From NCBI GenBank assembly GCA_002728755.1, contig PBVT01000085.1, positions 1 to 64,000 on the forward strand: a stretch of 64,000 nt of DNA. Reading direction: 5' to 3'. Shown in pieces: positions 1 through 64,000 of this stretch (its first letter is position 1; each line of letters opens with the position of its first letter). Source of the stretch: Myxococcales bacterium. GTDB lineage: Bacteria; Myxococcota_A; UBA9042; UBA3505. Below the pieces are notes generated by a model, which ran no database searches, was not told the origin of the DNA, and worked only from the letters and a program-made list of their open reading frames with translations. Position numbers and translations under genes: made by a program.

Positions 1-174
1 TACTGGCACCCTGCCGGTGCAGAGGTGGTTCCGCCGAAAACAGGGCTGGGCTATACTGCGATCTCACTTTTCGTCTTGGGGCATCCTATGCGGGGAGTAG
101 TACAGGCGTAACGTCGGTCGATGTTACTATGCCCTACGTACAACTACTGGCGTGCCAAAAGGACTGAGCGCTTC

Positions 175-2466
175 ATGGCCAGAACATATTATTTCCTACT
201 CATACTATCGGTTTTCCTACTTCTAAGCTGCGGAGAGAATAGTAAGAGCTATGTGGGGGATGCCGATACCAGCGCGGACGCTACCGATGTCTCCGATAGT
301 GGTCCTGATGTTCCTGATGTGACGGACGTGCCCGACAGCAGCTCGGAGCCCGACACCATAACAGGCGTCGATCTCGGTCCTCCGCCGGAGCCCGTAATCT
401 GTCCGAACGCTTCGGATGAGAGCCCCGAAATCATAGTCTCACCGTTCTTACAGATGGCCTTGCCGGACTCCATCTGGATCGTCTGGGAGACGGCATCTGC
501 AGACGAGAGTCGCATTGACTGGGGTCCTAGCGAGGACCTCGGGTTTACAGTCTGTGGAACGGTGGCCAATAGCGCAGAAGATACCCGTATACATGAAGCA
601 CAGCTTACGGGTCTGGAGCCCAACACCCGCTACTATTATCGAGCGCAGACTGGCACCAGCCAGAGTGAGATCTACGACTTTATTACGCCGCCATTAGCCG
701 AATCTGAGCAGTCCTTTCGATTTGTTGCCATGAGCGACATCCAATTTGATTGGTCCAACCCCACCAAATACCAGGAGATCGTAGAAGAAGGGGTGATCGC
801 CTATATCGCCGACACCTACGGTCCCGATCTTCCGGCTGAGCTACACCTGGCTCTGATCCCCGGCGATCTGGTGGAGAATGGGTTGGTATACAGCCAATGG
901 GCGGACGACTTTTTCGGGCCCGGCGAAAAACTAATGGCCCATATTCCGTTCTATCCGGTCCCGGGAAATCACGAAAACGACAGCCAGTATTTCTTCGACT
1001 ATTTCCATCTGCCCGAAAACGGTACCCCCGATTATCTGGAGCATTGGTGGACGCACGACTATTCGAACGTGCGCTTTATCGGCCTTGATTCGAACTCCGG
1101 CTACCGTATCGAGGAGCAGTTGGATTGGTTGGATGGCGTCCTGGCGGAGACCTGTGATGCCGCGGCCATCGACTTCGTTTTTGCCCAACTTCATCACCCC
1201 CATAAATCGGAGCTGTGGATTGCGGGCGAGACCAGTTTTACCGGGGATGTAATCGAACGATTGGAGAACTTCAGCACGGACTGCGGAAAGCCCAGTATTC
1301 ACTTCTTTGGCCATACCCATGGCTATTCAAGAGGCCAATCCCGCGACCATAACCATCTCTGGGTGAATGTGGCTACGGCCGGTGGAAACATCGACTACTG
1401 GGGAGAATACGAGCAGCGGGATTACCCGGAATTCACCGTAAGCCAGGATGAGTACGGCTTTGTGGTCCTTACGGTTGAGGCGGGAGACGACCCACGCTTT
1501 GTTTTGCGCCGGATCAGTCGTGGAGATGGCGACGTGGTGCTCGATAATCAGATCAAAGATTCCGTCACCGTGCGGCGGTATAATGAGGGCCCGTCTACAC
1601 CGACGGGGTTGAGCCCAACAGGAAGCCAGGACTGCACCTTCTCTGTTGTATTGGAGGCTTCAACGTATAGCGATCCGGAGGGTGATCTTCACGGTGCCAG
1701 TCATTGGCAGGTGAGCCCGGATTGCGACAGCTTCGCCAGCCTGGCCTTTGAAAGTTGGAGACAGCACGAGAACTGGTATTTCGGGACCGACACCCAGGCG
1801 GGTGACGATCTAAGCAACGAGATCGTCACAGGGTTGGCGACAGGACAGAGTTATTGTTGGCGTGTTCGCTATCGTGACCGAAGTATGGGCTGGAGTAGCT
1901 GGTCTACTCCGCAGAGCTTTATGCTGCCGGCAAGCAACGGCTCAGGCAACCTGCTATTGAACCCGGGAGCCGAGGAAAACACCGACCATTGGACCCTCAC
2001 TGAAGGCTATCTGGAATCGTTGACCGATGGGGAATGCAATGGGGTTGCCCCCTTTGCAGGCGAACGTTACTTCGTGGTCGGTGGGATCTGCGAATCCGCC
2101 AGTTATGGTGAAGCCTACCAGCGCGTTGCCATTCCAGAGGATCAGCTGGCTGCGGTAGAGTCCGGTGGAGCAGTCGTCTCTTTTGGTGGCTATCTGGGCA
2201 ATTATAGTGGTCCAGATGAACCCTCGATCAAGGTGGTCTTCTACGATGAGGATTTGGTTTCGATCGGTGAAACAGAGCCTATGACTGTGGAGAAGATGGA
2301 GTGGTCGCTGTTTTTTACCAGCACCTGGGACTATATCCGAATCGTAGAGCCGATACCGGTCGCGACACGTAGCATCGATCTCGTTATAATGGGCACCCGC
2401 TACGCCGGAACGGACAACGACAGCTACTTCGACGATCTGGAGCTGTCGGTTCAGCACTGCAACTAA
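175..2466 (+). CDS. Secreted lipoprotein metallophosphoesterase with purple-acid-phosphatase-like N-terminal Fn3 domain
   Basis: ORF 121..2466; the ATG at 175 gives a lipoprotein signal (MARTYYFLLILSVFLLLSC), followed by a D-rich linker. Metallophosphoesterase motifs: GD(L)VENG, PGNHEND, FFGHTHGYSRG. Confidence 0.8.
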   Translation: MARTYYFLLILSVFLLLSCGENSKSYVGDADTSADATDVSDSGPDVPDVTDVPDSSSEPDTITGVDLGPPPEPVICPNASDESPEIIVSPFLQMALPDSIWIVWETASADESRIDWGPSEDLGFTVCGTVANSAEDTRIHEAQLTGLEPNTRYYYRAQTGTSQSEIYDFITPPLAESEQSFRFVAMSDIQFDWSNPTKYQEIVEEGVIAYIADTYGPDLPAELHLALIPGDLVENGLVYSQWADDFFGPGEKLMAHIPFYPVPGNHENDSQYFFDYFHLPENGTPDYLEHWWTHDYSNVRFIGLDSNSGYRIEEQLDWLDGVLAETCDAAAIDFVFAQLHHPHKSELWIAGETSFTGDVIERLENFSTDCGKPSIHFFGHTHGYSRGQSRDHNHLWVNVATAGGNIDYWGEYEQRDYPEFTVSQDEYGFVVLTVEAGDDPRFVLRRISRGDGDVVLDNQIKDSVTVRRYNEGPSTPTGLSPTGSQDCTFSVVLEASTYSDPEGDLHGASHWQVSPDCDSFASLAFESWRQHENWYFGTDTQAGDDLSNEIVTGLATGQSYCWRVRYRDRSMGWSSWSTPQSFMLPASNGSGNLLLNPGAEENTDHWTLTEGYLESLTDGECNGVAPFAGERYFVVGGICESASYGEAYQRVAIPEDQLAAVESGGAVVSFGGYLGNYSGPDEPSIKVVFYDEDLVSIGETEPMTVEKMEWSLFFTSTWDYIRIVEPIPVATRSIDLVIMGTRYAGTDNDSYFDDLELSVQHCN

Positions 2467-3803
2467 TGGAGAAGGAAAACACCATGCGATTACTGTCCTA
2501 TCTCATGGTTGTGGCTTTACTTTTCGCCTGCGGATGTGGGGCTGAGTCGGGAAGCGATGAGGAATCGTGTTTTCATATGCACGAGTCGTTTATGGTTCAA
2601 GATACGGACGGTGACGGTGTCCCGGAGTTAAGCAATACGAAGACCTACACCTATGACGAACATGGCAACACTACGGTCTATGTTTTTGCGTCTGACGACG
2701 ATTTTGATGGTGATGTAGATAATACCGTGACCCGAAGCTATGAGTTCGACGAAAACGGTAACAACACAGCGTTTTTGACGGAACGTGACGATGGCGCCGA
2801 CGGTATCGTGAACCTGAAGCTGTTAGAGACCTGGGCTTATAACGAGGACGGAAACCTCACCGAAGCTACCAACCAGGAGGATCTGGAAGGAGATGGCGTC
2901 TGGGATGACAGTGAAATTACAACGAACACCTACGACTCCGATGGAAGGCTCATTGAGGAGGTGTTTTTGGTTGAGAAGGTTACAAGTGACCAGGGTAGTT
3001 ACCGAAAGACGACCAAACACACCTATGATGACGCGGGCAATCGTACGGAGATGTACGAGGAATTGGATCAGGAATTGGATGGAACCATCGATTCGAACAA
3101 GCTCCTGACCTATACCTATGATGATGCGGGGAACCTCGTTGAATCGATAGCTGTCCAGGACGTGGATATGAATGGCACCATCGATGGTCGGTTGGTCACG
3201 ACCTATAGCTATGATGCCGATGGAAACGAAATGGAGTCCTTAGCCGTCGGGGACGCCGATATGGATGGCACCACGGATCTTCAGAAGCTCGTCACAAAAT
3301 CTTATGACGAGGATGGTAATCTGACGGAAGTTGTTACCAAAAATGACAACGACGGGAATGGGGAATGGGATAGCACTTTTGTGAAATCCATGTCTTATGA
3401 CGCGCAGGGACGGGTCATCGAAGAGTACTTGGGACAGGACTTTGACGGAGACGAATCCATGGATCACACGGAGACGACTTCGTTTACATTTAATGAGTAC
3501 GGAGAGCACTCCGAGGTATACCTTCGACTCGATCGTGATGGGGATGGGGTTATCGATTCGTACCAGATCACCACCGTAGACTTTAATGACGACGGGAAGA
3601 TTACCCAGACGAAGCTGGAAAAATTGAATGAGCTGAATGGGGAGCCGTACGAAACCGTTCTTTCCACTGGTACCTACGACGAGAAGGGCAATCGGGTAGA
3701 GGAGACCTTTGGATGGGATTGGGACGGCGACGGTGTCATGAACCTTACAACGAACACCACCCTACAATGGGTCCCCTGCCACGGTAACGGGCCAACATCG
3801 TGA
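2466..3803 (+). CDS. Lipoprotein with alternating YD-like (YDxxGN) and calcium-loop-like (DxDGDGxxD) repeats
   Basis: ORF 445 aa; lipobox LLFACGCG; about 12 YD-like motifs alternating with Dx[DN]xDG motifs. Confidence 0.7.
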   Translation: MEKENTMRLLSYLMVVALLFACGCGAESGSDEESCFHMHESFMVQDTDGDGVPELSNTKTYTYDEHGNTTVYVFASDDDFDGDVDNTVTRSYEFDENGNNTAFLTERDDGADGIVNLKLLETWAYNEDGNLTEATNQEDLEGDGVWDDSEITTNTYDSDGRLIEEVFLVEKVTSDQGSYRKTTKHTYDDAGNRTEMYEELDQELDGTIDSNKLLTYTYDDAGNLVESIAVQDVDMNGTIDGRLVTTYSYDADGNEMESLAVGDADMDGTTDLQKLVTKSYDEDGNLTEVVTKNDNDGNGEWDSTFVKSMSYDAQGRVIEEYLGQDFDGDESMDHTETTSFTFNEYGEHSEVYLRLDRDGDGVIDSYQITTVDFNDDGKITQTKLEKLNELNGEPYETVLSTGTYDEKGNRVEETFGWDWDGDGVMNLTTNTTLQWVPCHGNGPTS

Positions 3804-3847
3804 GAGAGGCCTGTTATCGAAAGCGCTGAATATAGCTGAACGGGGGG

Positions 3848-4504
3848 TTAGGGCGTCGTGTAATGAGGCGCGAAGGCGCTCCAGACCGTCATCGCGGCCG
3901 TGGTAAGTTCGGCCTGTGTGTAGCGTTCCAGGTCCGCACGCGTTCGAACGGAGACGCTGCCGAACTTATGGGTAACCGCCAATTGGAACTGTTTCTTTTC
4001 GTCCGCGTGATGAAGTTCCAGTCGGTGGATATAGATACGACTCTTTCCCCCGTTATCAGTCTCTTTTTCCTGGTAGCTGCGACCATAGAGCCGAACAACC
4101 GGTGCGCCGCTCGCCTCGATAGACTCCATTTCGAAGACGCCTTGGGGATCTTGCCGGTAGCGAGAGCCAAACCGGCTCTCAAAGACCTTCTCCCAGTGTG
4201 AGGTATTGCTTATGGGCTGACAGGGTATGGGGCAGTTGCCAGCTAAGATGGCGACCTCTAAGGATACTCCGTTTTCGTTGGGTCGTTTGGATTCGTAACG
4301 AATCGTGACCCCCAGATCTTTGTCGATTCGTGGTGGTAATACCTGAACGAAACCTTCCACCGTCGTTTCCGACAACACTTTGATCTGGCTATCGCTAAAG
4401 CGTGCTTCGGCGGGGGGATTACCCTGCTTCGAAGGCGTTTTCTTACCGCCACATGCGTTGAGCCCTATACAGATCAGGGCGAATAGTAGCCATCGCTTGA
4501 ACAT
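3848..4504 (-). CDS. Hypothetical lipoprotein
   Basis: ORF 3848..4561; internal start MFKRWLLFALICIGLNACGG gives a lipobox. Confidence 0.55.
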   Translation of the reverse strand: MFKRWLLFALICIGLNACGGKKTPSKQGNPPAEARFSDSQIKVLSETTVEGFVQVLPPRIDKDLGVTIRYESKRPNENGVSLEVAILAGNCPIPCQPISNTSHWEKVFESRFGSRYRQDPQGVFEMESIEASGAPVVRLYGRSYQEKETDNGGKSRIYIHRLELHHADEKKQFQLAVTHKFGSVSVRTRADLERYTQAELTTAAMTVWSAFAPHYTTP

Positions 4505-4557
4505 GGTTTCCTCGGGCTTGTTTCGCGGGACCACCTTGGCCCAGAAGAATCGGGGGG

Positions 4558-5478
4558 TCAACTGCAGTCGATCTCGGTGACCAGCACCTGGGACGCCAGG
4601 GTTTCGGCCCGCTCTTTCGTAAAGACAGCTACACCCAGTTGTTCCGCATTGGCACAGCCGGCACCAACGGCGGCCCGTATCAAGCTTTCGTTGTCTGCGT
4701 CGCGGTTGGCGAGCCAGCCCGCGAGTAGGCTGTCTCCACTCCCAACGCTATTACGGACTTCGATTTCGGCTGGAATGGCCCGGTAGACGCGGCCCTCGAT
4801 ACAGAAGAACGCGGCTCCACTGCCTGCCGTCACGGCGCAGGCCGATACACCATGGTTGTGGCTAAGATCGAGCAGGGCGTTGGCGTATTCTTTTTCACTC
4901 GAGGGGCTCTTTCCGAAGGTCGCGATGAATTCCGTACGGTTCACCTTTACCAGATCGGGTCGCGCGGAAAGGGCAGACTCAAGGGCTGGCCCAACGGCAT
5001 CGAGAACCAGACATGTTACGGATGGGCGTAGGGCCTGGGCTATACGTCCATAGATATTGGTGGGTAGCCCCGGAGGAAGGCTGCCAGCCAGAACCACGGT
5101 ATCTGGCTGCAGTTGCTTTACTCGTTCTTCGATCTGCTCCACCAGACCGTTTGCCTGGTCGGTCGACCAGCTCGGACCCTTCTCATAATAGCTGTTGTGG
5201 GAGCCCTCGGGGTCGACCAGGACAAAGCCGACCCTGGGCGTAATACCCAGATTGATGACCCCATAGTTTACGTCCGTTGCGTGGCGTGGGGTTTTATCGT
5301 CACCAGGAATCAGACCCAGCCCATCGTGCCCCAGATTAGCAAGAGCACGTACGACATTGATCCCTTTACCGGTGAGCTGGCGTACGCCGGCGTCCAGTCG
5401 TTGACTCCCCGTTGAGCCGATAGCCGGTACGGGGAACGTCGTCTCCCACATCGGATTGGGTGTGAGCGTTACAACCAT
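4558..5478 (-). CDS. PfkB-family hexose kinase (1-phosphofructokinase-like)
   Basis: N-terminal VVTLTPNPMWETTF, GKGINVVRALANLG and C-terminal NSVGSGDSLLAGW motifs. Confidence 0.8.
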   Translation of the reverse strand: MVVTLTPNPMWETTFPVPAIGSTGSQRLDAGVRQLTGKGINVVRALANLGHDGLGLIPGDDKTPRHATDVNYGVINLGITPRVGFVLVDPEGSHNSYYEKGPSWSTDQANGLVEQIEERVKQLQPDTVVLAGSLPPGLPTNIYGRIAQALRPSVTCLVLDAVGPALESALSARPDLVKVNRTEFIATFGKSPSSEKEYANALLDLSHNHGVSACAVTAGSGAAFFCIEGRVYRAIPAEIEVRNSVGSGDSLLAGWLANRDADNESLIRAAVGAGCANAEQLGVAVFTKERAETLASQVLVTEIDCS

Positions 5479-5490
5479 TTGAATGGGGGT

Positions 5491-6912
5491 TTAGAACGTG
5501 AAGTACGCGCTTCGGTTCCGGAACCGATCCAGGATTTTTCGAAGCCCCTCAACGTCGATACTGCTACCGGAATCAATGATGCGCGCCAGTTGTCGCTCCA
5601 TTCGGTCGAGGAGAACCATACGAAGCTGGATTTCGTAGCGTTCGGCTCGTTCACGAATAAGTGGTGTAATGTCGATGGAGGCGATCTCCGTAAGCGGTAC
5701 AGCCTGTGCATCGGATGCACCATCCAACAGAATTGCGCGACCCTTGGTTCCATCCATATCGAGTTCCTGGGCGATTTGGCGAATCAGGCGGCCAGTTCCG
5801 TAATTGGTCTTACTCTTTCGCTTCGCCGGCTCGATCCAGAAGGTTTGGACCAGATCTTTCACCGCACCCTTATTCTCCCATCGGCTTTCCATGGCCTTAA
5901 GTAACGCGTCGGTACTCAGGAATTCACTCGCCAGGAAATTCACCTCGACCACCAGTCGTTCCAGCCCAGCGATCTCTGCAAAGATCTCGGTGAGGAAGAA
6001 CTTGGGACGGGCAAGAGTATCTAGAGAGTATTCGATCTTATAACTGACGAACTCTTTCACGATGGGAATATACTCGCTTAGGACGCCGCGAACAGCTGTG
6101 TCGTATTCAAATAAGACCGCAAGGTAGTCGTCTTTATTGCTGTTTTTGGCTTCTCGAAGAGCGTTGGTTTTTTCTTCACGAGCCGCCTTGGCTACAACGA
6201 TCTTTCCGTGGAAACCGCGAGTCTCTTCAGCAAAGCTGCGCACGATGCCAACATTCGTTGTCATCAGAAGCATGTTCGCGATTCCTTTTTTGATAACTTC
6301 GGTTGCGTTCGCCCCTTCGGCCTGTGCGCCTTTCAGGGTCGTATCCGCGACTCCGCGTATCCACCGTAGGTTGGGTGTACCGTCGAGCTCTTTTTCGGCG
6401 AGCTTGAGTTGAAGAATCTCAAGCTGCTTCAACGCGGTGTTCGGGGTGCGTTTGATGTTTTCGTCGGCCTTGGAGATAGCCAGCACTACTTTGCCCAGCT
6501 TGGTGCCCAATTCCGGGTTTTGATCGGGGGTAATACGCTGTTGGACCATTTTATCGTAGGCCAACTGGGCGTTTTGCGTACGAATATTTTCCAGGCTACG
6601 CAGCTTGAAGGACTTCCCGCTGACGATACCCGCGCCAAAAGCCACGATCGTTAGAACGGCGATACCGATGATTACGGATATTCTGGACTTCTTCCCCATA
6701 CCCATCGATTCGTCCAGATCCATATTTCCCACCGCAAATTGGCTGGTAATTCGTGCGTCAGGTCGTGGGGGTTGTTGTACCTGGTCCGCGGATACCGGGG
6801 CCGCAGTGGGCGCAGTCCCACCTCTGCTCGCTTCAAGTTCGGCGAGTTTCTTGTGGAGGCCTAACCTGGCTTTTAGATCGACGGTCTCTTTTCCACCGTT
6901 TTCTTCACTCAT
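5491..6912 (-). CDS. Hypothetical single-TM protein with helical extracytoplasmic region
   Basis: 473-aa ORF with one hydrophobic segment (ISVIIGIAVLTIVAFGAGIVSG). Confidence 0.6.
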   Translation of the reverse strand: MSEENGGKETVDLKARLGLHKKLAELEASRGGTAPTAAPVSADQVQQPPRPDARITSQFAVGNMDLDESMGMGKKSRISVIIGIAVLTIVAFGAGIVSGKSFKLRSLENIRTQNAQLAYDKMVQQRITPDQNPELGTKLGKVVLAISKADENIKRTPNTALKQLEILQLKLAEKELDGTPNLRWIRGVADTTLKGAQAEGANATEVIKKGIANMLLMTTNVGIVRSFAEETRGFHGKIVVAKAAREEKTNALREAKNSNKDDYLAVLFEYDTAVRGVLSEYIPIVKEFVSYKIEYSLDTLARPKFFLTEIFAEIAGLERLVVEVNFLASEFLSTDALLKAMESRWENKGAVKDLVQTFWIEPAKRKSKTNYGTGRLIRQIAQELDMDGTKGRAILLDGASDAQAVPLTEIASIDITPLIRERAERYEIQLRMVLLDRMERQLARIIDSGSSIDVEGLRKILDRFRNRSAYFTF

Positions 6913-7060
6913 GGGTGTCGATTTCCTCCCGCACTACTCTGCTGGACAGAGTAGATTCAAACCAAACGATCATAGGAGGGTATGGCATCTGGGTCAATCT
7001 CCGATTGGAAGTACTGATAGACACCTTCCTCGGTTGTCGAACGCGCCATGGAATACACGC

Positions 7061-8197
7061 CTAGAATGTCCAAAGCATGGAGGCGCTTGACGGGCTAATG
7101 AAAAGACTGGTGCGAAGCTTTTCCGAGGTGTCGGGCGAGCCAACAACCCACCACGCCAGGCTTCCTAAAATTACAGCGCTGGATATTCCATATAGGATTG
7201 TTGCGGTGGTCATCTTTTGCTCGCCGCGAGCATGGAGCTCAAAGGCATGAAATTGGCTTTGTACCGTTTGACCCGTCTTCGGGTCGATGGCCTGACCGGC
7301 CTTCGTGAGATCGTTATCGGCACTGTTATGAACCAGAGTTGCACCCACCAATCCAAGTATACCGACGGACCCACCGAGAACGGCCCATTTTCGAGTTTTG
7401 CTGCGCGGGGTAAGGCGAGCCTCTTTGGGAACACCCACGATAATGGCTTCCTCGGTGTCGGCAGTGATGGTCACCGTTTGGCTTAGAAGCGCTACATGTC
7501 CCATAGTAATCGTGAGTTGGTAGCTTCCTGGTATGAGACGCCATCCTTGCTCCGGCGGTGGACCAACATCCGTCCCATTGAGCTGTACCTTGGATTCTTC
7601 GGGGATGTTGCGAACCACCAGGTCACCGCCTGGCAGATCGATTGCAATGGTTTGGTTTGTGTTGGGAGCAACCAGAACATCCTGCATAGTTCGGCTATTT
7701 TCGTATCGTAATTCTATGGTCTGGGTACCGGCGATGGACGGTACGCCTTTTCGGGCGTGTTGTTTTTCTAAAAGGACACCATTCAACCAGATCTTTGCTA
7801 GCGGGGTGCGGGTATAGACCCTTACATTCACGGTTTGGGCGGTTGCCCGCATACGCGTAAGTACCGATTGAAATTCTCGACGGTCGCGTCGCGACAAGGT
7901 TTCGTCTTCGAGTAGGGTCAGAATTGTGGCGATACCTTTGGCTTGATCGCCAATCTTATAGACACACCAGGCCCGAAATACGGTGTAAGCAGGTAGGGCG
8001 TTGAGGTTTTCAGCTTTGGAGATCTCTTCGACGGCAGCTTCGTAATTTCCTGCACGATAGAGTTTTCTGGCGGACTCGTAATACGAGAATGCGGCATCGG
8101 TGTCCGAGCCCGGCCGAGCCTCGGCCCCCGAACAGATTATGATGGCGCAGACCATAACGGAGATGCGCACGAGTGTTTTTAGAAGAGCCCGGTTCAT
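7061..8197 (-). CDS. PEGA-domain protein with N-terminal TPR-like region
   Basis: Signal peptide, YYESARKLYRAGNYEAAVEEISKAENL (TPR-like), DLVVRNIPEESKVQLNGTDVGPPPEQGWRLIPGSYQLTI (PEGA). Its start overlaps the end of the upstream kinase gene. Confidence 0.7.
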   Translation of the reverse strand: MNRALLKTLVRISVMVCAIIICSGAEARPGSDTDAAFSYYESARKLYRAGNYEAAVEEISKAENLNALPAYTVFRAWCVYKIGDQAKGIATILTLLEDETLSRRDRREFQSVLTRMRATAQTVNVRVYTRTPLAKIWLNGVLLEKQHARKGVPSIAGTQTIELRYENSRTMQDVLVAPNTNQTIAIDLPGGDLVVRNIPEESKVQLNGTDVGPPPEQGWRLIPGSYQLTITMGHVALLSQTVTITADTEEAIIVGVPKEARLTPRSKTRKWAVLGGSVGILGLVGATLVHNSADNDLTKAGQAIDPKTGQTVQSQFHAFELHARGEQKMTTATILYGISSAVILGSLAWWVVGSPDTSEKLRTSLFISPSSASMLWTF

Positions 8198-9903
8198 TAT
8201 TCTAGGTTCGTCATATCGGGTCGAAGAGAAAACCGCAGTACATCGGCCTTCTGAATGGTGAGAGTTTTATGGAGGGTTTTATAATCCGGTCGGGATACAG
8301 AAATGCGGTATTTAGCCGGGGTGAGTGAGAGAGTTTTCGGTGTCCTGAAACGATGTGTTCTTTTGTCCTCTGATGAGAGGTTTTGCAACCGAACTCTCGC
8401 TTTACTGGGCTTGGACTGAAAGGTGACCTCAACCTCTTTTACCACATCATTCGGAGGCAAAGGTGGTGCGGTTTTGGCGATTATCTGCTGCTCCACTGGA
8501 GCGGGCTCGGTCGTTGCGGGTTCTGTCTCTTCGGCCGTTTCGGGTTCTGCCTCTTCGGCCGTTTCGGTGTCTTGCGAGCCCGTATCTACAGACGTTATGT
8601 CTGGTTTGGAGACAAGCTCTGAGTTTGGATCAGAGCGAGAGGTGAACCGTACGAGAACGACTCCAACAAGCAGGGCCACAACGCCCAGAGCTACGAGAAG
8701 TCGATACGCTCTTCGTTGTGATGAAACCGGGTCGTTGGCTTTGGGCATAATTCGGGTTGGAGGTTCGGTTTCGGGCATTCGAAGGGTGGATCGGATCGGT
8801 CGTTCTGTAATCGGTTCGTCGGAATCCATGGTCGGCAGATCCAGGGTGGGTACCTGCTGGTCCGTAGAACGTCGGAATGATTCCTCATCGCTGGGATCCA
8901 TGATCTCGGCCGTGGTGCCGAGGTCGTCCCGGTCCTGTGGCCTGGGATTCAGACTATCCATGAGAATGTCGTCGAGTCGGTCGATTACAGCTTCCGCTCC
9001 ACGGGGCCTCTGGAGGGGTTGTTTCCGCAGGAGGCTCATAATGAGATCTGCGAGCTCTTTCGGGACATCTGGGCGCGACAGCGGCGGGGGCTCTTGTTTC
9101 ATATGAGCTAGAATCGTTTCCACCGCGCTATCGCCTCGGAAGGGGCGTTTACCTTCCAGACATTCGTACATCAATACGCCCAATGCGTAGAGATCGCTTT
9201 GGGAGCTTGTGTGGTGGGCCGCTTGTTCAGGGGATAGATATTCCGGAGTACCAATGATCAGACCCTTTCGAGTTAACGCGGTCTTACGGGGGCCGAATTC
9301 CTCATGGTCGATGGGTTTTGCGATTCCGAAATCAAGGACGGTAACGAAATCACTGGTGCCCTCTCGATCAGACAACATGATATTGGCAGGCTTAAGGTCT
9401 CGATGAATCACACCACGCCCATGGGCGGCAGAAAGTCCCGCTGCAACCTGCCTGGCGATGTGAATGGTTCCTTCAATCGACAAGGTGTGCTCGGTTTTTA
9501 GGCGCCCTTTCAGAGTAACCCCTTCGATGTATTCCATAACCAGATAGGCTCCGAATTCATCGTGCACGCCATAATCGTGGACACGCACAATATTCGGGTG
9601 CTGCATCTGACTGAGCACCATGGCTTCTCGACGAAAGCGTTTGAGCTGGGTGGTAGCGTCTTCACCCGTTGTCGTTACGAGCTTTATGGCTACTGGCTGG
9701 TGCAGGCGGGTATGTTCACCGAACCACACGGTTCCCATGCCACCTTCGCCGATCTTGACCAGTATGCGGTAACTGTCACTAACCTGCGAGATGGTCGTCA
9801 CCGGAATACCGGTGGAGGTTAGCTCCTCCGGTAGAGTGGGGGTCTCGTCCGTCGGACACTGCCTCTGGTACCCCCGATACCCGCACGCCGGACACACTCT
9901 CAT
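8197..9903 (-). CDS. Serine/threonine protein kinase with C-terminal PEGA-like domain
   Basis: Kinase motifs GEGGMGTVW, VAIKLV, HRDLKPANIM, DFGIA; TM segment; PEGA-like C-terminus. Confidence 0.9.
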   Translation of the reverse strand: MRVCPACGYRGYQRQCPTDETPTLPEELTSTGIPVTTISQVSDSYRILVKIGEGGMGTVWFGEHTRLHQPVAIKLVTTTGEDATTQLKRFRREAMVLSQMQHPNIVRVHDYGVHDEFGAYLVMEYIEGVTLKGRLKTEHTLSIEGTIHIARQVAAGLSAAHGRGVIHRDLKPANIMLSDREGTSDFVTVLDFGIAKPIDHEEFGPRKTALTRKGLIIGTPEYLSPEQAAHHTSSQSDLYALGVLMYECLEGKRPFRGDSAVETILAHMKQEPPPLSRPDVPKELADLIMSLLRKQPLQRPRGAEAVIDRLDDILMDSLNPRPQDRDDLGTTAEIMDPSDEESFRRSTDQQVPTLDLPTMDSDEPITERPIRSTLRMPETEPPTRIMPKANDPVSSQRRAYRLLVALGVVALLVGVVLVRFTSRSDPNSELVSKPDITSVDTGSQDTETAEEAEPETAEETEPATTEPAPVEQQIIAKTAPPLPPNDVVKEVEVTFQSKPSKARVRLQNLSSEDKRTHRFRTPKTLSLTPAKYRISVSRPDYKTLHKTLTIQKADVLRFSLRPDMTNLE

Positions 9904-9950
9904 GCACTAAGAGTATCGCGAACCGTGGGGAGTCGTCCAGCGGCCTCTGT

Positions 9951-11111
9951 TCAGGGGTCCTCACCCATGCGGGATAGGGCCGCCTTTACCTTTTGCCCTT
10001 GCGCTGAGTTTGGACCCACCAGGCGCTGCAATCGGCGGTATATTTCAATTGCTCTCCGATGGTTGCCCTGCACTGTATACGCTTGCGCTAGATCCCAGAG
10101 AGCGGGTTGGTATTTGGGGTTCATTTCAAGCGCGTGCCGAAGGTGTATGGCGGCCAGGGAAATCTCACCCGTCTTTAGATAGGCCCGTCCCAGCTTGGCC
10201 CGAGCCTCACTGGTTGCGGATGGCATTCGTAACGCACGCTCAAAGGTGGTGATTGCGAGTTTGGGGTTACTACGGAGAAGCTTGGATCCTCGAGACATGA
10301 GCTGATCATAGCTTGCTCCGCGTGGTGGTGGTCGCAGCGAAGATGTAGGCTGTTTTCTAGGTTTGGAGACCCGAGGCGTGGCAGGTTTCTCGGGTTTGGA
10401 GATGATTTTGACGGGTTCAGGCATCGGCTCAGGGACCGGCTCTGGGCTCACCTCTGCATCTTCCTCATCATCCGGCTCGACAATTGGAGGAGTCTTGGTT
10501 TCCTCTGGGGCCACTCTCTCGACTTCGTCTTCACTGGTGTTGGTGGACGCAAGAAGTTCGGCGGGAATGTTCTCATAGCTGGGTGTGAGGTAATCGTCAG
10601 GAATGGCGGGACCATCGTCTTTGATCAACCCTGATACGAGCATCCAGGCGGCTATGATTCCCATGATGCTAGCCATTACGGTAATCCATAGGGCCCGCCC
10701 CGGTGTTTCATGGGTCAGATTGTAGATATCAACGGGAGTAACGATCGAGGCAGGCTCGGCATCGGGGTATATAAATCGCTCTTTGAAGCTAGAAAGAGAA
10801 CCGACTTTTTCCCAGCTCCCCCCTTTCTTACTTACCTCGTCACTTGGGCGCACCATTCCATCGTTCGCCCACTGCTCCAGCAATGTACGGTTTGGAAAAT
10901 AGAGGACAGCTCCGTCTTTCTTACGAATATACCAGCCTTCAGTTGTTTCGAAATCAGGCTTGGTATCTGCCGTTGTTGTACCACTCCCGACCTGAAAGTT
11001 TAGAGCGCACGCGGGACAGGTTTTGGTAATGGGCCCAAGTAGGATCTGCTCGGTTACCAGATCCATTCGAAAGCCACAGCGTGGACATATGACTTTATGA
11101 CTGCTGTTCAT
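9951..11111 (-). CDS. Zinc-ribbon (MJ0042-like) / GYF-like domain / TM / TPR protein
   Basis: CPRCG...CPAC ribbon, WYIRKKDGAVLYFPNRTLLEQW domain, TM segment, C-terminal TPR-like repeats. Confidence 0.65.
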   Translation of the reverse strand: MNSSHKVICPRCGFRMDLVTEQILLGPITKTCPACALNFQVGSGTTTADTKPDFETTEGWYIRKKDGAVLYFPNRTLLEQWANDGMVRPSDEVSKKGGSWEKVGSLSSFKERFIYPDAEPASIVTPVDIYNLTHETPGRALWITVMASIMGIIAAWMLVSGLIKDDGPAIPDDYLTPSYENIPAELLASTNTSEDEVERVAPEETKTPPIVEPDDEEDAEVSPEPVPEPMPEPVKIISKPEKPATPRVSKPRKQPTSSLRPPPRGASYDQLMSRGSKLLRSNPKLAITTFERALRMPSATSEARAKLGRAYLKTGEISLAAIHLRHALEMNPKYQPALWDLAQAYTVQGNHRRAIEIYRRLQRLVGPNSAQGQKVKAALSRMGEDP

Positions 11112-11193
11112 TAGATGCGCTGCTGGTTTGTTCTACACTCACCAACAATTTCATTCGTTCGAGCCCGCAACGCAAATATTTGCTGGTAGGAAA

Positions 11194-12339
11194 TTATCCG
11201 ACCGGAAGAATCTTGTCCCATATGCCCGCAAATTGAAGCCCAACGCCAATGCCTAGACCAATAAGAATTCCGATCACGACATGTATCCAGCCCCCAGAAC
11301 CAGAATTGGAACTACCTTCCTGCACATTGAAGGTGAACTGGCCCGTAGTATAGGCAGGAGACGACTCGTCTTCGTCGATATATTCGTCGTCGTCTGTTTC
11401 GTAGTCTTCCTGCTCTTCCGAGTCGCCTTCTTCCCGATCTTCGTCTTCGTCTTCGTCGTCGTCTTCGTCTTCGTCGTCGTAGCCATGCGTGGTAGTTGCC
11501 GCTAGACCTGCCTCAATCTCTTCGAGAGAGGGGATGTCCGCATAGGACGGTGCTCTTGAGTCGCCATCAAAGTCGTCGTCACCACTCGCGTCGTCCGTAA
11601 GATCGGGGTCATCAAGCTGTGAGTCGGAATAACCATCTGCATCAGCCAAGGCATCTTCATGGTTGTAGCCTTCGTCGATGAGCTCAATGAAATGAGCGAG
11701 CTTTTTCCACCCGGAAGTCTCCGTTGAGACTGCGACGCCAGTAAGATCTCTTTTGGATGCTACCCAGCGTTGCAGCGCTTGTAGACCATGGAAGTTGTAG
11801 GTGAGCCCCCCAGGGATTAGGAGCTTCCACATCACCTGTTCCGGATCGGTCACAGCGAATTGGGCTCGATCTTCAGTATAGAAGATGGCATCGCCGTGAG
11901 CCTCGTTGTCTTCGTCTTCGTCGTCGTCTTCGTCGTCGTCGTCAGCGTCGTCGTCAGCGTCGTCAGCATCCAACTCGTCTTCCTCTACGACCTCTTCGGG
12001 TTCAGGCTCTTCTTCCGGTTCGTCTTCCTCTACGACCTCTTCGGGTTCCGGTTCTTCTTCCGGTTCGGAAGCCTCTTCTTTTTTCTTGGCTTTTTTCGAA
12101 GACTTTTTCTTCTTTCCTTCGGTCTTTTTCTTCCGTTTCTTCTTGGCCGGTTTGCTGTCTTCCTCTTCGCCTTTCTCAACGTTTAATGCGTCGAGATCCA
12201 TTGTGGATTCAGGTCCAGGGTTGAGTTCACCGCAATGGGGACAGGGAACCTCTGCTGTTGGATCAATTTCTGTCGCAGAGACTTCGAAATTCTCCCAACA
12301 ATGTATACAAACAAACGGTGTTGTTTGTTTTTTTGCCAT
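11194..12339 (-). CDS. Acidic low-complexity protein with N-terminal zinc ribbon and C-terminal TM
   Basis: CIHC...CPHCG ribbon; long D/E-rich tracts; C-terminal WIHVVIGILIGLGIGVGLQF. Confidence 0.6.
   Translation of the reverse strand: MAKKQTTPFVCIHCWENFEVSATEIDPTAEVPCPHCGELNPGPESTMDLDALNVEKGEEEDSKPAKKKRKKKTEGKKKKSSKKAKKKEEASEPEEEPEPEEVVEEDEPEEEPEPEEVVEEDELDADDADDDADDDDEDDDEDEDNEAHGDAIFYTEDRAQFAVTDPEQVMWKLLIPGGLTYNFHGLQALQRWVASKRDLTGVAVSTETSGWKKLAHFIELIDEGYNHEDALADADGYSDSQLDDPDLTDDASGDDDFDGDSRAPSYADIPSLEEIEAGLAATTTHGYDDEDEDDDEDEDEDREEGDSEEQEDYETDDDEYIDEDESSPAYTTGQFTFNVQEGSSNSGSGGWIHVVIGILIGLGIGVGLQFAGIWDKILPVG
11978..12067. repeat. Two tandem copies of a 45-bp unit encoding the acidic EPEEVVEEDEPEEEP repeat
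   Basis: Unit TCTTCCTCTACGACCTCTTCGGGTTCnGGnTCTTCTTCCGGTTCG at 11978-12022 and 12023-12067. Confidence 0.8.
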
Positions 12340-12442
12340 TGATTACCCGCCCCGAATTCAGGAAGTTTCCGCTATGCCTGCTTTTCGTATCATGGACACA
12401 TACTGGTAGGCAAACAACCCAGGCCATGAATCCCGAGCCGGT

Positions 12443-13774
12443 CTAACGACATGGATCTAGAATCGGATCGTTTGGTGTATGGCAACCGCGTGTACAGGTG
12501 TCAGGGTTTGCCCGCATCCTGCTTCGACAGTTGGTCTTGAAATTGACTGGGTGTGGGTTCACGCCCAGCCCAAATTTACCCAGGGTTGCATGGCATTGGG
12601 TACAATCGTTCTCCGAGTGACACGCAACGCATGCTCGCAGATTACGCTGGGCCTGGAACGAATGGTGTTGCGGAGATCGTACCGTGCCAGGTTGGTTGTT
12701 CCAGCCAGCGGGGTGGAATTTGAGAACGTCCGATGGGAAGCTTCCTGCTTGCCCTGACATAACCACGCCGGACTGCTCGTGACAGCTTGTACAGAAGGTC
12801 TGCAGTCGATGGCAGGATTGGCAGGCGAGATCGTTGCCACGCGTTCGGACAGGGTGAATCAGGATCCAGTTGGCTGGATGGACTCGCCCGGGTCGTAAGG
12901 CTCCTGTGTGACAATCCTGACAGTAGTTCTTGGTGTGGCAGTTGGCACAATAGTCTTCGCGCGCCTTTCCAATGGCGGCATGATCTTTCAGGAAGGCTGT
13001 GTCGTGCGCGTCGCCGAAGTATCGTCCAGATGGCCGGATTTCTCCCTGCGCTCCATAGTCGGTCCGAACCTTTCCGTTTCGTTCCGTTTCGTGGCAGGTG
13101 GAGCAATCGAGAGGGGCTGTGTCTCCCGTGTGGCAGGTCAGGCATGTGCCCATGAGTGGGAGGCCATTATCGCGTGTGGCTACCTGTACACTGGGAACCT
13201 CACTATGGCAGGTCACGCATTTGATGCCTTTGTCTATATGAACTTTATGGTTCATCTTGATGTGGGGCGCCGGCATGATCATATGCGGAGGCGAGTTGAT
13301 CGCAGTGGTTGTTTCTGTCGGATCGCCGCCTGCTGGGAACTGTGGTTGATAACCACGGTGACAGGTTTCACAGGTACCCGATGGCATGTCTTCGTCGCCG
13401 GGCTCTCCAGCTAGATGACAACCCAGGCAGATTTCTTCGCCCTCTACGCCGACGGGAAGAAGGTTATCACTGCTAACAACACTTCCTTCTGCGCTATCAT
13501 GGCAAAAGGTGCACTCCACTCCCGCCTTCTCTACGTGAACCTTATGGTCGAAGGACAGAGGTATGTATTGGTCTGGGTACAATACGGGCGATGGCAGATG
13601 CTTACGTTTGGGCGGCGTATGCGCTGGTGCGGGCTTTTCCGCAGCTTGATTGGCATTATCCGGATCTTTGAAGCTGCCTTCACTTGCGATGGCGGCCGTC
13701 AAGCCTACGACAGAGGCCAGCAATAACAGAAGCACTGTTCGAAGACGTACGGTGTACGGGCGTTTTTCGGGCAT
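12443..13774 (-). CDS. Multiheme cytochrome c (12 CxxCH plus one CxxxCH)
   Basis: CTFCH, CLGCH, CETCH, CVTCH, CLTCH, CSTCH, CANCH, CQDCH, CQSCH, CTSCH, CVACH, CTQCH, CTRGCH counted by eye; N-terminal signal-like hydrophobic segment. Confidence 0.9.
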   Translation of the reverse strand: MPEKRPYTVRLRTVLLLLLASVVGLTAAIASEGSFKDPDNANQAAEKPAPAHTPPKRKHLPSPVLYPDQYIPLSFDHKVHVEKAGVECTFCHDSAEGSVVSSDNLLPVGVEGEEICLGCHLAGEPGDEDMPSGTCETCHRGYQPQFPAGGDPTETTTAINSPPHMIMPAPHIKMNHKVHIDKGIKCVTCHSEVPSVQVATRDNGLPLMGTCLTCHTGDTAPLDCSTCHETERNGKVRTDYGAQGEIRPSGRYFGDAHDTAFLKDHAAIGKAREDYCANCHTKNYCQDCHTGALRPGRVHPANWILIHPVRTRGNDLACQSCHRLQTFCTSCHEQSGVVMSGQAGSFPSDVLKFHPAGWNNQPGTVRSPQHHSFQAQRNLRACVACHSENDCTQCHATLGKFGLGVNPHPVNFKTNCRSRMRANPDTCTRGCHTPNDPILDPCR

Positions 13775-15189
13775 TATTGTCCACCTCCGAAGGAACTGGA
13801 TAACACCAAAACCGCACGTGTCGCATGTTTTTCTAGGCGTGTTTCGTGATTTTCGACGAAGGCTCGGAGAGTCCAGCCCGGCGCAAACTGGTAATTCGCC
13901 GAGATATGACCACCGTAACCGTTCGTGTACAGGTTCGTATTTACCGTGTCGTTTATGTAGACGAACGTGAAGCCGGCCCGAAGAGTAAGTTCGGGGATGA
14001 TGACAGGCATTCCACCTTCCAGCCAGAACAGATTCCAGGTACCCGTTGCACCCTGGTAGTGATCCCAGGAGAGCAACATAGACTTACGTTTCTTTCTCCA
14101 CAAAATCCCCAGGTGGACACCCGGTTCATAATCCGGGGCTCGGGCATCTTCGACTACTCGAAAAGACCCGCGGGCATTGATGAGGAAACCAGGAGCCAGG
14201 TGGACTCTTGCTCCCATACTCATATCCTGCATGGGGTACAGGGAGAACACACTCCAGATGCTATTTGTGTCGAAAATGGGGACGGTTCGGTTATAGCGCG
14301 CCTCGAGGTCGAACATGTCCGTAATGGGCGCCATCACGCGACCTCGCAGATCTCCCAGGACATCACCGATGAGATCGTAGCGAGCGTCGGCATCCACAAA
14401 AACGATACCGGGAAAAGCGAGTCGTATGGCACCACCAACCTGCCGGCTTCGAATATTTGCACGTTCGTCTGCACCCACTTCTCGCCACTCGCGAGCATCA
14501 ACCCGAATCGAATGAAGTCCAATATCATTTGAGAATAAAGTACCCCCATACATTAAAACGGTGGGGTCACTACGGTGTTCGGCAAACCCATCCAATCGGA
14601 ATGGATTCCAACTCACGCTATCTCGTAGTTCGCTTGGCTCAAAACCTGCCAGCAGGCCGACACCAAATTTTACGGGGGTGCGAAAACGGACCATGCCGCC
14701 ATCTACCATTGCAAAGCCAAGGCTATCGAGGCGTACGAACCGGCCAATTTCAAAGTCGATCAAACCATTCGCGACACCAAAGCCCGCGACGCTCGCGCTG
14801 AGAACATCAAAACGAACAGGGCGGATAACATCACGCCATATAATATGTTGTCCCGCATCGGCAGGCGCACCAACCAGCGTAAGTTCACCTACGTTGGGGT
14901 CGCCCTGCAGGCGGAGTAGAGTTCGAGCGAAGATACGGCCCTTTCCACCATGGGGCAGGGTCATCGCCATTACGCTCAAGGTTTCGCCAAAACGAAGCCT
15001 CTCGATGGGGTTTCGGTTCGAGTCCAGATACCGATAGACGTTCAGGCTGGTATCACTCTGGATGTCCCAGACGACCGCGGAAGCGGTCTGCGGCATGCAA
15101 AAAACAGACGCCGAAACTGCACAAATTAATGCACAAGATCTACGTAGGATTCCTGCTTTTATACTTTTCGTATTAAACATGTCGCCCAC
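13774..15189 (-). CDS. Predicted outer-membrane beta-barrel protein, coupled to the multiheme cytochrome
   Basis: Signal peptide; alternating amphipathic beta-strand-like sequence; 1-bp TAATG overlap with the cytochrome gene. Confidence 0.6.
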   Translation of the reverse strand: MGDMFNTKSIKAGILRRSCALICAVSASVFCMPQTASAVVWDIQSDTSLNVYRYLDSNRNPIERLRFGETLSVMAMTLPHGGKGRIFARTLLRLQGDPNVGELTLVGAPADAGQHIIWRDVIRPVRFDVLSASVAGFGVANGLIDFEIGRFVRLDSLGFAMVDGGMVRFRTPVKFGVGLLAGFEPSELRDSVSWNPFRLDGFAEHRSDPTVLMYGGTLFSNDIGLHSIRVDAREWREVGADERANIRSRQVGGAIRLAFPGIVFVDADARYDLIGDVLGDLRGRVMAPITDMFDLEARYNRTVPIFDTNSIWSVFSLYPMQDMSMGARVHLAPGFLINARGSFRVVEDARAPDYEPGVHLGILWRKKRKSMLLSWDHYQGATGTWNLFWLEGGMPVIIPELTLRAGFTFVYINDTVNTNLYTNGYGGHISANYQFAPGWTLRAFVENHETRLEKHATRAVLVLSSSFGGGQ

Positions 15190-15332
15190 CCTAAGTCGAC
15201 AAAGATACCAGAAGTTTTTCGTCTCCGCATCTTTGCGTTAAACGGGTGAATTGGGCGCTCTGAATTGGGGTAGTGGCCGATTTGTTTCAATCGGTGGTAC
15301 CATCCCAGGGCTCAGTCGTTTGGAGAGTATGT

Positions 15333-17594
15333 ATGAAGGTTCAATCAAAGAAAAAACAGGCGTTAATTTATCACCGCGAACCGCGGCCCGGTAAGACAGA
15401 GATTCGGTCGACGAAGCCGTGTATCACCAGTCGCGATCTTTCACTCGCCTATACGCCTGGCGTGGCGCACCCCTGTCTAGAGATCCACGATGATCAGGAA
15501 TTGGCCTATGAGTACACCAATAAGGGAAACCTGGTCGCCGTGATCTCCAATGGGACGGCGGTGCTGGGACTCGGTGATATCGGTGCTCTGGCGGGAAAGC
15601 CCGTCATGGAAGGGAAGGCCGTTCTATTTAAACGCTTCGCTGATATCGATGTTTTTGATCTCGAAGTTGATATGGCGGACCCAGAACAATTTGTGGAGAT
15701 TGTGGCCGCTATCGCGCCAACCTTTGGCGGGATTAACCTCGAAGATATCAAGGCGCCGGAGTGTTTTGCGATCGAGCGCGCTCTACGTAAACGGCTTGAT
15801 ATCCCGGTTATGCATGATGATCAGCACGGTACGGCGATCATTGCGGGAGCTGGCTTCATAAACGCGCTTACTATTGCCAACAAGGCCGCTGATTCGGTGC
15901 AGATCGTTACCTGTGGGGCCGGTGCGGCCGGTATCGCTTGTCTCGATATGCTGATTGATCTGGGAGCGAAGGAAGAGAACATTATGCTCGTGGATAGCCG
16001 AGGAGTTGTTCATAGCGAGCGGACGGATCTAAACGCGGAGAAGCAACGATTTGCGAGAGAGACGAGTCGCCGAACGCTGGAAGACGCCTTGGAAGGGGCG
16101 GACATGTTTCTCGGTCTCAGTGTTGGCGGGTTAATGTCACCGAAGATGTTGAAGAGCATGGCGGACAATCCAATTGTATTCGCCTTGGCGAATCCGAACC
16201 CGGAGATCGATTATCCCACGGCGATTAAGACACGTGACGATGTGATTATGGCCACGGGTCGGAGTGACTATCCCAATCAGGTCAACAACGTACTTGGCTT
16301 TCCCTTCATTTTTCGGGGAGCTCTTGATGTTCGGGCCAAAACAATCAATGGGGAAATGAAGATAGCTGCGGCGCGCGCCCTGGCGGAATTGGCCCGGGAG
16401 GAGGTCACCGACCAGGTTCGGACGGCTTACGATGGGGCTGTAATCCAATTTGGTTCCGGTTACATCATTCCCAAACCGTTTGATAACCGTGTTCTCTATA
16501 CGGTCGCCCCCGCGGTGGCCAAGGCCGCCACGGATAGTGGTGTTGCCAGGCGCCCCATCACAGATGTTGAGAGCTATCGTGATGAGCTGAAGGCGCGATT
16601 CCACCCGTCGGTCACAGTGATGCGGAGCATCTTTGATAAAATGCGAAAGAGCCCCCCTCGGATCGTGTACCCAGAGGGGCTTGATCCTCGGATTCTTCGA
16701 GCCGCCGAGGTGGCCGCCGATGCTGGTATTGCGCGACCGGTTCTACTCGGACCACGTGAAGACATCCTTGCGGAAGCAGAGCGCAATGAGGTCGAGCTTG
16801 AACAGGCCGGGATCGAGATCATCGACCCAAGCGATATTCCGAACCTTGAGGCGATGGTCGACCAGTTTCATGCTCGCCGTAACCGTAAAGGGCTGACACG
16901 AGGTTCTGCTCGCCGCCAACTTTGTACCGAGATGCATTATCTCGGAGCGATGTTGGTGGAGTCTGGAGATTGTGATGGGATGGTCGGAGGATTAAACCGA
17001 TCGTACCCCAGAGCATTACGCCCTGTGGTTCAGACGATTGGAACGCAGGATTCTCCCTCGGTCTTATGTGCCGTGTATCTGGTGTTCAAGGGAGCTGATC
17101 TCTACTTCTTTGCAGATACGACGGTTAATGTAGACCCCGATGCTGCCACGTTGGCGAATATCGCGACAACAGTAGCGGGGTTTGTAGAACGACTCGAGCT
17201 GGTTCCGAACATCGCCATGCTTTCGTTTAGCAACTTCGGATCGGCACGGATGAAGCAGAGCCAGAAGGTTGCCGAGGCGGTACGGTTGGTAAAGGAGTCG
17301 GCCCCAGGTCTCAACATCGACGGGGAGATGCAGTTTAACGTGGCATTCAACAGCAGCTACCGAAAGAACCTCTATGACTTCTCCAGCCTTACTGGTAACG
17401 CCAACGTCTTCATCTTCCCCAATCTGGAATCAGGTAATATTGCCTACAAGATGATGCAGACGATTGGTGAGGCGGAAGTGATTGGGCCGGTCCTTCTGGG
17501 GCTCAACAAGCCGGTACATGTGTTGCAGCGAGAGAGTGACGTAAACGATATCGTGAATCTTACGGCGTTGACGGGGTTCCGTGTGGATGAGTAG
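15333..17594 (+). CDS. maeB: NADP-dependent malic enzyme fused to phosphotransacetylase-like domain
   Basis: ORF 15273..17594; malic enzyme motifs ([41 protein letters not shown]) and C-terminal PTA-like region. Confidence 0.9.
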
Positions 17595-19476
17595 AGGCTT
17601 GTACAAGGCATCGCTCCCTTGGTTGCTGGTTGTATGGATAGCCATGGTGTTCTGGGGCTGCCGGCATGAACGCCCCTGGCCTGGTTCTGCTTCCGACCGA
17701 GTGGTTATCGTCTTGTCCAAGAGTCTGGGTCAGCTGGATCAACGGACAGCACATGACGGTACGACCCGGAAGGTCTCACGGTTGGTCTATCGGGGTTTGT
17801 TTCGGGTTCGAGGATCCGATCTGGCCATTGTGCCCGATCTGGCCGAAGAGCTGGTTCCCGATGGGCCTTTACGTTATTGCGTGTCCCTTCGACGAGACGT
17901 GCAATTTCATAATGGTGCCGCTCTGGCGGCCCGCGATGTGTCGTATACCCTTCAGTGCGCCATGGATGAGGCCAATGGTTCCTCTGTCCGCGGTCTCTAT
18001 CTGGACCGATTCCGGGCAGATAGACCATTTGATATGCCCGATGGACCCAATGGACATCGGATCTGTTTTAATCTGCGACAAGAAGTTGCCACGCTGCGGA
18101 CCGATCTTGTTTTGGGAATTGTTCCAGAGCCCGTACCCGTCGCGACCCGAAAGGAATGCAAACCCGACACCGTCGTGACGGCGATCGATGAATGCAACCA
18201 ATGTACCTGTAATGCAGATGGGGATTGGTCCTGCACGACTCGTGTTTGCCCGGGCTACGAACCGCCGGGTACGGGAGATTTTCGACTCTATCGGCGAGAT
18301 GGGGATAGGGGACTTATTCTGGAGCGTGTGGGTTGGTCGGATAGCCATAAGGCGCAGGGTGTCCCCCGGTACCTGGTTTTTCGTAACCTTCCCGATGAAA
18401 ACGGGCGCTTGTTAGCTCTCGTATCTCGAGATGCCGACCTGGTGTTGAATGGCTTCTCTCCAGCGGTTTTGAAGGTACTACAAGACGTCGATCATCTGCA
18501 GACCCTCAGGCACCCGTCGATGGTCGTGACCTATCTAACAATGAACACAACATTACCAACCCTGTCGGACCGCCGTGTACGAACCGCGATTGGGTACGCT
18601 GTGGACCGAGAATGGATTACGAGGGAGCGGTTTCTAAAAGGGGCTGCACCTGCAAACGGTATGCTACCCATCGGTCATTGGGCGCGAAACGACGCCGTCG
18701 ATCCGTTTACGGATTGTGTGCATGATCCTCAGGCACCGAAATCGGAGCAGTGTCGGTATAAAGCAGAGGAACTTTTGGAGCAGGCGGGCTTTCCACGAGG
18801 GCCGGATGGTGTTCGACTTCGTCTTCAATTATTGACCACCAATGACAGAATTCGACGACTTGTCGCACGTGACCTATCTCGGCAGCTGGAATTGGTAGGT
18901 ATTCAGGTCCGTGTCCGATCGCTGGAATGGGGCACAATGTTTGATTCCATAAAGAAGGGGCAATATGCCTTGGCCATCCTACAGCTACCGGAGCCAATTG
19001 AGCCGGATATGATGCGATGGATGTTTTTCAGCTTGAGCACACCACTCCATCAGGTACCGGATGCGGCGACTGCACTCGGTCGTGCTCCCCGGAGCGATTT
19101 TGTTCCGGGACTGACGAGTTTGTTTTTTAGCCCGGATTCGGTTTGCAGGAAGTGGGCGGTAAAGCATTTGGCGGTATCTGTTGAGGAGGCTCTAGAACGC
19201 AAGAAAGCCGGAACTCCGCGACGTGGCGGTGGGAATCGTTCGTTTTTTGCCGACGAAGAAGTGGATTGTTGGTTGGATCTGGCCCGGCGCCCCCTCGACC
19301 CTGCCATACGCAAACCATTTTACGATCGTGTGCAGGCACGACTTGCACAAGAGGTGCCGGTCTTATTTCTCTGGCATGAAGACAATGTCGCGGTCGCTTC
19401 GGACTCCTTATCAGGCATCTCGATGACCCTCCGTCCCGATTTGGCGTTTCTACGAAATGTCAGGCGGAGTCGGTGA
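17581..19476 (+). CDS. ABC transporter oligopeptide-type solute-binding lipoprotein (SBP_bac_5) with Cys-rich pacifastin-like insertion
   Basis: YCVSLRRDVQFHNGAALAARDVSYTLQ, GTGDFRLYRRD, RRVRTAIGYAVDREWI; lipobox FWGC; insertion at 18157-18249. Confidence 0.85.
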   Translation: MWMSRGLYKASLPWLLVVWIAMVFWGCRHERPWPGSASDRVVIVLSKSLGQLDQRTAHDGTTRKVSRLVYRGLFRVRGSDLAIVPDLAEELVPDGPLRYCVSLRRDVQFHNGAALAARDVSYTLQCAMDEANGSSVRGLYLDRFRADRPFDMPDGPNGHRICFNLRQEVATLRTDLVLGIVPEPVPVATRKECKPDTVVTAIDECNQCTCNADGDWSCTTRVCPGYEPPGTGDFRLYRRDGDRGLILERVGWSDSHKAQGVPRYLVFRNLPDENGRLLALVSRDADLVLNGFSPAVLKVLQDVDHLQTLRHPSMVVTYLTMNTTLPTLSDRRVRTAIGYAVDREWITRERFLKGAAPANGMLPIGHWARNDAVDPFTDCVHDPQAPKSEQCRYKAEELLEQAGFPRGPDGVRLRLQLLTTNDRIRRLVARDLSRQLELVGIQVRVRSLEWGTMFDSIKKGQYALAILQLPEPIEPDMMRWMFFSLSTPLHQVPDAATALGRAPRSDFVPGLTSLFFSPDSVCRKWAVKHLAVSVEEALERKKAGTPRRGGGNRSFFADEEVDCWLDLARRPLDPAIRKPFYDRVQARLAQEVPVLFLWHEDNVAVASDSLSGISMTLRPDLAFLRNVRRSR

Positions 19477-20065
19477 AAACGAACGAATGAACGCAACGGA
19501 ACATACGATGCCGCGTTGGCGCCTATTTCTTCGAAAGTGGGCGTTTCCCCTCTGTGCCCTGGCTCTTTTGGCGTTTATTTTGTTTCGAGAGCCTCCTGTT
19601 CGGTCTGGTTTTCTAGATCGTGGAACCCAGATTCCGGATGCCCTGGTTCTTGATCTGACCACGGGTAAGAAAGTTGCGTTGAGCACCATTCAACAAGAGC
19701 GACCCGCAGCTATTCATGTGTTCACAAGTTGGTGCCGCGTATGTAAGCAGGGTTGGCCACGTATTCCGAAGCTGAACCATAAATATGGTGACGAGATGGC
19801 GTTGATCCTGTTGGGATTTGATGTCGGGTCGGTGGACTCCTATTTAGCAGTTCAGCGTTTTGCGCTTCGAAACCCGGTGGGGCTTCCGGTCTATGTCGGT
19901 GGTCCAGACCTTTTACGAGCGTTGCGGCCCCCGGAATACCCATACACCGTCTTTATTTCACCGGAGCGTCGGGTTCTCTACGATCCGAGCGGGATGCTAA
20001 GTCACCGAGCGTTCCGAATCGCTCTTACTCGAAATCGAGAGCAACAAAGGTCTAACTCGGAATGA
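19457..20065 (+). CDS. Membrane-anchored thioredoxin-like (TlpA/ResA type) protein
   Basis: N-terminal TM, PAAIHVFTSWCRVCKQGWP (WCxxC). Likely start at one of the Met codons near 19487-19508. Confidence 0.7.
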   Translation: MSGGVGENERMNATEHTMPRWRLFLRKWAFPLCALALLAFILFREPPVRSGFLDRGTQIPDALVLDLTTGKKVALSTIQQERPAAIHVFTSWCRVCKQGWPRIPKLNHKYGDEMALILLGFDVGSVDSYLAVQRFALRNPVGLPVYVGGPDLLRALRPPEYPYTVFISPERRVLYDPSGMLSHRAFRIALTRNREQQRSNSE

Positions 20066-20159
20066 CCGTGGTTCCCTATCCAATGCTTGTACTGGGCTTT
20101 CGGAACAGATATGGCACGTACAGGCATAGGTTTGATGTTCTGCTTGCCTTAGGGGTGTT

Positions 20160-20489
20160 ATGGACAAGATCTGCGTAATATTTGTGACCTGTTCTGGTAC
20201 AGAAGAGGCCCAGAAGATAGGTCGCCATCTGGTTGAGACTCGTGTGGCTGCCTGCGTAAATGTGATACCGCAGGTGCAATCGATCTATCGCTGGGAGGGG
20301 GCCGTACAAGACGATACGGAGAGCCTCTTGATATGTAAGACGCGGAAGGACCGGGTGGAAGCATTTATGCGCGAAGTTCAGTCGATCCACTCCTACGATG
20401 TTCCCGAGCTTGTCTGTGTGGAGGCCGACGCTGTGGAAGAGCAGTATGCGTCCTGGCTGATGCAGGAAACCCGGGTGGATGACCTTTGA
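20160..20489 (+). CDS. cutA: Divalent-cation tolerance protein CutA
   Basis: FVTCSGTEEAQKIGRHLVETRVAACVNVIPQVQSIYRWEGAVQDDTESLLICKT matches CutA. Confidence 0.92.
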   Translation: MDKICVIFVTCSGTEEAQKIGRHLVETRVAACVNVIPQVQSIYRWEGAVQDDTESLLICKTRKDRVEAFMREVQSIHSYDVPELVCVEADAVEEQYASWLMQETRVDDL

Positions 20490-21991
20490 GCTGGAACTAC
20501 CTACAGCGACTGCGAGAGTATCGTGACCAGGAATCTGGACTTGAGACGAAGACAGCGCCGGTTCGCGTAGCGCTCTGTTATCCCAATGTGTATTCCGTGG
20601 CAGCGGCGAGCCTGGGGTTTCAGGTCGTATATCGGATGATTAATGAGGCGCCGGAGATGTCAGCATCCCGGGCGATGATCCCCGACGAAGATATGGCAGA
20701 TGAGCTTCCGGCTGGCGGTGTGCTGACCCTTGAGGAAGAGAAGCCCCTCGCGAGCTATCCAGTGGTAGCTTTCTCCATCTCCTATGAAATGGATCTGGTG
20801 GGTATTATCCAGCTTCTAGGGAAAGCCGGTATCCCGCATTTTGGAACGGAACGAACCGATGAAGATCCCTTTGTGTTGGTAGGGGGTCCTATGACCCTGT
20901 CCAATGTGTTGCCTCTTCAGCCATTCGCGGACGCGGTTGTTATGGGTGATGCAGAAGCCGTTTTACCTGCGATTTTAGAGATCCTTCGTTCTGCAGACAG
21001 TCACGCAGAGCGACGGGAGCGCCTGGCGGAAGTTCAAGGGGTGTATGTCCCTGAACACCATGGCTGGGATGTTCCTGATCCCAATGTTGCTGGCCCCGAA
21101 TACCTCCCGGCGTACGGAACCTTCTGGAGCCCGCAATCCGAGCTGACCAATATGTTTCTGGTGGAGTCATCCAGGGGATGTCCACAGTACTGTAAGTTCT
21201 GCGTTGTACGGTCGGCGAACACGCCGATGCGGTATCCAGATGCCAAGGAGATTCTTCAAACGATCCCTTCTGAGGCACCACGTGTGGGCTTTGTTGGGGC
21301 CGCCGTTAGCGAATATCCTCAGATCAAGGAACTGCTAACCGCCTGTGTCGATAGAGATCAGGAGATTGGTTTGTCCAGCCTACGTGCGGATGTTCTGGAT
21401 GATGAATTTGTCGAGTTATTGGTGCGAGGTGGGGCGCGGACGATGACCATCGCCAGCGACGCCCCCTCGGAACTGCAACGTAGCCGACTAGCCAAGGGCC
21501 TTAAGGAACGTCACCTTATTCACGCAGCCGAGCTGGCAAGAAAGCATGGTCTGCACCGGCTCAAGGTCTATTCCATTATTGGGCTACCCGGAGAAACAGA
21601 TGAAGATCTGGATGAGTTGGCTCGGTTTGCTTTGGAGATGAGCCGTATCCATAAGGTTACCCTGGCGGTGAATCCGCTGGTTCCCAAGCTTCGAACGCCC
21701 TTAGCGACAGCTTCTTTTTGTCCTATCCCCGACCTCAACCGGAAGATCAAACGACTACGCAAAAAGGCTGGAGGGAGAGTTGATTTCCGCTTCTTGTCGC
21801 CTCGGTGGGCGTGGGTGGAGGCGATGTTGAGTCTTGGGGGACCGGAGACGGGGCTGGCTGCGGTAGAGGTCGCAGAAGCCGGGGGTGGTTTTCACGCCTG
21901 GAAAGCAGCGCTGAAACAGCTCGAACAACCCTTCGCCGCACGCTCTTTCGCCGAGGAGACCGGGCGCTCTAGTTGGCTACCCAGGCGTTGA
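20486..21991 (+). CDS. Radical SAM protein with B12-binding-like N-terminus
   Basis: SSRGCPQYCKFCVVRS (CxxxCxxC); TTG start overlapping the cutA stop. Confidence 0.8.
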   Translation: MSWNYLQRLREYRDQESGLETKTAPVRVALCYPNVYSVAAASLGFQVVYRMINEAPEMSASRAMIPDEDMADELPAGGVLTLEEEKPLASYPVVAFSISYEMDLVGIIQLLGKAGIPHFGTERTDEDPFVLVGGPMTLSNVLPLQPFADAVVMGDAEAVLPAILEILRSADSHAERRERLAEVQGVYVPEHHGWDVPDPNVAGPEYLPAYGTFWSPQSELTNMFLVESSRGCPQYCKFCVVRSANTPMRYPDAKEILQTIPSEAPRVGFVGAAVSEYPQIKELLTACVDRDQEIGLSSLRADVLDDEFVELLVRGGARTMTIASDAPSELQRSRLAKGLKERHLIHAAELARKHGLHRLKVYSIIGLPGETDEDLDELARFALEMSRIHKVTLAVNPLVPKLRTPLATASFCPIPDLNRKIKRLRKKAGGRVDFRFLSPRWAWVEAMLSLGGPETGLAAVEVAEAGGGFHAWKAALKQLEQPFAARSFAEETGRSSWLPRR

Positions 21992-22024
21992 CATGGTCTT
22001 AGAGGGCCCGTAGAAAATCTCGCG

Positions 22025-23059
22025 ATGGTACGAACACAGCAACATATGACCATAAGGCTCCCTAATCTCCTTTGGGTGGTGGTCTTATATGCTGCGTGCA
22101 GCCTGGCGGCTTGCGCGGAGAGTAGGTCCACACCCGAATCGACAGCGATGCTGGCCCAGGCCGCTCCTGCAGGGGCGCAAGAGCCAGATCAGGGCATGGA
22201 TGATCCGGAAAGTGAGGACGGCGAAGAGGAGCCTCATACAGCCGAAGAAGAAGACGACGAAGGGTCTGACGCGGGTGCAGACGACGAGGTGGTTGCTAAA
22301 TTTTCTGACACCCAACGCCAGGTGATGGGGGCCACCTTAGCGGAGCTCAAATGTGCAGAACGTCGACGGTCGCCAGCCGAGTTGGAGGCCTTTCGTGCCC
22401 AGCTTCTAAACCAATACGGTTGGGATCCGGAGACCTTTGATACGACCGCACGTGCTCTTCTTGCTTCGGATACGACCACGAGAAAAGCCTATGATCGGCG
22501 ATTGGCAGCATGTGTAGATTCGGCGGCCGATCCCAAGCTCCAGGCGAAGGCCAATAAGGTGTATATCGACCAGATGTGTCTGGCTCGAAAGGGGTTGACC
22601 CGGACCCGATGGGCGAAGCGATCGGCGGCGATCTATGAACGACATCGGATTTCACCGAAAGAGTATACGCTGACCATGCGATCTTTAATTCGAGATGCGC
22701 AGTTGCAGGCGGAGCTTGTGGAGCGGCTGGCGCGCGTATGCCCGAAACGGAAAAACCCCCGGGCCCTTTCATCGGGGCGATATCGAGGTACCGCCGAAGG
22801 AATTGATGGCCTGAAGTTTGTTCTTAAATTCCAGATTGAGAGCAAGACCATGAAGGATTTGAGCTTACCGATTGGGGGGAACGACTGGGAGGCAGCGGGC
22901 ACCCTTATTGATGAAGCGGTGTTCTTGTCTGGCCGGCATGGTCACGGTCGACTGGTTTTTCATGGATACCGTGACGGGAAACAAGTCGGTGGAGTGTTCC
23001 ACGGAATGGTTGATGGGCGACTCCAGCGAGGGAACTGGACCGCGAAACGTGTACGGTGA
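22025..23059 (+). CDS. Hypothetical lipoprotein, overlapping the downstream SBP gene
   Basis: Hydrophobic N-terminus with LAACAES lipobox; acidic linker; 4-bp overlap with the next ORF. Confidence 0.5.
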   Translation: MVRTQQHMTIRLPNLLWVVVLYAACSLAACAESRSTPESTAMLAQAAPAGAQEPDQGMDDPESEDGEEEPHTAEEEDDEGSDAGADDEVVAKFSDTQRQVMGATLAELKCAERRRSPAELEAFRAQLLNQYGWDPETFDTTARALLASDTTTRKAYDRRLAACVDSAADPKLQAKANKVYIDQMCLARKGLTRTRWAKRSAAIYERHRISPKEYTLTMRSLIRDAQLQAELVERLARVCPKRKNPRALSSGRYRGTAEGIDGLKFVLKFQIESKTMKDLSLPIGGNDWEAAGTLIDEAVFLSGRHGHGRLVFHGYRDGKQVGGVFHGMVDGRLQRGNWTAKRVR

Positions 23060-23115
23060 GTCGGCCCGGTACCATCTGTGGTGCCGGCGGTCTTTCCATG
23101 GTATGTTCCGCCGCT

Positions 23116-25032
23116 ATGTGCCGGTGGTTCCATAGAACGATGTCTTGCAGTGTGGCTCTTATTGCCATGTTGTGGGGGCTGAGCTGCGGTGGTCAGAGCC
23201 CAGATCGCCCTCAAAATCTGTTGGAGGCTTCGGCAGCATTATCTACCCCAGTCCCGGAGGGGACGGTCTGTGCTGTTCAAGAGAAAAAAGAGCGGAAAGG
23301 CCCGAAAGCGAACCATGTCGTAATTACCGAGGGTTCTTTCGCGAGTATCGATCCTGCCCTGGTTCATGAAACGGCCGGTAATATGATTGCTTCGCAGATG
23401 TTTGAGGGGCTTTTGCTGGCGGGCCACGGGAGCCTTAAGACACGACCTGGCCATGCGGAATCCTATACCGTCTCGGACGATGGGAAGGTCTATACATTCC
23501 AGCTTCGAAAGGGTCTGCGTTGGTCGGATGGTACGCCCATAACGACGGACGACTTCGTCTGGTCCTGGCGCCGCGTTCTGGAGCCAACCACGGCGGCCCA
23601 GGCGGCGTTTCTATTTCAAGATATCAAGGGGGCAATGGCCTTTCATTCGGGCAAGGGTAGCTGGGAAGACGTGGGGATCCGATCGAATCGTGAAGCGGGC
23701 ACTCTAACGGTAGAGCTGGCCCACCCGGCACCGTATTTCTTGTCTCTGGTCTCCGAGGTCAACTTCGCGCTCGCGCCTCGCCATATCATCGAGGCCCGCG
23801 GAAACAAGTGGTTGAAGCCGAAATATATTGTTGTGAACGGTCCCTACATCATGGTGGAACATCGAAACCATGATCGGGTCGTGATGAAGCGAAACGAGGC
23901 CTATTGGGACCGAAAATCGGTTCGTATTGCGAAGCTGTCGTTTCTCGAGACGGAGAGCGAGACCACTGCCTACCAGTGGTATAAGACGGGCCTGGTTCAG
24001 GTCGCGTCGCCCATTCCGAATGAAACCGTAACGAAGCTTCGCTCCGAATGCAGGCAGGATCTTATCCTCGCTCCCAATCTGTGTACCTATTATCTGACAT
24101 TCAACACCGGAAATTATGGCGGCAAGGTCAACCTGAATACGGCGACCCGTCAAAAACTGTTGTCTAAGATCAAAGGATTAACCGACGATCAGGCGAGCGC
24201 CATAATCATCTATCGCGAACAGAATCCGTTTACCGGGCCGGAACAGCTCCAAAATGTACCGGGCATCGATGCAAAATTCGTTTCGAAAGTTCGCCATAAA
24301 CTTATGGTAAAAGATAGGCCGCAACCGTTTCAGAGCGCGAAAATTCGCAAGGCGATCGATCTCGCAATTGATAAGGAAGCCCTTATCGCGCAGGTAATGG
24401 GTGGGAACCGGATTCCAGCCACGCATCTGGTGCATGAGGGCTTTGCGAAAGAGGGGTTTTCCTATGCGGAGGGGTCTTCCTTTGATCCAGAAAAGGCTCG
24501 CGCGTTATTGGCGAGCGCTGGCTACCCAGGAGGGAAAGGCTTTCCAAATATTGAGCTGGTGTATAACACCTATGAGACCCATAAGGTGATCGCTGAATAT
24601 GTGCAGCGTCAACTAAAGGAGAACCTCGGAATTTCCATCAGCATCGGCAATATGGAGTGGAAGAGCCTGCTCAACAAGATGCATAGCCACGAGTTCTACA
24701 TCTCTCGGTCATCCTGGTGCGTGGATTATCCGGATCCCCTCTCCTTCCTGGAGGTGTTTACCAGTGGGCATGAAAACAATTATGGTAGTTATGAAAACCC
24801 AGTCTACGACCGGTTGATTAATGAGGCTCGTCAGGAAACCGACCAAGAGGTTCGAAACCGGCTGCTTGTGCAGGCAGAAGAAATATTCAACCGGGACCAA
24901 CCGGTGATACCCGTGTATTTCTATACGAATATCTATCTCAAACACCCGGCCCTGAAAGGGTACCTACCGCATGTAATGGACCGGCATCTTCTTCGCGATT
25001 CGTATTATGAGTCGTTTGCTCAGGAGCGGTGA
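23116..25032 (+). CDS. OppA/DppA-type peptide-binding lipoprotein with internal ComEA-like helix-hairpin-helix domain
   Basis: ORF 23056..25032, ATG at 23116; RPGHAESYTVSDDGKVYTFQLRKGLRWSDGTPITTDDFVWSWRRVLEP, SAKIRKAIDLAIDKEALI; HhH insertion at 24127-24309. Confidence 0.88.
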   Translation: MCRWFHRTMSCSVALIAMLWGLSCGGQSPDRPQNLLEASAALSTPVPEGTVCAVQEKKERKGPKANHVVITEGSFASIDPALVHETAGNMIASQMFEGLLLAGHGSLKTRPGHAESYTVSDDGKVYTFQLRKGLRWSDGTPITTDDFVWSWRRVLEPTTAAQAAFLFQDIKGAMAFHSGKGSWEDVGIRSNREAGTLTVELAHPAPYFLSLVSEVNFALAPRHIIEARGNKWLKPKYIVVNGPYIMVEHRNHDRVVMKRNEAYWDRKSVRIAKLSFLETESETTAYQWYKTGLVQVASPIPNETVTKLRSECRQDLILAPNLCTYYLTFNTGNYGGKVNLNTATRQKLLSKIKGLTDDQASAIIIYREQNPFTGPEQLQNVPGIDAKFVSKVRHKLMVKDRPQPFQSAKIRKAIDLAIDKEALIAQVMGGNRIPATHLVHEGFAKEGFSYAEGSSFDPEKARALLASAGYPGGKGFPNIELVYNTYETHKVIAEYVQRQLKENLGISISIGNMEWKSLLNKMHSHEFYISRSSWCVDYPDPLSFLEVFTSGHENNYGSYENPVYDRLINEARQETDQEVRNRLLVQAEEIFNRDQPVIPVYFYTNIYLKHPALKGYLPHVMDRHLLRDSYYESFAQER

Positions 25033-25038
25033 AACGTA

Positions 25039-25956
25039 GTGGGTGGTTACATCATAAAACGACTGATGGTCGGTGTTGTGGTCCTTTTCGCGATCATGTC
25101 GATATCGTTTTTCATCATGCGGTTAGCCCCAGGTGGTCCCTTTGATGAAGACAAGGCTCTGCCCGAAGAAGTGAAAGCTAATGTTGAGGCTAAATTTGGT
25201 CTCAACAAGCCTTTGTATATGCAATATCTCCTGGCGATGAAGGGTTATGCACAGCTCGATTTCGGGCGTAGCTTTAAAGAGCCGGACCGAACGGTCATGA
25301 CCAATCTTAAGGAGCATTTCCCCATCAGTCTTGAGTTGGGTCTCTATGCTTTTATGGTGGCCCTTCTGATCGGAATCGGAGCGGGGATGATCGCTGGCTC
25401 GAAGCCTGGAACCGCGCGGGACCATCTAACGATGTCGGGAGCGATGATTGGGATCAGTGTGCCCAATATTGTCCTGGGGCCGATTCTACTCTTGTTTTTC
25501 GCGACCTATCTCGGGTGGTTGCCCTACGGTAAGTGGGATAGTTGGCAACATAAGATCTTGCCGTCGGTCACCCTGGGTCTGGTCTATGCAGCATACTTCT
25601 CCCGTCTGATGCGTGGAGGAATGTTAGAAGTGATCCGGACCGATTATATGCGGACAGCAAGAGCAAAGGGACTCCCACCAGGCCTTGTAATGCGACGCCA
25701 TGCGATACGTGGAGCGATTCTACCCACCGTCACCTATATGGGACCAGCGTTCGCAAGCATCCTTACGGGCAGTGTCGTTGTAGAGCGGATCTTCAGTGTC
25801 CCCGGGGTAAGCGATTTCTTCGTTAAGGGGGCGTTGAACCGCGACTACCCGATGGTTATGGGCGTCGTTGTTCTATACTCCGGACTGTTGGTCTTCTTGA
25901 ATATCTGTGTAGACATTGCCTACACCTATCTCGACCCACGGGTTCGCCTACGGTGA
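25039..25956 (+). CDS. Peptide ABC transporter permease (OppB/DppB-like)
   Basis: RLAPGGPF..., ARAKGLPPGLVMRRHAIRGAILPTVTYMG, GSVVVERIFSVPGVSDF; GTG start. Confidence 0.9.
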   Translation: MGGYIIKRLMVGVVVLFAIMSISFFIMRLAPGGPFDEDKALPEEVKANVEAKFGLNKPLYMQYLLAMKGYAQLDFGRSFKEPDRTVMTNLKEHFPISLELGLYAFMVALLIGIGAGMIAGSKPGTARDHLTMSGAMIGISVPNIVLGPILLLFFATYLGWLPYGKWDSWQHKILPSVTLGLVYAAYFSRLMRGGMLEVIRTDYMRTARAKGLPPGLVMRRHAIRGAILPTVTYMGPAFASILTGSVVVERIFSVPGVSDFFVKGALNRDYPMVMGVVVLYSGLLVFLNICVDIAYTYLDPRVRLR

Positions 25957-26463
25957 CCAGCCCGCCAAGCGGAGTTCAGAGAGAATCTCGTGCTCTTTCG
26001 CGATCATGATCTGGGCCTCTTTCGAGGTTCCATGATCGTAGCCGATCAGATGGAGGAAACCATGCACGAAGAGAAGAAGAATTTCTTCCCGTAGATCTTG
26101 CGTCTTTGGGTGCCCAGCACGCTCTTTGGTTCCCATCTGCTTCTGAGCGGTCTCTACACTAACGATGATATCCCCCAACTCACCGACTTCTTCGTCCGGT
26201 AATGGGATGCCATCGTACACAGGAAACGAGAGCACGTCGGTGACCTCGTTGATGTTCGCAAAATCCCGATTCAATTGGCGGATACGAGCGTCACTGACGA
26301 GAACGAGAGAGACCTCGGCCTCGGCCGGCAGTTCCCGCGATAGTATTTTGGATAACTGGTCCAGGTTTTTGCGAAGTAGCCTGGTATCCACCTTGATTTT
26401 CCGTTGCCGGTTTAACAGCTGCGCATGGAGACGGTCTATGGTGTCGGAACTACCTTCAGGCAT
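25948..26463 (-). CDS. ybeY: Endoribonuclease YbeY
   Basis: LNRDFANINEVTDVLSFP and HGFLHLIGYDH metal-binding motif. Confidence 0.93.
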   Translation of the reverse strand: MPEGSSDTIDRLHAQLLNRQRKIKVDTRLLRKNLDQLSKILSRELPAEAEVSLVLVSDARIRQLNRDFANINEVTDVLSFPVYDGIPLPDEEVGELGDIIVSVETAQKQMGTKERAGHPKTQDLREEILLLFVHGFLHLIGYDHGTSKEAQIMIAKEHEILSELRLAGWSP

Positions 26464-26495
26464 TGGCTCTGTCCTTCAACTGAGTGGAGGTTTTC

Positions 26496-27695
26496 CTAGT
26501 CGTTTTGCGGATTGTCTGCTGGCTTTCGTAGAGACATGAAAGGTTGTCCTTCGGCCCAGCTAACCTGCAGCTGCCGATCCCCCATGGAGATCGCCAGATC
26601 AAAACCACGTCCGCCATGGGTCGTATTATAGGCAACCAATCCATGGATGCCACGGCCATTCAGGCTGTTCTTGCGCATCAGACCATTGTCCACAAGCGTG
26701 CTTGCGTTCGCGGGATACCTTTTGTGTTGGTGCCAATACACATTGAGTGCGTTCAGGTGTTCGGACAATACCATCTCAAGAGAGTCCTCATAGATGGGGT
26801 GACTCGCGGGAAATAGCGGGGTCGAGGTGGCAGATCCGTAAAGGCCCAGAGTTGATATGGCTGTTAGACCGATAAACAGGATGGCCAGGATGATTGTAGA
26901 CACGCGTGTAGCGAGAACTACGATGTTATCGGTTACCCAATCTCTAGTATCGGCTTCTATCGGTGTCTGTATGGGTTGAATTGCGCCGCATGTCTTGAGT
27001 TGATGAATTAGCGCTGCCGCCTCTTCCAAGCGTATACCTGTGACGATCGGAAGGGTTTCAAATCGAATGGTTCCATTGCAAAAGAAGAAGACTCTACGGG
27101 CATCTTGGGACAGGCCCGTATCGTCCTGCTCGCCCGCTTCAAATTGATACCCCAGAATCGACTGCGCGATTCCAGGTTTCTTTTCGAATCTGTCTTCGGG
27201 GTTTGGGACTTCAATATTGATTCGACTTAGAGCGTTTTGGCGTCGATCCAGCTCTCGAACCAGGTATGCAGCAGGAAACTCGGCGTCCCATTCGTAACTA
27301 ACGACTTCATCTTCGTCTATGGCTTCCAGTTGGGCGTTTACGGTCTCGTCGGAATCGAAACTCAGAACGGTTCGAATCGTCAAACGATCTTGAAACCGTT
27401 TGAGAACAGCGGAAGATATAAGCTTCTTCTTAATGAGGAGCTCTTCTGGTAGTTCACCGGTGGTTTGGGCTTCTGATTCGATCTTAACTTGTTTGTATCG
27501 GGGAAGGAGCTGAACCTCTTCGAGAATATCGCCCAGAACCCACCTGGAACCGGTACCAGGAATCGCCCGAATAACCTTTCCGCCCATAAGATGCAGCACA
27601 GCGGATTGTTTTTCGGTCTCTAACATGACCTGTCCGGACCGTTTGTCCGACCCCAGAGTCATGAGAAGGTTCTTGAAGCTTACCTGTACTGTCAT
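26496..27695 (-). CDS. DUF4388-like N-terminal domain protein with TM
   Basis: FKNLLMTLGSDKRSGQVMLETEKQSAVLHLMGGKVIRA resembles DUF4388; one TM segment. Confidence 0.55.
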   Translation of the reverse strand: MTVQVSFKNLLMTLGSDKRSGQVMLETEKQSAVLHLMGGKVIRAIPGTGSRWVLGDILEEVQLLPRYKQVKIESEAQTTGELPEELLIKKKLISSAVLKRFQDRLTIRTVLSFDSDETVNAQLEAIDEDEVVSYEWDAEFPAAYLVRELDRRQNALSRINIEVPNPEDRFEKKPGIAQSILGYQFEAGEQDDTGLSQDARRVFFFCNGTIRFETLPIVTGIRLEEAAALIHQLKTCGAIQPIQTPIEADTRDWVTDNIVVLATRVSTIILAILFIGLTAISTLGLYGSATSTPLFPASHPIYEDSLEMVLSEHLNALNVYWHQHKRYPANASTLVDNGLMRKNSLNGRGIHGLVAYNTTHGGRGFDLAISMGDRQLQVSWAEGQPFMSLRKPADNPQND

Positions 27696-27698
27696 TGC

Positions 27699-29729
27699 TT
27701 AGGCCCCACTTCTAAATTGAAGCGCAGTAAGCCACCCGATGATGTAGCAGATAGGCGTCAGGATCATGGTGGTGAGAAGACTTACCGGCTGATCCGGCCC
27801 ATATTGCAGCGACCAGCCTGTCAAATAGCCAAAGGGTCCCAATAAAAACCCAATAGCAAATAGGGTCGCACAGCACAGAAGCCAACCTCGTGTTGGATTG
27901 TTACCAATCATATGCCCCAGCCCCGGTACGACGAGGGCAGAGAGGAACGTGATCTGAGACTTCTGCTTATGGTGTCGTTCCCGGTTTACCTGCTGTATCC
28001 AGAGGTCCCGTGGTGCTTGGAGTGTAATCTGGAGTCGTTCCATCAAACAGTTCGGGCATAGAGGAGATGTCCGTGATGTGTCATTGCATTCGGGACAATA
28101 GGGGCCGTTACATTCGATGCAGCGACTCGCCAGGTTAAGCCGGTCTGCCATGAAGTGGAGGGTCAGAAAGAGTATGGTGAATAGCACCAGAAGCCATTGC
28201 AAAATGGCGGGGGTCAGCCGACCGAAGAATATCGAATGAAATGGTAACCAGAGTGCTGGAAATCGTGCGGTTCGAATCCGAATGGTTGCCGATTCCAGGC
28301 TGTGTTCGGAGAGTTGTCCCCAGGCCATTTTGCTGGAAGAGGGGCGATCCGTGCCTGTACAACCTCGAAAAGCGCGCAACTCTTCTGCCTTATTTTGCGT
28401 TGGGGGTACGTTTCCATCCGAATAGTTGAAGAAACGTTGGTAATGTTTTTCGGCCTTGGGTTGGACCCCAAGTGTGGCGTATACAATCGCTAGATTATAG
28501 TGGGTGGCGGCGTCATCGGGGGATAGACTGAGAGCTATTCGGTATTGATGGTTTGCCTGTTTTAGTAACGGAACGATGGCGTCTTGTTGGATCTGGTCAA
28601 AGTGGTCCATATGGCAAAACGCCTGGGTTCGAAGCAGGGCGATATTGCCAAGCGCAATATGTAGCGCTGCATCCTTTAGGCCGGTTCGTTCCGCCTCGTG
28701 CAGGTACTTCTCAGCCTTGTTGAGATCACCAATACGAGTGGTATGCAAACCAAGAGCGTAAAGAACCTCCGCCCGACTTGTGCTGTCTTGTCGGTCGGCA
28801 AATTCCAATTCTGCTACATGGGGCTGACAGGGGCCCGATTCGCAGCGCAGAACATCCACCAATGGTGACGACCGGAAGGCGATATCATTCCAGATCTGTT
28901 TGCCAAGAATGGGGCAAAAACAGAACAAAAAGATGATGAGTAGGATTGCTCTTCGATAGCTGGGCTGCAGTATCGAATACATTGGAATCAGCAGCAGTAA
29001 GGTTGGAATGAGTAGGCCCAGCCCTTTGGAGCCACCAAAGACGATCAGTCCGAGTAGCAGCGTAGTTAGCAGAAACTTCGGAAATCGATAGGCCCGCAGA
29101 TGACGTAGTCGATGGTGTACGAGGGGGATGGCCGTGATTAAAGAGATTAGAAGTAGAAGCAGGCCGGCTGCCAGAACCGCTAGAATCAAAACCGAGTAGA
29201 CCACGGATTTCAGCTGTTGCCGTTCAGGAAAACGCGCGAGGCTCTTCTGAAGGAATTCAATCGACTCGAGAGGAATTTGGTTCCAATGGGAGAGATCATG
29301 TTTCAGAACAGAATTTATTCGACTGCTATGTATTCTCGGATCGTCGGGACCAATTGAGGTGCTGTGGTTGGAGAGAAATACAACGTGTTTTGTAATATTT
29401 GGTTCCCGAGCCGAGCGTAGTCGACCCCAGAAGGCGTCTGCCAAAACAGAGATCGTAGAGGCGGCGTGATCATCGAGAACCTTTCGGAATTTTCGGAGCT
29501 CGCTCGTTATTCGATCTCGATCAGGGCTCGATAGAAGTGGCTGAAGCTCCAACCATGCGGCTTGAATGTCATAGGGTAGGTCTGTGTTTTTTTTCGTATT
29601 GGCCGTCGCCTGCGACGAGCCCGCCAGGAGACAAATAAGTAGCCCCAGAACAAGCCAGTGCGGTTGTCGCCGTTGCTGATGAATCTGGACATATGGACCA
29701 GATTCGCTCACAGAGTTGTAGTGCCACAT
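27699..29729 (-). CDS. Polytopic membrane protein with TPR repeats and a Cys-rich zinc-finger-like segment
   Basis: Signal peptide, several TM helices, TPR-like ALHTTRIGDLNKAEKYLHEAERTG, CIECNGPYCPECNDTSRTSPLCPNC. Confidence 0.6.
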   Translation of the reverse strand: MWHYNSVSESGPYVQIHQQRRQPHWLVLGLLICLLAGSSQATANTKKNTDLPYDIQAAWLELQPLLSSPDRDRITSELRKFRKVLDDHAASTISVLADAFWGRLRSAREPNITKHVVFLSNHSTSIGPDDPRIHSSRINSVLKHDLSHWNQIPLESIEFLQKSLARFPERQQLKSVVYSVLILAVLAAGLLLLLISLITAIPLVHHRLRHLRAYRFPKFLLTTLLLGLIVFGGSKGLGLLIPTLLLLIPMYSILQPSYRRAILLIIFLFCFCPILGKQIWNDIAFRSSPLVDVLRCESGPCQPHVAELEFADRQDSTSRAEVLYALGLHTTRIGDLNKAEKYLHEAERTGLKDAALHIALGNIALLRTQAFCHMDHFDQIQQDAIVPLLKQANHQYRIALSLSPDDAATHYNLAIVYATLGVQPKAEKHYQRFFNYSDGNVPPTQNKAEELRAFRGCTGTDRPSSSKMAWGQLSEHSLESATIRIRTARFPALWLPFHSIFFGRLTPAILQWLLVLFTILFLTLHFMADRLNLASRCIECNGPYCPECNDTSRTSPLCPNCLMERLQITLQAPRDLWIQQVNRERHHKQKSQITFLSALVVPGLGHMIGNNPTRGWLLCCATLFAIGFLLGPFGYLTGWSLQYGPDQPVSLLTTMILTPICYIIGWLTALQFRSGA

Positions 29730-29808
29730 TCGCTATGCCACGATAGGATCATGCAGCCCAAGATAACAGGAATTGTCGGGTTGCGCGATCCCCAATTGAG
29801 ACGCTTGT

Positions 29809-30384
29809 ATGAACCAGACCAACCCGTCGCCCAGTGAAGAACTGAGCCCTGGTATAATCCTTGTCTTTTACGGTGCCATGGCGCTGGGAGCCTGGTATTG
29901 GGCCGGAGGTTTCGGTGAGGGTGGTGGCGTTTCGTTTCGGACCGCAGACGCGAAACTTCCCTGGGCTCTTGCAGAAGGTATCGGTTTTGGTTTGGCCGTT
30001 GTGGGGGTGACTAGCGTTCTCTTACGAGCGAGTGAGGCATTGCGAAGGGTTGCGGCCGATATTCGCCAGATAATTGGTCGGCCTGGCATCGTGTCGATTG
30101 CGCTGATCGCCGCGGCCAGTAGCGTTGGGGAAGAGATGTTGTTTCGAGGAGCGATGCAGAGCGCATGGGGGTTTGCGCCCACTGTGGTCGTTTTTGGTTT
30201 TGTTCATGGTCTGCCCGGTACACGGTACTGGGCATGGGGTGTCTTTGCTTTCGTTGTCGGTATTGGTCTTGGTTTGATGACCCTGCATACCGGCTCGATT
30301 CTAGCAGCGACCCTCGCTCACTTTACCATCAACTACATTAATCTGAGCCGGCTGGTTGCGAATCGATTCGATGAATTTATATGA
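29809..30384 (+). CDS. CPBP-family intramembrane metalloprotease
   Basis: SSVGEEMLFRGAMQ (EExxxR), FGFVHG, LAHFTIN motifs. Confidence 0.85.
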   Translation: MNQTNPSPSEELSPGIILVFYGAMALGAWYWAGGFGEGGGVSFRTADAKLPWALAEGIGFGLAVVGVTSVLLRASEALRRVAADIRQIIGRPGIVSIALIAAASSVGEEMLFRGAMQSAWGFAPTVVVFGFVHGLPGTRYWAWGVFAFVVGIGLGLMTLHTGSILAATLAHFTINYINLSRLVANRFDEFI

Positions 30385-30486
30385 GCGCTGTGTCGTATTC
30401 CTATGGGATGAGACACTTGCCCATGCAAACAATTGCAACCATACTCGATTTAGCCAGGTAAGCCCTACCTGTTCTCACCCACGAGG

Positions 30487-30744
30487 ATGTTCGTGTTTGC
30501 ATTAAGTCGCCACATGGTCATCTGGTCTATTCTAGACATCAAGATGGCCGCTCTCGTTTTGGTGGTAGCGATAGCGTTGTCGGTTCTGGTGCTCGCCATC
30601 TACGCTCGCGGGAAGAGATGGTATGTCTACGCCTTGGCAGGGTTCTGCCTTATTTGCGGTTTTTCAGTGCTGATCTTTGTAATCGTTCAGCTGGTTCTTC
30701 CAAGTTCAGTTCTCTACATACGGGCGTTTTTTTCGTTGCCGTAA
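30487..30744 (+). CDS. Small hypothetical membrane protein
   Basis: 85-aa ORF with two hydrophobic segments between annotated genes. Confidence 0.4.
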   Translation: MFVFALSRHMVIWSILDIKMAALVLVVAIALSVLVLAIYARGKRWYVYALAGFCLICGFSVLIFVIVQLVLPSSVLYIRAFFSLP

Positions 30745-30789
30745 CTTGAGTTTCCTGGGAGATTGTGCCAGTAAGCAAAAAGGGAGACA

Positions 30790-30811
30790 GGGGGTGACCG
30801 GAGTCACCCCC
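30790..30811 (-). terminator. Putative hairpin terminator downstream of the phasin-like gene
   Basis: GGGGGTGAC-CGGA-GTCACCCCC, a perfect 9-bp stem; on the minus strand followed by TGTCTCCCTTTTTGC. Confidence 0.5.
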
Positions 30812-30868
30812 CGTCGGGCTCGGAGGAACAGTTGTCGTCTGTTTTAGTAAACAGCGACTATATTTCTT

Positions 30869-31345
30869 TTATTTCGTGGAAGCCTTTTCGAGCTTCTTGA
30901 TGCGGGTGTCCAAAGGCTTGAGGTCTTTGCGCATCACACGACTCTCCAGTCGACGCTCCAGGGAACGAACCTTACGAGTAAGCTCGTCGACCTTGGATTC
31001 GAGAGACTCGACCTGATCGGTAGAAGGAAGGTTCAACCGATCCAGAGCGGTCTGGAAAACACGGCTAAGCCGATCGGTGATTTCCTGTGTGGATAAGCGA
31101 TCGGAAAGATTGGTGAGCTGCTCGGGAAGTTTTCCCTCGACCTGCTTCACCAACTGTACAAGCTGTGGCTGCTGACGAATGGTTTCTTCAAGTTTACGAA
31201 TCTGATCCGTCGATGTGCTCTTAACTCGCTCCGCCGTCTCTTCAAGGATTCGGCGAGTATTGGACTCAAGCGGACGAAACCGCTCTCCAGCGGAGATCAC
31301 TTTCGCGGTCACAATTTCTTTAATGTTTTGTGCGTTGGTAGCCAT
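30869..31345 (-). CDS. Coiled-coil, phasin-like protein
   Basis: 158 aa; helical, with C-terminal VESLESKVDELTRKVRSLERRLESR typical of phasin-related proteins. Confidence 0.5.
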   Translation of the reverse strand: MATNAQNIKEIVTAKVISAGERFRPLESNTRRILEETAERVKSTSTDQIRKLEETIRQQPQLVQLVKQVEGKLPEQLTNLSDRLSTQEITDRLSRVFQTALDRLNLPSTDQVESLESKVDELTRKVRSLERRLESRVMRKDLKPLDTRIKKLEKASTK

Positions 31346-31414
31346 TTTAATAACTCCTGAACAAAGATAAGCCCGCCTTGTCTGGGGCTTTAATGCAGTG
31401 CATCATAACGCGCC

Positions 31415-31520
31415 GCGTCAAAAAGTCAACAAATTGCGTCAAAATAATTCAAAAACGCTTGATTGCGAGCTTGTTGTGGTTGCAAAGCGCCGGTGTTTCG
31501 TGGCGTCAAATTGCGTCAAA
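31415..31520. promoter_or_regulatory. Candidate operator region: four direct copies of GCGTCAAA in a divergent intergenic region
   Basis: GCGTCAAA at 31415, 31436, 31503, 31513 (start-to-start spacings 21, 67, 10 bp). Confidence 0.55.
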
Positions 31521-31642
31521 ATGGGGTGGGGAGTGTAGGCTGACAGGGAATAGCAGTGGTATAAATTATCCCGTAAATATGTTCTCCGGTTTGACCCTTA
31601 AATCGGCACCGAATATCATGTCCTATCTGAGTGGAGAGATGG

Positions 31643-32308
31643 ATGCGTGTGAAAAACATCCTGGTTTCGATCGTGATGGTTTCTGTCTTCCTGGGTATGT
31701 CCCTGGATGCAGAAGCGCGTCGTAAGAAATCCATGACGGGTGTGTTTATCGAGTCCTTGACGCAGGGGGCGAAGGTCTACGTGGACGGACAATTCAAGGC
31801 GGATCTTCCGTACGAGGATTTGATTCTCCTTAGTCCGGGCCGTCATGTGGTGAAGGTAACGCGGCGTGGATATGCTACCAGGACGGAGGTTATCACCCTT
31901 CGCAAAGGTAGACAGGAGTATCTGGAGATTGATCTTCTGCCGACAGCTGGGATCTTCAAGATAGAAACCAATGTGGAAGGGGCCCGGTTATTATTGGATG
32001 GGAAACCCTTTGGTGTTTTGCCATTCGACGGGGATATTCCCATGGGGCGGCATGTATTGACCGTGGTGGCCGATGGTTACATTGCGGCAGAGCGAGGGAT
32101 GGAGATCCAGGGTGGTAAGGATTACGAGATGCGCTTTGAGCTCCGGTTGGCACCACCGATGGCCGCGGCGGATGCGGATTCATTCTATACCAAATGGTGG
32201 TTCTGGACTGTTACAGGAGCCGTTGTGGTTGGCGGCGTAACAGGAGCCGTTCTTTTGACAGGTGATAAACCCACAACGATGACTCCACACACGACTCTTG
32301 AATTTTAA
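31643..32308 (+). CDS. PEGA-domain secreted/membrane protein
   Basis: Two PEGA-like units (GVFIESLTQGAKVYVDGQFKADLPYEDLILLSPGRHVVKV; FKIETNVEGARLLLDGKPFGVLPFDGDIPMGRHVLTV); C-terminal TM. Confidence 0.8.
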   Translation: MRVKNILVSIVMVSVFLGMSLDAEARRKKSMTGVFIESLTQGAKVYVDGQFKADLPYEDLILLSPGRHVVKVTRRGYATRTEVITLRKGRQEYLEIDLLPTAGIFKIETNVEGARLLLDGKPFGVLPFDGDIPMGRHVLTVVADGYIAAERGMEIQGGKDYEMRFELRLAPPMAAADADSFYTKWWFWTVTGAVVVGGVTGAVLLTGDKPTTMTPHTTLEF

Positions 32309-32350
32309 TGTGAACTCTGGTCGACGCATAGAAGTGCGTCATATCCCCGT

Positions 32351-33310
32351 TTGCAATCGCTGGAAAACGAGCTTTCAGCCATGACGGAAACAAGCTGGAC
32401 AATTCGTACAAATGGTGTGGATTACGGTCCCTACTCCAGCGAAGAGATCCTGCAGCTTATTGCTTCCGGAGACCTACGCAAAGACGATCCGGTCACCGCT
32501 CAACCATTAAACAATCCGATGTTGGTAGGTGATGATGAGGTCTTTCTTCAAGCATGCCTGGTGGCAGAGAAAGAAAGAAAGCAACGCTTCATTGAGGAAG
32601 AGGCGGAATCGAATATTCGCCATATGCGCCATACCCAGAGGCGTCGCCCCATTATGGTTGGCCTTTTATTGCTTGTGATCGGAGGGGTCGGCTATGGCGT
32701 TGTTGTGATGCGCACCTCCGAACGAAGTATGGCCCAGTCCACGCATCTTAGCGCGTTGACGCCGATCTCGGCTGCCGGGGAAATGGGGAGCTTTCAAGCT
32801 TTTGTAGTTGCCGAGCCAGAGGTACCACCAGAAAAGGAGCCAGAAGCACCAGCCGTTACGGCAGCAAAAAAGAAACCTGTGCGTTCTGCTCGCCGGGTAG
32901 TGAAAAAGGCAAAGCCCAAGAAAGAGGACAAGAAGCCTGATGACCAACCCATGCGTTTTGATTATACCGCTGACGCGATTAACGTAGATGACGCAGAAGA
33001 AGACGAGGAGCCGGGACGACTCTTTCCTTTGAGCACCGGCGAATTTCGGGCATTTCGCGAGATAGTCAGAGGACGAGTAAAGCACTGCCAGCGAACGCAA
33101 AGTGACCGCTTACCATCGGGGAATTACAAAATACTTCTGACTCTGACCACAAGTGGTCGAGTGAAAGGGGCTCGAATTTCCCCTCCGACCGACGGAAGTG
33201 AACAACTGATCGACTGTTTAAACCAATATACAGCGTTCGAGAAGACCCGAGAATTCTCCGGCCAGTCGATGACATTATCCTACCCATTTGTATGGGGTGG
33301 GACCGACTGA
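32351..33310 (+). CDS. GYF_2-like domain / TM / AgmX-type (TonB-like) C-terminal protein
   Basis: SWTIRTNGVDYGPYSSEEILQLIASGDLRKDDPVT, TM segment, CQRTQSDRLPSGNYKILLTLTTSGRVKGARI. Confidence 0.7.
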   Translation: MQSLENELSAMTETSWTIRTNGVDYGPYSSEEILQLIASGDLRKDDPVTAQPLNNPMLVGDDEVFLQACLVAEKERKQRFIEEEAESNIRHMRHTQRRRPIMVGLLLLVIGGVGYGVVVMRTSERSMAQSTHLSALTPISAAGEMGSFQAFVVAEPEVPPEKEPEAPAVTAAKKKPVRSARRVVKKAKPKKEDKKPDDQPMRFDYTADAINVDDAEEDEEPGRLFPLSTGEFRAFREIVRGRVKHCQRTQSDRLPSGNYKILLTLTTSGRVKGARISPPTDGSEQLIDCLNQYTAFEKTREFSGQSMTLSYPFVWGGTD

Positions 33311-33394
33311 CTCCACGAAAACAGGGCGCAGCAAGTGGCATGATCGTGTTGGAATCGTTGACATTTTGCCAACTTATCCGTACAACGTCCGCCC

Positions 33395-34006
33395 ATGAAC
33401 GAACTCGGCTATCAGATCTCGTCGGGCGAGAACCTTGGGCAAAATAGCCCTGGTTTCCCCAAATGCCTCATTCGATTGGCTCTGTGGGGTCTGATTGCTG
33501 GCGCTACCATATTAGTTTTTGGTGGCGAAATAACTTGTCCGGAACAAACGAAAGAATATGAGGGAACTGTAATTCCTGCTCTATTGTCAGAAGACTCTGG
33601 AACGTGGGGTCAACCCACAAAGCACCTCCGCACGTCGCATGATCGACGGCTATTGGTGCCGGAGTACGTCAAGCCGCGTCCATTACGTGCTGCGGCTTCA
33701 TCCAACGCGAGTAGCTTAGCGGCTATGCGTGGTATGGCAACTGCAGAGTATGAAGAGCGTCTTATTACACAGACACATCCGATTGACCGACCTGGTCAGA
33801 CGTTGTGGTCGTTGTATTCCAGTGGGATTGCAGCGACTATAATACCGAATGATTTTCTCTCCGTTCATGACTTGAATCCGGACCTCACCGCAACCACATA
33901 TCGGGCTTTAGATGAGGAATCAGGCCTGCAATGTGTCACTGCGCTGACTCGAAACGACAGGATTCATTATGTCCCGAGAAATGCTTCTAAACATCCAACC
34001 GGATGA
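33395..34006 (+). CDS. Hypothetical protein with one TM, overlapping the RNase E/G start
   Basis: 203-aa ORF with TM segment (LIRLALWGLIAGATILVFGG); overlaps the next gene by 38 bp. Confidence 0.4.
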   Translation: MNELGYQISSGENLGQNSPGFPKCLIRLALWGLIAGATILVFGGEITCPEQTKEYEGTVIPALLSEDSGTWGQPTKHLRTSHDRRLLVPEYVKPRPLRAAASSNASSLAAMRGMATAEYEERLITQTHPIDRPGQTLWSLYSSGIAATIIPNDFLSVHDLNPDLTATTYRALDEESGLQCVTALTRNDRIHYVPRNASKHPTG

Positions 34007-36398
34007 AGAACGAGTAGCTATCATTGAGAATGGGGTTCTGAAGAACCTCGAAATAGAAACAAGCGCCACACAGACCCTTAAGGGTAATATCTACAAAGGG
34101 GTGATCCGGAAGGTGGAGCCCGCTTTGCAAGCTTGTTTTGTAGACTACGGAACGACCAAGAACGGCTTCCTTCCCCGGAGTGAAATTCATTCACAGCTGT
34201 ATCCGGAAGGTGTGTCTGGCTCTCCTTTGATCCAGGAGATCTTCAAGGAAGGTCAGGAAGTCATGGTTCAGGTTGTGCGAGACGCTATAGGTCAAAAGGG
34301 CGTTACCTTTTCCACCTATATTACGCTTGCAGGCCGGTTTATGGTGCTGGTTCCTGACACCGATCGCGTCGCTGTAAGTCGAAAAATGGATGTGAAGGAA
34401 CGCCGTCGTTTCCGTGAAATAGCGGAAGATCTAAAGGTGCCCCCGGGCTATGGAGTCATCATTCGCACCGCAGCAGAGGGGAAGCCGAAGGATCAGATTC
34501 ATGCCGATCTGGATTACCTGCGGCGACTGTACCAGGCCGTTCAGGAACGTTACGACTCTAAGAAGGGCGTGGGTATCGTCTATAAAGAGGCCGGGCTTGG
34601 GCTACGATTTGTGCGCGATTACCTGTCGACGGATGTAGATTCGGTTCATGTAGATGACGAAGATGCGCACGATCAGCTGCAAGTCTTCATGACACATGTG
34701 ATGCCCGACAGCCTCGAGAAGCTTCGTCTTTATCGAGGAGAGAAGCCGCTGTTTTTCCATTTCAATATCGAAGATAAGGTTGAAGAGAGCTTTCTTCGTA
34801 CGGTCCCGCTTCCCAGCGGTGGCGCGATCGTGATCGATCAGGCCGAAGCGCTGGTAGCGATCGATGTGAATAGTGGCCGAACCAAGGGTCAGAATATCGA
34901 AGAGACAGCGTTTCAGACCAATCTAGAGGCCTGCCGTGCGATCGCGCAGCAGATGCTTATTCGTGACTTTGGTGGTCTTGTCGTTATTGATTTCATCGAC
35001 ATGCGTGATTCGGCAAAACGTCGTGAGATTGAGAGAGAATTACGTCGTGCGATGGCTGATGACAAAGCCCATTATCGACTGGGTCGGATCAGCCAATTCG
35101 GACTTCTCGAGCTGACCAGACAGCGACTTCGGTCGACGGCGCTCCAGACTACCTTTTCGTCCTGTACGACCTGTAATGGGCGAGGCCTGGTGCGTAGTAC
35201 CCCGAGTGCTTCAATGAAGGTTCTACGCCATATACATGACGCGGCGGCAGGGAAGCGTGCCAATGTCATTCGTGCCAATGTCTCGGTAGAGGTTGCCAAC
35301 TTCCTGCTGAACCGGCGACGTAAATTCCTGGCGAGCCTGGAAGAGACGTTCCGATGCCATATCGACGTTCTTGCTGATCCGAGTCAGGCGCTTACAGAGG
35401 TGACCCTTGATTATATCAGCCTTCCATCGGAAGAGCTTCCGGTAGATAAGCCTATTCACCGTACTGAAAAGGTAAATATGGCCTACGAGCAGTTCCAGAC
35501 TGCAGGCTTCGATGCGGGCGTGGATGCTGAGGCATCCGATGCAGAGCCTACGACTCAGCAGGAAACGGGGTCTTGGTTTAGTCGGCTCTTTAGTCGTTCG
35601 CCAAGCAGCACAGAAGCGAAGGTTTCGGTGCCCGATAAGGGTTCTCGACTCGATCTTCTTGAGGGTATTGATGAGGTCGAAGATCTTGGTGTCAGCCCCC
35701 AACAGGAGAAATTAAAAGCCTCTGATAAGCCGGTATCGTCCCGCAGTGGAGGCCGCTCTTCGAATCGGGGACGCAAACCTCGTGCCCGTAGAAAGCCAAA
35801 GCCTCAGGTTGTTGTGGGTGGGTCTATGGAGCTGGTTACAGCAGGTACCGCCTCTACTCCAACGTCTGAAAAAAAAGCGGCTTCGAATTCTAGCAAAGGC
35901 TCAGAAGCGACCGCAGATGGCCCACCAAAGCGTCGTCGACGACGTCGTCGTCGGAGCTCGTCGTCGGCCGGGAATTCGGAGGCTGCTGCAGCTACGACCG
36001 CAGAGGGAACAACGCAAGATTCCTCCGAGAGCAAATCGAAAACGAGTAAACCATCGCCTCGGAAGCCACGGAGAACGTCGAAAGCATCGAAATCATCCGA
36101 ATCCGTGGAAGCGGGTGCGGCGAAACCCGATAAGGCTGAAAGCACGGCTGGTTCAGAGGAAAAGGGTGATACGCAAAAGGCGGATGCCCCGAAGAAGCCT
36201 CGCTCAAGAAGCAGTCGGAGTCGTCGACCTCGGGCGACAGCGGACTCGAACGCCAACGGTGCGGCCGCCAAGAGCGAGCCACCGCCCGTACCGGCTAAAT
36301 CCGAGTCGAAACCCAAAAAGTCTGATGATACGGCCAGCTCTCCCACGAAAGATTCTGGTGGATCCAAATGGGCTCCGGTTATTGACCTTCGGAAGTAA
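33969..36398 (+). CDS. Ribonuclease E/G family protein with long low-complexity basic/acidic C-terminal tail
   Basis: KGNIYKGVIRKVEPALQACFVDYG (S1 domain), AIVIDQAEALVAIDVNSGRTKG, CTTCNGRG Zn-link; tail with RRRRRRRRSSSS. Confidence 0.92.
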   Translation: MSREMLLNIQPDEERVAIIENGVLKNLEIETSATQTLKGNIYKGVIRKVEPALQACFVDYGTTKNGFLPRSEIHSQLYPEGVSGSPLIQEIFKEGQEVMVQVVRDAIGQKGVTFSTYITLAGRFMVLVPDTDRVAVSRKMDVKERRRFREIAEDLKVPPGYGVIIRTAAEGKPKDQIHADLDYLRRLYQAVQERYDSKKGVGIVYKEAGLGLRFVRDYLSTDVDSVHVDDEDAHDQLQVFMTHVMPDSLEKLRLYRGEKPLFFHFNIEDKVEESFLRTVPLPSGGAIVIDQAEALVAIDVNSGRTKGQNIEETAFQTNLEACRAIAQQMLIRDFGGLVVIDFIDMRDSAKRREIERELRRAMADDKAHYRLGRISQFGLLELTRQRLRSTALQTTFSSCTTCNGRGLVRSTPSASMKVLRHIHDAAAGKRANVIRANVSVEVANFLLNRRRKFLASLEETFRCHIDVLADPSQALTEVTLDYISLPSEELPVDKPIHRTEKVNMAYEQFQTAGFDAGVDAEASDAEPTTQQETGSWFSRLFSRSPSSTEAKVSVPDKGSRLDLLEGIDEVEDLGVSPQQEKLKASDKPVSSRSGGRSSNRGRKPRARRKPKPQVVVGGSMELVTAGTASTPTSEKKAASNSSKGSEATADGPPKRRRRRRRRSSSSAGNSEAAAATTAEGTTQDSSESKSKTSKPSPRKPRRTSKASKSSESVEAGAAKPDKAESTAGSEEKGDTQKADAPKKPRSRSSRSRRPRATADSNANGAAAKSEPPPVPAKSESKPKKSDDTASSPTKDSGGSKWAPVIDLRK

Positions 36399-36425
36399 TA
36401 TCGACCACGTTGTATTGGGTTCCTT

Positions 36426-37694
36426 ATGCTCGATTTGAAACGAATACAAAGCGACGCGGAAACTGTTCAGACCGCGTTGTTTCGTCGCAACAACAAACTG
36501 TCTATCGATGACATCGTACGCTTGGACGCCGAACGTCGGAAATTGGTTCAGGAGCACGAGGGGTTACGTCATACCCAGAAGAGCCTGTCCGATGTCTTTC
36601 GAGGCTCAGCACCTGCGGAGGAGAAGGCAAAAGCTCGAGGTGAACTCAAGGAGATCTCCGACCGGGTGAAGGGTTTACATGAAGCCCGTTTGAAGGTTGA
36701 AGACGAGTTGAATTCCCGTCTAATGGAATTACCCAATATTCCTTCTGAGACGACCCCAGATGGACGCAGCGAAGAGGATAATGTGGTTGTGCGGGAGGTG
36801 GGTGAAATCCCCTCGTTCTCGTTCGAGCCGCGTGATCATGTGGCGCTTGGGGAGGCTTTGGGCATACTAGACTTCGAGCGAGGATCGAAAATCACGGGTT
36901 CTCGATTTGCCGTGTACTACAGAGAAGGAGCTCGCCTGGAGCGAGCTCTACAAAGCTTCATGCTGGATCAGCATGTCGACCGAGGATACACGGAGGTCTT
37001 TACGCCGTTTCTTGTGAATCGAGACGCTTTAACTGGTACTGGGCAGCTTCCCAAGTTTGAGGAAGACGCCTTTGTTACTCAGGATGATCTCTTCTTGATT
37101 CCAACGGCGGAGGTTCCTGTCACAAACCTTTTACGAGACGAGATCTTGGAGCCAGGCCAGCTTCCGGTGGACTATGCCGCCTATAGCGCATGTTTCCGTC
37201 GGGAGGCTGGGTCCTATGGAAAGGTTACACGGGGTCTGATTCGACTACACCAATTCCAAAAGGTCGAAATGGTAAAGATCTGTAGTTCTGAGGATTCGGA
37301 GCGGGAACATGAGCGGCTGGTTGATGATGCCGAAGAAGTCCTTCGTCGCTTAGAGCTACCCTACCGAGTCGTAGAGCTATGTACGGGTGATCTTGGTTTT
37401 AGTGCACAACGCTGCTTTGATCTGGAGGTCTGGTCCCCGGGTCAGAACCGCTATGTTGAGATCTCTTCTGTCTCAAATTTTGGTGATTTCCAAGCCCGAC
37501 GAGCCAATATTCGATATCGGCCAGAGGCAGGCGCTAAGCCCCGATTCTGCCATACTTTAAATGGCTCAGGATTGGCCATTGGGCGGACAATTGTCGCTCT
37601 ACTGGAGAATGGCCAGCAAGAAGATGGCAGTGTGCGCATTCCCGAAGCTCTGGTCCCCTATATGGGTGGCTTGGAGCGCATCGAAGCAAAATAA
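36426..37694 (+). CDS. serS: Serine-tRNA ligase
   Basis: [21 protein letters not shown]..., [40 protein letters not shown], motif 3 [31 protein letters not shown]. Confidence 0.97.
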
Positions 37695-37710
37695 TACTGT
37701 TTGTGTAATC

Positions 37711-37813
<103 letters not shown>

Positions 37814-37860
37814 CGCCGACCTTTCGGTCGGCACCAACAGGATCGAAATCCTGTTACGAG

Positions 37861-37947
37861 CGGAGAGGGCGGGATTCGAACCCGCGGTCCCCGTGAAGGG
37901 ACACACGATTTCCAGTCGTGCACCTTCGGCCTCTCGGTCACCTCTCC
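37861..37947 (-). tRNA. tRNA-Ser(GGA)
   Basis: GGAGAGGTGACCGAGAGGCCGAAGGTGCACGACTGGAAATCGTG...GGGTTCGAATCCCGCCCTCTCCG; long variable arm; loop CTGGAAA. Confidence 0.93.
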
Positions 37948-37973
37948 GAAATAAAATAGAACAGCTCTTTTCT

Positions 37974-38063
<90 letters not shown>

Positions 38064-38073
38064 GAAATCTCGG

Positions 38074-38601
38074 TTAATCCGAGGAATTCGACTGCGTATC
38101 CGCTTTTTTGGTTCGCTGAGCACGGAAGAAATTCCGGAGTAATGTGCCGGTTTCCTCACCGAGAACGCCGCCTGTTACATCCGGTTGATGGTTTAATCTG
38201 GAATCTCCAAGTAGCGTGTAGAGGCTCTCAACGGCCCCTGCTTTTGGATCGGATGCTCCATAAACTACCCGGTCGAGTCTTGCCAGGACCAGCGCGCCAG
38301 CGCACATCGAGCAGGGTTCAAGGGTCACATATAATGTACACCCTAGAAGTCTCCAGTCTCCGAGCTTTTTAGCTGCCTTACGCAACACCAGGATCTCTGC
38401 ATGTGCCGTAGGATCGGATGATATCTTTCGGGCGTTGCCTGCTCGAGCGATAATCCTATCCTCGTGGACAACGACGGCTCCAATGGGGATGTCGCCCTTG
38501 TCTTGCGACTTCTTGGCAGCATCCATGGCGGCCCGCATAAAGAACACATCTCGGTCCGTTTGGTCGGTGTCACTCGTAAAGACTTTTTTAGTAGGGCTCA
38601 T
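38074..38601 (-). CDS. tadA: tRNA-specific adenosine deaminase TadA
   Basis: MRAAMDAAKKSQDKGDIPIGAVVVHEDRIIARAGN, DPTAHAEILVLRKAA, TLEPCSMCAGAL. Confidence 0.93.
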   Translation of the reverse strand: MSPTKKVFTSDTDQTDRDVFFMRAAMDAAKKSQDKGDIPIGAVVVHEDRIIARAGNARKISSDPTAHAEILVLRKAAKKLGDWRLLGCTLYVTLEPCSMCAGALVLARLDRVVYGASDPKAGAVESLYTLLGDSRLNHQPDVTGGVLGEETGTLLRNFFRAQRTKKADTQSNSSD

Positions 38602-38650
38602 GTATTGATCCTGAAGAAAGTAAATCAGAGCGAAAAAAGCTGGCGTGGGG

Positions 38651-38724
38651 CACGCCCAAGAGGATTCGAACCTCTAACCTCCTGATCCGTAGTCAGGTGC
38701 TCTATCCAGTTGAGCTATGGGCGC
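38651..38724 (-). tRNA. tRNA-Arg(ACG)
   Basis: GCGCCCATAGCTCAACTGGATAGAGCACCTGACTACGGATCAGGAGGTTAGAGGTTCGAATCCTCTTGGGCGTG; loop CTACGGA. Confidence 0.93.
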
Positions 38725-38756
38725 GTTACGCACATGTTGGAAAAACAACATACGAG

Positions 38757-38847
38757 CGGAGAGAGAGGGATTCGAACCCTCGATGGGAGTTTTGTTCCCA
38801 TACTCGCTTAGCAGGCGAGCGCCTTCAGCCAGCTCGGCCATCTCTCC
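38757..38847 (-). tRNA. tRNA-Ser(GCT)
   Basis: GGAGAGATGGCCGAGCTGGCTGAAGGCGCTCGCCTGCTAAGCGAG...; long variable arm; loop CTGCTAA. Confidence 0.93.
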
Positions 38848-38867
38848 GTTATATCGTGACACCGTGG

Positions 38868-38952
38868 CGGAGGAGGTGGGATTCGAACCCACGAGGGCGT
38901 ATACCCTAACGGTTTTCAAGACCGCCGCCTTCGACCACTCGGCCACCCCTCC
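38868..38952 (-). tRNA. tRNA-Ser(TGA)
   Basis: GGAGGGGTGGCCGAGTGGTCGAAGGCGGCGGTCTTGAAAACCGTTAGGG...; loop CTTGAAA. Confidence 0.93.
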
Positions 38953-39220
38953 GGGGGGTTTGTTTTCGCGCATGGCATGATCCTGAAGATAAACGTCAGG
39001 AAGAAATCCAGTTAACGTTCGTGCCGTGCGCGAACCAAGAAAAGGTCTGTCCGATTTTCAAAGAACGTATTTATACCGTTCAAGGGGCGCGGAATATAGA
39101 TCCACCCCTGCTACGCGTCAACCCCAGGAAGCATAATTGGCCGTAAGATGGTGCTTTACTGCGTTGACCGGAACGTTTGCTCCCGTTAAGACAAGCCTCT
39201 CAAGGAGAGTGGGATAGACC

Positions 39221-40249
39221 TTGTCGAAGCGATCTACCAAAACAAAAAGCAAGACACGGCGTGGGGCTCGAACAAAGCGCAAGGGCATGAGGATCCTCGT
39301 CACCGGTATCAATAATGGGCTGATTATGCGTTCCGTTAGCCTTCTGGATACCAACCCCGAGATCGAGAAGATGATCCTTTGCGATATTCTTCGCCCGACG
39401 CAGATGTTCGAACGAGGTCAATTTGAGCACCTGGATTTAGCCCTGCCCGATTCGGGAGACACCCTTATTCAAATTATGAACCGGGAAAAGATCGACACTG
39501 TCGTCCATGGTGCGTTTCTCGCGAACCCGGCCCGAGACCCAGCATGGGCCCATGAGCTGGAAGCGATTGGCTCGATGCACGTACTCGACGCCTGTGCAGC
39601 GGCAGGGGTGAAGCACCTGGTCTTGAAGAGCACAACGATGGTTTACGGGGCGCACCCCGACACCCCCGCTTTTCTCGAAGAAGACCACGACCTGCGTGGC
39701 GATCCGACCTCACGTTGGGTACATGACAAATTGCAGGCAGATAAACATGTACAGGCCTTCGCTGTGGAACATCCGGAGGTGAAGGTTACGATCTTACGGT
39801 TCGGCACCGTACTGGCACCGTCGATTACGGACTATATGGCCCGCTATCTGGGGCGTTCCGTCGTACCAACCGTCGCTGGATTCGACCCGGTATTACAATT
39901 TCTCGATTTAGATGACGCGGCAGAGGCCTTGCGCCGGGTGGTGGTAAATCGACAGCCCGGTGTGTTCAATATCGTACCTGAGGACGTCTTACCTCTCTCC
40001 GCCGTTTTACGGCTTGGACAGCGGATTCCAATTCCTGTTCCTCGTTCGGTCTTTAACGGATTGTCTCAAGCTTTATGGCGTGCGCAATTGGTGGACATGC
40101 CACCGCGCTTTCTGGATTATCTTTGTTATTCGTGGACGGCTGATCCGGGGCGCGCACGAAAACAGCTGGATTTTCGAGCGCGTAGAAGTTCGCGCTCGGT
40201 TGTCACGGCATTTTACCAAGACACTCATCAGCAAAGGCATGGTGTATGA
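39221..40249 (+). CDS. NAD-dependent epimerase/dehydratase (SDR) family protein
   Basis: ILVTGINNGLIMRSV, STTMVYGAHPDTPAFLEED, Rossmann pattern. Confidence 0.75.
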   Translation: MSKRSTKTKSKTRRGARTKRKGMRILVTGINNGLIMRSVSLLDTNPEIEKMILCDILRPTQMFERGQFEHLDLALPDSGDTLIQIMNREKIDTVVHGAFLANPARDPAWAHELEAIGSMHVLDACAAAGVKHLVLKSTTMVYGAHPDTPAFLEEDHDLRGDPTSRWVHDKLQADKHVQAFAVEHPEVKVTILRFGTVLAPSITDYMARYLGRSVVPTVAGFDPVLQFLDLDDAAEALRRVVVNRQPGVFNIVPEDVLPLSAVLRLGQRIPIPVPRSVFNGLSQALWRAQLVDMPPRFLDYLCYSWTADPGRARKQLDFRARRSSRSVVTAFYQDTHQQRHGV

Positions 40250-41154
40250 CTGTGGAACGAGCAAATGAGCCCCATGGTCGGGTGATGCCACGAACGGTAG
40301 TTCGGGCGCTGGGCAGGATTTTGCCTGCAGGTCCGGTTCGAGTGGCATTGGATCGACTCGCGGAGACACCTCCGGACGTTCATGATGTGGATGAGTTTGG
40401 GATGGATCGTCTCTTCGTGAATGATCTGGGACCGATCCTGGACTTTTTCTATAAGCATTATTTTCGGGTGGACTGTTCCGGTATCGAGAACATTCCTGCG
40501 TCGGGCCCAGCCATATTGGTGGCCAATCACGGTGGGTGGTTACCCATGGACGCCATCATGCTTTCCTATGCTGTGGCACGTTATGTGGAACAGGACATCC
40601 AGCCTCGCCCTTTGCTGGAAGATCGGTTTTTCTATTTTCCATATCTGGGAACCATATTGAATCGATATGGCGCGGTTCGAGCTTGCCAGGAGAACGCACA
40701 GCGCCTGTTGGCAGACGGAAAAATAATCATCGCATTTCCTGAGGGAGAGAAGGGATCGTCCAAGCACTTCCGTGCGCGAGGTAAGGTGCAACGATTTGGT
40801 AGAGGAGGAGTCATACGACTTGCGATGGCTACCGGAGTTCCGGTGCTTCCTGTCACCATTTTAGGGCCGGAAGAAACCTACCCGACCCTTGGTCGCGTAT
40901 CGTTGCTCAAAAGGAGTTTTGGTGTGGCTCAAATGCCAATATCACCACTCTTCCCCTGGTTGGGTCCCCTTGGTTTGGCACCACTACCCACGAAGTGGCA
41001 GATTCGATTTGGACCACCACAGGAAATACCCACTGTGGATGATATGAGTCGCGCGGATCGAGTACAGATCCGAAAGCTTAATGAACGCCTTCGACAACAT
41101 ATTCAGGCCGAGCTATCGGAGATGTATGAAGAACGCAAAGGAGTATTTCGGTGA
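40246..41154 (+). CDS. Lysophospholipid acyltransferase (PlsC-like)
   Basis: [62 protein letters not shown]. Confidence 0.82.
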
Positions 41155-42200
41155 CAAAGGAGAGACAACACATCGATCTTCGAAGTGATACATGCACTCT
41201 TCCAACGCCTGAGATGCGGCAAAGAATGGCGGAGGCTGAAGTTGGTGACGACGTCTACGGTGACGATCCAACCATCGCGCAGCTGGAAAAATATACGGCC
41301 GAGCTTCTTGGGAAGGAGGCCGCCCTTTTCGTTGTAAGTGGGACGATGGCGAATCAAATCGCGATTATTCTAGCAACGCGACCGGGCGATGAGGTGATCG
41401 TTCACAAATATGCCCACCCAGCCCATCACGAAGCAGGTGCCGTTGGTGCGAACGCCGGGGTGAACCTGGTTTTTGTATCAGGCGAAGGTGGTTGTATCGA
41501 TATCGACGAGATGGAGGGGTTCGTACGCCCAGACGCACATTATCTGGCCCAGACCTCGATGCTCATGGTGGAGAACACTCAGAATATGGCCGGAGGCCGC
41601 GTGGTGCCCGTAGACCATATGCAGAAGCTCTACGAACGCGCCAAAGCGCATGAGCTGACGGTTCATCTGGATGGGGCGCGTATCTTCAACGCCAGCGTAG
41701 CCAGCGGCACGCCGGTTCAGGACTTTGCGGCATGTGCGGATACGGTTTCCTTTTGTCTTTCGAAGGGTTTGGGAGCTCCTATCGGGAGCATGCTTTGCGG
41801 TTCCAAGGAGACGATTCGAAAAGCCCGCCGAACCCGGACCCGGCTTGGAGGTGCATGGCGGCAAGCCGGTATGTTGGCGGCCGCTGGACTCTATGCCCTG
41901 GAGACCAATATCGGCGGATTAGCCGCAGATCATCGACGGGCAAGGGTGTTATCCGAAGCCATCGAGGAGTTTGGTGTCTTCTCGATCCCTCACCCGGTCG
42001 ATACCAATATTATTTTCATGGATACCGTGCAGGAAGGTGTTCTGGGTGGTCGGGAATTGGAAGCCGCCCTAAAGCGCGAAGGGATATTGGCCAACGCTGT
42101 TTCACCTCGGGGGGTTCGGTTTGTGACGCACCTGGGGATTACAGACGAAGACATTGAACACACCATCAATGCTCTCGGTCGCATTATCGCTTCCGGTTAG
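41151..42200 (+). CDS. ltaE: Low-specificity L-threonine aldolase
   Basis: [73 protein letters not shown]. Confidence 0.9.
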
Positions 42201-42781
42201 TTTTTCGGCCCAGCAATAGCCTTCAACCCGTAGAGGTTGGGTTCGCTTTGGTGACATGCGGTGCAGGTTTCCCGGCGTATGGTCTGTAACGGGGTACCTT
42301 TGCTATTCAGCTGACCGTAAATCCAGCCCGTCTCGGACGATCCTTGAAACCGACGCATCGTAAATGTCTCGAGAATCTGTTCCAGCCCATCACGTACCAA
42401 TAGTACAGCAGTGGCTCCTACGGGTGCTGTTTGACCGCTTTCAAGTGCCTGTCGAAGACTATTTTCCAGGTATATATCGATAATAGCCCCATGATGACGC
42501 TTCCCCGAGGAGATCCGCTGTCGTGTCCAGCGTTGTGGATCTTCAAGAGAGGGGAACTCAAGGCTCTTAACAGCGTCATGTTTGGCTGGTGCTTTCGCTT
42601 CCTTGGTCGACTCGACCTCGTTTTCTGTAGCCGGTGGGTTGGTCTTGGACTCCGCTGCTGGGCCTACGAGGAGCACCACAGTTCCCATTCCAAGCACAGC
42701 AATAAGACACGCCAGCGCAATTCCAATTGCCACAGGACGTCGACCTTCTTTCGACACCGATCCAACCTCATCCTTTTTCAT
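42197..42781 (-). CDS. Membrane-anchored protein with a single C-terminal CxxCH heme motif
   Basis: N-terminal [21 protein letters not shown]. Confidence 0.55.
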
Positions 42782-42784
42782 GAT

Positions 42785-43117
42785 CTAGTTCGACTCTGTC
42801 TCCGTTTCAATCAGGGCTCGCATTGCGTCGATATCATCAAAGTCGATGTGAAGGAATCGTATGCCCATTCCCGCATCGGCATCTCCCTGTCGAACCCAGA
42901 CAACTTCGCCTTCTATGGACACTTCACGTCCATTTACGGTGAAGGTCAGCTCTACGTTCTGGCCTTTATCGAGGGGATGTTCGGTTCGGATGTAAGCACC
43001 TCCCAGGGAGAGGTTGGCCATCAGCATGCGTGTATAATTCGACTCGATGGCGGATCGGAGTTGACCTTCGAGTGAAATATGAACGCGTTGGTGTTCGCGA
43101 CGGTTGTCCGTTGTCAT
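42785..43117 (-). CDS. PilZ-domain protein
   Basis: REHQRVHISLEGQ...NLSLGGAYIRTEHPLDKGQNVELTFTVNGREVSIEGEVVWV. Confidence 0.8.
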   Translation of the reverse strand: MTTDNRREHQRVHISLEGQLRSAIESNYTRMLMANLSLGGAYIRTEHPLDKGQNVELTFTVNGREVSIEGEVVWVRQGDADAGMGIRFLHIDFDDIDAMRALIETETESN

Positions 43118-43758
43118 GGGCGGTACTCCAAACTATAGATCAACCATTCGACTCCACGCTTATGAAACTTGAGCCGCCAGGGAAAATTCATCCCCGGTGC
43201 GGTAAAGGAAAAGGTTGCCTCGGAAGCCGAGGCCTCTTCTTGCGTCAATCCCTGTTCGAGGAGTGTTTTGATCGGTACCTTGGTTGCTGTTTTTCGCAGA
43301 GGCTTAGCAAGCTCTTCGATGAAGTTTTCCATCTGTTGCGTTCGATCTTTGAGTTTATTCTGAACCGATAGTTCCTGCCATGTGTTGCCTAGCGCCTTAC
43401 CGGATACAACGAGCTTTCGGGAGTTGATGAAATAATAGGCGGGAGCATTCTTGGTTCTGGCCAGCCCAGGAGAGCCTGGATGGCTGCACAGATCGCCGTG
43501 TAGACAACCAATGAAATTCTTCGCGGCCTTCTGTGCTGTTGAGCAGAGAATCAGACAACCCCCGACCGCAGGTGGGCGGTTTCGTCCGGCTTTTTTGTAC
43601 TTCTTCTTGTCGATATCGGGTTGGGACTGCTTCTGTACGTCTGGTTGGTTCCGATTCGACGTGGGAGCATCTGCTGTTGTCTGGTGCGGCCCTGTACTTC
43701 GGTTACAGGCCAGCAGGAGTACCAGGAGTACGAAGTTGAAAAAACGTGGTTTAAACAT
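43114..43758 (-). CDS. Hypothetical lipoprotein
   Basis: MFKPRFFNFVLLVLLLACNRS lipobox. Confidence 0.55.
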   Translation of the reverse strand: MFKPRFFNFVLLVLLLACNRSTGPHQTTADAPTSNRNQPDVQKQSQPDIDKKKYKKAGRNRPPAVGGCLILCSTAQKAAKNFIGCLHGDLCSHPGSPGLARTKNAPAYYFINSRKLVVSGKALGNTWQELSVQNKLKDRTQQMENFIEELAKPLRKTATKVPIKTLLEQGLTQEEASASEATFSFTAPGMNFPWRLKFHKRGVEWLIYSLEYRP

Positions 43759-44650
43759 GGAATCTTTCCGCTATTCGTTGGAGACCGCTCTTCACTTTAT
43801 CTAGCATCGGGGCAGGAAAAGCGGAGAGACGAACACGATGACGGTAGGGGTGATGGTTACAAGCAAAACTACCGATACCCTCTTCCACAAGGGCATCAAA
43901 AAGTCTGTCTACGCTTGATCCTACATTACCCAACCAGAGGAAGCCGGCACGTTCGAATGCTTCAAAGCCCAGCGATTTTGCATGGCTTGCGAGATCGGAG
44001 AAGAGAGCGCTCTGATCTTGAAGGCGTCTATGGGCAGCTTGCTCAAAGCGCTCTGTGTCCACATGATCTGCCAAAGAAAGTAATGCATCGCTTCCCTTCA
44101 TACGGGCGTCGTTAGTAATCCAGGCTAGCCCAGGTCGCTGAAGTTCGTCTCTTACGGCCGGTTGCAAGAGATGCCATTGCCCCTCGGTATGAAGGCGAAC
44201 GGCACCAAAGGGTAGCCCTCGCATATCTACAAGGACCGGGGTGCTTTGCGTATGTTCCCAGCTGTCGTCGTGATCGACGACAACCAGGTCGATGGTCGAC
44301 TCCAGCGCTTTTGCGCAAGTTGTGGGGTCTATACGGCCGTTTAGCAGTCTGCCTCCGTCGATATAGCGCTTACCGGATTTCAGGATAGCGCGGCGAATAT
44401 CAGGGCGGGTGGGTTCGAATACGAGGATGTATCCCTCTCCTTCAAGAGAGGAAAAGAAGCGAACCAGAACTTCCATCGCGGTGGTGGCGACAAGCGTATG
44501 ATCGGTCCGGTGGGGCGTCTGCTGGACCCAGGGGAGTTCCGTTACCTGAGTCGTAGCCAGGGCTTCTGTCGAGAGGTCGATCAGATCCAAGCCCACCGGT
44601 AGAGCTCGATCTTCCGGGACTCGACAGTCGTGTGTGGCTGGAGCTCTCAT
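43751..44650 (-). CDS. Divergent fold-type-I aminotransferase-like protein
   Basis: C-terminal HisC-like HPYRHRVRLSAFPAPMLDKVKSGLQRI; no recognisable SxxK PLP-lysine motif. Confidence 0.4.
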   Translation of the reverse strand: MRAPATHDCRVPEDRALPVGLDLIDLSTEALATTQVTELPWVQQTPHRTDHTLVATTAMEVLVRFFSSLEGEGYILVFEPTRPDIRRAILKSGKRYIDGGRLLNGRIDPTTCAKALESTIDLVVVDHDDSWEHTQSTPVLVDMRGLPFGAVRLHTEGQWHLLQPAVRDELQRPGLAWITNDARMKGSDALLSLADHVDTERFEQAAHRRLQDQSALFSDLASHAKSLGFEAFERAGFLWLGNVGSSVDRLFDALVEEGIGSFACNHHPYRHRVRLSAFPAPMLDKVKSGLQRIAERFHV

Positions 44651-44830
44651 GTTCCCGTTTCCTTGTTTCGAGCAGGGAGCGTACCCCGAATCATAATCTC
44701 TGTCATACTGCTGGTCATTCCTGGAAACTCCAAGGCATACTTTTTCTTGCTTTTTCGTTGTAAGTATTGGACCTCTGTCTGGGTGGATGATACACTTTCG
44801 TTATTGTTTTTCGGGGAGTAAAGAAACCTC

Positions 44831-46153
44831 TTGGAGGTTCCATATACTGAAATAGTCCTGATTCTTGGGTGCATTGGGGCATCTGGATTTTTCTCTGCGG
44901 CGGAGACGGCGTTTACGAGTATCTCCGACCTCCGTGCCGACCAGCTCATCGAAGAAGGTGCGCGTGGTCAGTCTATGTTGAAACTCTGGGCTCGTGTACC
45001 CAACCGGGTGTTGACGACCATTCTCATCGGAAACAACCTCGTAAACATGTTGGCGGCGGCATTGGCTGGGCGGCTTACAGATCGCTTATTTCGAGAAGTG
45101 TTCGAATTAGATGCTGGAAGCAGTGGCGCATTGGCAGTCGCCGTGGGTGGTATGACGTTACTCGTGCTTATCTTTGGAGAAATCTTTCCAAAGACCTATG
45201 CCAAGCATAATGCGGAACGGTATCTTCATTATTCCGGGCCATTATTGGTCTTTTATTACCTGGTCTACCCGATGACGATTTGCTTCGTGGCCCTGTCTCG
45301 TGGTCTTGCGACAATAGTTGGGGCGAAGATCACGAAAGATGGGCCCATGGTTCGTATTGAAGATATCGAGCATATGGTGCGTGTAGGGGCTAAGAGCGCC
45401 GCTCTGGATGAGGAACAGGCCCGATACCTGTCTGGGGTGCTCGACCTGGAGGATCGCGTCGTACGGGAGATTCTAGTGCCGCGGACAGATATGACGGCCT
45501 TTGAACTCGGTTCGGATCTGGATGTGGTCCTACAAACCATTGAAGATGAAGGGTACAGCCGGTATCCGGTCTTCAAAGATCAGATGGATGAGATCGTCGG
45601 GGTTCTGTATGCGAAGGATCTTCTGGTCGTTCTGGCTAAGAACCAACCGGACCCCGAAACATTCGATCTTCAAGCTCTACTTCGGGCAGCTGTCTTCGTG
45701 CCGGAATCCCGTAATGTGGGTGATCTCCTACAAGACTTCCGCACAAAGAAAACCCATATGGGTATCGTTGTCGACGAGCATGGTGGGATTGCAGGCCTTG
45801 TAACCCTGGAAGATGTGCTCGAAGAAATTGTTGGCGAGATTTACGACGAATTCGATGATGAAGACGACCACCCCATTCAAGAACTGACCGAGGGACATTT
45901 CAGCCTCGATGGTGGTGCCGCACTCCATGATGTGGAACAGGCGTTGGGCATCGAGTTTCCGGAAGAAACGGACTACGACAGTATCGCAGGCTTTGTTCTG
46001 AGTGCTGCCGGAGAGATGCCACAACCCGGTTTTGACCATATGTATGGGGGCTTTCGATTTGTGGTTGTTGACGCCGATGAGCGACGAGTATCTCGGGTGG
46101 ATGCGGTCTATGTCGGGGACGACGAACAGCAAGAAACCGTTTCCAACGCTTGA
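44831..46153 (+). CDS. CNNM/CorC-type protein: DUF21 membrane domain, CBS pair, transporter-associated domain
   Basis: FFSAAETAFTSIS, LVPRTDMTAFELGSDL, MGIVVDEHGGIAGLVTLEDVLEEIVGEIYDEFD. Confidence 0.9.
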   Translation: MEVPYTEIVLILGCIGASGFFSAAETAFTSISDLRADQLIEEGARGQSMLKLWARVPNRVLTTILIGNNLVNMLAAALAGRLTDRLFREVFELDAGSSGALAVAVGGMTLLVLIFGEIFPKTYAKHNAERYLHYSGPLLVFYYLVYPMTICFVALSRGLATIVGAKITKDGPMVRIEDIEHMVRVGAKSAALDEEQARYLSGVLDLEDRVVREILVPRTDMTAFELGSDLDVVLQTIEDEGYSRYPVFKDQMDEIVGVLYAKDLLVVLAKNQPDPETFDLQALLRAAVFVPESRNVGDLLQDFRTKKTHMGIVVDEHGGIAGLVTLEDVLEEIVGEIYDEFDDEDDHPIQELTEGHFSLDGGAALHDVEQALGIEFPEETDYDSIAGFVLSAAGEMPQPGFDHMYGGFRFVVVDADERRVSRVDAVYVGDDEQQETVSNA

Positions 46154-47337
46154 TCGAACAACGCTTTCGGCGTAAACCGCGTGTTGTGAGTATTCCTCTT
46201 TTCGACCCCAAGCGTGCCCACGCACCGCTGCAGAAAGCCCTGGAAGAAGCCGCTGTTTCGGTGCTTCGATCGGGTCGCTATATTCTTGGCCCTGAGGTGG
46301 AAGCCTTCGAACAGAGCCTGTCGGACCGACTCGAAGGTAGGCCCGTCGTTGGTGTGTCTTCCGGGACCGATGCATTGGTTCTCGCGCTTCGTGCTTTGGA
46401 GATTGGTCCCGGAGATGAGGTTCTTACGACTCCCTATACCTTTGTTGCTACGGTGGATGCGATTCTACGAGTCGGCGCAACGCCTCGCTTTGTCGATATT
46501 GATCCGACAACATTGATGCCGACCGCTGAAGCTTTAACCGCAGCAACAAGCGCGGCTACCAGGGCGGTAATCATCGTGCATCTATTTGGTGCAGCATTTG
46601 ATTGTTCGGAGCTGGAAGAGCTGCGTTCCAGAGGTATCGCGGTTCTTGAGGATGCTGCGCAGGCCTTTGGTGCACGCCTGGGTGACCGGGAAGTGGGCAC
46701 AATGGGAGATGTGGGAGCCTTCTCCTTTTTCCCTACGAAGAATCTGGGGGGATATGGGGATGGCGGCGCCGTCGTATTGGATAGTCAGGAAAGAGCCGAC
46801 TATGTACGCGCATTGCGCGCCCATGGGCGGGGGGCGCGATCCTATTACAGTTCCCATATTGGATATAATGCACGACTCGACGCGATGCAGGCGGCGTTAT
46901 TGCGCGTGAAGCTTGCCCACGTCGATGCTGCCAACAGCACCCGCCGGGATCTGGCTGGTAACTATCATGCATTGATTCAGGCCGATGAACGTCTCCGTGA
47001 GCTGGTCGTTCTGACTCCCGATCCAGAGAGCCTTCCAGGCCATGTCTTTCATCAGTATGTTCTACGGGTGAAGCCCGGTTTTCGAGATGTTGCAGTGGCA
47101 CACCTCAAGGAAAGCAAGATCGGTGTGGGGATCTATTATCCAACCGGAGTACATCAACAGCCTCTGGTAAAGGGTCATGTGGATGCCGAACTCCAATTTC
47201 CCGAGACGGAAGCCGCCTGTTTGAGTACCTTTGCAATTCCAATGTTCCCGGGACTGACGGGTAAGGAGCAAGAGGAAGTGATTTTCCGATTATGCGAAGC
47301 GGCCGAACAATATATGCGGGCATCGGGTCAGGGGTAG
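46150..47337 (+). CDS. DegT/DnrJ/EryC1/StrS aminotransferase
   Basis: GVSSGTDALVLALRALEIGPGDEV, EDAAQAFGARL, FSFFPTKNLGGYGDGG. Confidence 0.93.
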   Translation: MIEQRFRRKPRVVSIPLFDPKRAHAPLQKALEEAAVSVLRSGRYILGPEVEAFEQSLSDRLEGRPVVGVSSGTDALVLALRALEIGPGDEVLTTPYTFVATVDAILRVGATPRFVDIDPTTLMPTAEALTAATSAATRAVIIVHLFGAAFDCSELEELRSRGIAVLEDAAQAFGARLGDREVGTMGDVGAFSFFPTKNLGGYGDGGAVVLDSQERADYVRALRAHGRGARSYYSSHIGYNARLDAMQAALLRVKLAHVDAANSTRRDLAGNYHALIQADERLRELVVLTPDPESLPGHVFHQYVLRVKPGFRDVAVAHLKESKIGVGIYYPTGVHQQPLVKGHVDAELQFPETEAACLSTFAIPMFPGLTGKEQEEVIFRLCEAAEQYMRASGQG

Positions 47338-47341
47338 ATCA

Positions 47342-48322
47342 ATGACGACGATTGCAATCACAGGAGCCGCAGGTTTCATTGGAACCCACGTGTCGGAGAT
47401 GTTGCTCAGCCGTGGTGATACCGTTGTGGGGCTCGATAACTTTAACGACTTCTACGATCCCGCCATCAAACGGGCCAACGCGAAACACCTCCAACGCTGG
47501 GAGGGTTTTCGGCTTGTAGAAGGGGATATACAGTCGCCTGAGAGCCTAGACGCGGTTCTTGGTTCTGGCGATGTCGACGCAATCATTCATTTAGCCGCGA
47601 GAGCCGGTGTTCGGCCTTCGGTAGAAGATCCATCCCTTTACGCCGACGTAAATGTTCGTGGGACGATCCAGGTATTAGAGGCGGCCGTTCGTTACGGGAT
47701 TGAACGATTTGTGTTTGCTTCGTCATCGAGTGTCTATGGGGCAAATACCAAGACTCCTTTTCATGAGGAGGACCCGGTAGAATTACCCGAGAGCCCCTAT
47801 GCGGCGACAAAACGGGCCGGAGAGCTTCTGTGTCGAACCTATCACCATCTATACGCCACGACGGGACCGTTACAGAGCCTCGCCGTTCTTCGGTTCTTTA
47901 CGGTGTACGGACCAGGTCAAAGACCGGAGATGGCGATTAGCAAATTCACGAAGCGAATGATCCAGGGGCAGACAATTCCGATGTTCGGGGATGGCAGCTC
48001 GTTACGAGACTATACCTACGTGGACGATATCGTTGCCGGTGTGGTGGCGGCGCTAGATCGGTCTCAAGGCTATCGCATCTTCAACCTCGGCGGTGGCCAA
48101 CCGGTACGTCTCGATGCGATGATTGCGGCCGTAGCAAAGGCCGTTGGTGTAGAGCCTGTGATTGAAGAGTTGCCCATGCAACCAGGGGATGTGCAGGTCA
48201 CCGTCTCGGACTGCTCGAGGGCTCGAGAGGAGTTGGGGTATCTCCCGCAAACGTCATTGAACGATGGGATATCCGAATATGTGAAATGGCATATGATGAA
48301 CCGGCACGATTCCGACCGGTAA
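47342..48322 (+). CDS. NAD-dependent nucleotide-sugar epimerase (UDP-glucuronate 4-epimerase-like)
   Basis: AITGAAGFIGTHVSEMLLSRGDTVVGLDNFNDFYDPAIKRAN, SSSVYGANTKTPF, YAATKRAGE. Confidence 0.9.
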   Translation: MTTIAITGAAGFIGTHVSEMLLSRGDTVVGLDNFNDFYDPAIKRANAKHLQRWEGFRLVEGDIQSPESLDAVLGSGDVDAIIHLAARAGVRPSVEDPSLYADVNVRGTIQVLEAAVRYGIERFVFASSSSVYGANTKTPFHEEDPVELPESPYAATKRAGELLCRTYHHLYATTGPLQSLAVLRFFTVYGPGQRPEMAISKFTKRMIQGQTIPMFGDGSSLRDYTYVDDIVAGVVAALDRSQGYRIFNLGGGQPVRLDAMIAAVAKAVGVEPVIEELPMQPGDVQVTVSDCSRAREELGYLPQTSLNDGISEYVKWHMMNRHDSDR

Positions 48323-48339
48323 AGCATGCAGGAAGAATT

Positions 48340-49239
48340 ATGGTGGATACGACAGATAGTGTGAAGGGTATAATTACAGTTCTCGGGGGTGGGACCATGG
48401 GGCGGGGCATCGTCCATGTGGCCCTCGCCAGCGGCTTTCAAGTGCGGTTATCTGATATCTCAGAGGAGGCCGTCGCCAACGCGGTGGCAGGTGTCCATAA
48501 GACTCTTGGCCGTGCCGTAGAGCGAGGGAAGTTATCCGAAGACGAGTGCCAATCTTGCCATTCGAATCTGCAGACAAGTGTTGATGCAGCGGAGGCGGCT
48601 TCGGGAGCGGATCTTGTTATCGAGGCAATCCCAGAATCCATCGATCTCAAATGTGCGCTGTATGCGCGCATCGCACCGGTACTCGGAGCCCAGACGATCC
48701 TCGCGACCAACACTTCTGCTCTTCCTGTGACGCAATTGGCCGAGGCCTCCGGTGTGGCGGAACGATTTGTGGGTATGCATTTCTTTAATCCACCCTTTGC
48801 GTTGAAGCTGTTGGAATTGATCCGCACCGAACACTCCTCCGAAGATACGTTGTCACGGGCGAGGGTTTTCGCGGCCCAGCTAGGCCGACAGCTCGTGGAA
48901 GTTCGAGATTCCCCCGGTTTTGCGACCAGTCGTCTGGGCATTACCCTGGCCAACGAGGCTATGCGTATGGTCGAGCAAGAGGTTGCGAGCGCGTCGGATA
49001 TCGATACTGCTCTGCGCTTTGGTTATGGACACCCCATGGGACCGCTGGAGTTGACCGATCTGGTGGGACTGGATGTTCGATTGGCGATCACTCGTCATTT
49101 ATATGCAGAGTTGGGCACCGACACTTTCCAGCCGCCTCGCATTCTAGAAGACCTGGTCTCTCAGGGACGGCTTGGTCGAAAATCTGGACATGGATTCTAT
49201 CACTGGGTGGATGGTAAAAAGGTCGAAACAGCTTCCTGA
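48340..49239 (+). CDS. 3-hydroxybutyryl-CoA dehydrogenase-like protein
   Basis: ITVLGGGTMGRGIVHVALASGFQV, MHFFNPPFALKLLELIR, GYGHPMGPLELTDLVGLD. Confidence 0.9.
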   Translation: MVDTTDSVKGIITVLGGGTMGRGIVHVALASGFQVRLSDISEEAVANAVAGVHKTLGRAVERGKLSEDECQSCHSNLQTSVDAAEAASGADLVIEAIPESIDLKCALYARIAPVLGAQTILATNTSALPVTQLAEASGVAERFVGMHFFNPPFALKLLELIRTEHSSEDTLSRARVFAAQLGRQLVEVRDSPGFATSRLGITLANEAMRMVEQEVASASDIDTALRFGYGHPMGPLELTDLVGLDVRLAITRHLYAELGTDTFQPPRILEDLVSQGRLGRKSGHGFYHWVDGKKVETAS

Positions 49240-49340
49240 GCGGCATTAGTGCCAGACCCTTCCCTGTTAGCCGATAATTCCCAATTGACCGGGAATCGTT
49301 TTCGTGCGTAAACGAGTCATACGGCGGTTGGATCCTCTAA

Positions 49341-50066
49341 ATGATTCGATTATTCAAGCTTACAAAGCGATACCCAAATGGGGTAGAAGCGCTTAAGGGC
49401 ATCAATCTACACGTGCCCACCGATAGCTTCGTGTATCTGACGGGCCCGAGCGGCTCCGGAAAAACGACCCTTATGAAGCTTATCCTCTGTATGGAGAGGG
49501 CCAGCGAGGGGGAAATTCTGGTAGCCGGGCGTAACCTCCGCATGTTGAGCCGGCAAAGTATTCCAGTGCTTCGGCGTAATATCGGGGTCGTATTTCAGGA
49601 CTTCAAGTTACTTTCGGATCGGAACGTATCGGAGAACGTTGCGTTGGGTCTGGAGATCTTCGGGTTTAGTCGGAACGAGATACGGAGCCGAGTTGCGGAG
49701 ACTCTCGATCGGGTCGGTATGCTACGGTTCCAACGCGCCTTTCCAACAATGTTGTCGGCTGGTGAACAACAGCGTGTCGCCATAGCCCGTGCGATCGTCA
49801 CTCGTCCCAAGATTCTCCTCGCTGATGAGCCAACAGGGAATGTGGATCCAGAGATGAGTCTGGATATTGGTCGTCTATTCAACGACATCAATGCGGATAA
49901 TACGACTGTAATGGTCGCGACCCACGATCCGAACCTTCCTCGCGAGATCGCCCACCGTACATTGACCCTGAATAACGGGTATCTGGTTCTAGATACGGAC
50001 CCACAATATGTACCCGATCTCGACTCCATGGATGCGGAAGACCAGGCGGAGTTGTTTTCGCAATGA
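49341..50066 (+). CDS. ftsE: Cell division ATP-binding protein FtsE
   Basis: MIRLFKLTKRYPNGVEALKGINL, GPSGSGKTTLMKL, LSAGEQQRVAIARAIV; overlaps ftsX by 4 bp. Confidence 0.93.
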   Translation: MIRLFKLTKRYPNGVEALKGINLHVPTDSFVYLTGPSGSGKTTLMKLILCMERASEGEILVAGRNLRMLSRQSIPVLRRNIGVVFQDFKLLSDRNVSENVALGLEIFGFSRNEIRSRVAETLDRVGMLRFQRAFPTMLSAGEQQRVAIARAIVTRPKILLADEPTGNVDPEMSLDIGRLFNDINADNTTVMVATHDPNLPREIAHRTLTLNNGYLVLDTDPQYVPDLDSMDAEDQAELFSQ

Positions 50067-50977
50067 AAGTGCCGCAGATCTCATATTTCCTGGGGGAATT
50101 GCGTCGAAATCTGCGCCGGCAGCCCATGTTGGTGATCACCAGCATTGCGTCGGTGGCTGTGAGCTTTCTTCTTGTCGGCTTTTTTGGGGGGATCTGGCTT
50201 GAGGCAGATAAACGTCTCGAAACATTCGGCAGTCAGGTTCACGTAACGATCTTACTGAACCAGGGAAGTAATAATAAGGCAGTTATGGACGCTGTCGAAG
50301 AGACCTTTGGTGTACGCGGTCGATTCTACGATTCGAAACAGGACCTTGAGCACAACACGAAGTTGCTGAAGGAGTTTCTGGGAAAAAAACGGGCAAAATT
50401 CTTAGAAGATCTGATCCCCAGGCGTCCTAAAATTGAGATTGTGCTGCCTCCGAAGGATCGAAAGAAGGTCAAGGTTGAGCACTATATAAAGGACTTCAAA
50501 AAGAAGACGGATGAATTAGAAGAGATCGATGGAGTATTCAGCGTCCTAACCGGGGGGCAGAATGTTCAACTAGCGTACGCACTAGTCGGTGCTATCCAGT
50601 GGTTTGGTGCGCTATTATCAGTGTTGATCCTTGTGGTTTCACTCTTCTTCATCTTTTCGACGATCCGTTTATCGGTACACGCTCGTAAAGAAGAAATTGC
50701 CATTCGCCAACTCATGGGGGCGAGCCCAGGGTTTATCTCGATGCCATTCTATCTGGAAGGAATCGTTGTAGGCGCTCTTGGTGGTCTTGTAGCGTTCATC
50801 GTCCTTGCAATTCTGGTGGATCGATTCAACACGCAAATGCTCGACACCATGGGTCTGCAACAGTCTTTAGAGTTCTTGTCGATGAAGCTCGGAGCGCTGT
50901 TTCTGACCATGGGTGTGGCGATTGGTCTGGCAGGCTCTGCTTTGGCCGTGGGTCGGTATCTGAAGCTGAATAGGTGA
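50063..50977 (+). CDS. ftsX: Cell division permease FtsX
   Basis: FLGELRRNLRRQPMLVITSIASVAVSFLLVGFFGG; RKEEIAIRQLMGASPGFISMPFYLEGIVVGALGG. Confidence 0.9.
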   Translation: MKVPQISYFLGELRRNLRRQPMLVITSIASVAVSFLLVGFFGGIWLEADKRLETFGSQVHVTILLNQGSNNKAVMDAVEETFGVRGRFYDSKQDLEHNTKLLKEFLGKKRAKFLEDLIPRRPKIEIVLPPKDRKKVKVEHYIKDFKKKTDELEEIDGVFSVLTGGQNVQLAYALVGAIQWFGALLSVLILVVSLFFIFSTIRLSVHARKEEIAIRQLMGASPGFISMPFYLEGIVVGALGGLVAFIVLAILVDRFNTQMLDTMGLQQSLEFLSMKLGALFLTMGVAIGLAGSALAVGRYLKLNR

Positions 50978-52086
50978 ATCGGTTGCGTGCATTTCGGAAC
51001 ACAGTTCTCCTCATCTTTCTTGGTGTTCCCGTTCTTTGGGTCTCGGCCGACGAGAAGATGCCCGAAAAGAACGCGGACGCAACGGTGGAGCGTGTAAAGG
51101 AGAAACATACTCTGCTTTTGACTCTGGAAGAGCTGGAGCGGAAACAGGCAGAAAACGAGCATAAACAACGCTTTCTGGAGAAGGATATTCGCCGAATTGA
51201 GGAGCGTCTTGAGCAATTTGAGGGAATGATCGAGAAGCACTCGGCTCGACTTGAGGAGTCCCGGTCCCAGGTGCGAAATATTCTGGAGAGTGTAGCGATC
51301 ATTCGGATGCGCACACCCATTGATGCGCTACTGTCTGGACGAGAGCTTCACAATAATGTTCGTGTGCGAGAGCTCCTATCCCACGTCATGGGTCGAGTAC
51401 AGCTTCGGTGCCGGGCGGATTCGGATAGAGAGCTTGCCCTTACGGAGCTCCGAGAGGGCTTTGGCCGTGTCGAAGATCAGCTTGGAGACAAGCGTCTCCA
51501 GCTTACACAGGCGATCGAAATAGCCGAGCAAATGCGTGAAGGTCTTGATCGACGTCTTAAGGAGATCAATACACACCCAGACAAGAGCAACGCGGCCGCA
51601 TGGTATAGTCCGGAATACAGTAAACTTCGGAAGGAAATTAAGACGATGGAGGCCTGGCGAGGGGCCAAAGCCTTTGTCAGTCAGAAGGGGAAACTGAAGT
51701 GGCCAGTCGTTCCGGTGCGAATCGAGAGGAAGTTTGGCGAAAGTGAGAAAGTAGGGAAAACCCGTCTTACGCATCGGGGGGTTGTATTACGAATCGCGGA
51801 GAGTATTGCGCGCGAGGGCCGGAGTGTCCGATCGGTTTACCATGGCCGTGTGGTATTTGCGGACACCCTTCCAGGCTATGGAAAAATGGTTGTCATCGAC
51901 CACGGCGATGGACATCACGGTGTCTATGCCGGATTTGATGAATTGCGAACAAAGAAGAATGTGGTCGTCGCTCCTAGAGAGCGAATCGGTTTCTTTCGGC
52001 CAAAACGAAGGGCGCCTTCGTTCGTGTTCGAACTATTGGAGCACGGGAACCCCTTGGATCCCGCCCGCTGGTTTACGAACTACTGA
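50974..52086 (+). CDS. EnvC-like coiled-coil protein with degenerate LytM/M23 domain
   Basis: N-terminal coiled coil; C-terminal GRVVFADTLPGYGKMVVIDHGDGHHGVYAGF; GTG start overlapping the ftsX stop. Confidence 0.8.
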   Translation: MNRLRAFRNTVLLIFLGVPVLWVSADEKMPEKNADATVERVKEKHTLLLTLEELERKQAENEHKQRFLEKDIRRIEERLEQFEGMIEKHSARLEESRSQVRNILESVAIIRMRTPIDALLSGRELHNNVRVRELLSHVMGRVQLRCRADSDRELALTELREGFGRVEDQLGDKRLQLTQAIEIAEQMREGLDRRLKEINTHPDKSNAAAWYSPEYSKLRKEIKTMEAWRGAKAFVSQKGKLKWPVVPVRIERKFGESEKVGKTRLTHRGVVLRIAESIAREGRSVRSVYHGRVVFADTLPGYGKMVVIDHGDGHHGVYAGFDELRTKKNVVVAPRERIGFFRPKRRAPSFVFELLEHGNPLDPARWFTNY

Positions 52087-52100
52087 GAACAGGAAACGAC

Positions 52101-52409
52101 CTAGTTCTCCGACTCGTCATCTGAGGTCTCGACAGGCTCTTCGACCGGCTCTTCGGCGACTTCACTATGTGGTGTCAGGACCAGATGACGAAAGACGCCA
52201 AATCCGGCGCTTGTATTGTCCACGGAGTCGATTTCATTCAGCTCCGTATGCATGACTTTTCGTTGACCTGGGTGTACACCCAGCACTCGTACGGAACGAC
52301 CGGTTTCGTCGACATAACGGGCGATCCGCTGCGCGGCTTTTTCCAGGTTCGCTTGTGTTGTCTCGTCAATCATGGGTTCTTCCTTACCTACAGTTGGCCG
52401 TTCGAGCAA
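52101..52409 (-). CDS. Small stand-alone R3H-domain protein (Jag/KhpB C-terminal-like)
   Basis: ANLEKAAQRIARYVDETGRSVRVLGVHPGQRKVMHTELNEIDSVDNTSAGFGVFRHLVL; located directly downstream of yidC. Confidence 0.65.
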   Translation of the reverse strand: MLERPTVGKEEPMIDETTQANLEKAAQRIARYVDETGRSVRVLGVHPGQRKVMHTELNEIDSVDNTSAGFGVFRHLVLTPHSEVAEEPVEEPVETSDDESEN

Positions 52410-52418
52410 GCTCTACCG

Positions 52419-55154
52419 TCACGTAGCTTCCGTAGTCTTTTTCTTGGGCTCGGGTTTGGTCAGGCCGCCCTTCTTATAGATGTATGACTGTTGTGCGATG
52501 GACAGCGCGCTGTTCACTAGAATGTAGTAGACGAGACCGCTGGGCAGGAACAACATCATGAACGTGAACATCACGGGCAGACCATACATCAACATCTTAT
52601 TCTGGCTCATGGTTGCCGAGCTCAGTCGTTGTTGGAGCAACATGATGACACCGAGCAGTACCGGTAAGAGAAAGAACGGGTCTGGTTCCGAGAGATCTTT
52701 GATCCAGAGGAAAAGATCAGCCTGATACAGGCTCGGAGCAGCGTAGATGGTTCGATACAGGGCGAAATAGATGGGTAGCTGAATCAGCATGGGTAGACAC
52801 CCTCCAAGAGGGTTCACCTTATTTCGCTTATAGAGGTCCATCATCGCTTTATTCAGCTTCTGGCGGTCTTCCTTATAGCGTTCCTTCAGTTCATCCATTT
52901 TGGGCTTGAGCCGCTGCATCTCACGCATGGAGACGTAGGACTTGTATGTCCAATAAAGAAGAAGGAGCTTTACGGATACCGTCAAGAGAAGGATCGCGAT
53001 CGCCCAGTTGGGGACTAACTTATAGAAGAACTCCATCAGCCAGAGCAGTGGTTTACACAAGGGGGTAAACCAACCGAAATCGAGGGAGTCCACCAGATCA
53101 TGACCCGCAGCGCTAAGGGCTCCGATATCTTTGGGGCCCGCGAAGATGAAATGATGTTGATCTCCCTTAAGGAGGTTGGACATCATCTTAACCCGGGAGT
53201 CATCGTCCAGGTCCGTAGCCAGCTCTGCGAGCTCCTTGGACGGGTTGAAAGGGTTGAGTCCCAGGTCCACCATTGCCGACTCGTAGTCTCCAGGTGCACA
53301 TACGCCTTCAATGCATTGGAGGTAGCCGTAGCAGGAGCTTTCACACGGACTTCCGATGCTTCCAGAAGAGGCTCCCTCGATAAGACGAGGTGCCACGTAG
53401 GAGGGACGAACTCCTTTGGAGCTGACAGCGATCGGTTCGAGGGAAAGTAGCTTGGCTACTTCAATCGAACGGTCTTTTCTATTTCTACCGTATTGGTCTT
53501 TCTGTGGGATCGAACGAAGCTCACAGCTTGGTAAAAGATCGTGGGAGCTCACCTCGGGAACCATCGCCATAAGGAAATATTGGCGTTCGATTCCGGCCCA
53601 ACGAGCGAAATCGTGGGGGCGTTTGGCTTTTACCTTTCCCTTTTTGATCCCACCGTCTGCACGGCAGCTCGACCGAAGAAAACGAACCACGGGGTTCATC
53701 ATACTTCTTGAACCGGCCTTGAAACCCCGGAAGCCATAGGCGATCAAATCTGTTTTTACTTTTACCTCGCCGGAACCCAACCAGATACTACGAGTGATAA
53801 GGTCGAGCCGATACATGGATTCCCCATGCCGATATAGGCGTTCCAGGTAGAAGTCGCTTGTATCGCGTTCGGGGTTGGGCCAAACCAATCGAACGATCTC
53901 GGGATTCTTCTCGAATGGCTTGGGAACAAAGCGGGGGTCTCGGGCAAAGGCATCCTGCACGGAGCCCTTAAACACGACGTCTACGGGTACATCTGCGAGA
54001 TCGGCCCCAACCTTTGGACGCGCAATATTGGCGGGCCATGACACCTTAAACCAGCCATCGTCGTCCAATGCGCCCAGGCGAATCTCCATTCCATCGGCCG
54101 GCATCTGTGTGGTTGGTGCCGGGTCGGTCTCCTCGGAGGGGGCGACCTCTTGAAAGAGATCGGCGACGGAAGAATTCGCTAACCGGAGCACGATGCGATC
54201 GCCGTTGCCCTCTGCGTTCTCGCTCGCATCTTCCCCTTGAATACCTTGATGACAGTTAGCGTCTGGTACCTGACCGACCTTGCGCCGACAGTAGATATTC
54301 TCTTTCTCCAATCGATCGTAATTGGATTTGGGATTTTCTCTCGGCAGGATTTTGACCAGCCATTGGGGTTGATCATTCTCCATACGCAGCTTGAATTGGG
54401 CCGTTGCGTTATGGCGAAGTACACGCGTTACCACAACTGGGTCCGCGCCTTTGTTATTATGTTTGACGATCAGTTTATCGATCTGGAATGGCCAGATTCG
54501 TGCCTGGCTTCCTACGGGTGCATTCGGAAATGGGGTCGTTACAAGATTGTAGAGACCATAGGGCTGTTCATATTGTTTCTTTCGCAGACGGATGTATTGG
54601 AACGAGCCATTAAACTCCGTTATGCATGTCTCCAGCTGCTTGGTCACCAGGGATTGGCAATACTCCGGTGTTGCACTCTGAGTGTTCCCGGTATCCGCGG
54701 ATGCACGGCCGTAAGAGAGCAGTAGTACGGGTATAAGCACTGCGAAAAGTCCGGCCCGAAGAATAGATGAGGTGGGTACACGGGATGGTGATGCCATCGA
54801 CGATTCCTCTACGTGAGATGTACAGCAGGTATGTTCAGGTACAGGGTCGTAGCCCATACCACCGCCCGGACGACATCTGCTAAGTCGTCGAACGGTCAGA
54901 AATAAGCCCTTGCAGCCTCCATGGTTTTTTAGCGCCTGCCGGGCATAGTCCGAGCAGCTTGGCTCGAACCGGCACGCAGGGCGTAGCCATGGGCTTATAA
55001 AGAGCCGATATATATTTACTACGAGGCCCAAAAGTGCGCCGAATAGGAAATCGATCCCCTTCAAGACTCTACGACATTGACGAAGGAAGAAGCTCAAGCC
55101 TCGTAAAGGCTGTGTTGAGTTCATAATCCGTCTGTTGGTAGGAGATGTCTTCAA
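52419..55154 (-). CDS. yidC: YidD-YidC in-frame fusion: membrane insertion efficiency factor plus membrane protein insertase
   Basis: N-terminal IYRLFISPWLRPACRFEPSCSDYARQALKNHGGCKG...GYDPVPEHTC (YidD), continuous with a signal anchor, periplasmic domain and LTVSVKLLLLYWTYKSYVSMREMQRLKPKMDELKERYK...GGCLPMLIQLPIYFALYRTI (YidC). Confidence 0.9.
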   Translation of the reverse strand: MKTSPTNRRIMNSTQPLRGLSFFLRQCRRVLKGIDFLFGALLGLVVNIYRLFISPWLRPACRFEPSCSDYARQALKNHGGCKGLFLTVRRLSRCRPGGGMGYDPVPEHTCCTSHVEESSMASPSRVPTSSILRAGLFAVLIPVLLLSYGRASADTGNTQSATPEYCQSLVTKQLETCITEFNGSFQYIRLRKKQYEQPYGLYNLVTTPFPNAPVGSQARIWPFQIDKLIVKHNNKGADPVVVTRVLRHNATAQFKLRMENDQPQWLVKILPRENPKSNYDRLEKENIYCRRKVGQVPDANCHQGIQGEDASENAEGNGDRIVLRLANSSVADLFQEVAPSEETDPAPTTQMPADGMEIRLGALDDDGWFKVSWPANIARPKVGADLADVPVDVVFKGSVQDAFARDPRFVPKPFEKNPEIVRLVWPNPERDTSDFYLERLYRHGESMYRLDLITRSIWLGSGEVKVKTDLIAYGFRGFKAGSRSMMNPVVRFLRSSCRADGGIKKGKVKAKRPHDFARWAGIERQYFLMAMVPEVSSHDLLPSCELRSIPQKDQYGRNRKDRSIEVAKLLSLEPIAVSSKGVRPSYVAPRLIEGASSGSIGSPCESSCYGYLQCIEGVCAPGDYESAMVDLGLNPFNPSKELAELATDLDDDSRVKMMSNLLKGDQHHFIFAGPKDIGALSAAGHDLVDSLDFGWFTPLCKPLLWLMEFFYKLVPNWAIAILLLTVSVKLLLLYWTYKSYVSMREMQRLKPKMDELKERYKEDRQKLNKAMMDLYKRNKVNPLGGCLPMLIQLPIYFALYRTIYAAPSLYQADLFLWIKDLSEPDPFFLLPVLLGVIMLLQQRLSSATMSQNKMLMYGLPVMFTFMMLFLPSGLVYYILVNSALSIAQQSYIYKKGGLTKPEPKKKTTEAT

Positions 55155-55443
55155 AGGAGGCTTTCTTTTTCGCCATGATTACAAGATCAACATGGCGGGT
55201 GAAATGGGCTTGTCGCGTCCGAAAGGTTGTTCGTAACCAACGTTTAATCTGGTTACGACGGACAGCGTTGCCCACCTTCTTGCTAACGGTAATTCCGAGT
55301 CGGCTACGGTCCGTGCCAGGTTTCGCTTCGAAAAGAACAAAGTGGTCGGAAGAGACTCGCCTACCATTACGCATAACACGGGTAAAGTCAGTGGGACTCA
55401 GAAGCCGTGCTGCCTTCGGAAAGTCGTACCGAGGTACCGTCAC
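55069..55443 (-). CDS. rnpA: Ribonuclease P protein component
   Basis: [57 protein letters not shown]. Confidence 0.95.
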
Positions 55444-55589
55444 TTCTTAGGCGTCGTAACCGCGATGGACTTACGTCCCTTGCGACGACGGGCGTTCAAA
55501 ACGAGTCGACCCGCTTTGGTCCGCATGCGCACGAGAAATCCGTGAGTACGACGACGAGGTACATTATGTGGCTGGTATGTGCGTTTCAT
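55440..55589 (-). CDS. rpmH: 50S ribosomal protein L34
   Basis: Manual translation [49 protein letters not shown]; not in the ORF track because it is short. Confidence 0.97.
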
Positions 55590-55702
55590 TACGCCTCTCT
55601 CCCACAGTCAGGGCGCGTTTCTAGACCATATTTACCATAGGACTGTCAAGCCTCATCGTACAAAGGTCTAAGAATTACGGGGTCTGGACCTTGTTGGGGG
55701 CT

Positions 55703-56833
55703 CTATTCTTTATTCTGTAACTTCTCTTCACGAATGCGCAGTTGCGCTAGGTTTCCGTCCCGAATTGCCGTCCGAATTTCCGACATAAGCCGCTGAAAAT
55801 GTCGAAGGTTGTGGAATGTAAGGATTGTGTGTGCGAGGAGCTCTTTGGCTCGAATAAGGTGTGCGATATATGCCCGGCTGAAATGTTGGCAACAAAATCC
55901 ATCGCAGTTTTTGTCGAGGGGTTGGAGATCGGAGCGGAATTGGGAATTCCGTATATTCAGACGACCTTCGCCCGTATAGGCCGTGGACATTCGCGCGTTC
56001 CGTGTAGGGAGAACGCAATCCATCATATCCACCCCGCGCTCGACTGCTTCAATGATATCAATGGGTCGTCCTACACCCATTAGATAGCGAGGTTTTTCGA
56101 ATGGTAGTTTGTCGGACAGAACATCCAGAATACGTACGCGGTCGCTTTGCGATTCGCCGACAGACAGCCCCCCGATGGCATATCCAGGAAAATCCATCTC
56201 GATGAGTTCCTTCGCATGCTGTATGCGGAGATCTTCAAAGAGCCCACCCTGAATAATACCAAATAACGCTTGGCCTTTTGCGTTATGTGCCTGAATACAA
56301 CGGTCCGCCCAGGCAGTCGTTCGTTTCATTGACTTCTGGACGTCCGATTGACTGGCATCCGCCGGTGGACATTCGTCGAAGCACATGGCGATGTCACTAC
56401 CCAGACTCTGCTGGATCGCGATGGAGAGTTCTGGTGTCAGTCGATGTAGAGAGCCGTCGATATGGGATCGAAAATCCACACCGTCGTCGTCTACTTTTCG
56501 TAGGTTTGAAAGAGAGAAGACCTGAAAGCCCCCCGAATCTGTGAGAATTGGGCCCGGCCAGCCCATGAAGGAATGAAGGCCTCCGTGTTGGTCGATTATG
56601 TCGGTGCCAGGGCGGAGATAGAGGTGGTAGGTGTTACCAAGGCATATGGCCGATCCAGTGTTCCGGAGTTGTTCTGGGGTGAGCCCCTTCACGGTGCCCT
56701 GGGTGCCTACGGGCATGAACGCCGGTGTAGGGATGACGCCGTGTTGTGTCTTGAGGACACCCACACGAGCGTGATCGGCTCCTTCGGTTAAGACCTCGAA
56801 GGACACGGGTGTATTGGAAGTCATGGGTTGCAA
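55703..56833 (-). CDS. tgt: Queuine tRNA-ribosyltransferase
   Basis: LKTQHGVIPTPAFMPVGTQGTVKGLTPEQL, LTDSGGFQVFSLS, GGLSVGE, CVLPTRNARM. Confidence 0.95.
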   Translation of the reverse strand: MQPMTSNTPVSFEVLTEGADHARVGVLKTQHGVIPTPAFMPVGTQGTVKGLTPEQLRNTGSAICLGNTYHLYLRPGTDIIDQHGGLHSFMGWPGPILTDSGGFQVFSLSNLRKVDDDGVDFRSHIDGSLHRLTPELSIAIQQSLGSDIAMCFDECPPADASQSDVQKSMKRTTAWADRCIQAHNAKGQALFGIIQGGLFEDLRIQHAKELIEMDFPGYAIGGLSVGESQSDRVRILDVLSDKLPFEKPRYLMGVGRPIDIIEAVERGVDMMDCVLPTRNARMSTAYTGEGRLNIRNSQFRSDLQPLDKNCDGFCCQHFSRAYIAHLIRAKELLAHTILTFHNLRHFQRLMSEIRTAIRDGNLAQLRIREEKLQNKE

Positions 56834-57912
56834 CCCTCGGGGGGAATGAACATGGAGTCGCCGTAAGAGTAGAATCGATAGCCATGCATCACAGCTTCGG
56901 CATAGGCGTCAAGCAGGCGCTGCCGTCCCAGAAAGGCGGATACGAGCAATAGTAGAGAAGAACGGGGCAAGTGGAAGTTCGTGATGAGACCGTCCACGAT
57001 ACGGAACGTATGTCCCGGTATGATCACCAGATCCTCATCTACCGTTCCTTCGGCGAGGAGTGTGCCGGGTGCTGCACGCAGTGCTGCTCCCTCCAGAGCT
57101 CGGACAGACGTTGTGCCGACGGCTATAATCGGCCGACCGGCCCTCTTTGCCTCGCGTATCTGGGCGGCAAAGTCCTCAGAGATCTTACAGGGCTCTGCCA
57201 GGACGCGGTGTTCTCGTATATCGTCCGTTCGAACGGGGAGAAACGTTCCGGGCCCCACATGGAGGGTAAGTCGGACGATATCCACTCCCTTATTGATGAG
57301 TCTACCCATAAGGTCGGGTGTAAAGTGAAGACCTGCCGTTGGGGCAGCCACTGCGCCGGGCTCGTCCGCGTATACTGTTTGGTATCGGGCGTTGTCTTCC
57401 GCGGTAGGACCGTCCGGTCGACGTATATAGGGGGGGAGAGGGATGGATGCCTGGTCCTGAAATATGGAGTCTATATTCGGTCGCGATAGAGACCGTAGAA
57501 CCACGCTTGTATCCGGTTCTCGTCGAACAAACTCCAACACATCCTCTCCGAGATGTAGTTTGATGCCCGGTCTTTTGAGGCGCCCACGTGCGAGGAACCT
57601 CCCTTCTGCGGGATCCGCTTTTGTCGGTTCGGGAATACGGAGAAGCTCGATCTGCCCGCCGCTTTCCTTCCGGGCGTAGGCCCTGGCCGGTACGACTCGC
57701 GTATCGTTGACTACCAGTACGGCGTTTGGGGGAATGCTGTCGGCGAGATCAGAGAAGGTGCCGTGGCGTATATCTCCGGTACGTGGGACTTGCAGCAATC
57801 GGGATGCATCTCGATGTTCCGACGGGCATTGTGCGATGAGCTCGTCAGGCAGATCGTAGTCGTAGGCGTCGAGTGTGTACTCGAAGGGCTGTTGTGTTTC
57901 GGGAGGTACCAT
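56821..57912 (-). CDS. queA: S-adenosylmethionine:tRNA ribosyltransferase-isomerase
   Basis: YDLPDELIAQCPSEHRDASRLL, VNDTRVVPAR, AAPTAGLHFTPDLM, LTLHVGPGTFLPV. Confidence 0.95.
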   Translation of the reverse strand: MVPPETQQPFEYTLDAYDYDLPDELIAQCPSEHRDASRLLQVPRTGDIRHGTFSDLADSIPPNAVLVVNDTRVVPARAYARKESGGQIELLRIPEPTKADPAEGRFLARGRLKRPGIKLHLGEDVLEFVRREPDTSVVLRSLSRPNIDSIFQDQASIPLPPYIRRPDGPTAEDNARYQTVYADEPGAVAAPTAGLHFTPDLMGRLINKGVDIVRLTLHVGPGTFLPVRTDDIREHRVLAEPCKISEDFAAQIREAKRAGRPIIAVGTTSVRALEGAALRAAPGTLLAEGTVDEDLVIIPGHTFRIVDGLITNFHLPRSSLLLLVSAFLGRQRLLDAYAEAVMHGYRFYSYGDSMFIPPEGCNP

Positions 57913-58949
57913 CAGTTGTTTTCGGCCAATGATACCTGGTTTCCACCGGCCTTTTTGGCGGTGTACATGGCCCGGTCGGCACGGTTGAGTAGATTTTTCC
58001 CGTCTTCAATACCTTTCAATGAGGCATGTACGCCCGCACTTACCGACGTTCGGATGGTGTTGCCGTCACTTTCTACGGGAGTATTATTCACATCATTACA
58101 TATTCGATTGGCTACCTGGAGCGCCCCGTCGGAATCGGTGCTGGGCAGTAGAATCACAAATTCATCGCCGCCGTATCGAACCACCGTATCGACATCTCGA
58201 ACACATTCTCTACAGATGTCTGCAATACGGCGTAAGACGATATCCCCCGTATCGTGACCCCAGGTGTCATTTATCGACTTAAATTTATCCACGTCGATGA
58301 GGATGAGCGCTACATTATCCTCGTATCGAGTAGCTCGCTCCAGCTCGGCTGGGAGGCGTTTCGCTAGATATTGGCGATTATAACACTTCGTTAGATTGTC
58401 TGTGACAGCGAGCCGATAAAGGCGTGCGTTCTCTATATCTTTCACCACGGACGCTGCGACCAGGGAGAGTAGATCCCGGTCAGCGTCGTTGAATCGACTC
58501 TCTAATGACGCGGTTACTGTGATCACACCGATGATAGACTCGCGGGTCTGCAGGGGAACACAGATCATGCTCTGAATATCGGTCGTCTGATTCGGGAGAT
58601 CTTTGAACCGCTCGTCTGCATGGGCATCGCCCAGAACAACGGCCTCTCCCTCGTTAGCGACCCAGCCGGCGACCCCCTCTCCGGTGGAAAAGGATAGCTT
58701 CTTGGATTCTTCCGGCGGAAGACCATGGCTTGCACGGCATAATAAGGCCGAATGCGTTTCGTCGAACAGCATAACAGAGGCTGTGTCTGCCGCTACGAGC
58801 GAGCAAATCCTCTCTGCGATCTTCTCCAGAACACTTTCCAGCGTCGCGTTTTCATTCAACTGCTGCGTGATCTCAAACAAGACCGACAGCACGGTGCGTT
58901 CTCTGGGGTTACTGTCCGACAAAGTACGTCCTTGGAAATTCGAAGGCAT
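57912..58949 (-). CDS. GAF-GGDEF diguanylate cyclase
   Basis: GAF domain; DVDKFKSINDTWGHDTGD; RDVDTVVRYGGDEFVILLP. Confidence 0.9.
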   Translation of the reverse strand: MPSNFQGRTLSDSNPRERTVLSVLFEITQQLNENATLESVLEKIAERICSLVAADTASVMLFDETHSALLCRASHGLPPEESKKLSFSTGEGVAGWVANEGEAVVLGDAHADERFKDLPNQTTDIQSMICVPLQTRESIIGVITVTASLESRFNDADRDLLSLVAASVVKDIENARLYRLAVTDNLTKCYNRQYLAKRLPAELERATRYEDNVALILIDVDKFKSINDTWGHDTGDIVLRRIADICRECVRDVDTVVRYGGDEFVILLPSTDSDGALQVANRICNDVNNTPVESDGNTIRTSVSAGVHASLKGIEDGKNLLNRADRAMYTAKKAGGNQVSLAENN

Positions 58950-59120
58950 CCATTACGAGTCGAGGCTCGGCCCATAGACCGGATTCATCGACTCGACGAT
59001 AGGGTTGAGGCCATACACGGGTCAAGCCATTTTCGTTGCATACCGACGGAATGTTTCTCCTTTGTAGATCGTTTCTTTCTGCGACCCGTCCAATAGCCTG
59101 TTCCCAATGAACCCAATCCG

Positions 59121-60536
59121 GTGGAGTCAGAAATGAAACACTTTGTTGTTCGTCTAAAACTACAGTTGCTTCTATCAATGTTCTTTATCTTTGGTTGTGG
59201 TGCCCATTCGGTGGCGAATACAGCGACCGGCACGAGCGGGCCAAAGGCTACCCGTGCTCCAATGGCACAAAATAGTGTTCTTACCATGGAGGCTATCCCC
59301 CAATATGGTGTTGTACTGTCGGAATCGAACGGAGATTTGAACGTTCTACTCCGATTGAAGGGCGCGGAAAATAAAGCGACAAAACGACCTGGACTCGATC
59401 TTGCCATCGTGCTTGATCGCTCCGGAAGCATGTCCGGCGCCAAGATTGTTGCGGTGAAAACTGCGGCTTTGAAATTATTGGATGCATTGAATGAATCGGA
59501 CCGTGTCACGCTCATTAGTTATGCGACCAATGTGCAGTTGCATTCCCAGAGTGTGAAGTTGGATGCGGAAGGGAAAGCCTCCTTGAAGAAGCATATTCTG
59601 GCGATTCGATCCGGTGGAAGTACCGCTCTTGGTCCCGCTCTCTTCCAGGCCCTGGACCATCTAGAAGGTGGTGACCGGGGAACCAGTAACCTGGCGCACG
59701 TTATGTTGCTCTCCGATGGCCTTGCCAATGTGGGCCCGCAGGACCCCGTGGTTATTGGGCGTCGGACTTCTCTTGCCTTTAAGCGTGGGATCACCGTCTC
59801 TACTCTGGGAGTTGGTCTGGACTATAACGAAGACCTGATGACACGTGTCGCCGATCAGGGTGGTGGTCGCTACCATTTCATCGAGAATGAAGCGACGGTC
59901 GCCAAGGTTCTTCAGGACGAGCTTGCGAGTCTCTCTGGGACGGTTGCTGGCGGTACAGAGATCGTGCTTCGGCCCAAGAATGGCGTGAAAATTACCAAGG
60001 TCTACGGCTACCCCACCGAGGAGAAGGATGGCATTACCAGCATTAAAGTAGGTGCTATTGGCTCCGGCCAGACCCGTGAGATCGTTGTTAAACTAGCTAT
60101 CGCAACCAAGGCGAAAGGCCCGTTTAACGTGGGTACATTCGAACTCTCATTCCGTGATGTAGCGAAGGAGTCCAAGGCAAAAACCGTACGTCTACCGCTG
60201 TCTTTGCAGGTCTCCGCCGATGCCGCTTCCGTGAAATCCTCGGAAAAGGTCGAGGTAACCGTTCGGGTGGCTGAGGTCGAGAGCTCCGCCCGCCTTGAAC
60301 ATGCGGCTCGTGCCGTGGAGAAAGGAGATTATGTGGGTGCGAAACGGGTACTGAACGAGTCTCTTACGAACCTTCGAAAGCAGAACGCTGCGACCCCCAG
60401 TCCTGCCTTATTGCAGCAGATTGAGGATCTTGAAGAGGCCGAGGCTGGTATCGCGGATGCTCAACAAAGCGAAAAGGCCCGCAAGAAGTACGTAAAAGGA
60501 AACAAGGCTCGACAATACAAAAGCATGAAAAAGTAA
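59121..60536 (+). CDS. von Willebrand factor A domain protein
   Basis: DLAIVLDRSGSMSGAKIVAVKTAALKLLDAL (MIDAS DxSxS) and following vWA motifs; N-terminal lipoprotein-like signal (FIFGCGA). Confidence 0.88.
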   Translation: MESEMKHFVVRLKLQLLLSMFFIFGCGAHSVANTATGTSGPKATRAPMAQNSVLTMEAIPQYGVVLSESNGDLNVLLRLKGAENKATKRPGLDLAIVLDRSGSMSGAKIVAVKTAALKLLDALNESDRVTLISYATNVQLHSQSVKLDAEGKASLKKHILAIRSGGSTALGPALFQALDHLEGGDRGTSNLAHVMLLSDGLANVGPQDPVVIGRRTSLAFKRGITVSTLGVGLDYNEDLMTRVADQGGGRYHFIENEATVAKVLQDELASLSGTVAGGTEIVLRPKNGVKITKVYGYPTEEKDGITSIKVGAIGSGQTREIVVKLAIATKAKGPFNVGTFELSFRDVAKESKAKTVRLPLSLQVSADAASVKSSEKVEVTVRVAEVESSARLEHAARAVEKGDYVGAKRVLNESLTNLRKQNAATPSPALLQQIEDLEEAEAGIADAQQSEKARKKYVKGNKARQYKSMKK

Positions 60537-60572
60537 CGTTTTCTTTCTGTTGCGGCGAAGCCATCGGTTGAC

Positions 60573-60620
60573 ACCGGGGGTGGGGCGGGGCAAGGTACCC
60601 TCCCATCCCCGGTCTGCCTT
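60573..60620 (+). terminator. Putative intrinsic terminator after the vWA gene
   Basis: ACCGGGGGTGGG ... CCCATCCCCGGT, a 12-bp stem with one G-U, then CTGCCTTTT. Confidence 0.5.
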
Positions 60621-60634
60621 TTGGGGCCGCAGAG

Positions 60635-61828
60635 ATGTGTTTCGACTTCTCCTATATGATGCGATTGACACTCTCCAAATATCCGATCCGTCGTAATGTG
60701 ACGATTCTCGTGCTGCTTGCCGGTGCAATCGTATGGTTTGATCAGTGGACCAAGAGCTGGGCTGAGAACAATCTCGCGACACCGTATCATCTGCTTCCGG
60801 TGCGAACGACGGAGACTGTTCCTATCGAGAAGGCTCTTCAATCTTCGTTGGGGATGTCCAAGTCCGAAGCTCGTGGGATGGTTCGCTCGGTACCCAGTCA
60901 TGTTATCCGGGTCTCGGGTAAACCCTTCGTTAACGCGGATAGTCCACCCTCTGGTGTACTCGCTCCTGCGCGTCAGAATGGTCAGATCCTATACATCTTT
61001 TCTCGTGGCCCAAATGGTCCGGCTCGATATGTCTTTGTGCCGTCGGATAGTATTCATAGGACGATGCTCGACGCAGTGGTAGCCAAGCTGCCAGATTTGA
61101 ACAGAGCGAGAGCACGCGGTCTCTTCGAGCGGGGTCTTGTCTATCTTGGGACACCGTATGGTCTGGGAGTTGAGCATCTAAAACAGGCTCCAAGCCGCTC
61201 TGGTTTCTATCGATTGTCTGGGGCACCACCCGTGCACCCAAGAGGCTTTTCTTTGCCCAGAGATGATTTTGATACTCTTGGGGCGGCCCTGGCTCAGGAA
61301 CTTAAGAAAGACGCAAAGACGATCGAAGAGTGGGTTCGAACCGGGCGTTTAAAGGTATATTATACTCCGGTTGAAGAGATGGAAGAGGGGCAGAACCTCG
61401 AAGCCGGTGAGTTTGCGCTGATCAAGGTTCGGTCCATACCAGTGATCTCCGGGTTCATGCGTTTTAACTATGCAGAAAACCGTGGGGCCGCGTGGAGTTT
61501 CATGGCGGACGCAAGCCATGTCTTTCGCTTCTGGTTTTTCACTGTAATTACTCTGATCGCGATCGTGGTCTTAGTCGCTCTTATCTTGTTGCAGCCTCTT
61601 GATAAGAGGCTTACGACCTATGCCTACGCAAGTATCCTTGGCGGGGCTATTGGCAACCTTATTGATCGAATTCGTGTGAACTACGTCGTCGACTTTATTG
61701 ATATGTATATCGGCCAGAGTCATTGGCCCACGTATAATATAGCCGATGTCGGGATCTCCTGTGGTGTGGGGATGCTCATTCTGGATATGATCCTGGTATG
61801 GCGGGATGAGAGAGCCGAGGCCGCCTAG
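60635..61828 (+). CDS. lspA: Signal peptidase II (LspA) with about 200-aa insertion
   Basis: FDQWTKSWAE, FNYAENRGAAWSFMADAS, GGAIGNLIDRIRVNYVVDFIDMY, YNIADVGIS; first TM and catalytic core separated by extra sequence. Confidence 0.9.
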   Translation: MCFDFSYMMRLTLSKYPIRRNVTILVLLAGAIVWFDQWTKSWAENNLATPYHLLPVRTTETVPIEKALQSSLGMSKSEARGMVRSVPSHVIRVSGKPFVNADSPPSGVLAPARQNGQILYIFSRGPNGPARYVFVPSDSIHRTMLDAVVAKLPDLNRARARGLFERGLVYLGTPYGLGVEHLKQAPSRSGFYRLSGAPPVHPRGFSLPRDDFDTLGAALAQELKKDAKTIEEWVRTGRLKVYYTPVEEMEEGQNLEAGEFALIKVRSIPVISGFMRFNYAENRGAAWSFMADASHVFRFWFFTVITLIAIVVLVALILLQPLDKRLTTYAYASILGGAIGNLIDRIRVNYVVDFIDMYIGQSHWPTYNIADVGISCGVGMLILDMILVWRDERAEAA

Positions 61829-62797
61829 TTGCACCCCGTCTTTCAGATTGGGCCGGTTGAGTTTCCGGCGTATTTTACGGTGCTTACGGTTGCAGTTATG
61901 GCAGCCATCTTATTGGCCTGGCACAAAGCGGGTTCGTTGCAGATCAACCGCAATGATATGTTGGACCTGGCTTTCCTGATGGTCTTCATGGGTGTTGTGG
62001 GAAGCCGGATTCTTCATGTAATCGCCGATGGTTCCTTCTGGGATTATGTCCATTTATGTACGGATCCGACCCAGGTGGACCTACCGGGCGGTGGGAAACT
62101 TCCATCGGGCGCCGATTGTGTTTCGAATCAGGAATGCAGCATGTTGGGCCTGGGATCTATATGCGATGACGGTAGCTGCCATCCCGGACGAGATTGTTTC
62201 AGGGTGTTCAAGGTCTGGTATGGGGGGCTCGCCTTCCTGGGTGGAGTCGTATTCTGTATTCCTATTGGCATCTGGTTTGCTCTGCGACGCCGTATGGGGG
62301 TTTGGCGGGTTGCTGATATCGCGGGCTTTGGTGTGCCCCTTGGTCACGCTCTTGGCCGTCTTGGATGTTGGTTCGCCGGTTGTTGTTATGGGTCGACCTC
62401 TTCGTCGGGCCTGGCAGTATCCTATCCGGTTGGTATGCCTGCTGCGGTTGATCATCCCGGGGAATTTGGAATGAGCCAGGCCGTCCACCCGATGCCCCTC
62501 TGGGAGTCCATGTCTGGCTTTCTAATCTTTCTGATCAGCTATTATGTGGTTTTTCCACGCCGGCGTTTCCACGGGGAAAATTTCTGGTGGTTCTTGATCA
62601 TGTATGGCGTGGCTCGGTTTGTCCTGGAGTTTTTCCGGAGTGACGCTCGTGGGGCATGGCTGGGCGGACTCTTGACCACATCCCAGCTGATCGGTATTCC
62701 ACTCGTCTTGGTAGGCCTATTTATGATACGCCGTGGGCTTCAGCGCTATCCATTTACTAAGTTTCCTCAAACAGACCCTCCGGATGGCTGGGTCTGA
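61829..62797 (+). CDS. lgt: Prolipoprotein diacylglyceryl transferase with Cys-rich insertion
   Basis: GVVGSRILHVIAD, VWYGGLAFLGG, PLGHALGRLGCWFAGCCYG, HPMPLWESMSGFLIF; TTG start after the lspA stop. Confidence 0.9.
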   Translation: MHPVFQIGPVEFPAYFTVLTVAVMAAILLAWHKAGSLQINRNDMLDLAFLMVFMGVVGSRILHVIADGSFWDYVHLCTDPTQVDLPGGGKLPSGADCVSNQECSMLGLGSICDDGSCHPGRDCFRVFKVWYGGLAFLGGVVFCIPIGIWFALRRRMGVWRVADIAGFGVPLGHALGRLGCWFAGCCYGSTSSSGLAVSYPVGMPAAVDHPGEFGMSQAVHPMPLWESMSGFLIFLISYYVVFPRRRFHGENFWWFLIMYGVARFVLEFFRSDARGAWLGGLLTTSQLIGIPLVLVGLFMIRRGLQRYPFTKFPQTDPPDGWV

Positions 62798-62815
62798 TCA
62801 TTAGAAGCGTCCGTT

Positions 62816-64000
62816 ATGCATCCAGAACCATTTCATCTAGGGCCCCTTCCGATCGCACCATATGGGATATGTGTCGCGACAGGTCTTATCTTTGCCGTCA
62901 TCCTTGCACGACGACAGAACGAAAAATCCCTATTTCTCGATGCTGAGAATTTTGAGAAGGTCGTTTTCTGGACCGTGGTCTGGGGTTTTCTCGTATCGAG
63001 GCTTCTATATTTCTGGACGGTTCGAACAGAGGAACCCCTGTTGGAGTTTGTGCAGATCTGGAAAGGAGGTCTTGTCTTCTATGGTGGACCCCTGGGTTCG
63101 GCTGCATACCTTCTATGGCAGTTTATCTACTCGAATCGGCCTCGAGAGGCGGCCGAAGCGAGACGTAAGCTCATTACAGGAGCTGGCGCTTTGCTCGTAC
63201 TCGTATCGTTGTTCCTGGCCTGGGGTACAGTCGAGGTTGGGGCCGACGAAAAGACATACCTCGGCGGCGGTCTTTGGACAGGACAATGGGGCTTGTTGTT
63301 CGGGGGACTGGCGGTTCTCCTGGCCATGCGAAACATCTTTGGCGCGGTAGGCCTATCTGCGATCGCATTATTGTTTGCGTTATCCGTCGACTCCGCCATG
63401 GTCACGGAGACAGCGAAGACGTTTCCGGGGCCGGACGCGGTGGCGAAACAGTCCTTTGGGTTGGGGCTCTATGTGGTCGGCCTCGTCCTCGTTATAGCAG
63501 GAAGCTTGCGCGCCGATCTCGAGTCGATCCGAAATTCTCTGCGCGGCATGGGGGAACAGAGTCACCAGTGGTTGATGGATGGTCGTCATGGCTTTCTTCG
63601 CTTTGCAGATATCGTTACACCCAGCCTGGTTCTCGCCCACGCCTTTGGACGAGTAGGCTGTCTTTTCGCTGGTTGTTGTTTCGGACGGCCGGTCAGCGAG
63701 AGTCATAGTTGGGCGATTCATTATCCGGACCCAGGCAATTGTGCCGAGGGATCGGAATTCCTGAGCGCGGGGTGTGCGCAGTTTGGGCGCTACCCGGTAC
63801 CATTGATCGAGGCCGCGCTCTTATGTCTGCTCTTCTGGCTTTTGATCAACATGCGGCCGAAGAAGAAGTTCCATGGCCACATCTTCTTGAGCTATCTCAT
63901 GGTGTATCCGCTTCTCCGATTCGTCATTGAGATGTTTCGTGGGGATAAGATCCGCGGCTTCCTGGTGGAAATCCAGGTACCAGGTCTCGCCGAGGCCTTG
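62816..64000 (+). CDS. Second Lgt paralog with inserted hydrophobic region; incomplete at window end
   Basis: Manual translation from the ATG at 62816, open for 395 codons to the window end: IWKGGLVFYGGPLGS, VLAHAFGRVGCLFAGCCFGRPV, YPVPLIEAALLCLLFWLL. Absent from the ORF track because no stop is present. Confidence 0.85.
   Translation, partial: MHPEPFHLGPLPIAPYGICVATGLIFAVILARRQNEKSLFLDAENFEKVVFWTVVWGFLVSRLLYFWTVRTEEPLLEFVQIWKGGLVFYGGPLGSAAYLLWQFIYSNRPREAAEARRKLITGAGALLVLVSLFLAWGTVEVGADEKTYLGGGLWTGQWGLLFGGLAVLLAMRNIFGAVGLSAIALLFALSVDSAMVTETAKTFPGPDAVAKQSFGLGLYVVGLVLVIAGSLRADLESIRNSLRGMGEQSHQWLMDGRHGFLRFADIVTPSLVLAHAFGRVGCLFAGCCFGRPVSESHSWAIHYPDPGNCAEGSEFLSAGCAQFGRYPVPLIEAALLCLLFWLLINMRPKKKFHGHIFLSYLMVYPLLRFVIEMFRGDKIRGFLVEIQVPGLAEAL

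Follow-up and report, generated by a model that had tools for sequence, protein, structure and literature searches.

The closest described relatives of the receptor considered here are OppA, DppE and MppA (SBP_bac_5, cluster C). Its core matches theirs throughout, and so do the Cys pair (in LCTYY and SSWC) and the peptide-binding motif Arg-x-x-Trp-Cys-x-Asp; unlike them, the receptor carries a 61-aa helix-hairpin-helix (HhH) domain early in the C-lobe. The importer to which it belongs resembles Escherichia coli DppABCDF, which comprises the same families of receptor, two permeases and two ATPases, and in which the scoop region, a loop of the B permease, enters the receptor cleft and contacts it (PMC12136057). 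The HhH domain itself is closest to ComEA (PF12836, TIGR00426), sharing its sequence family, predicted (HhH)2 fold and extracytoplasmic location, but it lacks the DNA-contact Gly and Lys, is internal to a receptor and has no competence context. In a predicted model it also resembles PsbU and ERCC1-XPF, at the level of fold only. Both of these use the HhH fold for protein contact, PsbU doing so in an extracytoplasmic compartment.

The receptor is encoded in a 64,000-nucleotide stretch of contig PBVT01000085.1 from a Myxococcales bacterium (the window), where the following features were assigned:

23056-25032, plus strand: OppA-type peptide-binding protein (SBP_bac_5, E 2.7e-83), probable lipoprotein
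23116 or 23140, plus strand: likely ATG start of the receptor ORF
23185-23187, plus strand: candidate lipid-anchored Cys of the receptor
23443-24108, plus strand: first part of the SBP core, up to the interdomain strand LCTYYLTFNT (Pfam and PDB receptor alignments)
24109-24126, plus strand: N-terminal linker of the insert, GNYGGK (SBP alignment)
24127-24309, plus strand: 61-aa ComEA-type (HhH)2 domain inside the SBP (HHH_3 E 1.2e-12, over cutoff; four-helix model; likeness to 2DUY)
24175-24192, plus strand: first hairpin, GLTDDQ, with T, D and Q at the positions of ComEA G60, K62 and K63 (column comparison)
24262-24276, plus strand: second hairpin, GIDAK, with the second Gly replaced by Asp and one Lys kept (column comparison)
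24310-24777, plus strand: second part of the SBP core (KDRPQPF.SAKIRKAIDLAID onward), including RSSWCVD with the putative peptide-amine-binding Asp (alignments)
25039-25956, plus strand: OppB-type permease of the same importer, without the lipoyl-like insert (Pfam; class comparison)

A Pfam scan of the ORF returned SBP_bac_5 as a single match (aa 130-574; 280.6 bits, over the curated cutoff; profile positions 3-366 of 368). When aligned with PDB sequences, ISRSSWCVD of the receptor falls on VARAGWCAD of OppA, in which we take the Asp to bind the peptide amine, beside Arg, Trp and Cys. With a full-length family match, a linked Opp-type permease and the Asp plus Arg/Trp/Cys motif all present, the protein is, by its sequence, an OppA-type receptor with its core intact around the insert. 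It most likely binds peptides as OppA does and would serve in their transport. The earlier note had called it a lipoprotein, which is likely, although its lipobox, MCRWFHRTMSCSVALIAMLWGLSC before GG, is imperfect when set against LTAC before GG or LALAC before G in relatives.

That note had also placed a ComEA-like HhH module inside the OppA-type protein, at 24127-24309, between flanks that are normally nearly adjacent, and each part of this description held, the coordinates to the base. HHH_3 (aa 357-416; 48.2 bits, cutoff 27) interrupts the single SBP_bac_5 match, both being over cutoff, and OppA and DppE from the PDB align over query 77-351 and again over 420-646, the gap between them coinciding exactly with the HhH segment. 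An alignment of 33 SBPs (31 homologs, of which 29 belong to the same class, plus the window protein itself and the other SBP that the genome encodes) gave 68 extra residues (GNYGGK, the 61 aa and K) in the window protein alone. In the other aligned SBPs, the strand ending in FNT runs straight into the PF.D.RVR.A helix, and all 31 homologs are continuous there. Because the insert is missing from every aligned homolog, the module appears to have been added at a tolerant loop. On the OppA alignment, the insertion point lies about 9 residues past the start of domain III (a boundary that we take to be near residue 270), right after the interdomain strand. Scans of viral contigs to deepen the structure alignment contributed one useful OppA.

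The insert is ComEA-type by ancestry, as judged from profiles and alignments. The best-scoring profile on it is that of the class's ComEA-like domains (55.2 bits), with the barrel-type profile reaching 33 bits; NCBIfam ComEA models match as well, though below their own cutoffs, and the three PDB sequence matches come from ComEA and the human nuclease EEPD1 only. A single-sequence model of the segment forms four helices (pLDDT 72), and its Foldseek match of highest probability (0.82) is the Thermus thermophilus ComEA-related structure 2DUY, a match that is supportive only, as its E is above 1. The Foldseek list also includes PsbU and ERCC1-XPF. The model of the full-length receptor (mean pLDDT 53.5, pTM 0.44) is too poor to place the HhH domain relative to the docking face; its best Foldseek matches are DppE and OppA, but with an rmsd of about 15 A.

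As to the source of the module, a recent copy of the genome's own ComEA-like genes, which lie on contig C39, was considered and rejected, there being no long DNA match to that stretch and a protein identity of 31-37%. The nearest branch to the insert in a small tree, with weak support (0.51), is the third, degenerate HhH of a 230-aa protein encoded on C39.

In Vibrio cholerae ComEA, K62/63A abolishes DNA binding in vitro, the G60V and G60E variants are non-transformable, and R71 is probably structural (PMC3879209). This numbering, which we infer for the present domains from motif spacing (GIG-x-K-K-A...YR), fits the first HhH of the window genome exactly. The GhG hairpin with Lys at 62 and 63, which V. 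cholerae ComEA requires, is absent from the insert, where T, D and Q stand at the three positions and the second hairpin reads GID; the R71 equivalent is kept. As G60, K62, K63 and the second-hairpin Gly are replaced while the overall pattern and R71 are retained, the HhH fold appears to have survived without the canonical DNA grip. Among 91 HhH domains gathered from relatives (the Tex-like and barrel-like labels being our own, from length and sequence), Gly occupies position 60 in all 35 ComEA-like domains, all 6 MBL-fold fusions and all 30 Tex-like domains, against none of the 15 that are N-terminal in large exported barrel-like proteins, with which the insert groups on this feature. Lys/Arg at 62/63 is missing also in 9 of the 35 ComEA-like domains. 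DNA binding by the receptor is predicted to be unlikely, although the second-hairpin Lys and the net charge of +4 on the insert may leave a weak residual affinity. Exported proteins of about 540-910 aa, in which an N-terminal HhH without the DNA-hairpin Gly precedes a long putative beta-barrel region, recur in the class at several loci (L119-L138).

The rest of the importer was compared across ten genomes of the class, that of the window included. In the window genome, oppB follows the receptor gene at a distance of 6 bases, and oppC, oppD and oppF lie together on contig C20, apart from oppAB, a split that sets the system off from E. coli DppABCDF; in one relative, all five importer genes form a single operon. 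Every one of the ten OppC proteins has a loop of 184-240 residues that separates the first helix from the permease core and in which EF-hand motifs can be seen. Pfam EF-hand matches exceed the cutoff in the window genome (EF-hand_6, 30.4 bits, cutoff 25) and in G004, and fall below it in G017. A lipoyl-like module of ~70 residues (Pfam Biotin_lipoyl below cutoff, E 0.001) occupies the first extracytoplasmic loop of OppB, after TM1, in 8/10 genomes, the window genome and one other lacking it; its site is the scoop region. The class's B and C permeases, as well as the window receptor, thus differ from their E. coli counterparts in having extra extracytoplasmic domains. Together, the OppC loops and OppB inserts suggest that such additions are a habit of the class's importer, of which the HhH would be the window lineage's own version, carried on the receptor. 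Loci with an EF-hand OppC include L162 5482-8048, L163 5094-7596 and L166 3379-4950, with seven more. The loop of the window genome's own OppC (L166 3379-4950, minus strand) holds an extra Cys-rich stretch, GGDCRADGGGCDDGLFCHEGLCLPP, which none of the other loops in the OppC comparison has.

The fusion was seen in one genome only. The earlier note had proposed a search for homologs with the same insertion; no match spanning receptor and HhH was found elsewhere among the 53 nearest relatives searched, and no such fusion among 377 genomes sampled from the phylum. The same insert was not found in plasmids, nor in genome contigs, where the scan is weak evidence because it relied on exact 8-residue patterns. 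Long frames bearing an HhH in genomes of the class were retrieved and inspected, and none of these frames is an SBP. A literature search found no description of SBP with HhH or of OppC with EF-hand, in agreement with the note's remark that it knew of no described example of the former; the parts are each known, and the combination of SBP and HhH is undescribed as far as the literature and genomes searched show.

We consider it about an even bet (roughly 0.5) that the HhH is a lineage-specific protein-contact domain on the receptor of an OppA-type peptide importer. An OppA-type receptor would have gained a ComEA-type HhH in a surface loop just past the strand leading over to the C-lobe, and would still bind peptides and pass them to OppBCDF. 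The HhH would act as an extracytoplasmic protein-contact module, docking or positioning the receptor in the manner of PsbU and ERCC1-XPF, and its likeliest partner would be another importer part (the OppC EF-hand loop or the OppB scoop region) or an envelope protein. Such an add-on is more likely than DNA binding because the residues with which the family holds DNA are lost. Counting against it are the lead of the ComEA-like over the barrel-type profile (55 vs 33 bits), the 9/35 ComEA-like domains that likewise lack Lys/Arg at 62/63, and the confinement of the fusion to a single genome. More tentatively, a second extracytoplasmic interface of the importer, made up of the OppC EF-hand modules and the lipoyl-like modules in the OppB scoop loop, might exist class-wide, an HhH without DNA grip on the receptor taking the place of the OppB module in this lineage, so that receptor docking would depend on a partner or on calcium.

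The rival that survives best, although we hold it to be doubtful, is that the insert is a neutral passenger, carried in frame in a tolerant loop without a selected function. Its occurrence in one genome only would fit, as would the extra Cys-rich stretch of OppC, as if the lineage tolerates inserts, and the state of the genome's other SBP, which bears a lineage-specific insert of another kind, a pacifastin domain:

17581-19476, plus strand: second SBP_bac_5 protein of the genome, with a Pacifastin_I insert at 18154-18264

Here, Pacifastin_I (E 8e-8, over cutoff) occupies a loop that differs from that of the HhH receptor; matches to relatives break off near query 148 and start again near 190, the relatives having a shorter stretch between. 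The genome encodes only these two SBP_bac_5 proteins, each with a different small-domain insert. Against a passenger, identity to the nearest relatives found for the HhH is only about one-third to two-fifths, yet the HhH core pattern is retained and HHH_3 still matches at 48 bits. This points to selection on the fold, barring a recent acquisition of the domain from an unsampled donor. Long arrays of pacifastin-like repeats also occur in the window genome (C50 685-2478, C132 26481-27095 and C25 16650-22057). The pacifastin domain is widely held to be restricted to arthropods (PMC13388995).

The earlier note had read the architecture as possibly that of a dual receptor scavenging peptides and DNA, with the HhH holding extracellular DNA or nucleopeptides. 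Its account of the architecture and of a ComEA-type ancestry (55.2 bits with the class profile) stands; nucleic-acid binding is improbable. Ancestry speaks for it, as do the charge of the insert (+4, against -2 for the SBP), the exported ComEA-like proteins that the genome encodes, and an exported MBL-fold protein that adjoins a triple-HhH protein on contig C39. However, T, D and Q have taken the places of G60, K62 and K63, the second-hairpin Gly is gone, and loss of the two lysines in K62/63A is what abolishes ComEA binding in vitro (PMC3879209). The importer genes moreover lie apart from competence genes: none was found beside the receptor gene, which is surrounded by genes for peptide import, radical SAM proteins and housekeeping functions. 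Exported MBL-fold proteins fused to, or beside, three HhH domains occur at L132 and L086 and, in the window genome, at L076 511-2346; the pair looks like an extracellular nuclease and DNA-binding protein related to the ComEC C-terminal domain.

Slimmer still is the chance that the HhH tethers the receptor to the envelope, through an outer-membrane or cell-wall protein, a role that the class's exported HhH/barrel-like proteins might share. The many exported HhH domains of the class without the DNA-hairpin Gly are consistent with it, but no direct link leads from the barrel-like proteins to the receptor.

An assembly chimera is unlikely because the insert is in frame at both junctions, with clean domain borders, inside a 235,487-bp contig, with no direct repeat found spanning the junctions and no long DNA copy in the other own-genome stretches compared. 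Its GC3 (0.54) falls within the range of same-length stretches of the receptor gene (0.475-0.738). Although the draft genome lies in 133 contigs with a contamination estimate of 4.69%, and no second genome backs the junctions, the in-frame ends, the glycine-rich linker and the 235-kb contig make an assembly or binning artefact very unlikely.

The usual view of SBPs is that of closed two-lobe units. If the protein-contact reading is true, a domain inserted next to the hinge, in a class where the importer's permeases have likewise gained domains, would show how such insertions provide ABC importers with contacts for docking or regulation. The family name "DNA-binding HhH" would also mislead functional annotation, as the contact residues are gone. 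Because the genome's only two SBP_bac_5 proteins carry two different small-domain inserts, the tolerance of SBP loops becomes testable. The decorated Opp importer found class-wide may prove more interesting than the HhH insert itself.
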